A stretch of 64,000 bases of DNA from Axinella damicornis (lineage: Eukaryota > Porifera > Demospongiae > Axinellida > Axinellidae): positions 186,001 through 250,000 of the forward strand of contig OZ007513.1 of the NCBI GenBank assembly GCA_963931865.1, written 5' to 3'. Both the position numbers and the translations under genes were made by a program. The notes under the pieces were generated by a model. The model worked only from the letters and a program-made list of their open reading frames with translations, made no database searches and was not told where the DNA came from. Every line of letters starts with the position of its first letter. Position 1 is the stretch's first letter. Below, piece by piece: positions 1-64,000 of the stretch.

Positions 1-186
1 GGTCACATACAGAACTGCTCACGTACAGGCCTGTGGCCCTTTAGTAGTTGGTTGGTAGTCTTTTCATGGGGATATGAAGGCACAAAGCCGCCTTCTCTGA
101 GGTCACAGTACCCTGGCAGCTACTTGATAGCGCCTTCGCTTCCAATTTGTATGAATACTGTTAGCTGGCCACACTCACCCTCTCAG

Positions 187-294
187 CTATCAAAACACAC
201 TGCGACAACAAAGCAGCACTTGAGCTGTTCCTCTGGCTTCCAGGATCCAATGGCTATAGACTGCACTTGGGCCCTACCACAGGAAGGAAGCTGG
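187..294 (+). CDS. Possible upstream exon of the RING1-like gene
   Basis: An AG acceptor at 185-186 and a GT donor at 295 bound a 108-nt open segment. It starts with two leftover bases and ends with one, which is the phase needed to join the next good exon at 855. The peptide (about 36 residues, containing ALELFLWLPGSNGYRLHLGP) is not one I recognise, and the RING1 linker region is poorly conserved, so homology cannot confirm it. It could belong to another transcript. Only splice signals and phase support it. Confidence 0.3.
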
Positions 295-854
295 GTATGA
301 GTGGCTACCTGCTTTATGAGGGAACATCCTGCTGCCATCCTGGAGTGATCGGCCAAAGCTTTGCTGAAGGTCTGGCATATTTCCTGATGTGAATGGCTTC
401 AGGACTCAGGAGTAGAGAGGGCGGCAATAGACCTTAGCCTCAGGACTCAGGAGTAGAGAAGGCGGCAAGACCCTTTACAAAAATGTAGCCTCACGACGCA
501 GGGGTAGACATGCAATACAGTTCATTGTTCACAATGCCAGGGACGGATCGACGTGTAACAGGTATTGTAACGAGCGGGCACCGCCCCGCCAGTCTACCAT
601 ACTCTCTGTCTGCTACTGTCAGTGTACACGATGTGACCATATCTTCGGCCGTTTTTGCATACTGCAAGCAATCAAATGTTGGCAGTGGGAATGGCCTGGG
701 AATGAGGCGGTCATGGTCTATGATTGGCAACAGCATACAACAGGAACATGTAAACAACAACATGTACACATAAACACACGAGAGGTACACTCTTGTATTA
801 AAATTCATTGACAATAAAACCATGCATATGTACACACACACACACAACGTGCAG

Positions 855-1202
855 AGATCACGCCAGTGCCCACGGGTCACAGGGTTAATGGAGTTGAGCT
901 TCAGCTACGCCCACATCCCAACGACCCGAGTGTTGCCGACCACGCCACCAGGAACCTAAGCACTTCTGCTGTATCCACAGGTGGGTTGGGTCAAAGGTCA
1001 TGAGTTAACTCTTTAGGGTCCATAGCACGTAAATACGTGGAATTAGTCCTTCATACTATGCTTCACGGACTTGGACCAGCACTGGCTCCTGGAGACTTGT
1101 TAGTAATCCCACTCTGTATAACTACAGACCGTATTTTGCAGTTCTATCTTCATTCCACATTTTTACACGCACACACTATCTACTGTACACATACATTCTG
1201 CT

Positions 1203-1246
<44 letters not shown>

Positions 1247-2499
1247 CACCCACACGCACACACACACCAGTTTCACATTTGGTGAAGTTCCTGTCGGTCC
1301 ACACTCTACTGGATGGAGATAAGGCAAAGGGTACGCATTATGCAATAGGTCAAAGGTCGAGGGCTATGGTAGTGAGTTGCAAAAATGACTAGTTTGCCTC
1401 AGGAGGTAATTACCTAGCTGAGTGCAGGCAGCTGATATGCTGTTGACTATCATCGAAGGTGTTAGTTGTCTAATGTTTAGCATCAACAGTATCCCAGAGC
1501 TTATATGGTTGGGCTGGTTTGCACTGCAGGAATTTAATTTTGTGACGTTGTTTTGAGCGTGCAAAATGTAGAGAACACAATAACCATTAATATCTTCAAA
1601 ACCCGGAAACATACAGTTGTATGGTATGTACCTCTACCATCATACCCAATTTACCTGTGTACGAACTTGATATGTTCACACGTCAGTTCCAACTGAAGAA
1701 CATCCACTGGTAGCTGTTGAGAAGTTAGCCTCGTTCCCAGGCGCTCAATTAGACTACCAAACGCTTGGGAATGAGGCTATTGAGCTTGTTCCCAGGCTAT
1801 TGAGAAGGGGAACGAGGCTATTGAGAAGTATATCACGGGTTTGGCTTGTTTGCAGCAGGTGGTTCGGCAGTGAGGGCGCTCAACTTCGAGGGTGGGTGTG
1901 ACGGCTCGGGGGACAGGAAGTACATGCTGTATATCTCACTGGGAGAGGAGGAGGAGTTTTCTGTGAGTTATGGGACAGAGCAGACAGTGTGTAGGTGGGT
2001 ACGTGTATTGACGTAGGATGTTAGTGAGCGAGGGGAAATGGAGTTGGTCCTTATGGGATGAAGATCGGGGTTCCCCAGGGTCTCAGGGGAAAGGATCCTG
2101 GTCCCTGGGTCAGGATCTGGGGAAGGTGGGGGTCCATGTGGGGCCTTGGGGGTCCTCCAGGATATATGATCCTGGTCCTTGGGGATGGAGGTTCAGGATC
2201 TGGGGGTTCACGCGGGGCTAGAGTCCAGGCTGGTATTAGCTGTTGTGCATGTCACATTAGAATTTGTGAATCATCATCTTTGCAGATCCTACCTAGTGGC
2301 ACCTCGCTGAAACAGGTCTGTGACACAGTGAGTCCCTCTCCCTAAGTACCTAGACCAGTTGCTTGAGAATTGAATCAGAAGTCCATCAGAAGCATAGAAT
2401 ATAGTCTTCTTGAATGTCAATAATGTGTAGTACTATGCTCAGAGCACCTCCTCCCTCCTCCCTCCTCTCCTGCCCCCCTCCCTCCCTCCTCTTTCTCTC

Positions 2500-2533
<34 letters not shown>

Positions 2534-2604
2534 ACTTGCAGTACTGGACACCTGGAGACAAACTGAAACTCTACTTTGCTATTGACGACCAACTCTCTTC
2601 CTAG
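855..2604 (+). CDS. RING1: RING1/RNF2-type E3 ubiquitin ligase, C-terminal RAWUL domain (5' part outside or unrecognised)
   Basis: Catalytic subunit type of Polycomb repressive complex 1, which monoubiquitinates histone H2A in the nucleus. Five exons join in frame: 855-980, 1271-1330, 1859-1962, 2286-2327 and 2542-2604 (TAG). The joined peptide has the RAWUL order of RING1A/B: a VELQLRPHP strand, a VSHLVKFLSVH helix, a KYMLYISLG strand, a loop with LPSGTSLKQVCDTYW, then GDKLKLYFAID at the C-terminus. RAWUL binds CBX or RYBP partners in known PRC1. The N-terminal RING finger is not in the window and should lie to the left. The last intron ends in a 31-nt C run just before the acceptor. The gene is convergent with the kinase-like gene at 3832. 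Sure of the RAWUL identity; less sure of RING1 versus RNF2, which is a vertebrate split. Confidence 0.82.
1726..1822. repeat. Foldback (TAGCCTCG) element copies inside RING1 intron
   Basis: Several partial, opposite-facing copies of the TAGCCTCGTTCCCAGGC repeat lie here (for example 1728-1744 and its complement at 1765-1781), so the RNA would fold into a hairpin. No target duplication is clear because copies are nested. Confidence 0.6.
2501..2531. repeat. Poly-C run in RING1 intron
   Basis: An uninterrupted run of 31 C follows a CT-rich stretch and sits about 10 nt before the acceptor of the last coding exon, so it doubles as that intron's polypyrimidine tract. Confidence 0.9.
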
Positions 2605-3831
2605 CCACGCCCACCTGTGGGCCCAATGACGTTATCACAATTTCCTGTGTAAATATCCCTACACTGCTTTGGCAATGCAGTTATTGTATATAATCATTCT
2701 ACACATTATTAACTAGTTGTGGACAGCAGCTGACGAATAGTGTACAGTTCTGTATTGGCTGGACGATTGAGTTGTCTCAGGGTGTGCATACGTATGCTGG
2801 GTCATTAGTGTCCTCAAATTTTTATGTCAAAAAGGTGATTCAATTGTACATTTCATTTATTATTATCACAGTTTCGATCAATCAGTCAATACACACTCAA
2901 AAGGCAAATATAGTATGACACATGCACCATATATACATGGGCAGCTATGTTGCATCCATATGCATGTGTGTACCCATACCGTACCATACATAGAAATGTG
3001 ACTGTCTGGCAAGTTTGTGCATGCATATGCACTTATGTACCTTATAAGGGGTTTCATTAGTGACTCAAACCCTCTTATAATTCAAACATCCCCTTTTCCA
3101 AGAAATATCATGCTTGAAGGAGGACCGGGATCAAACTGCTGGCCCCAAATGAACTGTCTCTACCTTTACTGGATGCATGCAGTATACAGACTAGCTAGTG
3201 ACCACCTATAGCCTCGTTCCCAGGCCCCCATCTTGAGCCTGGGAACAAGGCTAAGTAACCACGTACCTATAGCTGCTCTGAACAGAGATCAAGCATGTAC
3301 GTGACAATGTGTAGACATTCAGCCTTGCTGCAGAGCAATGTCACAATGCAAGTCCTACACACAATATGTCAGCATTGTACGTGACAAAGTGTGATGGTAC
3401 GACTGTTCACACAGTGATAGTATGTGTGCCTGTCTCTAGTGTGAGAGACTTGGCTAGTATATAACTCAGCAACACTTTGAATACGTACACCTAGGACTGG
3501 CCTGGGCTGCCAACTGGGCGAATACACATGCAAGCTCAAGTATGGAAGCAAGGTATGCGTACCATATGCACAAATTGAGTATGTTTGGAGTACAACAATC
3601 GTACGTAACAATACCACTGAATGATTAGGGACATAAGATGCTGTGGAGTTCTATGGCTGATGATGTTCTCCCTTGCAAGTGACTCGTGGTTGTGATTTCG
3701 TGGTACATGTGTCTTGAACTGTCGTGTCAGGTGATTCCCATATGGTGGTCAAGTGAGTTAGTCATGTGATTATGATGAACATGTAATATGCCGTGTCATG
3801 TGATTGTCATGTGGGAGATTGGGGAGGAGTA
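2605..3831. other. Intergenic spacer between RING1 and the kinase-like gene
   Basis: Convergent 3' ends meet here. I see no conserved coding segment. The only structured item is a short foldback at 3213-3255 (TAGCCTCGTTCCCAGGC...GCCTGGGAACAAGGCTA). Open frames in this stretch are short and without recognisable similarity. Confidence 0.6.
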
Positions 3832-4359
3832 CTATCTCTTTGAGGGATGCTTCTCGGCCATGCAGAGGGCCATCTGCTGGCAGAACTCGTCTTTAGTGGA
3901 GGCAGGGAAGAGCAGGGTTTCATCCTCACTGGAGCACACGGCTTTGAAGTAGGGCACCTCTCTCCCCACCATGGTGTTCAGTCTGTGTGTGTGTGGTGGG
4001 GGGAGGAGGAGGAGGAGGTGGGGAGGGAAGCAGGGGAGGAGGTGGGAGGGAAGGGAATGAGGGAAGGGCGGAGGGAGGCAGGGACCACCAGGTCAGTCCT
4101 GGACAGTAATAACACCGTCACCTGAGGCTGAACTTGTTCACACAGCCCTCCAACTTCTCCCTCATGTCTGAGAACACCAGTGAACGCTTGTGGTACTGTG
4201 TGTAGAGGTGGTTCAGGTGGGGTCAGAGGTCAGATGGGGTCAGAGATCAGGTGGGGAGAGGCAAGGGACAGAGGTCAGGTGGTGGTTAGAGTGAAGAGGG
4301 AGTTCATGAACTGACCTTGCCTTAGACAACTTGACTACAAAATGTCTAGTATGTACCTC

Positions 4360-4408
<49 letters not shown>

Positions 4409-4886
4409 ACACACACCCTCACCCCGCTCATGTCGGTGGTCATGATGGTGGTGTCTGAGGGATCAATGACGAAGTAGTGGGAGCTGTCCGCCAGTGTGTC
4501 AATATGCTCACTCAGCCCTTCTAACAGTGACTCCTGTGGACGTGTGTGTGTGTGTGTGTGTGCGTGTGTGTGTGTGTGCGTGTGTGTGTGTGTGCGTGTG
4601 TGTGTGTGTGCGTGTGTGTGTGTGTGCGTGTGTGTGTGTGTGTGTGTGTATTGGGGAGGACAAACAAAACAACAGGACATGTAACAGTTCTACTGGTACT
4701 TTGTCATGTGACCACTCACAACAGGTGCGCTGGGGTCAGCGGTGATGTCTCGGAGGATAACGACCTTCATGCCGCAGTTGGCAAGGTCCAGATTACCCAC
4801 CTGCAGACCCTCTGCATGAGGGTGTGAGGGTGTGAGGGTGTGTGATGTGTCAATAATCTCTCAAGCTACTGCAAACATGACACACA

Positions 4887-4961
<75 letters not shown>

Positions 4962-6404
4962 CACTCATACAATACACACACACAGATGCACTCACACACA
5001 CACACTCACCCATAGCGAACACAAGCACGGAGTTGACGGGACGCCAGGCCTGCAGGTGCAGAGAGGTGAAGAACTCATGTATCTTGTCCCAGATGGGCTC
5101 CATCGCTCCGCTGGACACATCCACCGTCACCACTCGCTCACTGGAGTGGAAGTACTCCAGGAACGGCTGCACCGCACGCTCATGCATCAGATACCGACGC
5201 TGGAGGGAGGAAGGAGGGATGGAAAAGGGGAGGGGGAGAATTAGGAGAGGGATGAAGGATGAGAGGGACGGATGAGGAGAGCTTTGAGGGTGAAAGGAAG
5301 TTTGGGAAAGACCAGCAGTGGTGTACATGCAGGAGGGGTAGAGGGGGAAGGGGGGGGAGGATGGAGGTTGAGAGGGATGGGGTGAATCGAGATGGAGGTA
5401 ACAAGTCACTGACTTGCGTCTCTCCATCGCTAGTGGACATGCTCCAATGTTGCAACCACGCACTGATACATGTAATACGCATGGAACGATCACCTCACAG
5501 TCACTGCCCTCTACCTTTGCTCTGGTGTTGTCCGCCTCATCAGCGACCGTGGCCCCTGGAGGAAGGTTGGTATTGTGGTGGGAGTAGTCGAGGGTGTTGT
5601 TGAGGCTGTCCTCTGTGAGGGACAGGTGTATCGCAAACGAGATGGGGACCTGGTGAGTGTGAGGGGTGTTGGAGGAGGTGGTGAGGTGCGGGTAGATAGA
5701 TGTAGCAAGCATTCAGGAAAGCATTTGGCACAATACCCACATAAACATATGTACACTCAGTATCAGACAGACCTTCTGTTCGAAGGCGGCCAGCTCCGTC
5801 CCACACTCCTTGATGAGGTGCTCGTCTCTCATGAGCCACTTGAGGTTGGGGACGAGGTCAACGATGAAGATCTGGTCGGGGTCAGACTCCAGCATGTGCT
5901 GGACCAGACGCAGGACCCACTCCAGAGTGACGTGACTCGGCTCCTTCCTGATGAGCTCTGCCATGTCCTGGAAATGAGGAATGGGCTGGACCTCCATTTC
6001 CTGGGAAGCCTCACTCCCCTTGGTTCCCCTTTCCCTCCCCCATCCTCTTCTTCACTCCCTCCGTCCCTTCCCTCCCCCCTCCTCCTCTTCCTTCCCTCCG
6101 TCCCTTCCCTTCTCTCCCCTCCACTCCCTCCCCTTTCCTTCCCCTCTACTCCCTCCCCCTCCCTCCCCTCCCCTCACCTCCCTTCCCACTCCCCTCCCTC
6201 TCTTCCCCTCCACATGCATACACACCTACCTCAGCGGTGGTGAGGGTCATGGCATGCTGGACCTTCTTGGGCAAGTATTTGAGGATGATGGACTCGGCAG
6301 AGACCAGTCGCATACCAAACATGGAGCGAAGGTTGGCAACAAGGCGACCCTTCCCAGAGCCAGGCCCGCCTGGAGAAAGAGAAACGTATCATCTACCTAC
6401 CTAT

Positions 6405-6450
<46 letters not shown>

Positions 6451-6714
6451 ATTTTTCAATCTGTCTATCTATCCACCTATCTATCTATCTATCTATCTAT
6501 CTATCACCGTGTATTTTCACTTGATTCGCTCACCAAAAATGAAGATGACCTTTGAGTTGGGAGGAGATTGAAACTTCACATCGCTGCCCAAGGTGAGTGG
6601 AATAAAGGGAACGTTCGGTTGGAACACGGACTGCTTGCGGGTCTTGTCGGACCCAGAGGAGCTTTCTTTTGCGGCAGCACTCGTGGGAGCAGGAGCGCTG
6701 TTACCACACCCCAT
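3832..6714 (-). CDS. Adenylate-kinase-like P-loop protein with N-terminal myristoylation motif
   Basis: Nine exons with consistent phases: 6714-6534, 6369-6230, 6000-5773, 5649-5515, 5199-5010, 4811-4720, 4533-4423, 4195-4122 and 3982-3832, giving 433 aa. The start MGCGNS fits an N-myristoylation signal (Gly2, Ser6) with Cys3 available for palmitoylation, suggesting a membrane-anchored protein. A perfect Walker A, GGPGSGKG, is split by intron 1 at about residue 61. The rest of an adenylate-kinase fold follows, up to the C-terminal helix region ([17 protein letters not shown]...VVTVDVSSG). The usual DGFPR motif reads DLVPN, so the nucleotide-binding Arg is missing and activity may be altered. 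About 160 C-terminal residues (from roughly residue 270) match nothing I recognise. Exon 6 uses the acceptor before AGGGTCTGC because the nearer one breaks frame. An AK5-like or pseudo-kinase assignment is possible. Confidence 0.78.
4361..4416. repeat. Poly-C run followed by CA microsatellite
   Basis: 34 C followed by about ten CA units, in an intron of the kinase-like gene immediately 3' of exon 7 (minus orientation). Confidence 0.9.
4542..4650. repeat. GT microsatellite with GC interruptions
   Basis: About 50 dinucleotide units of TG broken at regular spacing by GCG. It lies in the intron upstream of exon 7 of the kinase-like gene. It generates long spurious Val/Cys or Thr/His frames on both strands. 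Confidence 0.9.
4892..4957. repeat. CA microsatellite
   Basis: About 33 uninterrupted CA units, intronic in the kinase-like gene. Confidence 0.95.
6405..6505. repeat. CTAT tetranucleotide repeat
   Basis: Two arrays of CTAT units separated by a diverged stretch, in intron 1 of the kinase-like gene between the two halves of the Walker A motif. Confidence 0.9.
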
Positions 6715-7702
6715 CTCTCTTGGCTAGGAGGGCAGAATTGCACCACAGGAATTAGCCTCTGACTACTAGGAACTAGCACCTGATCTCTACTGTCAGATGT
6801 CTGTCGTAGGGAGTTTTCAGTATTGCAACTGTCTTCCATCAGCGAGTGATTCGATACACGCATCGTTCATCCCAGCGAAAGTGAGACAGCATAATGGACA
6901 GCTTACCTGGAGCATCCATTTGACTTTTACAGGGACAGATCATTTGGGTGTGAACAAGCTGATGGAAATACCTCATTTGATCTTAGCTTACGAGCCACAC
7001 AGATCCTAAAGCTACCTTCCAAGGAGCAGGAAATAAAATAAATGCAGGTGTAAGGTCATCACAGGTTACAATAGATGGATCTCATAGTATTGGCAACTGG
7101 AGGGTGTTACGTCAGCATGCTGCTTGCTGATTACATCACATGATCTTTTACCTTCCAGTTTCCATGTGAAAGATGCCATGGAATTGATCTATGACTACTG
7201 AACCCTCAAACAGTTCAGTATAAAGTCCCCTTGTTATTATGTATCTTTATTTGTTGTACACATGTATGGGAAAGCATGCCTTTACGGTAACCTCGTCCCA
7301 CGCCCAGCTTTTCGTCGCTTGCACTGTACTGCAAGCGACGAAAAGCTGGGCATGGGACGAGGCTACAGGTTGTATACTAAACTGTATTGAGAAACGTATT
7401 CAACAATTTCAACCTTCAAGGTCTTCAGACGATGACGTTCAAGGTTGAGAGTGCTTTTGTGAATTACATTTCTCCTAGTCTAGGAAATGAGAGACTGCAG
7501 CTTCTTTGTCTCTGAGTGTGTGCATGAGCTATAGATGCGGACCATCCATTGAAGCTTTATAGAAACACTTTTTACACAACGTGCACATCAAAGTACAAGT
7601 ACCTGGTCAGCTTCTTTGATTACTGTGCATGCAGCTGCCGTGTTGCCATGGCAACGCCCACGTGACCATACCGTATATCTCCTAAATCTCCACGTGGCTG
7701 TA
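6715..7702. other. Intergenic region between divergent kinase-like gene and RPL32
   Basis: This should contain the minus-strand promoter. No coding exon recognised. It holds a compact foldback at 7288-7365 whose arms include CCCAGCTTTTCGTCGCTTGC and its complement. Confidence 0.55.
7288..7365. repeat. 78-bp foldback element
   Basis: Almost perfect inverted repeat starting TAACCTCGTCCCACG and ending GGGACGAGGCTA, with only a few bases between the arms. The ends resemble the TAGCCTCG family. No clear target duplication. Confidence 0.75.
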
Positions 7703-7842
7703 ATTTATTCCTTTTCTACGTAATTAAAAGGGTACGATAGGAGAGGTAAGGGGACCAAAGACGAATCCTCGCGCATCTCCTCGCCCGCTGCTTGATGGAA
7801 TTGGTTTGGTCGAGTAACGGACCCTTATTTTTCTCCTTTTAG
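7703..7842 (+). promoter_or_regulatory. Likely TOP-type start and 5' UTR intron of RPL32
   Basis: A pyrimidine stretch ATTCCTTTTC near 7706-7715 fits a terminal oligopyrimidine start, as ribosomal protein genes use for mTOR-dependent translation. A strong donor (AGAG/GTAAGG near 7744) and an acceptor (CTCCTTTTAG ending 7842), nine bases before the ATG, suggest a short 5' UTR intron. The start site itself is inferred. Confidence 0.45.
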
Positions 7843-7850
7843 CCCTTGGG

Positions 7851-9257
<1,407 letters not shown>

Positions 9258-10053
9258 CACAGAATTAATGATCACCTGTACACCACTGAAATGATGAAAT
9301 CGTTGTACTATTATAATTCCAGTCTACATGTTATGCCAGATTAGCCTTGTTCCCAGGCTGCGTGGGAACGAGGCTAATTAATATACCAGACTGGTTCTGC
9401 AATTTAATTGTTGACAGCTTCCGTCTACTCTACTGTACAATTGGTTGTGGTATATACATTTGGGTGCACTTGCGCATGAGCTATAGTGTCCCCCCATCAT
9501 GCAGCCAACACACCTGCATGCAGGCTGATGGGGATCCATGCAGAATGGCCGGTGTTAGCTTGCATGCATGCATGCCCAGTTGCAGGATATCCCTAGCTAT
9601 AACATTGTGGCCTATTACATAGTGATCATGATTTGATCATCCTAGCTGGCCTCATTCCCAGGCCCCCACACAGGTGTGGGAAGGAGGCCAGGGATGTGTG
9701 ACCATAATGGTATGCTGGTACACACAAACTGATCAGTACACATCTCATACCAACATCAGTTACATGACATTATGTACAACCAAATTCATTCACAAAAGTA
9801 CATGCATACAGGACAGGAGATGGGATGCCTCCAGCTGGGTAAAACTTTGTGCTAGACCAGGTCATCTTACACTCAAAGTTGTGATAAAACTGATTGTGCA
9901 CACTGATATGGTGATCATGAGGGGCCATGATAGTGAGCCAAAATTGATTCGACGTACAGAAAAGAAGTCACACGTACAGGTACAGTAAAATGATTATATT
10001 TGAATTGTGATTTTAAAAATTAGATGACGTGGGCATGATTGGAGTACCCGTTG
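9258..10053. other. Convergent intergenic spacer RPL32 / RUNDC1
   Basis: Contains the RPL32 3' UTR and small foldback copies near 9343-9377 and 9648-9690. Nothing else recognised. Confidence 0.55.
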
Positions 10054-14349
<4,296 letters not shown>

Positions 14350-15196
14350 CTGCAAGGGATGATAGGGGGGAGGGGGAGAGAGAGAAAAGAGGAGGAGGGA
14401 GGAAGCAGAGGGAGGGAAGAGAGGAGGGGGTACAGGGATGAGAGGAAGTGGGTAGAGGGGACTATGTAACATGTACATGGACAACACTAACTGGAAGTCA
14501 TGTATACACGTACTTGTCTAAACACCCATACCTGGGTGTGCAATCTCCTAGTGGGAGGGGCAGAGGTGGGGCACAATGGAGGAAGCACAGTACAGGACGG
14601 AGAGATTTCTGTACTCTCTCACAACAGATCAAGGCTTCCAAGCCCCTAGCAAAACACTGAACCATATTCATAGTACTGCTGATAGGACAGTTCCAGAATT
14701 GGAAGAATTGGAGCGTGTGGGGACTGAGTTTACAGAAAAATCCCTCCCCCCTTTGGCTGCAGTAACGACTGTGTACACTGGCAGCTGACTTTAGGAGTAG
14801 AGGGTGATCAGTGAATGTTTTCATTGGCTCTTTACGTTCCTTCCTGGCATAGAGGATAATTCGCCCTCCAACCAACCCATGTTGCGGCTAAGAGGATGTG
14901 TATCTAACCAGTCAGACTGTGTGTGGTCTTCGATGCCAAACAGGACATGTGCTGCAGGATGTTGCGGTGAGTGGGATTAGCTGTCCTGGGCTCCTGGTAT
15001 AGTATAGTTCCACAGTCGGTAGATTCTTCAATCTCTGTGCTTGCTGGGCGTTTCAAGTTCCATGCCATTACTGGTACTCTAGCTGTCATCCTCGTCTGAC
15101 TCGTCGTCCGACCACGAGCCTGACTCGTTGTCCGACCACGAGGCAGAGGTGCGACAGCTGTCCATCTTCAACCTGAAGCTACTACACACATGCTTT
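14350..15196. other. Region upstream of the recognised RUNDC1 exons, up to the gap
   Basis: Should hold the missing 5' exons of RUNDC1. The segment 15080-15180 is a Ser/Asp-rich reading frame on either strand, ending in an acidic stretch on the minus strand, and could be a real exon edge, but no splice model closes. Otherwise nothing recognised. Confidence 0.4.
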
Positions 15197-15396
15197 NNNN
15201 NNNNNNNNNNNNNNNNNNNNNNNNNNNNNNNNNNNNNNNNNNNNNNNNNNNNNNNNNNNNNNNNNNNNNNNNNNNNNNNNNNNNNNNNNNNNNNNNNNNN
15301 NNNNNNNNNNNNNNNNNNNNNNNNNNNNNNNNNNNNNNNNNNNNNNNNNNNNNNNNNNNNNNNNNNNNNNNNNNNNNNNNNNNNNNNNNNNNNNNN
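15197..15396. other. Assembly gap (200 N)
   Basis: Exactly 200 N, an arbitrary-size scaffolding gap. It falls at the left edge of the tandem receptor array, where the other units carry a long poly-C run. Confidence 0.98.
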
Positions 15397-15823
15397 AGTG
15401 GCTCCGGGCCTGAGTGGATATATTGCTGTGCCCTGCAACAGTACACATGTAGCAGTGCCACATACGACCAGTGCATGTGCAAATTGCATTGAAACCTGGA
15501 CATTCAGTAATCCTGGCCTGAATTGTAATCTATCATATGCATGCATGTATACACATGCATTCATACAGCACACAGAATGCAGTACACTCACACACACAGT
15601 CATAATCCAGTGTACTCCATACCCACAGTTAGAATCCCGTGTACACACACGTTGTTAGAGCCCGGTAGAAGTGTCTTTCTCTTCCTCTATTTTGGGTAGT
15701 TTTACATGTAGTTCGTAGTTACGCATCTCTCCAGAAAATTTTCTAGATTCCAAATAAGAACTGTAAGATGCCGTTTGTGACGTGAAGCTGCCTAGTGAGC
15801 TGTGACGTACTACAAATGTAGTG

Positions 15824-16897
15824 TTACTTGGCTGGCTTACTTGGCTGGCTTACGCGACTCGACTCATGAAAGGTTTCTATTTCACTTCTCGTGTCTGTTT
15901 GTGGAGGGTCCTTGCAACGAGCACAAGCAATAATGGAAAGGACAGGCTTATGAACAGCCATCAGCAGGGCAAGTGGAATGAGCGTAGCACTAAGCGGATA
16001 AACTATCGCATACGTCATCCACAGACTGAACGATGTGCACTTATCACCTGATGCGAAGTGAAGACCTTCTTCATTAATGCACAAGAGAAACATTAGGCCC
16101 AGGAAAACAAGGAAGGGAAGAGAGTCCATGACACCTGCTGTCTTGATCAGTTTTTGAACTTTACCATGCTTGAGGGCCCAGCATAGTAGACACAGCCATG
16201 TAGTGAATAGCATCATAATCAGAAGAGCTACTAAGATGTATGGAGCATCCCGCAGCCCCGTGTCCCAGTGTCCTTTGAGTCCACACCACGGTCCAACAGA
16301 GCCATAAGAACATTTAATAGTGCTGATGAAGGGTATCAAGCCTATAATGAAGGGGAGGACTACTGTCGCAGCATAAACAGCAACTTCCAGTTTGTGGCTG
16401 CAGCATATGGAGGTGCTCCCTTCGGTCTTCTTGTGAATGGTCTTGCAATCGCAGAGGGGTGATTTCCACACCTTGATATTCTTGCGAATGGACTTACAGC
16501 AAGGAGTTGCTCCCAGCACTTTGAAGAGCAGAACCGTGCAAATTTCCAGGATGAAAAGAAGTTGGAGAGACTGAAAATAGTAAATCAGAAAACCGTCTGC
16601 CATACAGAACGTGTCAGCACTGCAGCAGTTGTTGCTTCTAGTACATGTAAGATGCACGAGATTCAGTGTAAGGAACATTTGGAGAAGTGTAGTGGACACA
16701 GTGAGCCCAAATGTCAGGCGTTTTACGACAGTTCCACATGCTCTCTTGTAGTAATGCTTTGCGTGTATCAGGAGCGCCAGGAGCACTATGACCCAGATCA
16801 AACAACATGCACCTGAAGTGATTCCTCTTGCCAGAGTAAGCATTTTGCACTGACAGTCTGTAATTTGGTCTTGTGTGCAATCAGCATGGTTCTCCAT
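15824..16897 (-). CDS. Seven-TM receptor, array copy 1, C-tail truncated by frameshift
   Basis: 357 aa from the conserved MEN start. The frame is also open for 35 more residues upstream, but that extension is not preserved in array copy 4, so MEN is preferred. The seven TM segments are intact and nearly identical to copies 2 and 3, with a few substitutions around TM6-TM7 (for example CINEEG, ASGDKCTSF). A 13-bp tandem duplication (TTACTTGGCTGGC at 15824-15836 and 15837-15849) shifts the frame, so the tail ends at SKPAK and loses the last 50-odd residues that copies 2 and 3 share. It may be a functional tail variant or an early pseudogene. Confidence 0.8.
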   Translation of the reverse strand: MENHADCTQDQITDCQCKMLTLARGITSGACCLIWVIVLLALLIHAKHYYKRACGTVVKRLTFGLTVSTTLLQMFLTLNLVHLTCTRSNNCCSADTFCMADGFLIYYFQSLQLLFILEICTVLLFKVLGATPCCKSIRKNIKVWKSPLCDCKTIHKKTEGSTSICCSHKLEVAVYAATVVLPFIIGLIPFISTIKCSYGSVGPWCGLKGHWDTGLRDAPYILVALLIMMLFTTWLCLLCWALKHGKVQKLIKTAGVMDSLPFLVFLGLMFLLCINEEGLHFASGDKCTSFSLWMTYAIVYPLSATLIPLALLMAVHKPVLSIIACARCKDPPQTDTRSEIETFHESSRVSQPSKPAK

Positions 16898-19479
16898 TGA
16901 GCAATCTGTTGTAGACATTGTGAGCTGATTGTATGTGTAGTAGTAATAGGATTCTCTTATACCAAAGTGAGCTGGTCTGGTTTGCGCTTTGTGGGTGAGC
17001 AAATGTTACAGCTGTCTGTAAACGTTTTAGTACCGTTCTTGAAAGACCTGTCAATGGATGTAAGATTTTGTGCTCTTGAGCTCTGTTTAAATGTACTAAA
17101 CTGGATTAGAATATAGCTGTATATGGTGTCAGAATGCCACGTGGGTTGAATATTCAGGTCATCTTTGACCCATCCTAGCGATATGGACAGACATCTTGGA
17201 CTTAAGAATACAAGCTACAGTTACGAAGTTCAAAAGCAAATAGCCACATTTTAGGACTTTTAAACAATCGAAGTTCCATTGGTGATAACCATACCCGGCG
17301 ACAGGCTCCCCTTGGATCTGACAATACCCGGTACTTCAGTTTGGCATACTCGACTATTCCATGTAATACAGCTTCACTCCCTAACGTGAACATAACTCAC
17401 CAGGGAGGCTATACGATCAGGAATCCACCCTAAAAGTACTGGAGTTTGCTGGAAGGAGGTTTGCATTTTATCGTAGCCACTTACAGGGCCTAGAATTCCC
17501 CATAATTACTGCTAGCCTAATTATTAAGGTTAGTTAGTATTGAGAACCTCATTTCCTCATTGCCTGCAAACTCTATGACAACAGCAACGCAAGAGGTGTG
17601 CTATTTGATCGATGCTCAATTCTGAACCCAGCATTCTCCACCATGACAGATACAGATAAAATGATCTTTATATTCCAAAGTAATGATAGTAATGTATTTA
17701 AACATTTAGGATACTATATTAGCTATGCATTGAATATCCGACATAAAGCACTCCAGTCAATATAATCCTCCGTATTTTGACTATTGGGCCTTCCTGGCCT
17801 CTATTGTCATTAAAATTATTATTATTATATTGAGCAGGGGATGGAGTGTTACCAAATCAAAAGGTCTTCACTCACTTTAGTGTAAATAGCATATTGTAGG
17901 TAGAAAATGGGTACTAGCCCAAGTGACTCATACTACTAGCCCAAACTGCTAGCTTTTTGGACGCTACTGGCTCATAATGTTAGGCTCCCTCCAGCTGCTT
18001 ACCTTTCTCTGGATGTAGTAGCTGCAACCAAATCTGTTCTTGTGTCACACTATCAGTCAACTAAAGAGGTGGGGTGATACGTGCACTGCATTCCTGCCGC
18101 TATTAGTCAAGGAGGATTCCCTGTATTCATGGTTAGGTTGCATAGCAGCTGATAATATTCACAATACATACCAGCAGATGGTACATAACTGAATAATATT
18201 ATAGGCTAAGCTAAAAACACAAATTAGTGCAAACAATGTCTCATGATGCGATCATTGCCACTGTGAATCACTGATAAACCACACAATTGTTTTAGTCAGA
18301 CGTGACCACACCTTATTCCACTGGGCCACCCTGGTTGCAAGGGTCAGATTCTGCCGGGCCACCCTGGTTGCAAGGGTAAGATTCTGCCGGGCCACCCTCG
18401 GCTGGTTGCAAGGGTCAGATTCTGCCGGGTCACCCTGGTTGCAAGGGTCAGTTGGGCATGTCATGACACAAGTACGCCACATGCATGCATGTGAAAACAA
18501 AATGCAAGCTATTTGTCAGACAGTTGCATGACTGTCCTACCATTGCTAATTCAAAGTATGCAGTGATTACTACAAGTGTAGTGGGTAGGTTTACTCAAGT
18601 ACGATGCAAGTATCAGCTCCCACTGAACTCTTTCCAAGGGCATTACTATCCTTCCCATGCTAGCTCAAAGAATGCTGTGGCTATATCAGTGGGTGGCTGA
18701 CTCAAGTATCTGCTCCCACCGGACTCTTTCAGGGACGGCATTTGTAGAATTGGCATCGGGTTGGGTTTGTTTGGTAGTGCACTCGTCTGTGGTCTAAGCC
18801 AACTACCCAGCCCTTGCCATTCGTTTCTGTGCTCCATGTGCATTACAGTTGCCAATAGGGTGGCTGTGGATACTCTATATTGCCCATCAAAAGTGACAAT
18901 TCTAGTGACAACGGCAATTGTCAAAATAACAAATATTTTTCATTTGCAGCACCATCTGTGTTCAGTTCATGTGAAGCCTGAGTTGTGCGGGCATACTGTA
19001 TGTATATTGGTGTGGTTAGCTGCTGCCTGGTCTTCCAACATGGAATGGTAGTTAGTGCGATCAATGACGTAACTTCCAGTACAAGAATGAGCTTCCGGCC
19101 ACTATATCGAGTGGCATGGTATGAGATGCACTGTTTATGTGACGATAATTGGCAATGTATATGACAAGAAACAGATAGTAGCAGCTGCAGCTGCAAGGCA
19201 CTAGATACATTGAGTTGCTTAGTACGTAGTTACTAGTTACTACGGTTTCACCATGTATGGGCATGTAAAACTATTCTAGGGGGCTAAACAATGTCTACGT
19301 GAATCACAGAGATTTATCATGCATAATTTTAACCTGTCAGGAAGCCGTCTTGTAACATCTCCACCCATTGTCGGCGAGTGTGTATTCAGTATCATACTGA
19401 ATGCTACAAGTACGCAAAGTGCTGATGTAGTCTTGAGTGAGCAATAGAATTCCTCTGTAAATTAGAATCCCAGTGCCGT

Positions 19480-19480
<1 letters not shown>

Positions 19481-19512
<32 letters not shown>
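19481..19512. repeat. Poly-C run between array units 1 and 2
   Basis: 32 C at the unit junction. The equivalent runs are 29 C (23605-23633) and 25 C (27712-27736), so length varies between otherwise near-identical units. Confidence 0.9.
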
Positions 19513-19798
19513 TTATGATCATGGCCATTCTGACCGTACTAGTGGCTCCGGGCCGGAGTGGATATATTGCTGTGGCCTGCAACAATATACATGTAGCAGT
19601 GCCACATACGACCAGTGCGTGTGCAAATTGCATTGAAACCTGGACATGCAGTAATCCTGGCCTGAATTGTAATCTATCATATGCATGCATGTATACACAT
19701 GCATTCATACAGCACACAGAATGCAGTACACTCACACACACAGTCATAATCCAGTGTACTCCATACCCACAGTTAGAATCCCGTGTACACACACGTTG

Positions 19799-21028
19799 TT
19801 AGAGCCCGGTAGAAGTGTCTTTCTCTTCCTCTATTTTGGGTAGTTTTACATGTAGTTCGTAGTTACGCATCTCTCCAGAAAATTTTCTAGATTCCAAATA
19901 AGAACTGTAAGATGCCGTTTGTGACGTGAAGCTGCCTAGTGAGCTGTGACGTACTACAAATGTAGTGTTACTTGGCTGGCTTACGCGACTCGACTCATGA
20001 AAGGTTTCTATTTCACTTCTCGTGTCTGTTTGTGGAGGGTCCTTGCAACGAGCACAAGCAATAATGGAAAGGACGGGCTTATGAACAGCCATCAGCAGGG
20101 CAAGTGGAATGAGCGTAGCACTAAGCGGATAAACTATCGCATACGTCATCCACAGACTGAACAAGGTGCACTTATCATCTGCTGCGAAGTGAAGACCTTC
20201 TTCAGTAATGCACAAGAGAAACATTAGGCCCAGGAAAACAAGGAAGGGAAGAGAGTCCATGACACCTGCTGTCTTGATCAGTTTTTGAACTTTACCATGC
20301 TTGAGGGCCCAGCATAGTAGACACAGCCATGTAGTGAATAGCATCATAATCAGAAGAGCTACTAAGATGTATGGAGCATCCCGCAGCCCCGTGTCCCAGT
20401 GTCCTTTGAGTCCACACCACGGTCCAACAGAGCCATAAGAACATTTAATAGTGCTGATGAAGGGTATCAAGCCTATAATGAAGGGGAGGACTACTGTCGC
20501 AGCATAAACAGCAACTTCCAGTTTGTGGCTGCAGCATATGGAGGTGCTCCCTTCGGTCTTCTTGTGAATGGTCTTGCAATCGCAGAGGGGTGATTTCCAC
20601 ACCTTGATATTCTTGCGAATGGACTTACAGCAAGGAGTTGCTCCCAGCACTTTGAAGAGCAGAACCGTGCAAATTTCCAGGATGAAAAGAAGTTGGAGAG
20701 ACTGAAAATAGTAAATCAGAAAACCGTCTGCCATACAGAACGTGTCAGCACTGCAGCAGTTGTTGCTTCTAGTACATGTAAGATGCACGAGATTCAGTGT
20801 AAGGAACATTTGGAGAAGTGTAGTGGACACAGTGAGCCCAAATGTCAGGCGTTTTACGACAGTTCCACATGCTCTCTTGTAGTAATGCTTTGCGTGTATC
20901 AGGAGCGCCAGGAGCACTATGACCCATATCAAACAACATGCACCTGAAGTGATTCCTCTTGCCAGAGTAAGCATTTTGCACTGACAGTCTGTAATTTGGT
21001 CTTGTGTGCAATCAGCATGGTTCTCCAT
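19799..21028 (-). CDS. Seven-TM receptor, array copy 2 (full length)
   Basis: 409 aa from MEN, single exon. A short N-terminus with paired Cys (DCTQDQITDCQC) precedes TM1 (LARGITSGACCLIWVIVLLA). The order is then intracellular KRLTFGLT at TM2, extracellular Cys before TM3, TM4 ending IGLIPF, and a second extracellular loop with GPWCGLKG where other family members have GPWCWI. TM5-TM7 follow, the last ending in YPLSATLIPLALLMAVHKP. The Ser/Thr-rich tail (VSQPSNTTF...HSSLGSF) resembles the family tail motif and ends with a charged IEEEKD stretch. It resembles secretin/cAMP-receptor-like (GPR157/cAR) GPCRs; the ligand is unknown. Confidence 0.85.
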   Translation of the reverse strand: MENHADCTQDQITDCQCKMLTLARGITSGACCLIWVIVLLALLIHAKHYYKRACGTVVKRLTFGLTVSTTLLQMFLTLNLVHLTCTRSNNCCSADTFCMADGFLIYYFQSLQLLFILEICTVLLFKVLGATPCCKSIRKNIKVWKSPLCDCKTIHKKTEGSTSICCSHKLEVAVYAATVVLPFIIGLIPFISTIKCSYGSVGPWCGLKGHWDTGLRDAPYILVALLIMMLFTTWLCLLCWALKHGKVQKLIKTAGVMDSLPFLVFLGLMFLLCITEEGLHFAADDKCTLFSLWMTYAIVYPLSATLIPLALLMAVHKPVLSIIACARCKDPPQTDTRSEIETFHESSRVSQPSNTTFVVRHSSLGSFTSQTASYSSYLESRKFSGEMRNYELHVKLPKIEEEKDTSTGL

Positions 21029-23604
21029 TGAGCAATCTGTTGTAGACATTGTGAGCTGATTGTATGTGTAGTAGTAATAGGATTCTCTTATACCAAAGTG
21101 AGCTGGTCTGGTTTGCGCTTTGTGGGTGAGCAAATGTTACAGCTGTCTGTAAACGTTTTAGTACCGTTCTTGAAAGACCTGTCAATGGATGTAAGATTTT
21201 GTGCTCTTGAGCTCTGTTTAAATGTACTACACTGGATTAGAATATAGCTGTATATGGTGTCAGAATGCCACGTGGGTTGAATATTCAGGTCATCTTTGAC
21301 CCATCCTAGCGATATGGACAGACATCTTGGACTTAAGAATACAAGCTACAGTTACGAAGTTCAAAAGCAAATAGCCACATTTTAGGACTTTTAAACAATC
21401 GAAGTTCCACTGGTGATAACCATACCCGGCGACAGGCTCCCCTTGGATCTGACAATACTTCAGTTTGGCATACTCGACTATTCCATGTAATACAGCTTCA
21501 CTCCCTAACGTGAACATAACTCACCAGGGAGGCTATACGATCAGGAATCCACCCTAAAAGTACTGGAGTTTGCTGGAAGGAGGTTTGCATTTTATCGTAG
21601 CCACTTACAGGGCCTAGAATTCCCCATAATTACTGCTAGCCTAATTATTAAGGTTAGTTAGTATTGAGAACCTCATTTCCTCATTGCCTGCAAACTCTAT
21701 GACAACAGCAACGCAAGAGGTGTGCTATTTGATCGATGCTCAATTCTGAACCCAGCATTCTCCACCATGACAGATACAGATAAAATGATCTTTATATTCC
21801 AAAGTAATGATAGTAATGTATTTAAACATTTAGGATACTATATTAGCTATGCATTGAATATCCGACATAAAGCACTCCAGTCAATATAATCCTCCGTATT
21901 TTGACTATTGGGCCTTCCTGGCCTCTATTGTCATTAAAATTATTATTATTATATTGAGCAGGGGATGGAGTGTTACCAAATCAAAAGGTCTTCACTCACT
22001 TTAGTGTAAATAGCATATTGTAGGTAGAAAATGGGTACTAGCCCAAGTGACTCATACTACTAGCCCAAACTGCTAGCTTTTTGGACGCTACTGGCTCATA
22101 ATGTTAGGCTCCCTCCAGCTGCTTACCTTTCTCTGGATGTAGTAGCTGCAACCAAATCTGTTCTTGTGTCACACTATCAGTCAACTAAAGAGGTGGGGTG
22201 ATACGTGCACTGCATTCCTGCCGCTATTAGTCAAGGAGGATTCCCTGTATTCATGGTTAGGTTGCATAGCAGCTGATAATATTCACAATACATACCAGCA
22301 GATGGTACATAACTGAATAATATTATAGGCTAAGCTAAAAACACAAATTAGTGCAAACAATGTCTCATGATGCGATCATTGCCACTGTGAATCACTGATA
22401 AACCACACAATTGTTTTAGTCAGACGTGACCACACCTTATTCCACTGGGCCACCCTGGTTGCAAGGGTCAGATTCTGCCGGGCCACCCTGGTTGCAAGGG
22501 TAAGATTCTGCCGGGCCACCCTCGGCTGGTTGCAAGGGTCAGATTCTGCCGGGTCACCCTGGTTGCAAGGGTCAGTTGGGCATGTCATGACACAAGTACG
22601 CCACATGCATGCATGTGAAAACAAAATGCAAGCTATTTGTCAGACAGTTGCATGACTGTCCTACCATTGCTAATTCAAAGTATGCAGTGATTACTACAAG
22701 TGTAGTGGGTAGGTTTACTCAAGTACGATGCAAGTATCAGCTCCCACTGAACTCTTTCCAAGGGCATTACTATCCTTCCCATGCTAGCTCAAAGAATGCT
22801 GTGGCTATATCAGTGGGTGGCTGACTCAAGTATCTGCTCCCACCGGACTCTTTCAGGGACGGCATTTGTAGAATTGGCATCGGGTTGGGTTTGTTTGGTA
22901 GTGCACTCGTCTGTGGTCTAAGCCAACTACCCAGCCCTTGCCATTCGTTTCTGTGCTCCATGTGCATTACAGTTGCCAATAGGGTGGCTGTGGATACTCT
23001 ATATTGCCCATCAAAAGTGACAATTCTAGTGACAACGGCAATTGTCAAAATAACAAATATTTTTCATTTGCAGCACCATCTGTGTTCAGTTCATGTGAAG
23101 CCTGAGTTGTGCGGGCATACTGTATGTATATTGGTGTGGTTAGCTGCTGCCTGGTCTTCCAACATGGAATGGTAGTTAGTGCGATCAATGACGTAACTTC
23201 CAGTACAAGAATGAGCTTCCGGCCACTATATCGAGTGGCATGGTATGAGATGCACTGTTTATGTGACGATAATTGGCAATGTATATGACAAGAAACAGAT
23301 AGTAGCAGCTGCAGCTGCAAGGCACTAGATACATTGAGTTGCTTAGTACGTAGTTACTAGTTACTACGGTTTCACCATGTATGGGCATGTAAAACTATTC
23401 TAGGGGGCTAAACAATGTCTACGTGAATCACAGAGATTTATCATGCATAATTTTAACCTGTCAGGAAGCCGTCTTGTAACATCTCCACCCATTGTCGGCG
23501 AGTGTGTATTCAGTATCATACTGAATGCTACAAGTACGCAAAGTGCTGATGTAGTCTTGAGTGAGCAATAGAATTCCTCTGTAAATTAGAATCCCAGTGC
23601 CGTT

Positions 23605-23633
23605 CCCCCCCCCCCCCCCCCCCCCCCCCCCCC
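23605..23633. repeat. Poly-C run between array units 2 and 3
   Basis: 29 C immediately followed by CTTATGATCATGGCC, the same context as in unit 2. Confidence 0.9.
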
Positions 23634-23919
23634 TTATGATCATGGCCATTCTGACCGTACTAGTGGCTCCGGGCCGGAGTGGATATATTGCTGTGGCCTG
23701 CAACAATATACATGTAGCAGTGCCACATACGACCAGTGCGTGTGCAAATTGCATTGAAACCTGGACATGCAGTAATCCTGGCCTGAATTGTAATCTATCA
23801 TATGCATGCATGTATACACATGCATTCATACAGCACACAGAATGCAGTACACTCACACACACAGTCATAATCCAGTGTACTCCATACCCACAGTTAGAAT
23901 CCCGTGTACACACACGTTG

Positions 23920-25149
23920 TTAGAGCCCGGTAGAAGTGTCTTTCTCTTCCTCTATTTTGGGTAGTTTTACATGTAGTTCGTAGTTACGCATCTCTCCAGA
24001 AAATTTTCTAGATTCCAAATAAGAACTGTAAGATGCCGTTTGTGACGTGAAGCTGCCTAGTGAGCTGTGACGTACTACAAATGTAGTGTTACTTGGCTGG
24101 CTTACGCGACTCGACTCATGAAAGGTTTCTATTTCACTTCTCGTGTCTGTTTGTGGAGGGTCCTTGCAACGAGCACAAGCAATAATGGAAAGGACGGGCT
24201 TATGAACAGCCATCAGCAGGGCAAGTGGAATGAGCGTAGCACTAAGCGGATAAACTATCGCATACGTCATCCACAGACTGAACAAGGTGCACTTATCATC
24301 TGCTGCGAAGTGAAGACCTTCTTCAGTAATGCACAAGAGAAACATTAGGCCCAGGAAAACAAGGAAGGGAAGAGAGTCCATGACACCTGCTGTCTTGATC
24401 AGTTTTTGAACTTTACCATGCTTGAGGGCCCAGCATAGTAGACACAGCCATGTAGTGAATAGCATCATAATCAGAAGAGCTACTAAGATGTATGGAGCAT
24501 CCCGCAGCCCCGTGTCCCAGTGTCCTTTGAGTCCACACCACGGTCCAACAGAGCCATAAGAACATTTAATAGTGCTGATGAAGGGTATCAAGCCTATAAT
24601 GAAGGGGAGGACTACTGTCGCAGCATAAACAGCAACTTCCAGTTTGTGGCTGCAGCATATGGAGGTGCTCCCTTCGGTCTTCTTGTGAATGGTCTTGCAA
24701 TCGCAGAGGGGTGATTTCCACACCTTGATATTCTTGCGAATGGACTTACAGCAAGGAGTTGCTCCCAGCACTTTGAAGAGCAGAACCGTGCAAATTTCCA
24801 GGATGAAAAGAAGTTGGAGAGACTGAAAATAGTAAATCAGAAAACCGTCTGCCATACAGAACGTGTCAGCACTGCAGCAGTTGTTGCTTCTAGTACATGT
24901 AAGATGCACGAGATTCAGTGTAAGGAACATTTGGAGAAGTGTAGTGGACACAGTGAGCCCAAATGTCAGGCGTTTTACGACAGTTCCACATGCTCTCTTG
25001 TAGTAATGCTTTGCGTGTATCAGGAGCGCCAGGAGCACTATGACCCATATCAAACAACATGCACCTGAAGTGATTCCTCTTGCCAGAGTAAGCATTTTGC
25101 ACTGACAGTCTGTAATTTGGTCTTGTGTGCAATCAGCATGGTTCTCCAT
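23920..25149 (-). CDS. Seven-TM receptor, array copy 3 (full length)
   Basis: 409 aa from MEN. The predicted protein appears identical to array copy 2 along its whole length, including the tail, so the duplication is very recent or the copies have been homogenised by gene conversion. Upstream and downstream non-coding sequence is also nearly unchanged, which argues for unequal crossing-over of the whole unit rather than retroposition. Confidence 0.85.
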   Translation of the reverse strand: MENHADCTQDQITDCQCKMLTLARGITSGACCLIWVIVLLALLIHAKHYYKRACGTVVKRLTFGLTVSTTLLQMFLTLNLVHLTCTRSNNCCSADTFCMADGFLIYYFQSLQLLFILEICTVLLFKVLGATPCCKSIRKNIKVWKSPLCDCKTIHKKTEGSTSICCSHKLEVAVYAATVVLPFIIGLIPFISTIKCSYGSVGPWCGLKGHWDTGLRDAPYILVALLIMMLFTTWLCLLCWALKHGKVQKLIKTAGVMDSLPFLVFLGLMFLLCITEEGLHFAADDKCTLFSLWMTYAIVYPLSATLIPLALLMAVHKPVLSIIACARCKDPPQTDTRSEIETFHESSRVSQPSNTTFVVRHSSLGSFTSQTASYSSYLESRKFSGEMRNYELHVKLPKIEEEKDTSTGL

Positions 25150-25907
25150 TGAGCAATCTGTTGTAGACATTGTGAGCTGATTGTATGTGTAGTAGTAATA
25201 GGATTCTCTTATACCAAAGTGAGCTGGTCTGGTTTGCGCTTTGTGGGTGAGCAAATGTTACAGCTGTCTGTAAACGTTTTAGTACCGTTCTTGAAAGACC
25301 TGTCAATGGATGTAAGATTTTGTGCTCTTGAGCTCTGTTTAAATGTACTACACTGGATTAGAATATAGCTGTATATGGTGTCAGAATGCCACGTGGGTTG
25401 AATATTCAGGTCATCTTTGACCCATCCTAGCGATATGGACAGACATCTTGGACTTAAGAATACAAGCTACAGTTACGAAGTTCAAAAGCAAATAGCCACA
25501 TTTTAGGACTTTTAAACAATCGAAGTTCCACTGGTGATAACCATACCCGGCGACAGGCTCCCCTTGGATCTGACAATACTTCAGTTTGGCATACTCGACT
25601 ATTCCATGTAATACAGCTTCACTCCCTAACGTGAACATAACTCACCAGGGAGGCTATACGATCAGGAATCCACCCTAAAAGTACTGGAGTTTGCTGGAAG
25701 GAGGTTTGCATTTTATCATAGCCACTTACAGGGCCTAGAATTCCCCATAATTACTGCTAGCCTAATTATTAAGGTTAGTTAGTATTGAGCAGGGGATGGA
25801 GTGTTACCAAATCAAAAGGTCTTCACTCATTTTAGTGTAAATAGCATATTGTAGGTTGAAAATGCCCAAGTGGCTCATACTACTAGCCCAAACTGCTAGC
25901 TTTTTGG

Positions 25908-26202
25908 CAATGTTGTTTTAGTTAACTAGAACTAAAACTATAGTGCATTTTAGTATGGCATATTTCACTTTAGTAATTAAAACTAAAACTAAAATGAGGA
26001 CTGTCTCAGTCTGTTAATTAAAACTACAACTAAACTAATATTAAAATCACCCAAAAGTGGTGGTTACTAAAACTAAAAGAGCCTTTACTAACCCTTTTGA
26101 GATTTAGTAATTAAAACTAACACTAAACTAAACAATGCGACTTCTACCTAATTAAAACCAAAAACTAAACTATTTCAGTTTTAGATAACTAAAACAACAT
26201 TG
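25908..26202. mobile_element. hAT-like MITE inserted in array unit 3
   Basis: 295-bp AT-rich element with terminal inverted repeats CAATGTTGTTTTAG...CTAAAACAACATTG, filled with AACTAAAACT-type words. Flanked by the 8-bp duplication CTTTTTGG (25900-25907 and 26203-26210). Units 1 and 2 show the uninterrupted target (AGCTTTTTGGACGC near 17952 and 22077). An 8-bp duplication and CA...TG ends fit the hAT superfamily. No coding capacity. Confidence 0.9.
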
Positions 26203-27711
26203 CTTTTTGGACGCTACTGGCTCATAATGTTAGGCTCCCTCCAGCTGCTTACCTTTCTCTGGATGTAGTAGCTGCAACCAAATCTGTTCTTGTGTCACAC
26301 TATCAGTCAACTAAAGACGTGGGGTGATACGTGCACTGCATTCCTGCCGCTATTAGTCAAGGAGGATTCCCTGTATTCATGGTTAGGTTGCATAGCAGCT
26401 GATAATATTCACAATACATACCAGCAGATGGTGCATAACTGAATAATATTATAGGCTAAGCTAAAAACACAAATTAGTGCAAACAATGTCTCATGATGCA
26501 ATCATTGCCACTGTGAATCATTGATAAACCACACAATTGTTTTAGTCAGACGTGACCACACCTTATTCCACTGGGCCACCCTGGTTGCAAGGGTCAGATT
26601 CTGCCGGGCCACCCTGGTTGCAAGGGTAAGATTCTGCCGGGCCACCCTCGGCTGGTTGCAAGGGTCAGATTCTGCCGGGCCACCCTGGTTGCAAGGGTCA
26701 GTTGGGCATGTCATGACACAAGTACGCCACATGCATGCATGTGAAAACAAAATGCAAGCTATTTGTCAGACAGTTGCATGACTGTCCTACCATTGCTAAT
26801 TCAAAGTATGCAGTGATTACTACAAGTGTAGTGGGTAGGTTTACTCAAGTACGATGCAAGTATCAGCTCCCACTGAACTCTTTCCAAGGGCATTACTATC
26901 CTTCCCATGCTAGCTCAAAGAATGCTGTGGCTATATCAGTGGGTGGCTGACTCAAGTATCTGCTCCCACCGGACTCTTTCAGGGACGGCATTTGTAGAAT
27001 TGGCATCGGGTTGGGTTTGTTTGGTAGTGCACTCGTCTGTGGTCTAAGCCAACTACCCAGCCCTTGCCATTCGTTTCTGTGCTCCATGTGCATTACAGTT
27101 GCCAATAGGATGGCTGTGGATACTCTATATTGCCCATCAAAAGTGACAATTCTAGTGACAACGGCAATTGTCAAAATAACAAATATTTTTCTTTTGCAGC
27201 ACCATCTGTGTTCAGTTCATGTGAAGCCTGAGTTGTGCGGGCATACTGTATGTATATTGGTGTGGTTAGCGCCTGGTAACATTGTCTTCCAACATGGAAT
27301 GGTAGTTAGTGCGATCAATGACGTAACTTCCAGTACAAGAATGAGCTTCCGGCCACTATCGAGTGGTATGTTATGAGATGCACTGTTTATGTGATGATAA
27401 TTGGCAATGCAAGAAGAAACAGATAGTAGCAGCAGCAAGGCACTAGATACATTGAGTTGCTTAGTACGTAGTTACTAGTTACTACGGTTTCACCATGTAT
27501 GGGCATGTAGCTCTATTCTAGGGGGCTAAACAATGTCTACGTGAATCACAGAGATTTATCATGCATGGATTTAACCTGTCAGGAAGCCGTCTTGTAACAT
27601 CTCCACCCATTGTCGGCGAGTGTGTATTCAGTATCATACTGAATGCTACAAGTACGCAAAGTGCTGATGTAATCTTGAGTGAGTGATAGATCTAGAATCC
27701 TAGAGCCGTCT

Positions 27712-27736
27712 CCCCCCCCCCCCCCCCCCCCCCCCC
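27712..27736. repeat. Poly-C run between array units 3 and 4
   Basis: 25 C followed by AATGCATAATCATGGCC, a diverged version of the junction in the other units. Confidence 0.9.
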
Positions 27737-28169
27737 AATGCATAATCATGGCCATTCCGACCGTACCAGTGACCAGTGGCTCCGGGCCTGAGTGGATATA
27801 TTGCTGTGCCCTGCAACAGTACACATGTAGCAGTGCCACATACGACCAGTGCATGTGCAAATTGCATTGAAACCTGGACATGCAGTAATCCTGGCCTGAA
27901 TTGTAATCTATCATATGCATGCATGTATACACATGCATTCATACAGCACACAGAATGCAGTACACTCACACACACAGTCATAATCCAGTGTACTCTATAC
28001 ACACGAACCCAGTGTACACACACAGTGTTAGAACCCGATGGAAGTGTCTTTCTCTTCCTCTATTTTGGGTAGTTGTTCATGTAGTTCATAGTTACGCATA
28101 TCTCCAGAAATTTTTCTAGATTCCAAATTAGAATTGCAAGATGTGGAGCGTGACGTGAAGCTGGATATA

Positions 28170-29264
28170 TTATAGTGAGCTGTGACGTACTTCAAATGTA
28201 GTGTTACTTGGCTGGCTTACGCGACTCGACTCTGGAGAGGTTGCTATTTCACTTCTCGTGTCTGTTTGTGGAGGGTCCTTGCAACTAGCACAAGCAATAA
28301 TGGAAAGGACGGGCTTATGAACAGCCATCAGCAGGGCAAGTGGAATGAGCGTAGCACTAAGCGGATAAAGTATCGCATACGTCATCCACAGACTGAACAA
28401 GGTGCACTTATCATCTGCTGCGAAGTGAATACCTTCATCAGTAATGCACAAGAGAAACATTAGGCCCAGGAAAACAAGGAAGGGAAGAGAGTCAATGACA
28501 CCAGCTGCCTTGATCAGTTTCTGAACTTTACCATGCTTGAGGGCCCAGCACAGTAGACCTAGCCATGTAGTGAATAGCATCATAATCAGAAGAGCTACTA
28601 AGATGTATGGAGCATCCCGCAGCCCCGTGTCCCATTGTCCTTTGAGTCCACACCACGGTCCAACGGAGCCGTAAGACCAATTGCTGAAGGGTATCAAGCC
28701 TATAATGAAGGGGAGGACTACTGTCGCAGCATAAACAGCAACTTCCAGTTTGTGGCTACAGCATATGGAGGTGCTCCCTTCGGTCTTCTTGCAAAGGGTC
28801 TTGCAATCACAGAGGTGTGATTTCCACACCTTGCGAATGGACTTACAGAAAGGAGTTGCTTCCAGCACTTTGAGGAGTAGAACCGTGCAAATTTCCAGGA
28901 TGAAAAGAAGTTTGAGAGACTGAAAATAGTTAATTAGAAAACCGTCTGCCATACAGAACGGATCATTGATATTAGCACTATTCACAGTACAGTTGTTCGT
29001 TCTAGTAAGATGCACGAGATTCAGTGTAAGGAACATTTGGAGAAGTGTAGTGGACACAGTGAGCCCAAATGTCAGGCGTTTTACGACAATTCCGCATGCT
29101 CTCTTGTAGTAATGCTTTGCGTGTATTAGGAGCGCCAGGAGCACTATGACCCATATCAAACAACATGCACCTGAAGTGATTCCTCTTGCCAGAGTAAGCA
29201 TTTTGCACTGACAATCTGGAAAGATCCCAATGTGGTCGTTTGTGCAATTAGTACGGTTCTCCAT
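28170..29264 (-). CDS. Seven-TM receptor, array copy 4 (diverged)
   Basis: 364 aa, single exon, starting MENRTNCTN. The frame upstream is closed here, which fixes the start for the whole array. It has the same topology and the same GPWCGLKG loop as the other array members, but with many substitutions and small indels in the extracellular loop before TM3 (an added TVNSANIND segment) and in intracellular loop 2. An inserted TATATTATA block near 28165 creates a stop after VRHSSL, so the tail is about 45 residues shorter than in copies 2 and 3. Confidence 0.85.
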   Translation of the reverse strand: MENRTNCTNDHIGIFPDCQCKMLTLARGITSGACCLIWVIVLLALLIHAKHYYKRACGIVVKRLTFGLTVSTTLLQMFLTLNLVHLTRTNNCTVNSANINDPFCMADGFLINYFQSLKLLFILEICTVLLLKVLEATPFCKSIRKVWKSHLCDCKTLCKKTEGSTSICCSHKLEVAVYAATVVLPFIIGLIPFSNWSYGSVGPWCGLKGQWDTGLRDAPYILVALLIMMLFTTWLGLLCWALKHGKVQKLIKAAGVIDSLPFLVFLGLMFLLCITDEGIHFAADDKCTLFSLWMTYAILYPLSATLIPLALLMAVHKPVLSIIACASCKDPPQTDTRSEIATSPESSRVSQPSNTTFEVRHSSL

Positions 29265-29886
29265 TGAGCAATTTGTGTGAGCTGATTGTAAGTATAGTTA
29301 GCAATCTCTGGATTCTGTAGTATCCTCAGCTGACTGAGGTGCTGAGCAAATATTACAGGTGTCTGCAAAAGCTCTAGTAGAACAGTTCTTGGAAGACCTG
29401 TCAAAGGAAGTAAGATTTACATGTACTGAACTTTCAACTGGATTAGAATCCAGCTATAGGGTGTCAGAATATTAATATGTGGGTACCATAATCTTAGACT
29501 TGAATACAAGCTACAGTTACAAGTTCAAAAAGCAAATAGCCACATTTTTTTTACTAGCCCAAGTGGCTCATACTACTAGCCCAAACTGGTAGCTTTTTGG
29601 ACACTACTGGCTCATAATTTTAGGCTCTGGCTACTTACCTTTCTCTGTATGTAGTAGCTTTCAGTCAACTGCTTTGTTGCAAAGGTGGGGTGCTGCTGTT
29701 AGTCAAGGAGGAAATGGAGAATTCTCTGTATTCATGGTTAGGTTGCATAGCAGCTCATAATACAATCATACCAACAGATGGTGCATAACTAAATATAGGC
29801 TAAGCTAAAAACACAAGTTAAAGCAAACAATGTCTCATGATGAGAGCAGTGCCACTGTGTTAGTCATGAAACCAGACGTGAACCAC

Positions 29887-30200
29887 CCTTACTTCCGTGC
29901 TGTGTCGGGACCGGAAGTAGCCTTATTTCTGGGCTGGGTTGGGGCCGGAAGTAGCCTTATTTCTGGGCTGGGTTGGGGCCGGAAGTAGCCTTACCTCCGG
30001 GCAGGGTCGAGGCCTGAAGTAGCCTTACTTCCGGGCTGGCTCAAGGCTGGAAGTAGCCTTACTTCCGTGCTGGGTCCCGGCCGGAAGTAGCCTTACTTCC
30101 GTGCTGGGTCCCGGCCGGAAGTAGCCTTACTTCCGTGCTGGGTCCCGGCCGGAAGTAGCCTTACTTCCGGGCTGGGTCGGGGCTGGAAGTAGCCTTACTC
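29887..30200. repeat. 34-bp minisatellite (about nine copies)
   Basis: Units of the form CTTACTTCCGTGCTGGGTCC plus CGGCCGGAAGTAGC, head to tail, with three copies identical or nearly so. GC-rich against an AT-richer surrounding. Each unit contains the ETS-like core CCGGAAGT. Confidence 0.9.
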
Positions 30201-30692
30201 TCAGACCATGTAGGATGAAATGTACGCAACCTAGGAACGAGCTCGTGTACACTGAAAAACGGTTTGTGAACTCTTTGGAGGGAGGTTCATGCTAGACACA
30301 CATGCACTGTTCAGCCCTGTTGCTGTGAAAGAGTGGGAGCAGTGTTAACATTGCACTTTAAACAGAAGTATTGCTTTGCAAGCCAAACTACAAACCAAAA
30401 ATGCTATACATCTTCAGTCTAGCCTCGTTCCCAGGTGCTACTGAGCGCCTGGGAACGAGGCTATCGCTTTCAGGAAGCGATTTAATTGTTCCGGCAATAC
30501 AGCCCTCCCACTGAATAGCCACTCCACACTACCCTCAACGCTGAGGTTTCATGTGCAGTACAAGTACACATAGTACTGTGGGTATAGAACTCCTTGCAAA
30601 GCAAACCAGCGGCTATAAGTAAATAATGGCAACTGACGGAGATGAGAATAGCAACGTAAGTGCATAGCACAACATTCACACTGGCAATTCCC

Positions 30693-30764
30693 TAGCCTTG
30701 TTCCCAGGCCATCGACCAGCTTTCCGCCGGTAACAGTACGGAAAAGAGCCTGGGAACAAGGCTA
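30693..30764. mobile_element. Foldback MITE (TAGCCTTG family) with 9-bp target duplication
   Basis: 72-bp element with ends TAGCCTTGTTCCCAGGC and GCCTGGGAACAAGGCTA, flanked on both sides by GCAATTCCC (30684-30692 and 30765-30773). A sister copy without clear duplication lies at 30420-30463. Confidence 0.9.
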
Positions 30765-31081
30765 GCAATTCCCACGTAGACACAGGCTGAGTAGCGAAAT
30801 TATAGCAAACCATATCTAAGTATATTCACACAATATTAATCAGTGCACTTGTAGTAGTTTCGTGCACCTAGTTGTAATGAATAAGGGCAAAGCACCACCC
30901 AAAGTAGGTCACCTGATGTTGTATACAGTCACAAGTGCTGTCATGGCACAGCCGGCTAGGTGAGGACATTGTCCTGCTTCTAGTTACTAGCTGACACAGC
31001 AGCAGATTGTAGTCTCACTGTTCCGGGAAAACAGCCAAAGACAAGGGAACTGCACCAAGAACTTGTTTGGTCAACTGAAAA

Positions 31082-32245
31082 ATGAGGAATGACACTTTCC
31101 CCTTTGAAAACTGCTCTGGGTTTACTGAAGGGCAGTTCACCGCAGTAGCTCTTGCAAGAGGTATCACTGCAGCTGTCAGCTGCACAATTCTGCTTATGGT
31201 ACTTGCTGTGCTTACCGTGCTCACCATGTTCACACAGCTAAGAGCTCGACTGTGCGGAACTGTCATAAAGCGCCTCATTCTTGGGCTCACTGGAGTCAAC
31301 GCAGCATACCAGCTGACCCTTGCTCTACATCTGGTACACTATTATCATCCACATGAGACAAGATTCTGTGCAGTGGACGGGTTTTTTGATCAGTACTTTG
31401 CGTCTGTTCAGCTATTCCTCACGCTGGAAATCTGCTTGCTCTTGTTCATCAAAGTACTGAACGTGACCACCTCCTGGAGATTTGTCTATGAGTACCATAA
31501 AAAGGCTGAACAGAGTACGTCTACTTGCTGCAGCAGAAAGATCAATAAACTGGAAGTTGTCCGTGTTGCTACAATAATTATCGTTCCTCTCCCTTTTGAC
31601 ATGATACCCTTTACCACCGACTCTTATGGCCCTTATGGACCATGGTGCTGGATTCGCGTATTTGAAACTGATTGCTCTGTACACATTGCAGGAAGCTGGG
31701 AGCAGGTATGGTTGTGGTATGTACCCTTCGGACTTGTAGCAGTCCTGACGCTTGGGCTTTTTCTTGCATCACTGTGTCTGCTGGGGTATCGAATCAAGAG
31801 TGCTCGAGTGAAAAAACAGATTGTGGTGAGAATTATAGACTCTGTCATCTCCTTAGCCCTGATGTTGGCATTGCGTATTCTCCAAACAACAGCCTACTTT
31901 CATTTTATCGAGCAGGATCGTTATCTCTTTGTGGTAATATATGCCATATGCGATCCCCTCAGTGCTGCTGTGATTCCACTTGCGCTACTCTTGGCCATCC
32001 ACATGCCCCTGTCTGCTGTGATCGTTAAATGCACGTCCTGCAAGCATCCTGGACATCACCCAGTGGGAGGTGATCAACGGAGTTCAGAGAGGAGAACACA
32101 ACACGACAGCAGTGATTGGAGTATGATTAACATGCCCAGCCACACTACGTATGAGCCTCCTCACAGTTCCTATGAGAGCTCAGAAACAGCGCCTTTTGCT
32201 AACGGCAAGCAGCAGAAACATGACAACTATGGAAGCACTGATTAA
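31082..32245 (+). CDS. Seven-TM receptor, plus-strand member
   Basis: 387 aa, single exon, the only member of the cluster on this strand. N-terminal sequons NDT and NCS precede TM1 (GITAAVSCTILLMVLAVLTV). The second extracellular loop has the conserved GPYGPWCWIRVFETDC. TM7 reads YAICDPLSAAVIPLALLLAI. The tail contains SDWSMINMPSHTTYEPPHSS, the clearest form of the family tail motif, rich in potential phosphorylation sites. Its closest relative in the window by eye is the gene at 35078. An inversion or opposite-strand duplication relative to the others is implied. Confidence 0.87.
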   Translation: MRNDTFPFENCSGFTEGQFTAVALARGITAAVSCTILLMVLAVLTVLTMFTQLRARLCGTVIKRLILGLTGVNAAYQLTLALHLVHYYHPHETRFCAVDGFFDQYFASVQLFLTLEICLLLFIKVLNVTTSWRFVYEYHKKAEQSTSTCCSRKINKLEVVRVATIIIVPLPFDMIPFTTDSYGPYGPWCWIRVFETDCSVHIAGSWEQVWLWYVPFGLVAVLTLGLFLASLCLLGYRIKSARVKKQIVVRIIDSVISLALMLALRILQTTAYFHFIEQDRYLFVVIYAICDPLSAAVIPLALLLAIHMPLSAVIVKCTSCKHPGHHPVGGDQRSSERRTQHDSSDWSMINMPSHTTYEPPHSSYESSETAPFANGKQQKHDNYGSTD

Positions 32246-32329
32246 ATTTTGCAATTGGGAATATTGTTTTCTTTTTATAGAGTTAGCTGCACACTGCTAC
32301 AGATTACACCTTGAAGGAGACAAGAGTAT

Positions 32330-32666
32330 TAGTGCTGGGCGATACCAAGTACCAGGTATCGATACTACCGATACCAGGATCCAGGATTGTGGTATCGAGT
32401 ACTGAGACTGGTATCGATCGATACTGAGTACTGTACATTATGTGACCACGGCACATGCTAGAAGCAGAATCTGACTCTGAGTCTGATCTATATCTAAATC
32501 CTGTCTTCATGTGTACATGTTGCTTTCTTCGACAAAAATTATCGTCATTAATGAAGGGGGTTGACCTTGAGATTGGTATCGGTATCGGTATCGGTATCGG
32601 TCGATACCAGCTCAAAAGTACTTGGTATCGGTATCGAAATTCAAAATGCGGTATCGCCCAGCACTA
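32330..32666. mobile_element. hAT-like MITE with perfect 17-bp terminal repeats
   Basis: 337-bp element with ends TAGTGCTGGGCGATACC and its exact complement. Flanked by the 8-bp duplication AAGAGTAT (32322-32329, 32667-32674). The interior is made of GGTATCGATACC-type words, so both halves are nearly palindromic. GCTGGGCGATA ends are typical of hAT non-autonomous elements in animals. It sits 85 bp after the stop of the plus-strand receptor and may lie in its 3' UTR. Confidence 0.92.
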
Positions 32667-33216
32667 AAGAGTATATATGATCCCTAGTCTCGTTCCCAGA
32701 CCCTCAATACGCACGGAAGGAGGGTCTGGTGAATATAGTTCAAAATTTTTGAGCACCGCGGAATTTCGGCGGTACGAATCTGATTGGTCAATACGTGTCA
32801 CGCACTACTCACACCCACAAATTCCCACGCAGACGAGTGAATCTGCAAGCACAAGCTACTTACTAGCTAGAATATCTTTGTCGGTACATCGTTTGTATAA
32901 ATGCCAGGGATCTTGTTGCTGTTGGGACGATGCTCGTGTCGCTGTCAGTGCGAACAACCATGGGTCTCTGTCGCGTGGGGAGACGTCGGAGATCTAAGCG
33001 TGCTGGACGCTAGGGGAGAGTGTTATAATGTAACACTGTGCCGAACACACGCACTTCTCTTCCTAGCGGTGCTGGTCGCTGAAGCGGACGTCACTCGCAT
33101 GTAAATGTAAACTATAAAGCACGAGGTCCACCGTTGTTTGTGCCTTGCATAGCGTTTCCAGGTCCTGGAAACGATACAACCCCTGCATAGCTACTGATAC
33201 TTGAAGTTGAAGCTCT

Positions 33217-33490
33217 CTAGTCTCGGTACCAGACTATTCGCACGGCGGAATAGTCTGGAAGACTGCCCATATACAAGTGGTTCTGACACCAAGAATCTGC
33301 AAACCACAGTGCTTCCATAAACAGCACGTTAATTCCAAGGCGTTAAGTAAACTACACGCAAGCAGCATACTTAACGCCTTGGAATCAACGTGCCGTATAT
33401 GGAGCCGCTGTGGTTCTTATCTACTTATCATGCACCCCTTTTGGGGTGCATGCTCTTCCGCCGTGCGCGAAGAGTCTGGTACCGAGACTA
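33217..33490. repeat. Nested inverted repeat with internal long hairpin
   Basis: Outer arms CTAGTCTCGGTACCAGACT and AGTCTGGTACCGAGACTAG. A second long hairpin at 33302-33415 has arms of 48 nt with about six mismatches and an 18-nt loop. The outer ends match the TAGTCTCG variant of the foldback family. Confidence 0.85.
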
Positions 33491-33956
33491 GCAGCTCTCT
33501 GGGTTGTGCAAACTCTTGACACAGGCCGTCAAAAGCAGCGGTACGCATTCAGAGGTTCTTGTCCCCAGTTTTCACTGTTGAATACTTCGCATTGGCAGAT
33601 ATAGCATGCAGTAGCCATTGCTGAATGTCATCGCTAAAACTGATAATATTATTCATGGCCGTAATGAAGCACGCACCTACTTAACACCTGCTGGTTCTGT
33701 TCATTTGTGAAACCTCAGGTGTGCTAGCCCATAGTGTGAAGTTGTACTATATTCACCAGACCCTTCTCCTTCCTTCTGAGAGGGTCTGGGCACGAGACTC
33801 CATGAATGGTTGTAATTTGTACATTTTGGTGTCTACTGCACAAGACTAGACGCATCCGTTCTTAGCCTCTGTCCCAGGCCTATACTACATGTATACTCTC
33901 TTTGGTGTGCACTGACAATGGTACACGGCAGGAAGAGCGTGGAGGAGGAGAGAGAG

Positions 33957-34475
33957 CACGTAGGAGGAGGAGAGAGAGTACGTAGGAGGAGGAGGAGAGA
34001 GAGCACGTAGGAGGAGGAGAGAGAGCACGTAGGAGGAGGAGAGAGAGCACGTAGGAGGAGGAGAGAGAGCACGTAGGAGGAGGAGAGAGAGCACGTAGGA
34101 GGAGGAGAGAGAGCACGTAGGAGGAGGAGAGAGAGCACGTAGGAGGAGGAGAGAGAGCACGTAGGAGGAGGAGAGAGAGCACGTAGGAGGAGGAGAGAGA
34201 GCACGTAGGAGGAGGAGAGAGAGCACGTAGGAGGAGGAGAGAGAGCACGTAGGAGGAGGAGAGAGAGCACGTAGGAGGAGGAGAGAGAGCACGTAGGAGG
34301 AGGAGAGAGAGCACGTAAGAGGAGGAGAGAGAGCACGTAGGAGGAGGAGAGAGAGCACGTAGGAGGAGGAGAGAGAGCACGTAGGAGGAGGAGAGAGAGC
34401 ACGTAGGAGGAGGAGAGAGAGCACGTAGGAGGAGGAGAGAGAGCCGTAGGAGGAGGAGAGAGAGCACGTAGGTGG
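33957..34475. repeat. 22-bp minisatellite (about 23 copies)
   Basis: Head-to-tail units of GCACGTAGGAGGAGGAGAGA plus GA, extremely homogeneous except for the ends. The unit length is not a multiple of three, so all three minus-strand frames stay open and give spurious Leu/Ser-rich products. Confidence 0.97.
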
Positions 34476-35077
34476 AGGAAGAAAGGAATATAGTTTAGAA
34501 GAGTGCCACTGTCTCCCTACGAACAGCCTGGATTGGCTTCAACCAGCAGTTATTCTGTACTCTGTAGTATTTCTCACACCAGCGATTGTCGCTTGCCGTA
34601 CTAACCGCTGTGGTAAACTGCAAGCAACAAATGCTGGGGTGAGAAGGCCTGGGAACGGGGCTGTTTCAGTCCCTCTTTGAGGTTGGATGGCATGTGGTTG
34701 ATGCGCACGGCCATCAAGTAGGGAGTTGACATTCATTTGACCCAGCCCAGATTGGATTCCAGATTAGGAGTAAACAGGTTCAGGATTCTTGCAACATCCG
34801 GCAGAGTGTCAACCATGCAAACCATGGAAACAGCAGACAGAATTCAAACTTTTCTGCAAGTTGATTGGTTGGCACTCTTGCTACCAGGTGTTGCATGACC
34901 AATGCAGGTGTTGTTGTAGATGGATGTCTGCATCTCAAGTCCCTATAGCAGAGATCCCCACATGCTTGAATATAGTGAGTCAGTAAAGTCACCTGATAAA
35001 TGGATGTACATTTCAAGGTTAGGTTCCACAAGCTAAGTAGCTAGCTACACTGCTAAACAGCTACCCACACAATCTGC

Positions 35078-36220
35078 TCAAACATTGGTTCCATAAGCTT
35101 GTTTTTGGCTATCTCTAGCAAAAGGCTCAGCTTCTGAAAACTCGCTGGAACTGTGAGGGCAGTCCCACATGGTGTAGCTAGGCTTGTTGATCACGCTCCA
35201 GTCACTACTCCAATGAGCTGTAGTCTGTGAAACTGCTTGATCGCATCCTAGGTCTTCACCCACTTTATTTTGATGCTTGCAACACCTGCATTTACCAATC
35301 ACTGAAGAGAAGGGGAAGTGGATGGTCATCAGTAGAGCAAGTGGGACAAAGCCATCACTGATTGGGTCGATAACGGCATTAACTACTCGGAAGACGAAGC
35401 CATCCTGCTTAATGGCATCATAGGGTATTGTTTGAATGAAACGCAGCACAAACATCAGAGCTATGGATATAACAGAGTCTCCAATTGCCAGTTTTTGAAC
35501 GTGGGCATACTTGATTCCGTATCCTAGGAGACACAAGGATGCAATAAAGAGCACTAGCATTAGCAAAGCTGCAAGTCCGAAGGGGATATCCCACAGCCAT
35601 CTCCGTTCCCAGGCTCCAGCTGTGTGTGTAGAGCAGTCCTTCTCAAAACTGTGTATCCAGCACCAGGGACCATAAGGCCCAAAAGAGTTAGTGGCAAAAG
35701 GTATCCAGTCGAAGAGAAGGGGTAGGACAACTGCTGAAGCAAACACTGCAACCTCTAGTTTATTGATCCTCCAGCCATTGTGGCACGTGAATGTACACCG
35801 CTTGGCCTTTTCATAATATTCATCGATAAGTTGCCTAGAGGTAGTTACTTTCAACACTTTGAAGAACAGGATCAAGAATATCCCCAGTGCTAGATACAGC
35901 TGAACTGTTCCGAGGTACAGATCAAGAAAACCAGCTGCCTTGCAGAATTTCACCAGTTCTGGGTGGTAATAGTACTCGATGTGGAGAGCTAAGAAGAGTT
36001 GATGCATGACATTAATCGCAGTGAGCCCAATAGTGAGACGTTTTATAGCAGTTCCACACACCCTCTGGTAGCAGAATTTTGCGAGCACTACAAGTGCCAC
36101 AAGCACTACCGATACAATGGCACAAAGAGTGCCTGCAGTGAAGCCCCTTACAAGAGCAATTGTTTCAAACTGTTGGTCATTAAACCCAGAACAATTCTTG
36201 AAGGGGAAACCTTCCTCCAT
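35078..36220 (-). CDS. Seven-TM receptor
   Basis: 380 aa, single exon. The N-terminus MEEGFPFKNCSGF has the family's NCS sequon and Cys. TM1 is about residues 25-50, TM2 after KRLTIGLTAIN, TM3 with GTVQLYLALGIFLILFFKVL, TM4 ending FDWIPF, then GPYGPWCWIHSFEKDC in loop 2. TM6 is unusual in IGDSVISIALMFVLRFIQTI, and TM7 reads NAVIDPISDGFVPLALLMTI. The tail SDWSVINKPSYTMWDCPHSS keeps the motif with Thr-to-Tyr and Pro-to-Cys changes. The start is the only Met before the sequon. Confidence 0.87.
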   Translation of the reverse strand: MEEGFPFKNCSGFNDQQFETIALVRGFTAGTLCAIVSVVLVALVVLAKFCYQRVCGTAIKRLTIGLTAINVMHQLFLALHIEYYYHPELVKFCKAAGFLDLYLGTVQLYLALGIFLILFFKVLKVTTSRQLIDEYYEKAKRCTFTCHNGWRINKLEVAVFASAVVLPLLFDWIPFATNSFGPYGPWCWIHSFEKDCSTHTAGAWERRWLWDIPFGLAALLMLVLFIASLCLLGYGIKYAHVQKLAIGDSVISIALMFVLRFIQTIPYDAIKQDGFVFRVVNAVIDPISDGFVPLALLMTIHFPFSSVIGKCRCCKHQNKVGEDLGCDQAVSQTTAHWSSDWSVINKPSYTMWDCPHSSSEFSEAEPFARDSQKQAYGTNV

Positions 36221-37012
36221 CTCCCAGTGATTGCACAGCCCCTGTACAGTAGTTCACCTCCTCAGCAAGAGACACGTGTAGCTCACTAGTGACATGTGAC
36301 TGTGGTTCCCAGGCTCCTCCCCAGCTTTTTGTACAAACTGTGTGGCCTGTGGTTAACATTGTCTTAGCAGATGACATGCTAGTAGTGCTTAGCCTCGTTC
36401 CCAGGCAACCAAAACGACTTGGGCCTGGGAACTAGTACCGTCTGCAGCAGCAGTGCTGGTAAAGCTCCACCCATGCCACACCCATGCCACACCCATGCCA
36501 CACCCATGCACAAGCAGTTACCAAAGAGCAGCACACTACTGAGCCGTTGTTAGTGATGTAGCTGGTTCACAATGTAATTTTGTGGTCGAGCCATGTCTAT
36601 TGCTATAGCTGCTGTCACTGAGAGTGGCAGGGCTGATTCCCAAACCAAATATTGCAGCCATTTTCTCTTTCAGTTACCCAAGGCATGTCCACTCACTTTG
36701 ATTGGTCTGTGTGTCACACCCAAACCCTTGCATACACATACTCAGTCTTCCTTAATCTCATGCCAGCCATCCACGCCCCTTGCGGAGAATGTCTGGTGTT
36801 TTGAATGAGATTTCTTACATCTGCACTTTTCGTATAGCTAGCTTATATAGCTATTGTGTGGGGGGATAGCTACGTAGGTGTTGAGAACCTCCTAGGCCAT
36901 TCAAATTAAATTGTCACACGAAACAAATTGCAGGTACAGTACATCTCAGGCAAATTACATCATCGCACAATGTGAGTCAGGACGTCAAAGGGAATGTTCC
37001 TCCATACACTTT
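36221..37012. other. Intergenic
   Basis: A half foldback at 36391-36432 and four head-to-tail ACACCCATGCC units at 36464-36510. No gene recognised. Confidence 0.55.
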
Positions 37013-38125
37013 CTAGCTGTTTTCGTGTTCTTCACTGTCTTCAACAGAGCTGTGTGGTGGGTCAAACGTGGTGTGACTTGGCTGGTTTAGGACACTCCAG
37101 TTGCTGTCGTTGTTGATCGTTGTGTGAACACCATCCACTGATGGGCGTTTCTTTCTCCGCCTCTTGTGACGCACACAGGACATTATGGAAGAGAGGGGGA
37201 AATAGATGGCCGTGAGTACAGCAAGCGGGATGGCGGCACGGCCTAGTGGAGTGGATATGGCATAAACTACCCAGACGCCAAAATTAGGCTTGTCAAATGA
37301 GTACGTTCGAGTTGTTACTTCAACAACACATAGCGCAAACATGACCGCCAGGAAGGCAAGAGAGAAGACGGAGTCAGTAATCCCTTTCTCAATCCGGTGT
37401 TGAGCTTCACTGTTCTTGATTGCATAGCCAAGCAGGCACAATGATGCAATGAAGAGAGCGAGTGTTAGAACAGCAACAACCGCAAATGGTACATTCCACA
37501 GCACTGTTTGTTCGACTAGTCCTGCAGTGTGTATGGTGCAGTTCTTCTCGATGCTGCGAATCCAACACCACGGACCGGTAGCACCATACGAGTTGGTGGT
37601 GAAGGGTATCCAGTCAAACAGGAGGGGGAGTCCGAACACAAGGATCAAAAAGACCACTTCTAGTTTATTGATCTTGCAGCTACAGCACGCGAATGTGCAT
37701 TCCTTGATTCTCTTGTAACAGCTGTCGACACGTTCAGGCTTCCAAGGGGTCGCATCCCACACCTTGAAGAACAGGACCATGCTTATCCCCAGTGTGAATA
37801 ACAGCTGAACAGACCCGAAGTACTGGAGCAGAAACCCATAAGCTTTGCATGATTTCTCATCGCGAGGGAGAAGGTGAGACTCAAGATGGAGCACAAGGAC
37901 TGCCTGGTACGGCACAGTGGCTGCAGTGAGCCATATGGTGAGGCGCTTCACAACAGTTCCACATACTTTCCGTTTCACAAGTACTGCTACTGTGACAAGT
38001 AGCACGAGTACTATGAGCAGAACAGCACAGCATATAGCAGCAGTAATGCCTCTTGTCAGAGCAACAACCGTGAGCTGTTTCTGAGTGAACTTAGAACAGT
38101 TTTGAAATGAGAATTCACCATCCAT
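37013..38125 (-). CDS. Seven-TM receptor
   Basis: 370 aa from MDGEFSFQNCS; a Met seven residues earlier is in frame but the MDGE start aligns with its paralogues. TM1 is very aliphatic (CCAVLLIVLVLLVTVAVLV). TM3 region CKAYGFLLQYFGSVQLLFTLGISMVLFFKVWDATPWKPE (given as CKAYGFLLQYFGSVQLLF then on) is shared almost word for word with the receptors at 41941 and 54944, defining a subgroup. Loop 2 is ATGPWCWIRSIEKNC. Intracellular basic cluster RHKRRRKKRP precedes the tail motif WSVLNQPSHTTFDPPHSS. This copy ends EDSEEHENS. Confidence 0.87.
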   Translation of the reverse strand: MDGEFSFQNCSKFTQKQLTVVALTRGITAAICCAVLLIVLVLLVTVAVLVKRKVCGTVVKRLTIWLTAATVPYQAVLVLHLESHLLPRDEKSCKAYGFLLQYFGSVQLLFTLGISMVLFFKVWDATPWKPERVDSCYKRIKECTFACCSCKINKLEVVFLILVFGLPLLFDWIPFTTNSYGATGPWCWIRSIEKNCTIHTAGLVEQTVLWNVPFAVVAVLTLALFIASLCLLGYAIKNSEAQHRIEKGITDSVFSLAFLAVMFALCVVEVTTRTYSFDKPNFGVWVVYAISTPLGRAAIPLAVLTAIYFPLSSIMSCVRHKRRRKKRPSVDGVHTTINNDSNWSVLNQPSHTTFDPPHSSVEDSEEHENS

Positions 38126-38350
38126 CTCACACCGGTCAAAGTGCAATACAGCTAGAATCTAGTATGCACCAATCGATTGCAATGTCTCCAGCAGGCCTAC
38201 AGCTTATGCAACCTGGCAATTCATGCACCGTGTGAACTTCCAAGTTTTGATAGTAACACACTGTATCTGATGGTGAGGCTAATCAGTGGACTGGCTGATT
38301 GGACTGACCTTCCACCCCTAGTGAACTGGTGACACAGCAAACTGAGCTGG

Positions 38351-38399
38351 TAGCCTCGTTCCCAGGCCCACACGTGATGTGGGCCTGGGTACGAGGCTA
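38351..38399. mobile_element. 49-bp foldback MITE with 9-bp target duplication
   Basis: Minimal, nearly perfect palindrome from TAGCCTCGTTCCCAGGC to GCCTGGGTACGAGGCTA, flanked by CTGAGCTGG at 38342-38350 and 38400-38408. The shortest complete member of the family in the window. Confidence 0.93.
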
Positions 38400-39288
38400 C
38401 TGAGCTGGTGACATAATCCGGAAAGTCTATCTATTTTTGAACATGGTCATCACTGTGGATTATAACAGCAGACCCCTTATGTTCAAACTTGGCTGTAATT
38501 ATAAAAAAGGTTGCATATGTACAAATCCTGGTCTCGTTCAAAATGGCAATCAAGAGATGATTTACTTGTGTATGAACTAAAGTCAGTTGTGGGAACTCAC
38601 TTTATGCAATAGCATGTTTAGCTTCTGTCCTGCAATGAAGGGGCTGATTTTTTTTTGTCCAGTCCATTCCAGTAGTCCAGTCCAGTGATTAGCTACAGAC
38701 GTCCAACTTGTTCCCACCAAAGAGACGACAGTGTCTTTTACATTTGTAGGAAAAATATATACAGTACTCTTTCATGTTAGTTGCAACCGCGGGCGGACAT
38801 GATGGGACAACGGTGCCAAGTGAGAGATTACAGTAACCATAGTGTGCATGAGGACAGGAGTTTGTTGGGTTTGGGACCGGTCCCAAACCCAGCCAACCCC
38901 ATCACGGATCGCTTTTACTGGAAGCATTACACACGCTGGATGAACAGTCTGGGAATGAGACTGCTATCCTGCCACAGTACCACATTCATCTGCCTGTCCA
39001 AGTTGGTATTCCAAAACCACTGGCATTCTCTCTATACCACAGTTATTATTGTGCGGCCATATATGGCCTATATATCTCCATTTGTCTATCTGTAGGTACT
39101 ATAGCCTTGATCCTTGTTGCTTGCAGTACTGCAACTGCCAAAAAGCTGGGCGGGGCCTGGGAATGAGGCTGTATTGGTATAGTATTCCTGTATCAGGTGA
39201 ATGGATGCATGTCTCTTGAAAATTGGTTTGACATATTTTCTCATGGATATAATTGCAATGTGGTGAACCCCCAATTGTACATACCGTA

Positions 39289-39884
39289 TAGCGGGAAAAT
39301 TTGGCGGGCATTAAATTTGGTGATTTTAGCCAAAACGCAGTATTTTTAAATTTGGCGAATTTTAAATTTGGCGATTTATCCTCGACACAAATGACGTAAC
39401 GGCAATGACATAAGCCTCAGCGTGAAGGCGCTCAGTGTGAACTGTACATGTATCGATCGAGTGCAACCAGTTAGTTACCAGCAAACCATGGAGACCTTCG
39501 AAGTAGAGAGATGTGTCAGAGGCCATCACGTTTTCCATACAGTTTGGAGCCCCACCGTCCGAGAGCGGCAACTGGATTGCACTGTGGCGGTGATGCGCTC
39601 GAGCGCAATCGTTGGCCACGTCCCTCATACTCTCGTTAACGGCTTGCAGTTCCTTCCCGGAGAGAGAGGAATCCCCGATGTCGCGTTCTCTTGGGAGTAT
39701 ACAGCAGCTGAGTCTTTTGGTACAGCGCTACCGTACGTACGTATGTGCATTACTAATGTGCGCGCGCATACCCGAGTGGCCGGCCGGCTGGGGTGGGGTT
39801 GAATATTGGCGGAATTTAATTTGGTGATTTTTTTCCTGCACCGCCAAATCGCTAAATTAAAACCCCCGCAAAATTTTCCCGCTA
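39289..39884. mobile_element. TIR element with HIRAN-like coding remnant
   Basis: Ends TAGCGGGAAAATTTGGCGGG and CCCGCAAAATTTTCCCGCTA are imperfect inverted repeats, with further TTTGGCGAATTT words inside each end. The plus-strand frame 39488-39802 encodes a fragment (CVRGHHVF, SSAIVGHVPHTL) that resembles the HIRAN-like domain found in repeats of sponges and cnidarians. It has a premature end and lacks a transposase, so it is non-autonomous or decayed. Confidence 0.6.
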
Positions 39885-40017
39885 GCTACACTACTAAACA
39901 GCTACCCACACAGTCTGTTTGAATATGTTTTTAGTTGTTTCACTGTCTAAACCATTAGTAGTTCTACTAGCCATTGCACACTGTCAGAGGACACTCACTT
40001 CTCTGTGAAGCAGGTCC

Positions 40018-40445
40018 CACTGGGTTGGTTTGTTGTGTCACTGGTTTGGTTTGTTGTGTCACTGCATGGGTTGGTTTGTTGTATCACTGGGTTGGTTTGT
40101 TGTGTCACTGGGTTGGTTTGTTGTGTCACTGGGTTGGTTTGTTGTGTCACTGGGTTGGTTTGTTGTATCACTGGGTTGGTTTGTTGTGTCACTGGGTGGG
40201 TTGGTTTGTTGTGTCACTGGGTTGGTTTGTTGTATCACTGGGTTGGTTTGTTGTGTCACTGGGTGGGTTGGTTTGTTGTGTCACTGGGTTGGTTTGTTGT
40301 ATCACTGGGTTGGTTTGTTGTGTCACTGGGTGGGTTGGTTTGTTGTATCACTGGGTTGGTTTGTTGTATCACTGGGTTGGTTTGTTGTATCACTGGGTTG
40401 ATTTGTTGTGTCACTGGGTTGGTTTGTTGTGTCACTGTGTTGGTA
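40018..40445. repeat. 21/25-bp minisatellite (about 20 copies)
   Basis: Units of GGGTTGGTTTGTTGTGTCAC plus T, some with a GGGT insertion making 25 bp, and some with TATCAC instead of TGTCAC. Spurious Val/Leu/Cys-rich frames arise on the plus strand. Confidence 0.95.
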
Positions 40446-41158
40446 GGGGAAAAATTGTGCCGCGTAAATAATAATTATAATGTTTGAGTACTTAGGATTG
40501 GCCTGCAGAGATTCTGACTACACCACCGTGATCACTATCATTCACTGACCTGAATGTAAAAAGTTGGTGCTGAAACTCACCTTGGTGGTGAAGATACAAG
40601 CGCTTTTGTCTCACTGTTGGCCACCATTGCTCAAGTGCACTCTCCGTCTTCCAGTGGCAGTACCGTTCTTAGGAAAGGCACACAAAGATTCTGACCACAC
40701 GGCCGTGATCGCTGTCGTTCACTGACGCTTGCATGCCTAAACTCATCGTGCTGGTGCAATTGTGAGCGCTGTAACAATTTCTTGTCTTCCCTTTGGCCGC
40801 CATTGCTAGCGATTGACTGAGCGTGGTTGCCATGTGGCATGTGCATTAATTGGAATGAGTTGCGATAACTAGCTTGTGCTACCAGTGAGTTGCAACGGCT
40901 GCTACCAGGAGTGCGGTTGCCCCTCGTAAAATTATATACATTGTAGGGAAAAATGCTTTACTCTAGTTGCAACCGTGGACATGATGGGATAATGCTAAGT
41001 GAGAGATTAAAGTAACTGTGGTGTACATGAGGACATGCCACCTAGTTCGGTCCCAGACCCAGCCAATTGCAACCCCATCACGGATCGCTTTTACTGGAAG
41101 CGATACACACGTGCTGTACTGGTTGAGTTCTGATAAGACAATACCACAGGAATGAGAC

Positions 41159-41283
41159 TGCATGCCACCTGTCCTCCATACACTACATGCCACCTGTCCT
41201 CCATACACTACATGCCACCTGTCCTCCATACACTACATGCCACCTGTCCTCCATACACTACATGCCACCTGTCCTCCATACTA
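41159..41283. repeat. 25-bp minisatellite (five copies)
   Basis: Head-to-tail CATGCCACCTGTCCTCCATA plus CACTA, identical or almost so, inside the second copy of the duplicated intergenic block and absent from the first. Confidence 0.93.
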
Positions 41284-41940
41284 CATTCATCTGCCTGGTA
41301 TTCCAAAACCACTGGCATTCTCTCTATACCTCAGTTATTATTGTGCAGCCATATATATCTCCATTTGTCTATCTGTAGGTACTAGCCTTGATCCCAAGCT
41401 TTTTGTTGCTTGCAGTACTGCAACTGCCAAAAAGCTGGGCGGGGCCTGGGAATGAGGCTGTATTGGTATAGTATTCCTGTATCAGGTGAATGGATGCGTG
41501 TCTCTTGACAATTGGTTTGTTACAACAACATAATATTAATTTCTCATGGATATATAATTACAATGTGATTGTACATACTACATAAAGTGCAGTTGATCTT
41601 CACTAGCCACATCAGTGCCTGATGTAGACACAGCACACTCAGAATCTGTAACACATGAACTACTGACAGCATTATACCACTACACGTGTCAGAACATGGT
41701 TGATGCAGAGGGTTAATCCACATCTTTGGGTAGCATGTTTTAACATCAAGGTGGGCCTAGGCTGTGCATGTTGCTTACTGCAAGATATAGGTCGTAGAAT
41801 AGCATTTTGAACACGGTCCACGCTATTGCCACTGCAGGGTGTGTATGTACATTTCATATAACACAGATCTCGGAGAACTGTGTACAAATCATACAATCGC
41901 ATTCGGATTTCCCCCTTTTTAGCCATGTGTGTCTAGTACT

Positions 41941-43122
41941 TCAAGCAGTGCTTTTGTAGTTTCGTTTCGGCTTGTCATGGACAAGAAGTGCGTCTTCTGA
42001 ATCCTCATTAGAGCTGTGAAGGGGGTCCCAGGTGGAGTGGCTAGGCTCGTTGATTACACTCCAGTTGCTGCTGTGATGTACCGTTCTGTTCTCCAGAGTC
42101 GCTAGGCCTTGCCCACTACTGCTTTGGTTCTGTCGCTTGCGATGTGTCCATTTAGCGATCACTGAAGAGAGGGGCAAGTAGATGGCCGTCAGTAGAGAAA
42201 GTGGGATAAAGGCACGCCCTAGTGGAGTGGATATGGCATAAACCACCCAGACTCCAAGGCTTTGCTGGTCGAACGAGTAAGTTCGGGTTGCCACTTCAAG
42301 AACACACAACACAGACATGACAGTCAGGAAGGCAAGGGAGAAGACAGAGTCAGTAATCACCTTTTCAATCAAGTTTTGAGCTTCGCTGGTCTTGACTACA
42401 TAGCCTAGCAGGCACAGTGATGTAATGAAGAGCATGAGTGTTACTAGAACTACAAGTCCAAACGGCACATCCCACAGCACTATTTGTTCGACTAGTCCTG
42501 CAGTGTGTATGGTGCAGTTCTTCTCGATGCTGCGAATCCAACACCACGGACCGGTAGCACCATACGAGTTGGTGGCGAAGGGTACCCAGTCAAACAGGAG
42601 GGGGAGTCCGAACACAAGAACCAAAAAGACAACTTCTAGTTTATTGATCTTGCAGCCACAGCATGCGAACGTCCACTCCTTGATTCTCTTGTGACAGCTG
42701 TCGACTCGTTCAGGCTTCCAAGGAGTTGCATCCCACACCTTGAAGAACAGGACCAAGCTTATCCCCAGTGTGAACAGGAGTTGAATAGACCCACAGTACT
42801 GGATCAGAAACCCGTAAGCTTTGCATGATTCCGTGTCATGAGGGCCGGAAACTGGCTCAGAAGCTACTGCAAGGACCAGCTGGTACGGCACAGTGGCTGC
42901 AGTGAGCCATATAGTGAGGCGCTTCGCAACAGTCTCACACAGTTTCGGTTTCACAATGATTGTTAGTTTCGTGAGTACCGCTAGTGTTAGGAGTACCGCC
43001 AGCACCAGTAGTAAGACAGCGCAACACACGGCTGCAGAGATGCGCCTTGCCTGAGCAACGTCTGTAAACTGCTCGTAACTAAACCCAGAGCAATTCTCGA
43101 ACGAGAGTGATTCTGTCTCCAT
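41941..43122 (-). CDS. Seven-TM receptor
   Basis: 393 aa from METESLSFENCSGF; an in-frame Met four residues earlier is less conserved. Longest TM1-loop 1 of the subgroup, with VLLTLAVLTKLTIIVKPKLC before KRLTIWLTAATVPYQLVLA. Loop 1 has a unique SEPVSGPHDTESC. TM4 reads FLVLVFGLPLLFDWVPF and loop 2 ATGPWCWIRSIEKNC, both shared with the receptor at 54944. The tail WSVINEPSHSTWDPLHSSNEDSEDALL is the family motif followed by an acidic cluster, and the last residues KRNYKSTA match those of the 54944 gene. The tail motif would suit arrestin or kinase recognition; this is inference. Confidence 0.88.
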   Translation of the reverse strand: METESLSFENCSGFSYEQFTDVAQARRISAAVCCAVLLLVLAVLLTLAVLTKLTIIVKPKLCETVAKRLTIWLTAATVPYQLVLAVASEPVSGPHDTESCKAYGFLIQYCGSIQLLFTLGISLVLFFKVWDATPWKPERVDSCHKRIKEWTFACCGCKINKLEVVFLVLVFGLPLLFDWVPFATNSYGATGPWCWIRSIEKNCTIHTAGLVEQIVLWDVPFGLVVLVTLMLFITSLCLLGYVVKTSEAQNLIEKVITDSVFSLAFLTVMSVLCVLEVATRTYSFDQQSLGVWVVYAISTPLGRAFIPLSLLTAIYLPLSSVIAKWTHRKRQNQSSSGQGLATLENRTVHHSSNWSVINEPSHSTWDPLHSSNEDSEDALLVHDKPKRNYKSTA

Positions 43123-43163
43123 GATTTTCAACATGGCCGGCCAGGGTCGCGGGGGTCACGACC

Positions 43164-43249
43164 TAGTCTCGATCGCAGGCCAGACTCTTGCGCTTCCGGC
43201 CACACCCCCAAACAAGAAAAAAGAGTCTTGGCCTGCGAGATCGAGACTA
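43164..43249. mobile_element. 86-bp foldback MITE (TAGTCTCG variant) with 9-bp target duplication
   Basis: Ends TAGTCTCGATCGCAGGCC and GGCCTGCGAGATCGAGACTA, flanked by GTCACGACC at 43155-43163 and 43250-43258. It lies about 40 bp upstream of the start codon of the 41941 receptor, in its probable promoter. Confidence 0.92.
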
Positions 43250-43733
43250 GTCACGACCTGTGATCACACCCCCTACCTTTCCCGCGTGTAAAATGGCGAC
43301 GAGAACACTCAGCGTGCAAGCGACAGTATTAAAGAAGCGACCACACTCATCAAGAACGCGTGGAGCGCTGTGGGAAGAACCGTCGTGTGCCGAAGGGGCC
43401 GGGCCAGACTTTCGCGGCGCGCGAACGTCTGGCCCGCGAGACTGTTCGCGCACCGCGGAAAACGTGGAACGAAAACTATCAGCCCCTCCCATCCATGAAC
43501 TGGAGGGTGCCACTCTACTGTAGTCCAGAACTGGAGTATACCGGTAGCTAGGAGACCTGTACTTTAGTCCTGCAGTAACGTGCGTGCAAAGCTATATAGT
43601 CGCCGAATATACCAATGCATGGACATGCTGCTGTAGTTTTCCAACTGTGCATGCTACAATCACCTGACAAAGAACTGCAAATAGCCTAGACCCTTCTTAG
43701 TATGTTCAGCAAATGTGATCATAAACTATGCGT

Positions 43734-44142
43734 CGAAATGTCAAGTGCTTGCAGCCCATCAATGATCAGACATTAAATTTCATAGCATTTTGGTGTGAAC
43801 AGACTCCAACTAATCACCATGCCATTTTGTGGGAATGTACGTACAGGTCCTTGCATACATAGTGGTTCAAGTCTGGTGTCTGTGTTACGTGGTTCTCGAG
43901 ATACAGCTGTATTTCCTGCCTTATCATCCTGGCCTAGCTGCAGGGTGCATGCTGCTAATACTGCTACCAAGAGGAGCAGCTGTATCTCAAGAACCCCACA
44001 GTGTGTAGACACCAGACTTGTACCAGTGAGGACCTGCACATTCCAGTATCCTACACTCAGGTTTAGCTTGGAGGTGTCCACACCAAAAACCGACGAAATT
44101 CACTGTCCGATCATTGATGGGCTGCAAGCATTCGACATTTCA
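43734..44142. repeat. 410-bp inverted repeat
   Basis: Outer arms CGAAATGTCAAGTGCTTGCA (43734) and its diverged complement ending at 44142. Inner arms pair AAGTCTGGTGTCTGTGT with ACACCAGACTT, and GAGATACAGCTGTA with its complement. Almost the whole element can fold into one hairpin. Confidence 0.8.
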
Positions 44143-44246
44143 ATGTACGTATATTGGGTCACATTCGCTGAGCATACAAAGAAGTGCCTGGGCTTCACGT
44201 ACGGTTCTCATGCACCATAAGCTACTGTTGTGACTACAAGGTAACA

Positions 44247-44315
44247 TGTAGGTCGCATGCAACTCCCATGTAGGTCGCATGCAACTCCCATGTAGGTCAC
44301 ATGCAACACCACGTA
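44247..44315. repeat. 23-bp tandem repeat (three copies)
   Basis: CATGTAGGTCGCATGCAACT plus CC repeated twice and a third copy with CACATGCAACAC. Confidence 0.85.
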
Positions 44316-44558
44316 ACATGTTCCATAAAGATTATGTACAGGTCACATACAACTAACAAGCACGCTACATGCAAATGCATTCAGCTGTGTTTACCGCTGT
44401 TATGAAGCAAAACAACTAACGATGGTGTATGCACAAATAAGCAATGCTAGGATGACAGTCTGTGCACTCAGTATCCATAAGAACATTAGCTTGCATACAC
44501 TACAAGCACTACACTAAGAGTTGAGTCTGTTTCTCTGTCCATGGAAGGTTCCTGCAGT

Positions 44559-45982
44559 TCAGTTGTCCTCGTACATGGAATAATTGTGTTGTGAATCCTC
44601 ACCAGAGCTGTGAAGAGGGTCCCACGTAGTGTGGCTGGGCAATGCGTTCAGTTCAGACTTGTGTACAGTAGCCGCTTCGCTCTCTCCGGGATGGTGATCT
44701 CTGTGAGTTTGTCTCTTTCGCTTGCAGCATGCACGGGCAATGTAGGAAAAGAAGGCACACTGGATGGGAAATAGCAGACTAACTGGTATATACCAACCAC
44801 TTGCTGTAGCCGCCATGATCCAAAGGAACAATTTGACAATGTTGTTTTCGTAGGGTACAGAAAGGGCAATCATGTTAAAAACGCAAACCCCAAATATGAA
44901 GCCAAGGTAGCCTATGAATGATACAGAGTCAATTATCCCCACCGCTTGGATCAGCTTCATTTTTTGAACTCTTGCGTTCTTGATCGCACAGTGCAACAGA
45001 TACAGTGACACAGCGGTGAGTCCGAACGTCAGAACAGCTAGAAATCCAAATGGTACAATCAGCAGTACAAATTGTTCTGCTCGTCCTGGAATGTGGGTGG
45101 AGCCGTCAGACTCAATATCACGAATCCAGCAAAATGGTCCAAAATGGCCATAAGAATTGCTCATGAATGGTATGAAATCAAGGACAAGGGGGATGACGAA
45201 TGCAGCAATCAGAAAGCAAATTTCTTTGCTTATCTTCCGACCACGGCAGGTGAATGTCTCCCCCTCGATTTTCTCTTGAAGAGCACTGACGCATGCAGGC
45301 TTCCGGGGACTTGCTTCCAGTATCTTGAAGAACAGGAGGAGACTGATTCCGAGCGTGAAGAAAAGCTGAACCGACCAGCTGTACTGGATCGCAAAAGCAT
45401 ATGCTTGACATAATTTCGCATTACGGTAAAAGAAAATGTAGTTGATAAAGTAGGTGAAATTCGTTGCAAGGAACAGCTGGAACACGAAAGTGACTGCAGT
45501 GAGCCATACCGTGAGGCGTTTCAGGACAGTTTCATATACTTTCCGTTTCTTAATGATCACAATTATCATGCTCATTATGAGCACACAAAAGCAGCAACCA
45601 ACAGCGGCAATGCCACTTGTAAGAGCAAGGGCTGCAAGAACCCATCGTGTACGCCCAGAGCTGCAGTGTGTGGAAGAGGATTCATCATCAGACAGTTGGA
45701 AGACAGCTGGTCAGGACCAATATTATTATTGTTTGCAGATAATGCTACGCTTAAACATTTCACAAAGTTTGGGTCATAGGAAATTTGTAAAACAACAATT
45801 AAAGGGAGAGTATCATATTTACACATGCAGAATGGCTTTCTGAGAATTGTTGTGTATGGTGATCATCATTGAGCAGGGTCATGCTAGATTGTCTTCAGGT
45901 TGAAATCCACTCACCAGCTGAGTGTGTAGTTGAGTGTGTAGTTGAATGTGTAGTTGTCATAGAGACAACCATTTCGTTCCAT
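44559..45982 (-). CDS. Seven-TM receptor with a separate first exon
   Basis: Two exons, 45982-45915 and 45660-44559, phase 2 junction, 389 aa. The single-exon frame would begin at 45584 in the middle of TM1, and the frame above it lacks a Met before a stop. An acceptor after CCTCTTCCACACACTGCAG restores full TM1 (WVLAALALTSGIAAVGCC), and a donor CTCAGCTG/GTGAGT closes an upstream exon starting MERNGCLYDNYTFNYTLNYT with three NYT sequons. The junction recreates the family CSG motif. The most diverged member: loop 2 reads GHFGPFCWIRDIESDG (Trp to Phe, no final Cys). It keeps PSHTTWDPLHSSGEDS in the tail. Confidence 0.8.
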
Positions 45983-47187
45983 CTCGATCACAGACACTGC
46001 AACTGAACATGAAGTGTGAATAGAAAATGTTCCGTTAGTAACATTTCACACATGAACCCTAACCCTTCAGCATGCAGCTAGTAGTCTCATTATTACACGT
46101 TGGAGACCATTAGTTAGCCTCTCAGATCCCCCGTTGAACCATTTCATCTCACAATGGATATTAGCATTTAACTGATCACAATATTTGAACTGTTTTGCAT
46201 TGGCCACTAACCTCTGTCCTGATGTATCAAACAAGCAGTACCCTTACCACTGCAGTTCTACCCAAAGATACTTACTGCTATCCCATTCCTTTACAAGCTG
46301 TATTTATACAAGCTGTATTTATAGCTACAGAGGTAGGTAACCAATCACTAATGGGAGGGAAGAGTGTAAACAACAGCTTAATGGACTGTTATTATGGCCC
46401 GGGTTCCATGCATGGTGCCCTTGATGGTGTCGTGTTGTCTCTTGCCCTCCATGCCCATTATCTGAGGTGCAGATCAACTTTCAACACCTGCTAACCATAA
46501 CTGACTAACTTGTTTCTTAATGGAGAGAGAGAGTGTAAACAGCTTAATGCACTGTTGCAGGAATATTGGCCCAGGTTCATGCAGTACATGCCTTGATGGC
46601 GTGCCTTTAGCCTCACGTGTGTTGACAGTGCTTGTGTGTTTGTCGGCCAGTGTGTAATCACCTACTGGCTAGCTGTGTTGTCCACCTTACCCTCTATTGT
46701 GCAGAATAACTCCCATGCTTTGCTGACCATTACCGATACTGACTAACTTGTTTGTTAGTGGATAGAGAGAGTGTACAGCACATGCGCTGTTGTTGGATGA
46801 TTGTCCCAGGTTTCATGCAGTACGTGCATGTTGTCTTTGATGGCGTGCCTTTAACCTCACATGTGTTGACAGTGCTTGTGTATTTGTCGGCCAGTGTGTA
46901 TATAATCACCTACTGGCTAGCTGTGTTGTCCACCTGCAGAATATCTTCCCATGCTCACCTGCTTACTATACATATACACAGTTGTGTAGCCTCATTCCCA
47001 GGCTCCTGGGAATGAGTCTAGGGCACAGTTGAGTTGGGTGAGAAATGACAATCCTCTGGCACGCATCCACACCAGTCCTCAACTGCACTGGACCAGGAAT
47101 GGTCATACCTCGATGCACACCTTGGGATATTACACATACGTACCTATCGATACTTCGATCAGGATACCTGATTTGTGTGTTCCTCAG
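45983..47187. other. Intergenic, with three-copy tandem repeat
   Basis: Divergent spacer between the receptor and MFAP1. Mostly a 240-bp tandem repeat, plus a foldback near 46987-47020. The MFAP1 N-terminal exons expected here are not visible. Confidence 0.55.
46350..46965. repeat. About 240-bp tandem repeat, nearly three copies
   Basis: Successive copies share AGAGAGTGTAAACAGCTTAA, CTTGATGGCGTGCCTTTA, GTTGACAGTGCTTGTGTGTT and ATCACCTACTGGCTAGCTGT. The first copy is partial. Confidence 0.85.
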
Positions 47188-49554
47188 GATATTCTGGATG
47201 TTGTGGAGGAGGAAGAACAGAGTGCTAGCGAAGAGGTGGGTGTTTTGGCTTGCTTTGTATGTTCCAATTAATGCCCACTTTATTCCTCCGTGGACTAACT
47301 GTTCCATCCCCCCCAGTCTTCAGAGTACGAGGAGTACTCGGACTCGGAAGATGAGACCGGACCAAGACTGAAGCCAGTGTTTGTCAGAAAGTGAGTGAAC
47401 GCAGACACAGTAATGAGTCACGAGGTTCCTCACGTCTTGATGTGGAAGTTATACTGACTGTGTACTGTACTGTGTGTGTGTACTCATAATCTAGCCTCGT
47501 ATATATCCAGGCTTTAGTCCCACGATTTTGTCTTACAGTTTCGTAGAAGGTGTGTCCTGTTGGATACTAAGTCGTCTTGGTCTTGAATCTTCCTGGTTCC
47601 CTAACCCTTTTGAAAGATCAGTGTTTACCAGAAGGTCCACTAACAGCCAAGCCAGCTGTCAAGGATTGTTTGTTTTGTTGTTTTAATGTATGCTTGCATC
47701 TGTTTGTAGGTTGGACCGTATCACGATCCGTGAGCGAGAGGCTCTGGAGAAGGAGGAGGAGCGCCGGGAGAAGGAGAACAAGAGGCAGGAGGAACAGAGG
47801 AAGAAAGAGTCACAGAAGGTGAGTGGATTGGGAGGGGGAGAGGAAGAGGAGAGGGGGAGAGGGATGCGGAGATAAGGAGAAGGAAGGAGGAGGGGAGGGG
47901 GAGAGGGAACGGGGAAGGTAGAAAGGGATGAGAGGGGAGGGAAAGAATATGAAAGTGAAGTGAGGAGCTCAGACTCACATCCTCACACACACCCTCACCC
48001 TCACACACCCACACCCTCACATCCTCACACATGCACCCTCACAACCTCACAGCTGGTGGCCCATGCAGTAGCAGTGGAGCTGCAGCAGGAACAGGGAGCA
48101 GCCTCCATCGAGAAAGTTGTGAACACAGACGATGAGAATGAGGTGCGGATTGCATGCATATTTTTGAACTAATGGACCTACTGGTGTATATCACCATCTT
48201 CTTCCTCAGTGAACATGGCCCTGAGGGCATGACATGGCAATTTTCCAAAAGTTTAGATAATGTAACATCGTAGTGCTGGGACAGTACGCAGTTGTAAATG
48301 TACAACAACTGTACACTGATCGCTGAAGTCATGGACACAAACCTTGTTGTCTCTGTTGCTAGGAGGAGGAGTATGAGGCGTGGAAGGTGAGGGAGCTGAA
48401 GAGGATCAAAAGAGACAGGGAGGACAGAGAGAGGTGAGGAGGGAGAGAGAGAGATGCCATGGGGGGAGGGGGGAAGGGAGGAGGGGAGAAGGGGGGGAGT
48501 GGGGGGGGGGGGGGGGGGGGGGGGGGGGAGGGGGAGAAGGGGGGGAGTGGGGGAGGGGGAAGGGGGGCGTAGGAGAGGGACCACCGTAGAGCTTTCTACA
48601 TGTACCTTGTGAGTATGAGCCTTTCAGATCTTGCAAAGTAGTTTTCCTTTCCACATGTGACAGGCTCTCATCAACCATCACATTTACCAGTTTCCGTACT
48701 AACACCCTCTCCCTCCCTCCCTCCCTTCCTCCCAGGTTGGACAAGGAGAAGGAGGAGGCAGAGAGGATGCACTCCATGACAGAGGAGGAGCGTCGCGCCG
48801 CCCTCAGGATGAACCCACGTGAGATCACTAACAAGGCAGCCAAGGGCAAGTACAAGTTCCTCCAGAAGTACTACCACCGTGGAGCTTTCTACCTGGTGAG
48901 TATGAGCCCATTCCAGCCGCTAGCCCCTCTCCGCCTGGCCGACCATGCACGCCGGGCAGAGAGGGGCTAGCAGATACTACCACCACTGAGCCTTCTACCT
49001 TGTGAGTATGAGCCCAGTCTAACTACTAGCCCCTCCGCACAAAACCAGCCGCTAGCCCTTCTCTGCCCAGCCAGTCGCTAGCCCCTCTCTGCCCAGCCAG
49101 CCGCTGGCCCCTCTCCGCCTGGCCAGCCATGCACGCCGGGCGGAGAGGGGCTAGCATATACTACCACCACTGAGCCTTCTACCTTGTGAGTATGAGCCCA
49201 GTCTAGCTACTAGCCCCTCTGCACACAACCAGCCACTAGCCCCTCTCCGCCCAGCCAGCCGCTAGCCCCTCTCCGCCCAGCCAGTTGCTAGCCCCTCTCC
49301 ACCCAGCCAGCCGCTAGCCCCTCTCCACCCAGCTGGCCGCACACGCCGGGCAGAGAGGGGCTAGTAACTAGACTGGTATGAGCCTTACCAACCAGTCCTA
49401 GGTCATGAATCGCCACCTACACCTGTAGCTGTTAGTTGTATAACACAGTCCTGTAGTAGTCATGGCAACAATGGTAGTCATGCAGATCTTGTTTCACTAC
49501 AAAGCAGCATAGTCTGTCCCCATGTCACTGTACTTTAAAGCTCTATCCCATGCA

Positions 49555-49638
<84 letters not shown>

Positions 49639-49983
49639 CACACATCACACACACATTCACACTCTTCTCTCCGGCACACACTAGGAAGAAGAGCATACTG
49701 TATTCAAGCGTGACATAGCCCAACCGACTCTGGAGGACCACTTTGACAAGACGGTTCTGCCGAAGGTGATGCAGGTTAAGAACTTTGGGCGTGCCGGCAG
49801 AACCAAGTACACCCACCTTGTCGACCAGGACACTACAGAGGTGCGTCATGTTACTCTTGAGGGATATTACATTGTGCAACTGTTGAAGTCATAATGCAAC
49901 ATCTTTTGAAAAATAAAATCCCTCAGTTGGAGGTCAACTGACAACTATTGTGGCAAAATGTTGGAACTGAGTGATATGATATG

Positions 49984-50021
<38 letters not shown>

Positions 50022-50132
50022 GAGAATCCCTGGACGCAGACCAACCCCGTGAACCTCAAGTTCCAGAACAAGGGCGGAGGAATGAAACAGACTTTTGAGA
50101 AGCCATCACACAAGAAGAGAAAACTAGCATGA
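47188..50132 (+). CDS. MFAP1: Microfibrillar-associated protein 1 (MFAP1/Spp381 family), N-terminal part not found
   Basis: A spliceosomal B-complex protein of the tri-snRNP, nuclear despite its name. Eight exons with matching phases: 47188-47235, 47317-47390, 47710-47818, 48053-48142, 48363-48433, 48736-48895, 49685-49840 and 50019-50132 (TGA). They encode the diagnostic run: acidic [20 protein letters not shown], a long charged helix, [60 protein letters not shown] and [13 protein letters not shown]. The C-terminus is basic (HKKRKLA). About 150-200 N-terminal residues of the family (with the RYVPG-like motif) are missing, and no candidate exon lies in the 1.2 kb upstream. The introns carry copies of one exon end and long homopolymers. 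Confidence 0.93.
48501..48528. repeat. Poly-G run in MFAP1 intron
   Basis: 28 G within a purine-only stretch of more than 100 nt, a strong candidate for G-quadruplex formation in the pre-mRNA. Confidence 0.85.
48581..49375 (+). repeat. Duplicated exon-end/5' splice site fragments and GCTAGCCCCTCTCC repeats
   Basis: The 3' end of MFAP1 exon 6 with its donor (CACCGTGGAGCTTTCTACCT, then GGTGAGTATGAGCCC) is real at 48869-48910. Copies lie at 48581-48618 (previous intron), 48974-49016 and 49158-49202. Between them are about 24-bp GCTAGCCCCTCTCCGCCCAG units and their complements, forming hairpins. Confidence 0.8.
49557..49637. repeat. CA microsatellite
   Basis: About 40 CA units just before the acceptor region of MFAP1 exon 7. 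A shorter CA run at 49985-50018 directly forms the end of the last intron. Confidence 0.95.
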
Positions 50133-50712
50133 ACACTTCAGCACTGTTGCATGGATGCCCTTGTACACACTGTATGAGCACGTCTCCATCAATGATGATA
50201 CAAGCACATTGACAACGTGGCTATAATATTATATTGGAAGTGCTATTTACATTAATTCAAGGTTCAGGGTTTACTATTACACAACTATCCTTATAGACTT
50301 CTTTTGTACCCATGTAGGCATGAAAATATGCATGATCCCACGCCATATATGCACCTAATTATTGTATGGCTGTGGATTGTACCATCTGCACTTTGAGGTG
50401 ACCAATTAAAGGAAAGATGTGCAGTGCTTGCATACAGGCTGAATATTGGTCAACGTTAGCAGAATTATTATGAGTGTATATTATTATCTTAATTACGAAT
50501 ATCCGATAGTCATAATTTTATTATGCCTTCACGTGCTGTGTACAGGTGCATGGTTCAATATGCCACTGCAAAAATAATATTATGCAGCGTACACGTGAAA
50601 TGACAAAAACTAATTCACACATGCTGAAGAAGAGTTGAAGGAGCACAGCCTTGTCAGCTTCTTGCAATAATGCATACTAAAACTAATCTAGGTAACTATG
50701 TCATGCATTCAC
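50133..50712. other. Convergent spacer MFAP1 / glycosyltransferase
   Basis: AT-rich 3' flanks of both genes. AATTAAA at 50404 is a possible polyadenylation signal for MFAP1. No gene or repeat recognised. Confidence 0.6.
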
Positions 50713-52122
50713 CTAGCTAGTTGAGGCGATGTTTGCCGCACGATCCAAAGCATCGAGGATCTGGCTGCACTGGTTCTTCACGCTGTACTTCCCCACAGCA
50801 AGCTTCTCACAAGCAGGCCCCTTTGAAGTCTTCCAATCCTCCTCCAAGGCCTTGATGATACCAGCAGAGAGACCTGAAGTAAATTCCTCCTTCTCTTCCA
50901 TGGACGATACCTCAGGCACAAGCAAGCCTACATCTGGGGACACAAAGTCCCTTGGCCCACCAGAGTCTGCACCAATCACAGGTGTCCTGCACGCCAAGCA
51001 CTCGATGAACACCAACCCAAACGCCTCGTTCCACGAAGGGAAAACCCCTAAATCGGACACATTGTATATCTTGGCCAATTCCGGATGCAGCTTGTGGCCA
51101 AGAAAGTAGACGTGTGCTAGTCCCTTGCCCCTGGCCAAGTCTTGGTACTTCTTCTCCGTCTCCAACGAGCCAGTACCGCAGATGATTGTGGCAACCTTCT
51201 TTCCTTGCCTATTCCCCCAAGCTTCATACTCCACAGCAGCCGTCAACAGACAGTCCAATCGTTTGGATTCAGCAAACTTACCCACAAACGTGACAACCTT
51301 GTTGAAGTCGCCCGGGACATTTACTGATGCCTCTGAACTGCCCTCATACGGGACAGTGGAGAACGAGGACAGAACCTCCTTCCTGTTCAACGTTGAATCG
51401 TACTTGAAGATGTTCTGGTTGATCCCATTGGGTGAACGTACAATTTGATTGGTTGGGTAATCGGGGAAGACCTTGTGGAAGGTGGCCACCTGCTGCTCTG
51501 AAATGGCAAACACTACTTGGAATGGACTGTTTGGTGCAAACACCGACTCCTTTCGGACGAGTGGGAAGAAGCGGAGCGGAAATTCTTCTGGGTTATTGCC
51601 ACCACACTCGTGCTCGAACATCTTCAAAGCAGTGCCATGCACAAATACACCTGCTGCAACGTCAGGCTTGCCTGCAGCCTTGCGCCTTGCTAGAACGTCC
51701 TTCAATACGATCGGGTTCAAGAAGCAGTGGTGGGCCAGAGCATGGGTGAAGGTTTCCCCGGTGCTAGCCTCACATCTCTCCATAAAGTCATAGACAGTGT
51801 CGGTCAAGCGCTTCCGGTAAGCAAGGAAGTCCTCTTCAGACATGGTGTGCCACCTGTAGCTGCTGACGGGCGAGACAGACTCGCAGATAGGAATATCGTG
51901 GTCCAGCTTGAAGATTTCGTGATCAGAGCCCTCTGAGTGCTGCGTCCTGGACGGCCAAATTGACCAGGAGCTGGTGTTCTCCATTGTGTTGAAGGTGACG
52001 TGGAGCGCCTCGTGCAGAATGCCACTGCCCGGCGCGAAACTGTTCTGCGTCTGCCAGTTGTTGGTGCCCAGCTGAAACATCATCCTCTTGCGATCGTTCT
52101 TGGACTCATCGGGCTGAGACAT
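50713..52122 (-). CDS. GT4-family (GT-B fold) glycosyltransferase, intronless
   Basis: 469 aa in one exon. The C-terminal half has the classic group 1 glycosyltransferase signature: FVGKFAESKRLDCLLTA (donor-domain start), IICGTGSL, VYFLGHKLHPELAKIYNVSD, then the E-x7-E motif as EAFGLVFIE, followed by CRTPVIGADSGGPRDFV and GLLVPE. A PNGINQNIF loop marks the hinge to the N-terminal domain. These enzymes transfer a sugar from a nucleotide-sugar donor with retention of configuration. Substrate unknown. No signal peptide or TM is apparent, so it is probably cytosolic. Being intronless among intron-rich neighbours suggests retroposition or horizontal transfer, not proven. Divergent from the Death-domain gene with only 106 bp between start codons. 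Confidence 0.85.
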   Translation of the reverse strand: MSQPDESKNDRKRMMFQLGTNNWQTQNSFAPGSGILHEALHVTFNTMENTSSWSIWPSRTQHSEGSDHEIFKLDHDIPICESVSPVSSYRWHTMSEEDFLAYRKRLTDTVYDFMERCEASTGETFTHALAHHCFLNPIVLKDVLARRKAAGKPDVAAGVFVHGTALKMFEHECGGNNPEEFPLRFFPLVRKESVFAPNSPFQVVFAISEQQVATFHKVFPDYPTNQIVRSPNGINQNIFKYDSTLNRKEVLSSFSTVPYEGSSEASVNVPGDFNKVVTFVGKFAESKRLDCLLTAAVEYEAWGNRQGKKVATIICGTGSLETEKKYQDLARGKGLAHVYFLGHKLHPELAKIYNVSDLGVFPSWNEAFGLVFIECLACRTPVIGADSGGPRDFVSPDVGLLVPEVSSMEEKEEFTSGLSAGIIKALEEDWKTSKGPACEKLAVGKYSVKNQCSQILDALDRAANIASTS

Positions 52123-52228
52123 TTTGGCAGTTTTGTTCAGTTAGCTCATCCCAAGGCACCACCCCTGTTCGCATGCATTATATTGAGTGGGTGGGGCTCT
52201 AATTGCAGGGCGTATCTCTATTTGCAAA
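52123..52228. promoter_or_regulatory. Probable bidirectional promoter
   Basis: Only 106 bp separate the start codons of the glycosyltransferase (-) and the Death-domain gene (+). It includes a GTGGGTGGGGCTC GC-type box near 52188-52200. The shared promoter is inferred from spacing. Confidence 0.45.
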
Positions 52229-54092
52229 ATGGCTGAACCTCTCGGTGAGTCCTGGAGTGTATTTTGTCTACCGTGTATTAACGAGTGATTAGCTAGCCAT
52301 GCTGTACTCCAACTTGCAGGGAAGCTAGACGTACGGAATCTCTGTGATGAACTGACTGAAGTGGTTGACTGGCACCAGCTGGGGATCCAACTCGGCATAC
52401 CGCCTCATTTGCTTGCAACCATTGAGGCGAACCATCAGCAGAATGAGCGACGGAAAACAGAAACTTTGGATCTGTGGTTGCGACGCACACCCAGTGCCTC
52501 GTGGGGGGACGTGGTGGGAGCTCTTCGCCGGATGGAGTTGATCAGAGTTGCTGAAAACATTGCTGCAAGTAAGATAGAGGAGCATATACTCCCAGTGGCT
52601 GCTTCTATAGTTCACAGTATACTAGGGTTGTTTTATAGCTAGCTACAAGTTAGCCCACGGTTGCAAACACGGCATGAATCAATATTTGCATCATCATAAT
52701 TTTGTTGTGTCAATTCACATGACAAAGAGTGTTGTTGAAGTAGCTAGCCTCATTCCCTCACCCCAGCGTCATGACAAAGAGTGTCACAGTTGTTGAAGTA
52801 GCTAGCCTCGTTCCCTCACCCCAGCGTTGGGTTGAGAAGGACTGGGAACGAGGCTAGAAGTAGCAATTTATTGTTGAAATCATCCAGCAGGAGTATTTGA
52901 AGGTGGTGCCAGTACAGGCCAGTGTAGTAATGAGTCATTCTAGTGATTGGTATAAGGTTGCATGACAATAGCACAACTGTGCCATAGTTAAGACCTTTTG
53001 CAGGCAGTCTGCCGTAGTAAGACATTTTGCAACTGGTTAAAACAATAATAGTGAAGGTGAAGAACAGATCTATTGATAATACATTTTACTGAGTGCTTCT
53101 TTACTCTGCACAGAAATGGTTCGGGTTGGTCCGATTCCTCCTCACGTGGATGACTCTCTATTAGGTTAGTCTGACAGAATAATAGTTGCATGGATGCTAC
53201 GGAAGACCACAAGAGTGAACTACTACTAGTATCCTACCATTGTACATGTATACCCACTCCTCTACTGCTCTTCCTCGTCCACTGTAGCTATGTACAATGG
53301 AGCAGTGCAGTGGAAAGTCTAATCTGATTGATGAATATACTTGCACAATGTCATCTCTGTCACACTGACAATACTACCACAACACACTTCATGCATTATG
53401 CATCACACAGCTGTGCCTCTACCCTAGAGCAGCTTTGTATGTTCAGTCCTGTTAGCAGTGTTAGGTATATTCACATGCATCCAGTAATTTTAAAAAACCT
53501 CCCGATCACTTTGCACTGCCATCTCAGCACTGCTATAAACAGTGCATCCTCATGCATTATGGCAGGCTGCCTTAACTAGTATTGTAACCATACACTCATA
53601 CATTCATAAATGCAAACACTGTCTGAGATCTCCGCTATACACTGCAAGATTAACTAAAGTGTAGAAACTAGAAAGAACCGTTCACGTAGTAACACAGCAA
53701 AGTATGCTACTCAGTATAATGAGTGCCTAGGGAAGAGGAATTCATGATCATCCTATAATGTTGTCTCTTATGTTGCCACTGCAGACACTAATCCAGCTCT
53801 ACCAGAGTTACTCAATTTCCAAGGGAGGAAGAGAAAGATCAACATTGCCCAGGAAATTGGCATTCATTATACCACATTTGGCATCCTCCTCCTCAATGAC
53901 AGAAATGGAGCACGAGTTGATGCTATTGCCCTCAAACGCATGAACAATGCTCAGCCGATCAACACGGAGGTTCTCCAGGAGTGGCTCGCTGGGAGCGGGA
54001 GGACACCCGTGAGCTGGAGAACACTGATTGGGGTGCTGCGTGATCTCGGACTTAATGTGCTTGCTGATGACATTGAAGCCACATTTCATTAG
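52229..54092 (+). CDS. Tandem Death-domain protein (two DDs)
   Basis: Four exons, 52229-52244, 52320-52568, 53114-53164 and 53785-54092, all phase 1 junctions, 207 aa. DD1 (residues about 6-88) shows the DD helix pattern: LCDELTEVVDWHQLGIQLGI, then PPHLLATIEANH, then ETLDLWLRR with SASWGDVVGALRRM. A 17-residue linker exon (ending HVDDSLLG) leads to DD2, which begins PALPELLNF and ends with LQEWLAGSG, TPVSWRTLIGVLRDLGLNVLADDI. Both keep the W-x-x-L signature near helix 5. DDs form homotypic oligomers in apoptosis and innate immune signalling. It is probably a cytosolic adaptor. The linker exon has the same 51-nt length and VDDS-LG ending as those in the gene at 56553, so the two genes share an ancestor. 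Confidence 0.85.
52741..52856. mobile_element. Foldback MITE and partial copy in Death-domain gene intron
   Basis: The full element 52803-52856 (TAGCCTCGTTCCC...GGGAACGAGGCTA) is flanked by GAAGTAGC on both sides. A 58-bp upstream segment repeats its left arm and flank (52741-52775), so the left part has been tandemly duplicated after insertion. Confidence 0.8.
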
Positions 54093-54943
54093 TTGGAAAT
54101 CTACAACTTAGTTAGTTAATAGTTACTGGACTCTATTTTACCCTGTATAATTAGATAACAAATGCAGAGTGCTTTTTGATATGACCCAGAGAGAGGTGTA
54201 GTCCATCACCTGTAACTATTACTCTATTTGTAATTCAAGTTACACTATTCTTATAATACGTGCAGTATAGACACAGGCCATTATTCAGTATGGTGTGTTA
54301 TACCCAGATGTTGGCTATATCAAAGCTGGATCCTATAGCGTAGAGCAGTGACAAAATTAAATTAAGAAGCCATGCCAGCTGCCTCTGCAACCATGCATGC
54401 CACCATTGCCCCAAGACCCATGACATCAGGATTGAACTCTTAAAACACTACCACTTATACACAGGGCATATACTCGTATATCCAAATTCTGGGAGGTCTC
54501 CCTTGCCATTGGCAGGGCTAGCTAGTGCTAGAGTTAGCAAATCCCCTGTCAGTTTCTCTCAGGGACTGTACCGGTTTCTATGAAGCCTGTACGGTTGTCA
54601 GCCGGAAATATTTTTTGGGGCCTCATACTCAATAGCTTGTTAATGGGGCCCAGGACCTGCACGAACTTGAACCTCCTGCACTGGGTTATCAACTTATCAA
54701 ATCAACGTGAACCGAACTGAACTTCAAGGGAGTACAAACTGAACCTAATTGGCACCACAGTACAAGTGATATACTGATATGCTATGTACACAGTGGGTGT
54801 AAGTACTACAGTATGATTGTGAAGACATGCTTTTGCTCCGCTGTATATAGAAGGCTGTTCCCTCACCACCATACACACATTGACACATAACGGTTGCAAC
54901 TCTGGTATATAGTCATACACTAAATTCCAACAGCATTCAGCAT
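54093..54943. other. Intergenic
   Basis: AT-rich spacer between the Death-domain gene and the convergent receptor. No repeat or coding segment recognised. Confidence 0.6.
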
Positions 54944-56104
54944 TCAGGCGGTGCTACTGTAATCTTGTTTGTGCGTGTCCCAGACAAGCGGTACATCTTC
55001 TGAATCCTCATGAGAGGGTTCAAAGAAAGTTTCGCTGGGCTGCCGGTACAACTCACTGTTGTGATTTACGGTTGTGTTCTCCAGAGTAGCTTGGAGCTGC
55101 TTCTTCCGCCGGCCATGTATGCATTTATCGGTCACTAAAGAGAGGGGCAGGAAGATGGCCGTCAGTAGAGCAACAGGAATAAAGACACCTCCAAGTGGAG
55201 TGATTACGGCATAAACCACCCAGACACCAAAGCTTTGCTTGTTGAATGGCAAGTAAGCATGGGTTATCACTTCAACAACACCGAACACAAATATGACAGC
55301 CAGGAAGAAAAGCGAGAATATCGAGTCTGTGATCACCTTTTCCATCAGGTTCTGAGAGTCACTGTAATTCTTGATTGTACAGCCAAGCAAGCACAGCGAT
55401 GTAAAAAAGAGCACAAATGTTAGAAAAACTACCAGTCCAAATGGTATATCCCACAGCACTATTTGTTCGACTAATCCTGCTGTGTGGAAGGTGCAGTTCT
55501 TCTGGATACTGCCAATCCAACACCACGGACCGGTAGCACCATACGAGTTGGTGGCGAAGGGTACCCAGTCAAAGAGGAGGGGGAGTCCGAATACAAGGAC
55601 CAAAAAGACCACTTCTAGTTTGTTGATCTTGCAGCCACAGCATGTGAACGTGCAATTGATTCTCTTGTGACAGCTGTCGACACGTTCAGGCTTCCAAGGG
55701 GTTGCATCCCACACCTTGAAGAAGAGGACCATGCTTATCCCCAGTGTGAACAAGAGCTGAACAGATCCACAGTACTGGATCAGAAAACCAAACGTTTTAC
55801 AGACGTCATGAGGGAACAAATCAGGCTGAGAATGCATCGCAAGGACCAGTTGGTACGGCACCGTGGCTGCAGTGAGCCAAACAGTGAGGCGCTTCACAAC
55901 AGTTCCACAGAATTTCAGCTTCTCAAGTTTCTTTTTGCAAAGTACTTTCTTAAGTACTGCTAGTGTTAGAAGCACCACAAGCACTACAAGCAAAATAGCA
56001 CCACAAATGGCTGCAGTAATGCGTCTTACCAGAGCAACGTGTGTGAACTGCTCGTAAGTAATAAATCCAGAGCAATTTTCGAACGAGAATGATTCGGCCT
56101 CCAT
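54944..56104 (-). CDS. Seven-TM receptor
   Basis: 386 aa from MEAESFSFENCSGF; a Met 12 residues upstream is also in frame, but the chosen start matches the 41941 paralogue. This copy sits away from the main cluster, beyond MFAP1 and the Death-domain gene. It is closest to the receptors at 41941 and 37013 (same VWDATPWKPERVDSCHKRI segment, same GLPLLFDWVPF). Differences: a longer basic loop after TM1 (KKVLCKKKLEKLKFC), loop 2 GPWCWIGSIQKNC, and a tail in which the motif is eroded to RQPSETFFEPSHEDSED. It is divergent from the 2A/Death-domain gene. Confidence 0.87.
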   Translation of the reverse strand: MEAESFSFENCSGFITYEQFTHVALVRRITAAICGAILLVVLVVLLTLAVLKKVLCKKKLEKLKFCGTVVKRLTVWLTAATVPYQLVLAMHSQPDLFPHDVCKTFGFLIQYCGSVQLLFTLGISMVLFFKVWDATPWKPERVDSCHKRINCTFTCCGCKINKLEVVFLVLVFGLPLLFDWVPFATNSYGATGPWCWIGSIQKNCTFHTAGLVEQIVLWDIPFGLVVFLTFVLFFTSLCLLGCTIKNYSDSQNLMEKVITDSIFSLFFLAVIFVFGVVEVITHAYLPFNKQSFGVWVVYAVITPLGGVFIPVALLTAIFLPLSLVTDKCIHGRRKKQLQATLENTTVNHNSELYRQPSETFFEPSHEDSEDVPLVWDTHKQDYSSTA

Positions 56105-56552
56105 GATCTCACCAGCTGACCAACAGTCTAGGTAGCTCACTTATCCCAGATTAAACTCGCACTTGAGTCCTGCAGCCTCGCCTCCTCCCTCCTCCTGTTT
56201 TTCTCCTGAACGGATAGTCTCGGTCCCACACACAACCAACCCCAGCGCGGATCGCTTCCAGTCAAACAAACGAGGGATGTTTGATTTCATGTCTCCTCAC
56301 TGTACCGCAGTCATACGTCCCACTATTATTAGACTAGCTTCTCTCTGCAACATCTCCGACAGGAAACTCTTCGCAAGCAGCTCCCACCGCAATGCTATTA
56401 TGGGCGCCGCGCGGGCGGGCCTTGGGGCGGGCCGTGGCAGAGGCCGGCCATGGATAACGTCTATGGGGAAATCCCACTAATCCCACCCATTTTTCTTGCA
56501 GCTATGTGTACGTACGTACAGTGTTGATCGTCGAAAGCCTACAGAAAGTGAA
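56105..56552. promoter_or_regulatory. Divergent 5' region with GC-rich core
   Basis: About 450 bp between the starts of the receptor (-) and the 2A/Death-domain gene (+). A CpG- and GC-box-rich core (GGCGGGCC, GGGGCGGGCC) lies at 56403-56435, followed by an AG acceptor-like TTTTTCTTGCAG ending 56500. So a 5' UTR intron is possible and would place the start of exon 1 at about 56501. Confidence 0.4.
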
Positions 56553-59500
56553 ATGGGGATCGATCTCGCTACGTGGCGAGCTCGAATCGGGCTCAACTAC
56601 TACCGCCATGGCTACCGCCCGCTCCCTGTCCAGTGGAGGGCGGCCAGATGGGGGGTGGGGGAGGTCGTGAACGGCACTCCTCTAGTGCTGCAAGGCTGCA
56701 TGTCGTTCGTCTCTCTGTCTCTGATACTGGAATATGCGTTCCGCAGGTGGGGAGGCTGTCCAAAGGGGAGGAGTGGGTGTGGCAAGGTGCGCCGTCCCAA
56801 GTTGGGGGGTGGTTCTGTCCCGAGCAATGAGGCCAGAGGGATGGCGGGAGTGCGCAGTGGGGTGTGCTTACTGCTCGGAGTGTGTGCGGTGGTGCTGTCT
56901 CTACTTCTGATGGCAGGAGACGTTGAGAGAAACCCTGGGCCCACAGACAAGGAAGGTACCCAAGTTTACTGCAATGGCTGCTAAGTTTTGTACACCCATA
57001 GACTTCTATTGCAAATTCCAGTGATTGTTTGGTGAATTACTGCCCAATGAATACTGTACTAATATAACGTTCTTATTCTCTGTGCAGGATCTGATCAGGT
57101 GGATAAGGCACTCCCTAGTGTGGATGATTCTCCATTAGGTTAGTTGAATAGATTGAAGCAGGAGCGCATGAGCTGCTGAAGGAGGCGAAGGAGCGTTGAA
57201 CTCAGCATGCCGGCCGTAGCGGAAGTAGTAATACCTCATACGTCTCAAACTTTACCTTATACGGCAAGGGGCCATTCTGTAAAAGTAGGAAAGACAAATT
57301 GGCGTTTGTGCGGTACCGCAAAGGTCTTCCATACTACAGTAAGGTATGACTGTTAGGCGTGAGGGATCACAACATATGTCTATACTAGTTTGACGCTCCT
57401 TCGGCGGCTCATGCGCTCTTGATTGAAGATAAAGTGTCTTCATAACTTTCTTTCAACATTATTTTCCAACAGGAGAAAAAGATCTCTTTGACGTACTGGC
57501 AGAGATGATGCTGGTTGTTGGCAGATGGAAGGCCATTGGCAGAGGGTTCCGAATTGACTCTAGACGTCTGGATCAGATTCAAACTGATAACCACGATGAT
57601 TATGAAGAGTGTTTGTCGGGCGTGCTCACATGCTGGCTAAGGAAGAACTATGACGTAGAGCTGTTTGGCGAGCCAACGTGGAGAACGGTGGTGAAAGTGG
57701 TGGCACATTCTGCAGCTGGGGACAACTGTGCACTTGCCCTGAGCATTGCAGGAAGACACTCAGGTATGTAGCAGACTCCTGTACTGATCATTATGGCTTT
57801 GAAACATGACACACATCTGACCTGAGTTTGAAGTTCAAGGTGACTTGTCTAGCGCTGGAGACAAAAATCGGAACAAATCCAAAACTGCTGTACGATAGAC
57901 GTAAGTTACTTTTACTTTACTTATAGCCGCCAAAGAGGGGTGCATTTGCACCCCCTTAATCCGCCACTGACAGTCGCCAAGATTGCAGTTAGAAGACATG
58001 AATTACTCTCACCTTATAGTCTAGAGCCTCAATAGGCTGAGACTCAACCCATAGTACACTGAGGGGTCTACAGGATTTAGAGCCCCGCGGACACTGTATA
58101 GACACCAGAAGTACAATGGTGTCTATAGGTTTCCGAGGGGCCCATAGCCCCTGAGGGTTTCATCGTTTATACTATACAGTTGGCAGCCAATCAAATCACT
58201 GTCTGTATTAGCAGCTGCAGTTAGTAACTGTCCAGTCAGAAAGCAGAGATGAGTGTGTTTATAGCAGCTGGTTTCACCGTCTGCCAGTCTAGATGCTAGA
58301 CCCTCCCTCTCCCCCCCTGATAATGAAGGAAGGGGGGAAGGGAGGGTCTAGTGGCTAGACTGTGAACTGTCCGCTACCTGACAACTCTACTTACTTGTGC
58401 CTCACGTTTTGGACAGTGATTCCGAAGCGGAACCAGACTCTGAGATTGCACCACTTATGACACTTATGGAGGCGTTTTGTGAGACGTAGACGAGCCAAGT
58501 CACGTGTTTGGTTCCAGCACACAATGTGTTCGCACCCTATACCAGAGAACTCCACGTGGTCTATTGCAGGGCACTGTACAACTACAGGTGTAATAAGTGA
58601 ATTCATTTGACCAATCAGATTGTACCATTGAAGTTAGTAGTTAGTAAACAACCACTCATCTCTTATCTACAGTGGTTACGAGTACTGCTTCACAAACGTC
58701 CACCAGAAGTCAAGTCTCGTGTGTTAGCAGCACAGTACTGGCTGGTGTCAGTCCCAGGCCCGTCTCCTCCACTTCCACTCAGAGTGAGGGTCTCAGTAGC
58801 CATAGTTTGGGTGTGGGTGTGGCAGGTGCACTTTTTTTAGGGCAACTGCCTGAACTTCACCCCCTTAGCTAGCTTCATGCCGTAGTTGTACTTCAATGTA
58901 ATGCTGTACAACTGTGATTTTCCTGCCAGTGTGTGCTTGGTACTTGTAGCATACACCAAAAATTGTCTAGCAACAGATGCACATTCAATTCAGCACCCTG
59001 CCGGACCAATACCACTTCGTAAATCTTACGAACAGAGCAATTTCAAAACTCGTAAGTCTTAGTAACTAAGACTTAGACTTACGAGTTTTGAAATGGCTCT
59101 GTTGCTGAGTGTGTACTTGCAAGGGGTTGTAGATGGGCAGGTTGCGCGTGCGAGCAAGCCGGGTCTGACTTCGCCCAGGTTCGTGATCGTGTTTGGGTTT
59201 AGTCTCGCAGGCCAAACCCTTTTTCCTGTTTGGGGTGCGGCCGTATGCGTAACTTCCTAGCTTTACAATTAGTGTGGAGCTCACTCATACTCAGCCCAAT
59301 AAGCAAAGAGATATACCATACCCGGATGTTGTGGAGATCAGCTGCGCAGGTCACATGTATACTGTGTATGGTCATCATACGATCTGGTAACACATATTTT
59401 GACGTGAAACTTTGAAGTCAAATCAGTGCTCAAATCAAGACCTACTTTGTCGGTACCATGTTGTGACAGAGACCACAGTGAAAGCCCCAGGGAGGCCTCT

Positions 59501-62500
59501 GACAAGAGACGGAAATGATGAAAGTCAAAATTGTGTTGCTGGAGTCGAAGCATCCCCCTTTCATCACACCTACTGTTGCTACTCAGCTATCTCTTTGCAC
59601 TCACTCTCGGTAACAGTACACACCTTACACCGAACTGAAGAGACAGCATTTGACGTGAAAAACTTAGTGGCCACTGCACACAAGCTGCAGTAGCTATGCA
59701 ACTAGGCTCGCATACATCGTTTTGTATCGTGCACTCATGAATTCATAGCAAATTCCGGTCATTGTTAGGTGAATAACTTTGAAATGAATACCCTACAATG
59801 CTATACACTAATACTACCACTATGCATCTTATTCTCTGTGCAGGATCAGATCAGGTGGATAAGGCACTCCCTAGTGTGGATGATTCTCCATTAGGTTAGT
59901 TGGAGAGATAAAAGTGTTTTTGTTGTAAGTTATTTCAACATTGTTTTCCTACAGGAGAAAAAGATCTCTTCGACGTACTGGCAGAGTTGATGTCGGTTGT
60001 TGGCAGATGGAAGGCCATTGGTAGAGGGTTCCGAATTGACTCTGAACGTCTGGATCAGATTCAAACTGATAACCACGGTGATTGTGAAGAGTGTTTGGAA
60101 GATGTGGTCAAATGCTGGCTGAGGAGAAACTACGATGTTGAGCTGTTTGGTGTGCCAACGTGGCGAGCGGTGGTGAAAGTGGTGGCACGTCCAGTCGCTG
60201 GGAACAACTATCTACTTGCCCTGAGCATTGCAGGAAGACACTCAGGTAACAGATTTAGTGCAGTGGAAGATTCTTTGTCAACACTTACACTTACTGACAA
60301 AGAATCTCTTTGCTGCATTGAAATTTGTGGGTGTGGTTAAGTTGGGTTAGGCATGTCATACACAGCAGTGTGTGTCATACTTAATTGCACATGCGCAGTT
60401 GATGGATTTCTGACAGACTAAGTCGAAAGTGTATCCCCCAAAATGTCAACAGTACAGTGCGGAGCGTTCGAACCGAGCCGACTGGATATGATGAACTGAT
60501 CCAGGACCTGCTGAAACGACTATGGGCCCCGCCCCCTATGTCCACCTCGCATCCACCTGACGTCACTCATGTGATGAATGATACCAGGCCTTCCCCGCTG
60601 TTCCACATCCGTGTATTATTATCAATGCAAACCAAAGAACAGAAAATGGGGTAAGGCCTGGGAACAAGGCTACTGTAGTGATTCATACACACTATTATTC
60701 AAACATTCGCATGCAAATACAGCACACACACAGTAGTACTGCCAGAAATGCTCAACTGATATATACCATGCACACATGCAGTTACAGTAGAGAGCAGTCC
60801 AGATTCAGCAAAAGGTATGTAGATCGCACTCGATCTGACTCCAAGCGATCAACCGATGTTGAACCGGGCACCGACTCACGTGTACTGTTGTGTGAAATCC
60901 TGTCCCACATGGAAATCGCATCACTGTCTTCTTGTGTGTGACCAGTGCCTCAGTGTCATTGCTGACTCGTTGGCTGTGCTCGCCTGACACGTTGTCGCTT
61001 GTAGTTACTCCTTCGGCACCTGTAGGCATGTAGCTGCTCTCACAGGCAGCTGCTCAGCTCTTGTTGCGCCATCTCTGGTCGCGACCATGTTACCCTACAG
61101 AGTCCAATTTCTCGCCGTCCAGTCCTCAGCATCGTTAGCATGTGTATTGCTTCTCATAATTTCAAACAAATATTTGAACACCTCCTTGCTCGGGGTAGAT
61201 ATTCCATAGAATTCAAACACCAGGAAATTAATTATGTTCAAATTATTAGTCATTACAGTACTCCACTGTGCAGTATTGAGGCACCTGTGCATGTGCCATG
61301 ATGTGGACCCACTCACCATCATCTCCCACCCAGCATCTTCCCCTTTAATAGATGGGATGCTTTGGCACCGACTAGTTTCTGTTTACGACCACTCCTTTTC
61401 CACGAGACAAGTCCTATTCTACTTTGACCCCCATTGTACATATCAGTGGTGTACCATACTTGCATGTAACTGCGCATGCGTAGTTCATGATTTCTGAGAG
61501 ACTTGTTGAAAGTGTGTCCAAACAATTTGGAAGAGGGCATGTATATACTCAGGCTCAATCCATATTATGACATGCAGTTACTCATCTCTTAATATCTACA
61601 GTGGTTACTGGTACTTCTCCGCAAACCTCCAAGCAAATTCCCATCACAAGTCAAGAACACTCTTATGCTAGCAGCACAGTATCAGACGACGTGTTCACTT
61701 CTGAAGGTGCTAGTGTCAGTCCCAGGCCCAGCTCTTCCACTCAGAGTGAGGGATCTCAGAAGCCACCATTTGGGTGTGGGTGTGGCAAGTGCACATTCAG
61801 TAGTTATATTGAGAGTGGATGCCCAAACCCAATCCCCTCAGCTAGCTCGTTCCCATGCCTTGATTTCAGCCGACTTACCCATGAGCAACAGCAAGAACTC
61901 AGAGGCAGGCTGCGTGTGGAGTCAGAGGATATTGTGATGAAGTTTCAGCACCTTTTTTCCACTGTCTACGAGTCACTGTGTGCACGAAGCATTCCTGTGG
62001 ACAAGCTAGTCACTCACCTCTTGTCGTTGCGTTCATTTGACCCTGTCTATGAGGGTTCTGAGAAACCAGTGTTTCAAACCTTCCTTAAAGAGCTTCAGTC
62101 TGCGGGAAGTATTGAGAAGGTGCTGTGGGTTATTAGAGACTACTTTACCTTTTTCAACTATCACGTTATTGAACACATTGTCAGTAGACTTGGTACAGAC
62201 CAGGACAAAGCTGAGCTTCGTAACTACAAGGAAGAATTTGACCGCTACTCAAAGCGTAGAGTTTATGAATGTCTCCCAGTCTTTGGACCTGTGAGCAAAG
62301 CTAATCATGTTGAGTTAGTTTTGATGTTAGATTCAGTGTACGAGCAATTCACTGTGGAGGCGGTCAAGGATTTTCGTCACAGGCTTAATGGAATCCTCCG
62401 TATATCACAAGGTGTTCTTCGTCTCTGTCGAGTGGAGGGTGAGTGTTTCCACCATACTTGTATGTACATATGCACATGAACACTCACGGTATACAATAGC

Positions 62501-64000
62501 CTCAATCCATCTAAATACTTAATGGTAGCTAAAGGTTGTCTTCGTAATTCACCTCCCCATTGTGATATTAGGGGGCATGGGAAAGGGGACCTAGGGTCCG
62601 GATTGAATAGGTGAACTTTGACCTTTTACTCAGCTGAAGCTTTACAAGTCAACTTGTAAAGGTCGAAGTGACTCTGAGACCAATTTCAGCCTGTTTTTTC
62701 TTCATTTGGCATCTGTACACAATGTTTTCATGAACCAAACTAGGTAATTCAATGCGGGCATAACATGATAGGGTGGTTAAGAATGCACAATCATATGTCT
62801 GGAAAATTTCTTCTTTCAAAGTTAATGTTCTTCGTGCAGATGATGGTGAGAATAAAGAAATGTACATGATTTTTAATTTCATGAAAAGATACTTCACTTG
62901 TGAAATGGCGACTACTAGAGGACTCAGCATGTAGCTACTTCATCGATAGCTCACCAATTCTTTCCGATTCAGATTTTGCATGTTGGCATTTGATTGCGGA
63001 AATTTGTACCTTGCTAAAATTTCCCACTCTACGGTAGACTATGTTCGCAAATTTCTTTCTTAGGTTTACGTTCTGTCAAAGTCCTTCATGCAGCTGCAGA
63101 TGATGGTGAGCCAACAGCAGTTGTTACTCACACACCTACCAGTCCTGAGCAGCAACTAACCAAGACGGAATGTAAGCCAAGCAAATGAATGTTTTTCTAC
63201 ATTTCATGTTGATTATTTGGCTTGGTCTGGTAACGGTGCTTAGATCTGTTAATACAGAAGTGGCAACCATACTCCTGGAACAGCAACTATTAGAACAAAC
63301 TCATTTCAGAATGCATACTCCAATTACGTCCAAGAGTGTTATGTACTGTTTGCGCTTTTTTCCCTGTGGCTGAGCACTCACTGCGACTGTCATTGGCAGC
63401 ATATATAGCTCTAGTGACAATCTGACTTAACAACGGTAGATAATTTTCCTGAATCATTGATGCTTATTGCTGTTTTGATTTCACATTTTTGTGATTGTTT
63501 CTGCCCAATCATTAAATAACTATCTCTACAGCTGCAACCCATGAGGCTTCACTCTCCTCCCAGCTTGTGACCTTCAGTGGTGCTGAAGTTGTTGCAGAAA
63601 CTAATTTTGTCATTACTAAGGCTGCAAAATCTTACTCATGGAGAGGTTATGGGTTCAAACTACATGTCCCTGATGATGCCCTGCCAGAGAATGTGTCTGA
63701 GTATCAAGTGAATGTCAAAGCTACGCTCTCTGGACAGTTCGAACTTCCTAAGGGCTACAAGCTTGTCAGTGCAGTCTACTGGGTGAAGGCACCTGGAAAT
63801 TTCAAGAAGTCGGTTAGAGTAGAAATTCAGCACTGTGCAAATACAGCGGACCCCAGTAACTTGACATTTGTAGTTGCCAAGTGCACACAGAAAGACCTGC
63901 CCTACAAGTTCACTCCAATGAAGGCTGGAGTCTTTCAGCCAAGCAGCAGTTATGGAGTGATATCACTAACTAGATTTTCTGGGCCTGCAATTGCTGCAAA
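56553..64000 (+). CDS. 2A leader, two Death domains, Cys-rich/helical module and ZU5 protein (3' end beyond window)
   Basis: Nine exons: 56553-56955, 57088-57138, 57473-57763, 58673-58825, 59844-59894, 59955-60245, 61602-62438, 63064-63171 and 63532-end; every junction is phase 1. Exon 1 ends with a hydrophobic stretch (CLLLGVCAVVLSLLLMA, residues about 105-121) and then GDVERNPGP, a full match to the 2A consensus D-x-E-x-N-P-G-P; the break would fall between Gly129 and Pro130. A 17-residue VDDSPLG linker and DD1 (about 152-248), a Ser/Thr-rich exon, a second linker and DD2 (317-413) follow. Exon 7 (414-692) has a CGCGKC cluster, a PIPSASSFP stretch and a long helical region. Exon 9 is ZU5 (SWRGYGFKLHVPDDALP, LVSAVYWV, VEIQHCA, VAKCTQKDLPY). 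ZU5 plus DD recalls PIDD/UNC5-type signalling. The upstream Met at 56496 is possible; the Met at 56841 would leave just the leader. Confidence 0.82.
56841..56943 (+). other. Signal-like hydrophobic segment plus 2A-like ribosome-skipping motif
   Basis: From an internal Met (MAGVRSG) the frame reads as a classic signal peptide (basic n-region, about 17 aliphatic residues) running straight into GDVERNPGP at 56916-56942. 2A sequences make the ribosome release the upstream product and resume at Pro. 2A motifs merged with signal peptides have been described at N-termini of immune-type proteins in sea urchin and, as I recall, in sponge. Confidence 0.85.
57088..58825 (+). repeat. Death-domain block 1 (linker exon, DD exon, Ser/Thr exon)
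   Basis: Duplicated as a unit with 59844-62438. Exon lengths match exactly (51 and 291 nt), and the linker exons differ at one or two bases. The Ser/Thr exon (58673) starts like its partner at 61602 but is truncated by a cryptic donor GCAG/GTGCAC. Reading through instead gives a stop at LPELHPLS about 40 nt further on. Intron 58826-59843 contains no recognised exon. Confidence 0.8.
58284..58366. repeat. Foldback in intron (TAGACCCTCCC arms)
   Basis: Arms CTAGACCCTCCCTCTCCCCC and its complement around a short loop, in the intron between DD1 and the Ser/Thr exon. Confidence 0.7.
59032..59102. ncRNA. 71-nt near-perfect hairpin (miRNA-precursor-like)
   Basis: Arms of 27 nt, ACAGAGCAATTTCAAAACTC plus GTAAGTC and its complement, differ by one base, with a 17-nt loop, in an intron of the 2A/Death-domain gene. 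The size and stem fit a miRNA precursor, but it could also be a small foldback transposon. No expression evidence. Confidence 0.35.
60246..61601. other. Long intron of the 2A/Death-domain gene
   Basis: 1.36 kb without recognisable exon. Holds a small hairpin at 60270-60307 (GATTCTTTGTCA / TGACAAAGAATC) and a half TAGCCTTG foldback near 60652-60672. Confidence 0.55.

Follow-up and report, generated by a model that had tools for sequence, protein, structure and literature searches.

The locus considered here, in the sponge Axinella damicornis, raises the question of whether the first exon of a death-domain gene encodes a leader that ribosomes detach by 2A (StopGo) skipping, and where in the cell the downstream protein would go when skipping fails. 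The DNA analysed (hereafter the window) is a stretch of 64 kb, positions 186001-250000 of contig C9, in a genome of 226 Mb and 120 contigs; all features of the gene are on its forward strand. Exon 1 (56553..56955, residues 1-134), whose start and donor are read directly, is an open reading frame (ORF) of 134 residues in which a conserved N-terminal part is followed by a hydrophobic segment, the octapeptide DVERNPGP, the residues TDKE and then a GT donor. The ATG at 56553, the octapeptide at 56919-56942, the donor after 56955 and a second exon at 57088-57138 all lie where the initial annotation had placed them. Skipping is predicted between 56939 and 56940, giving a predicted leader of 129 residues that ends GDVERNPG and leaves Pro at the start of the next product. 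The octapeptide fits the StopGo/2A core (D/G/C/N)(V/I)ExNPGP, and by eye the LLLMAG upstream of it fits the leucine-rich class ending in (A/S/C)G and resembles motifs 2 and 6 described for viral sequences, motif 6, of the L-rich hexapeptide class ending in AG before D, being reported as active in vitro (Li et al. 2026, PMC12846837). The Arg that precedes NPGP lies outside the residues favoured in the viral sets and counts against activity of the motif. NPGP is found a single time across the six frames of the window. Chance occurrence was considered and rejected: a degenerate DNA pattern encoding D[VI]ExNPGP matches the genome exactly 209 times, compared with once for the reversed pattern.

The hydrophobic segment (residues 103-122, 56859..56918) resembles a signal anchor, with a best 19-residue sum of -2.91 on an approximate membrane-insertion scale, and is flanked by charges of +10/-1 over the preceding 40 residues and +4/-12 over the following 40. 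A first hydrophobic stretch, at residues 44-62, was tried as an early SRP signal and set aside as weak, its insertion sum on the same scale being +4.57. The combination of a signal-like segment with 2A, as initially annotated, is thus present, but the segment is not N-terminal: it starts at residue 103, behind an N-terminal part (residues 1-100, 56553..56852) that begins MGIDLATWRARIG, and would stand near a protein start only if the internal Met97 (56841..56843) were used as a second one, yielding a short signal plus 2A.

The leader is not peculiar to one exotic gene, a possibility that was discarded when 23 matches were found at 20 places of the same genome, the window included. Seven of these rows are partial or broken pieces, and the remaining ones are full-length and 56-93% identical. 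Homologues were found in 518 proteins at E 0.001 (ENA and JGI assemblies, some possibly of the same species), and 119 of the 120 listed among them were aligned, the window's own ORF (P0018) being omitted; because these are the best scorers, the aligned set leans to intact copies. Met1 is retained in 117/119 of them, the exact DVERNPGP in 106 and D[VI]ExNPGP in 112, with two further homologues carrying His for Asn in the octapeptide, a variant reported as active in viral contexts; the motif is damaged in the other five, which counts against the main reading. The exon end NPGPxxKEG is kept in 107/119. Mean column entropy reaches its minimum for the leader in the octapeptide (0.21 bits), compared with 0.56-1.09 bits elsewhere: residues 1-42 have 0.56, the two hydrophobic regions 0.70 and 0.71, and the linker 1.09, gaps reducing some of its columns to only 30 letters. 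Selection was estimated as a ratio of mean dN to mean dS over 13 copies from this genome (78 non-independent pairs), and dN/dS is 0.35 for the whole leader, 0.32 for residues 1-100, 0.26 for residues 1-42 and 0.45 for the linker. Residues 101-130, at 0.40, do not fall below residues 1-42, and dS is lowest there (0.153); the 2A end of the leader does not stand out by dN/dS, contrary to what the main reading would favour. Conservation of Met1 and dN/dS together indicate that translation begins at Met1 and that the leader is under selection throughout. No spliced transcript was recognised among the leader homologues, those tails that were read running on into apparent intron, which also weighs against the reading given here. 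Exon 1 is probably one copy of a selected, multicopy family of 2A leader exons that front death-domain genes.

The same data bear on two other readings of the leader. According to the first, the leader is a functional protein in its own right, 2A would let one mRNA yield as much of a membrane protein as of a cytosolic death-domain protein, and the unskipped product would be noise. Retention of Met1, the standing of residues 1-42 as the best-conserved stretch besides the octapeptide, with a low dN/dS, and a length far above what a targeting signal needs are all in its favour; however, a Pfam scan of 120 leader-length ORFs gave no family beyond single stray matches, and C4-type leaders of the same genome would have maybe ~21 residues if started at a Met 14 residues before the motif. 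We hold this reading to be possible but on balance unlikely. The second supposes two starts, Met1 for the long leader and Met97 for a short signal plus 2A of the sea urchin kind, with start choice and skipping together setting the fate of the protein. Position 97 is indeed Met in 98/119 homologues, but in only 5/13 copies of this genome, the other 8/13 having Thr, Ile or Arg, and residues 1-100 appear from dN/dS to be translated and selected, so that we consider a functional second start improbable, though the second Met still allows for one.

Downstream of the leader, the gene model continues with a 51-nt linker exon (exon 2, 57088..57138, phase 1, AG/GT) and a first death domain (exon 3, 57473..57763), followed by what by eye is a decayed copy of exon 4 (58673..58871), with a shifted frame and an early stop relative to the intact copy at 61602, and presumably skipped. 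A duplicate of exon 2 (59844..59894), placed by the splice model, precedes a duplicate of exon 3 (59955..60245) encoding a second death domain 81% identical to the first; exon 4 (61602..62438) encodes a companion domain, here called X, that has 103 matches in this genome and belongs to no Pfam family over its cut-off. A linker (exon 5, 63064..63171, phase 1, AG/GT), present in the model only, and a ZU5 exon (exon 6, 63532..64000), which in the model runs 109 bases past the window, follow. The model as a whole has 12 exons and 1125 open residues, and all its junctions, as predicted, are GT-AG and phase-compatible.

The in-frame splice to Death domains proposed for this locus is compatible with the sequence, since exon 1, exon 2 and the death-domain exons would join as an open chain in phase 1, every junction having AG/GT. 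Taken alone, the death-domain exons of the window remain under the Pfam Death (PF00531) cut-off of 22.6 bits: the first scores 16.1, the second 13.0 and the whole model 26.0. When the window copy was aligned with 42 of 120 listed homologues, picked for near-full cover, 36 of these 43 sequences reached E 0.01 against Pfam Death, and the window copy is not one of those 36. The closest solved structures to the profile are death domains of FADD, at a weak E of 0.016. In one homologue, P0156, exon 2 is joined to exon 3 without an intron, and this sequence could be RNA or an intron-less copy. A search for homologues of the 1125-residue model with its residues 1-470 gave none among 7999 scored candidates, which counts against the model as drawn. 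Relatives support the front half of the gene well, and the pairing of leader and death domains is backed by a conserved family.

The ZU5 half claimed by the initial annotation is a different matter, being splice-compatible but lacking support from relatives. Its Pfam match is 23.7 bits over a cut-off of 21. Proteins of the ZU5-UPA-DD architecture are of the UNC5/PIDD type; in the model ZU5 is over its cut-off, UPA is not listed, and the terminal exon is death-domain-like by eye with no Pfam Death match. NACHT has no match in the model. Past X, three sibling stretches were read: two (L041 and L044) have ankyrin repeats, and the third (L040) shows none by eye over 4.3 kb. The exon X of the siblings continues past RVE, where that of the window ends, no ZU5 match lies near any other leader place, and the closest relatives of the ZU5 exon are on C7. 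Ankyrin repeats in siblings, ZU5 found only away from leaders and a shortened X therefore lead us to treat the ZU5 half as either a fusion or a neighbour. That ZU5 comes from an adjacent gene, the leader gene ending or continuing otherwise past exon X, has close to an even chance, slightly on the lower side; the truncation of X at the junction agrees with this, and so does a comparison of 56-64 kb of the window with the 7 kb that precede the closest ZU5 relative (on C7, partly masked), which showed no DNA similarity, while the phase-compatible GT-AG junctions over 12 exons, the open 1125 residues and the ORF of ZU5 itself, which by eye has no preceding Met, argue against it. A fusion is plausible on the splice model.

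Other ORFs lie upstream in the window. On the reverse strand, 54947-56140 encodes 398 residues with several hydrophobic stretches by eye and no Pfam match at E 0.01; this ORF and the leader gene diverge, their likely starts being ~450 bp apart. Further away are a glycosyl transferase group 1 ORF (50716-52140, reverse strand, Pfam 79.3 bits), another death-domain exon (52289-52639, forward strand, Pfam Death 45.2 bits) and, by eye, a death-domain exon at 53748-54089 with no Pfam match.

At the scale of the genome, two refined searches listed 197 of the 209 motif sites, 173 of the listed motifs lying outside a satellite on C6. With 25 C6 motifs (128-bp satellite, changing frames) and 11 C1 motifs (short-period array) set aside, linkage counts rest on 161 of the 197. 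At 93/161 of these sites a NACHT, X or death-domain match follows on the same strand at a distance of at most 10 kb, and at 17/161 one precedes within that distance; the 93 observed compare with an average of 8.5, and never more than 28, over 200 shifted sets. Within 5 kb, 71 sites have a partner downstream and one upstream; with the first NACHT list alone, the numbers are 72/161 and 9. The partner lists are partial (NACHT, 103 of 103 plus 150 of 152 matches; X, 103; death domain, 71 of 110, the weaker 39 being left out), and 68/161 sites have no tested partner within 10 kb, which counts against the main reading. Seen from the partners, 42 of 162 distinct NACHT places are preceded by a motif at most 10 kb away, and 13 are followed by one at that distance. 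For the leader family itself, 17/20 places have a death-domain exon at most 1.3 kb downstream on the same strand, and 17/20 have X within 9.3 kb downstream. Two regions are especially dense: C4:4.2-5.3 Mb has 46 motifs, 22 of them with NACHT within 10 kb downstream, and C3:19.3-20.45 Mb has 14, of which 13 have X in reach.

Reading of 75 distinct sites, a set that omits L009-L018 of the C1 array and L081, gave a hydrophobic stretch before the motif in 54 (15-residue mean at least 1.6) and a GTRAG donor at most 24 nt after it in 41, where simple arithmetic expects about 3. One C4 gene stretch (L045) combines a leader, MVVGVILLLLVLSGDIEMNPGPVG, with a death-like exon recognised by eye and without a Pfam Death match, X-like sequence, NACHT and LRR; one C3 stretch combines a leader with a death domain under the cut-off (16.9 bits), X and 25 ankyrin matches. 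The C1 array (C1:5419195-5425713, reverse strand, L009-L019) consists of eleven 2A-bearing pieces, mostly ~690 bp apart; those read end like KVKLLIVAGDVETNPGPISG ahead of a GTGAG donor, and the array looks like tandem 2A exons, perhaps alternative ones.

Not all 2A motifs of this genome precede immune-type exons. At L032 and L037, 2A stands ahead of a PHD finger (one just below cut-off) and an endonuclease domain, resembling a non-LTR retrotransposon, an observation that goes against the main reading. Odon et al. in 2013 reportedly described the 2A of APE-type non-LTR retrotransposons, and the 2A of this genome before endonuclease-type ORFs is alike. The satellite on C6 (C6:9399400-9404300, L081) has 36.6 copies of a 128-bp unit, with the 2A motif in 25 exact matches and in changing frames, and by eye its 2A resembles the PHD-finger type of 2A ORF. 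These elements and the satellite with its similar-looking 2A allow the octapeptide of the leader to be seen as a passive relic of retrotransposon 2A, devoid of recoding activity. However, the leader exon has neither endonuclease nor PHD finger among the leader-length ORFs scanned and is followed by immune-type exons, the leader is under purifying selection, and its octapeptide is by entropy the part best kept; a relic is thus decidedly improbable.

The leader and the exons behind it have not diverged in step. In two genes, C3_928 and C3_547, dS relative to the window copy is 0.16-0.17 in the leader, 0.75-1.08 in the death domain and 1.45 in X, whereas in four other genes it is 0.60-0.75 in the death domain, 0.20-0.34 in the leader and 0.21-0.44 in X; the death-domain contrast is partly circular, because the groups were set by death-domain similarity. 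The first pattern suggests copying or conversion of a leader onto an older body, the second death-domain exons that may have been exchanged or change fast. Among ten copies (L001-L008, L035 and L036), continuous DNA similarity begins at most 35 nt upstream of the ATG in 42/45 pairs, and this is so even with 1076 nt at 96.7% identity, and in the near-identical neighbours L007 and L008. Separate short upstream matches occur in 17/45 pairs and in none of the nine pairs with the window copy. As far as comparison of the copies goes, exons of leader-bearing genes appear to move independently. A broader proposal, that several unrelated types of 2A leader are interchangeable front parts which have been copied to death-domain, ankyrin and NACHT-LRR genes of divergent kinds, with the skipping rate setting the cytosolic and secreted shares and the long leader, once released, acting as a membrane partner, is speculative and, in our view, rather unlikely in full.

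How the leader might work follows from its geometry. The ribosome would make the 129-residue leader ahead of the death-domain protein. Once NPG has reached the peptidyl-transferase centre, the last residue of the hydrophobic segment lies 7 residues behind, and the exit tunnel is described as holding 30-40 residues (PMC2978324); the segment would therefore still be inside the tunnel, and skipping would be decided before SRP sees it. In most rounds the Gly-Pro bond would be skipped, the leader freed as a membrane-prone peptide, and the death-domain protein, starting at Pro, would remain cytosolic. In the remaining, less frequent rounds the bond would form and the segment would emerge as a type II signal-anchor with its positive side N-terminal, so that the N-terminus would stay in and the death domains would pass into the ER lumen and the secretory route. 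Slipstream translocation of the downstream protein was considered and rejected, its authors having given that interpretation up in favour of 2A inhibition during translocation (PMC2978324). Altogether, a leader family with predicted skipping and two predicted fates is the explanation we favour and think reasonably probable, splicing, the rate of skipping and membrane fate being conditional parts of it. It is doubtful that the unskipped route would be a regulated switch rather than leakage.

The idea of two fates was demonstrated in 2016 for NLR leaders of the sea urchin Strongylocentrotus purpuratus (Roulston et al. 2016, PMC4981915). These SpNLR2A leaders are reported on 85/241 NLRs and on 14/87 later NCBI entries, and one of them, SpNLR2A6, showed ~80% skipping in vitro, a qualitative estimate; in HeLa cells its wild type was cytosolic and a non-skipping P3A mutant mainly in the Golgi (PMC4981915). 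In both animals 2A and a hydrophobic stretch form one unit close to or at the start of the protein, death/NACHT immune proteins lie downstream, and two fates are predicted. The scale is of the same order, 85/241 NLRs there compared with the 42/162 NACHT places of this genome that a motif precedes at 10 kb or less, and neither the idea nor the scale is new, since the sea urchin work showed both. The sponge leader differs in its 129 residues and internal segment, which is N-terminal only from Met97, compared with ~26 residues and a signal at the N-terminus in SpNLR2A, and in being found also on death-domain/X/ankyrin genes; activity was measured in SpNLR2A and is predicted here.

Viral StopGo/2A shares with the sponge motif the D(V/I)ExNPGP core and an L-rich hexapeptide ending in AG, whereas here the motif is cellular, stands at the end of a first exon and would split off a leader rather than parts of a polyprotein (Li et al. 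2026, PMC12846837). That source describes 2A as rarely used by cells; the main example it names is the NLR leaders of sea urchins, cited as a likely useful form of incomplete skipping (PMC12846837). A death-domain NLR has been described in another sponge, Dysidea avara, as a NACHT-LRR gene with an N-terminal death-like exon, which L045 resembles; the terms '2A-like', 'NPGP' and 'signal peptide' have zero occurrences in the main text of that paper (PMC12909245). Among the best-matching papers of the open PMC set, none described a 2A leader from a sponge or one attached to death-domain/ankyrin genes. As far as that set shows, three features are new: a leader that is both long and conserved, its combination with death-domain, X and ankyrin genes, and its exchange among diverged gene bodies. 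With a second animal genome in which many 2A motifs lie near immune-type exons, the purpose of cellular StopGo becomes directly testable, and this one genome offers leaders that differ in length and context, whose skipping rates, membrane targeting and partner domains can be set side by side.
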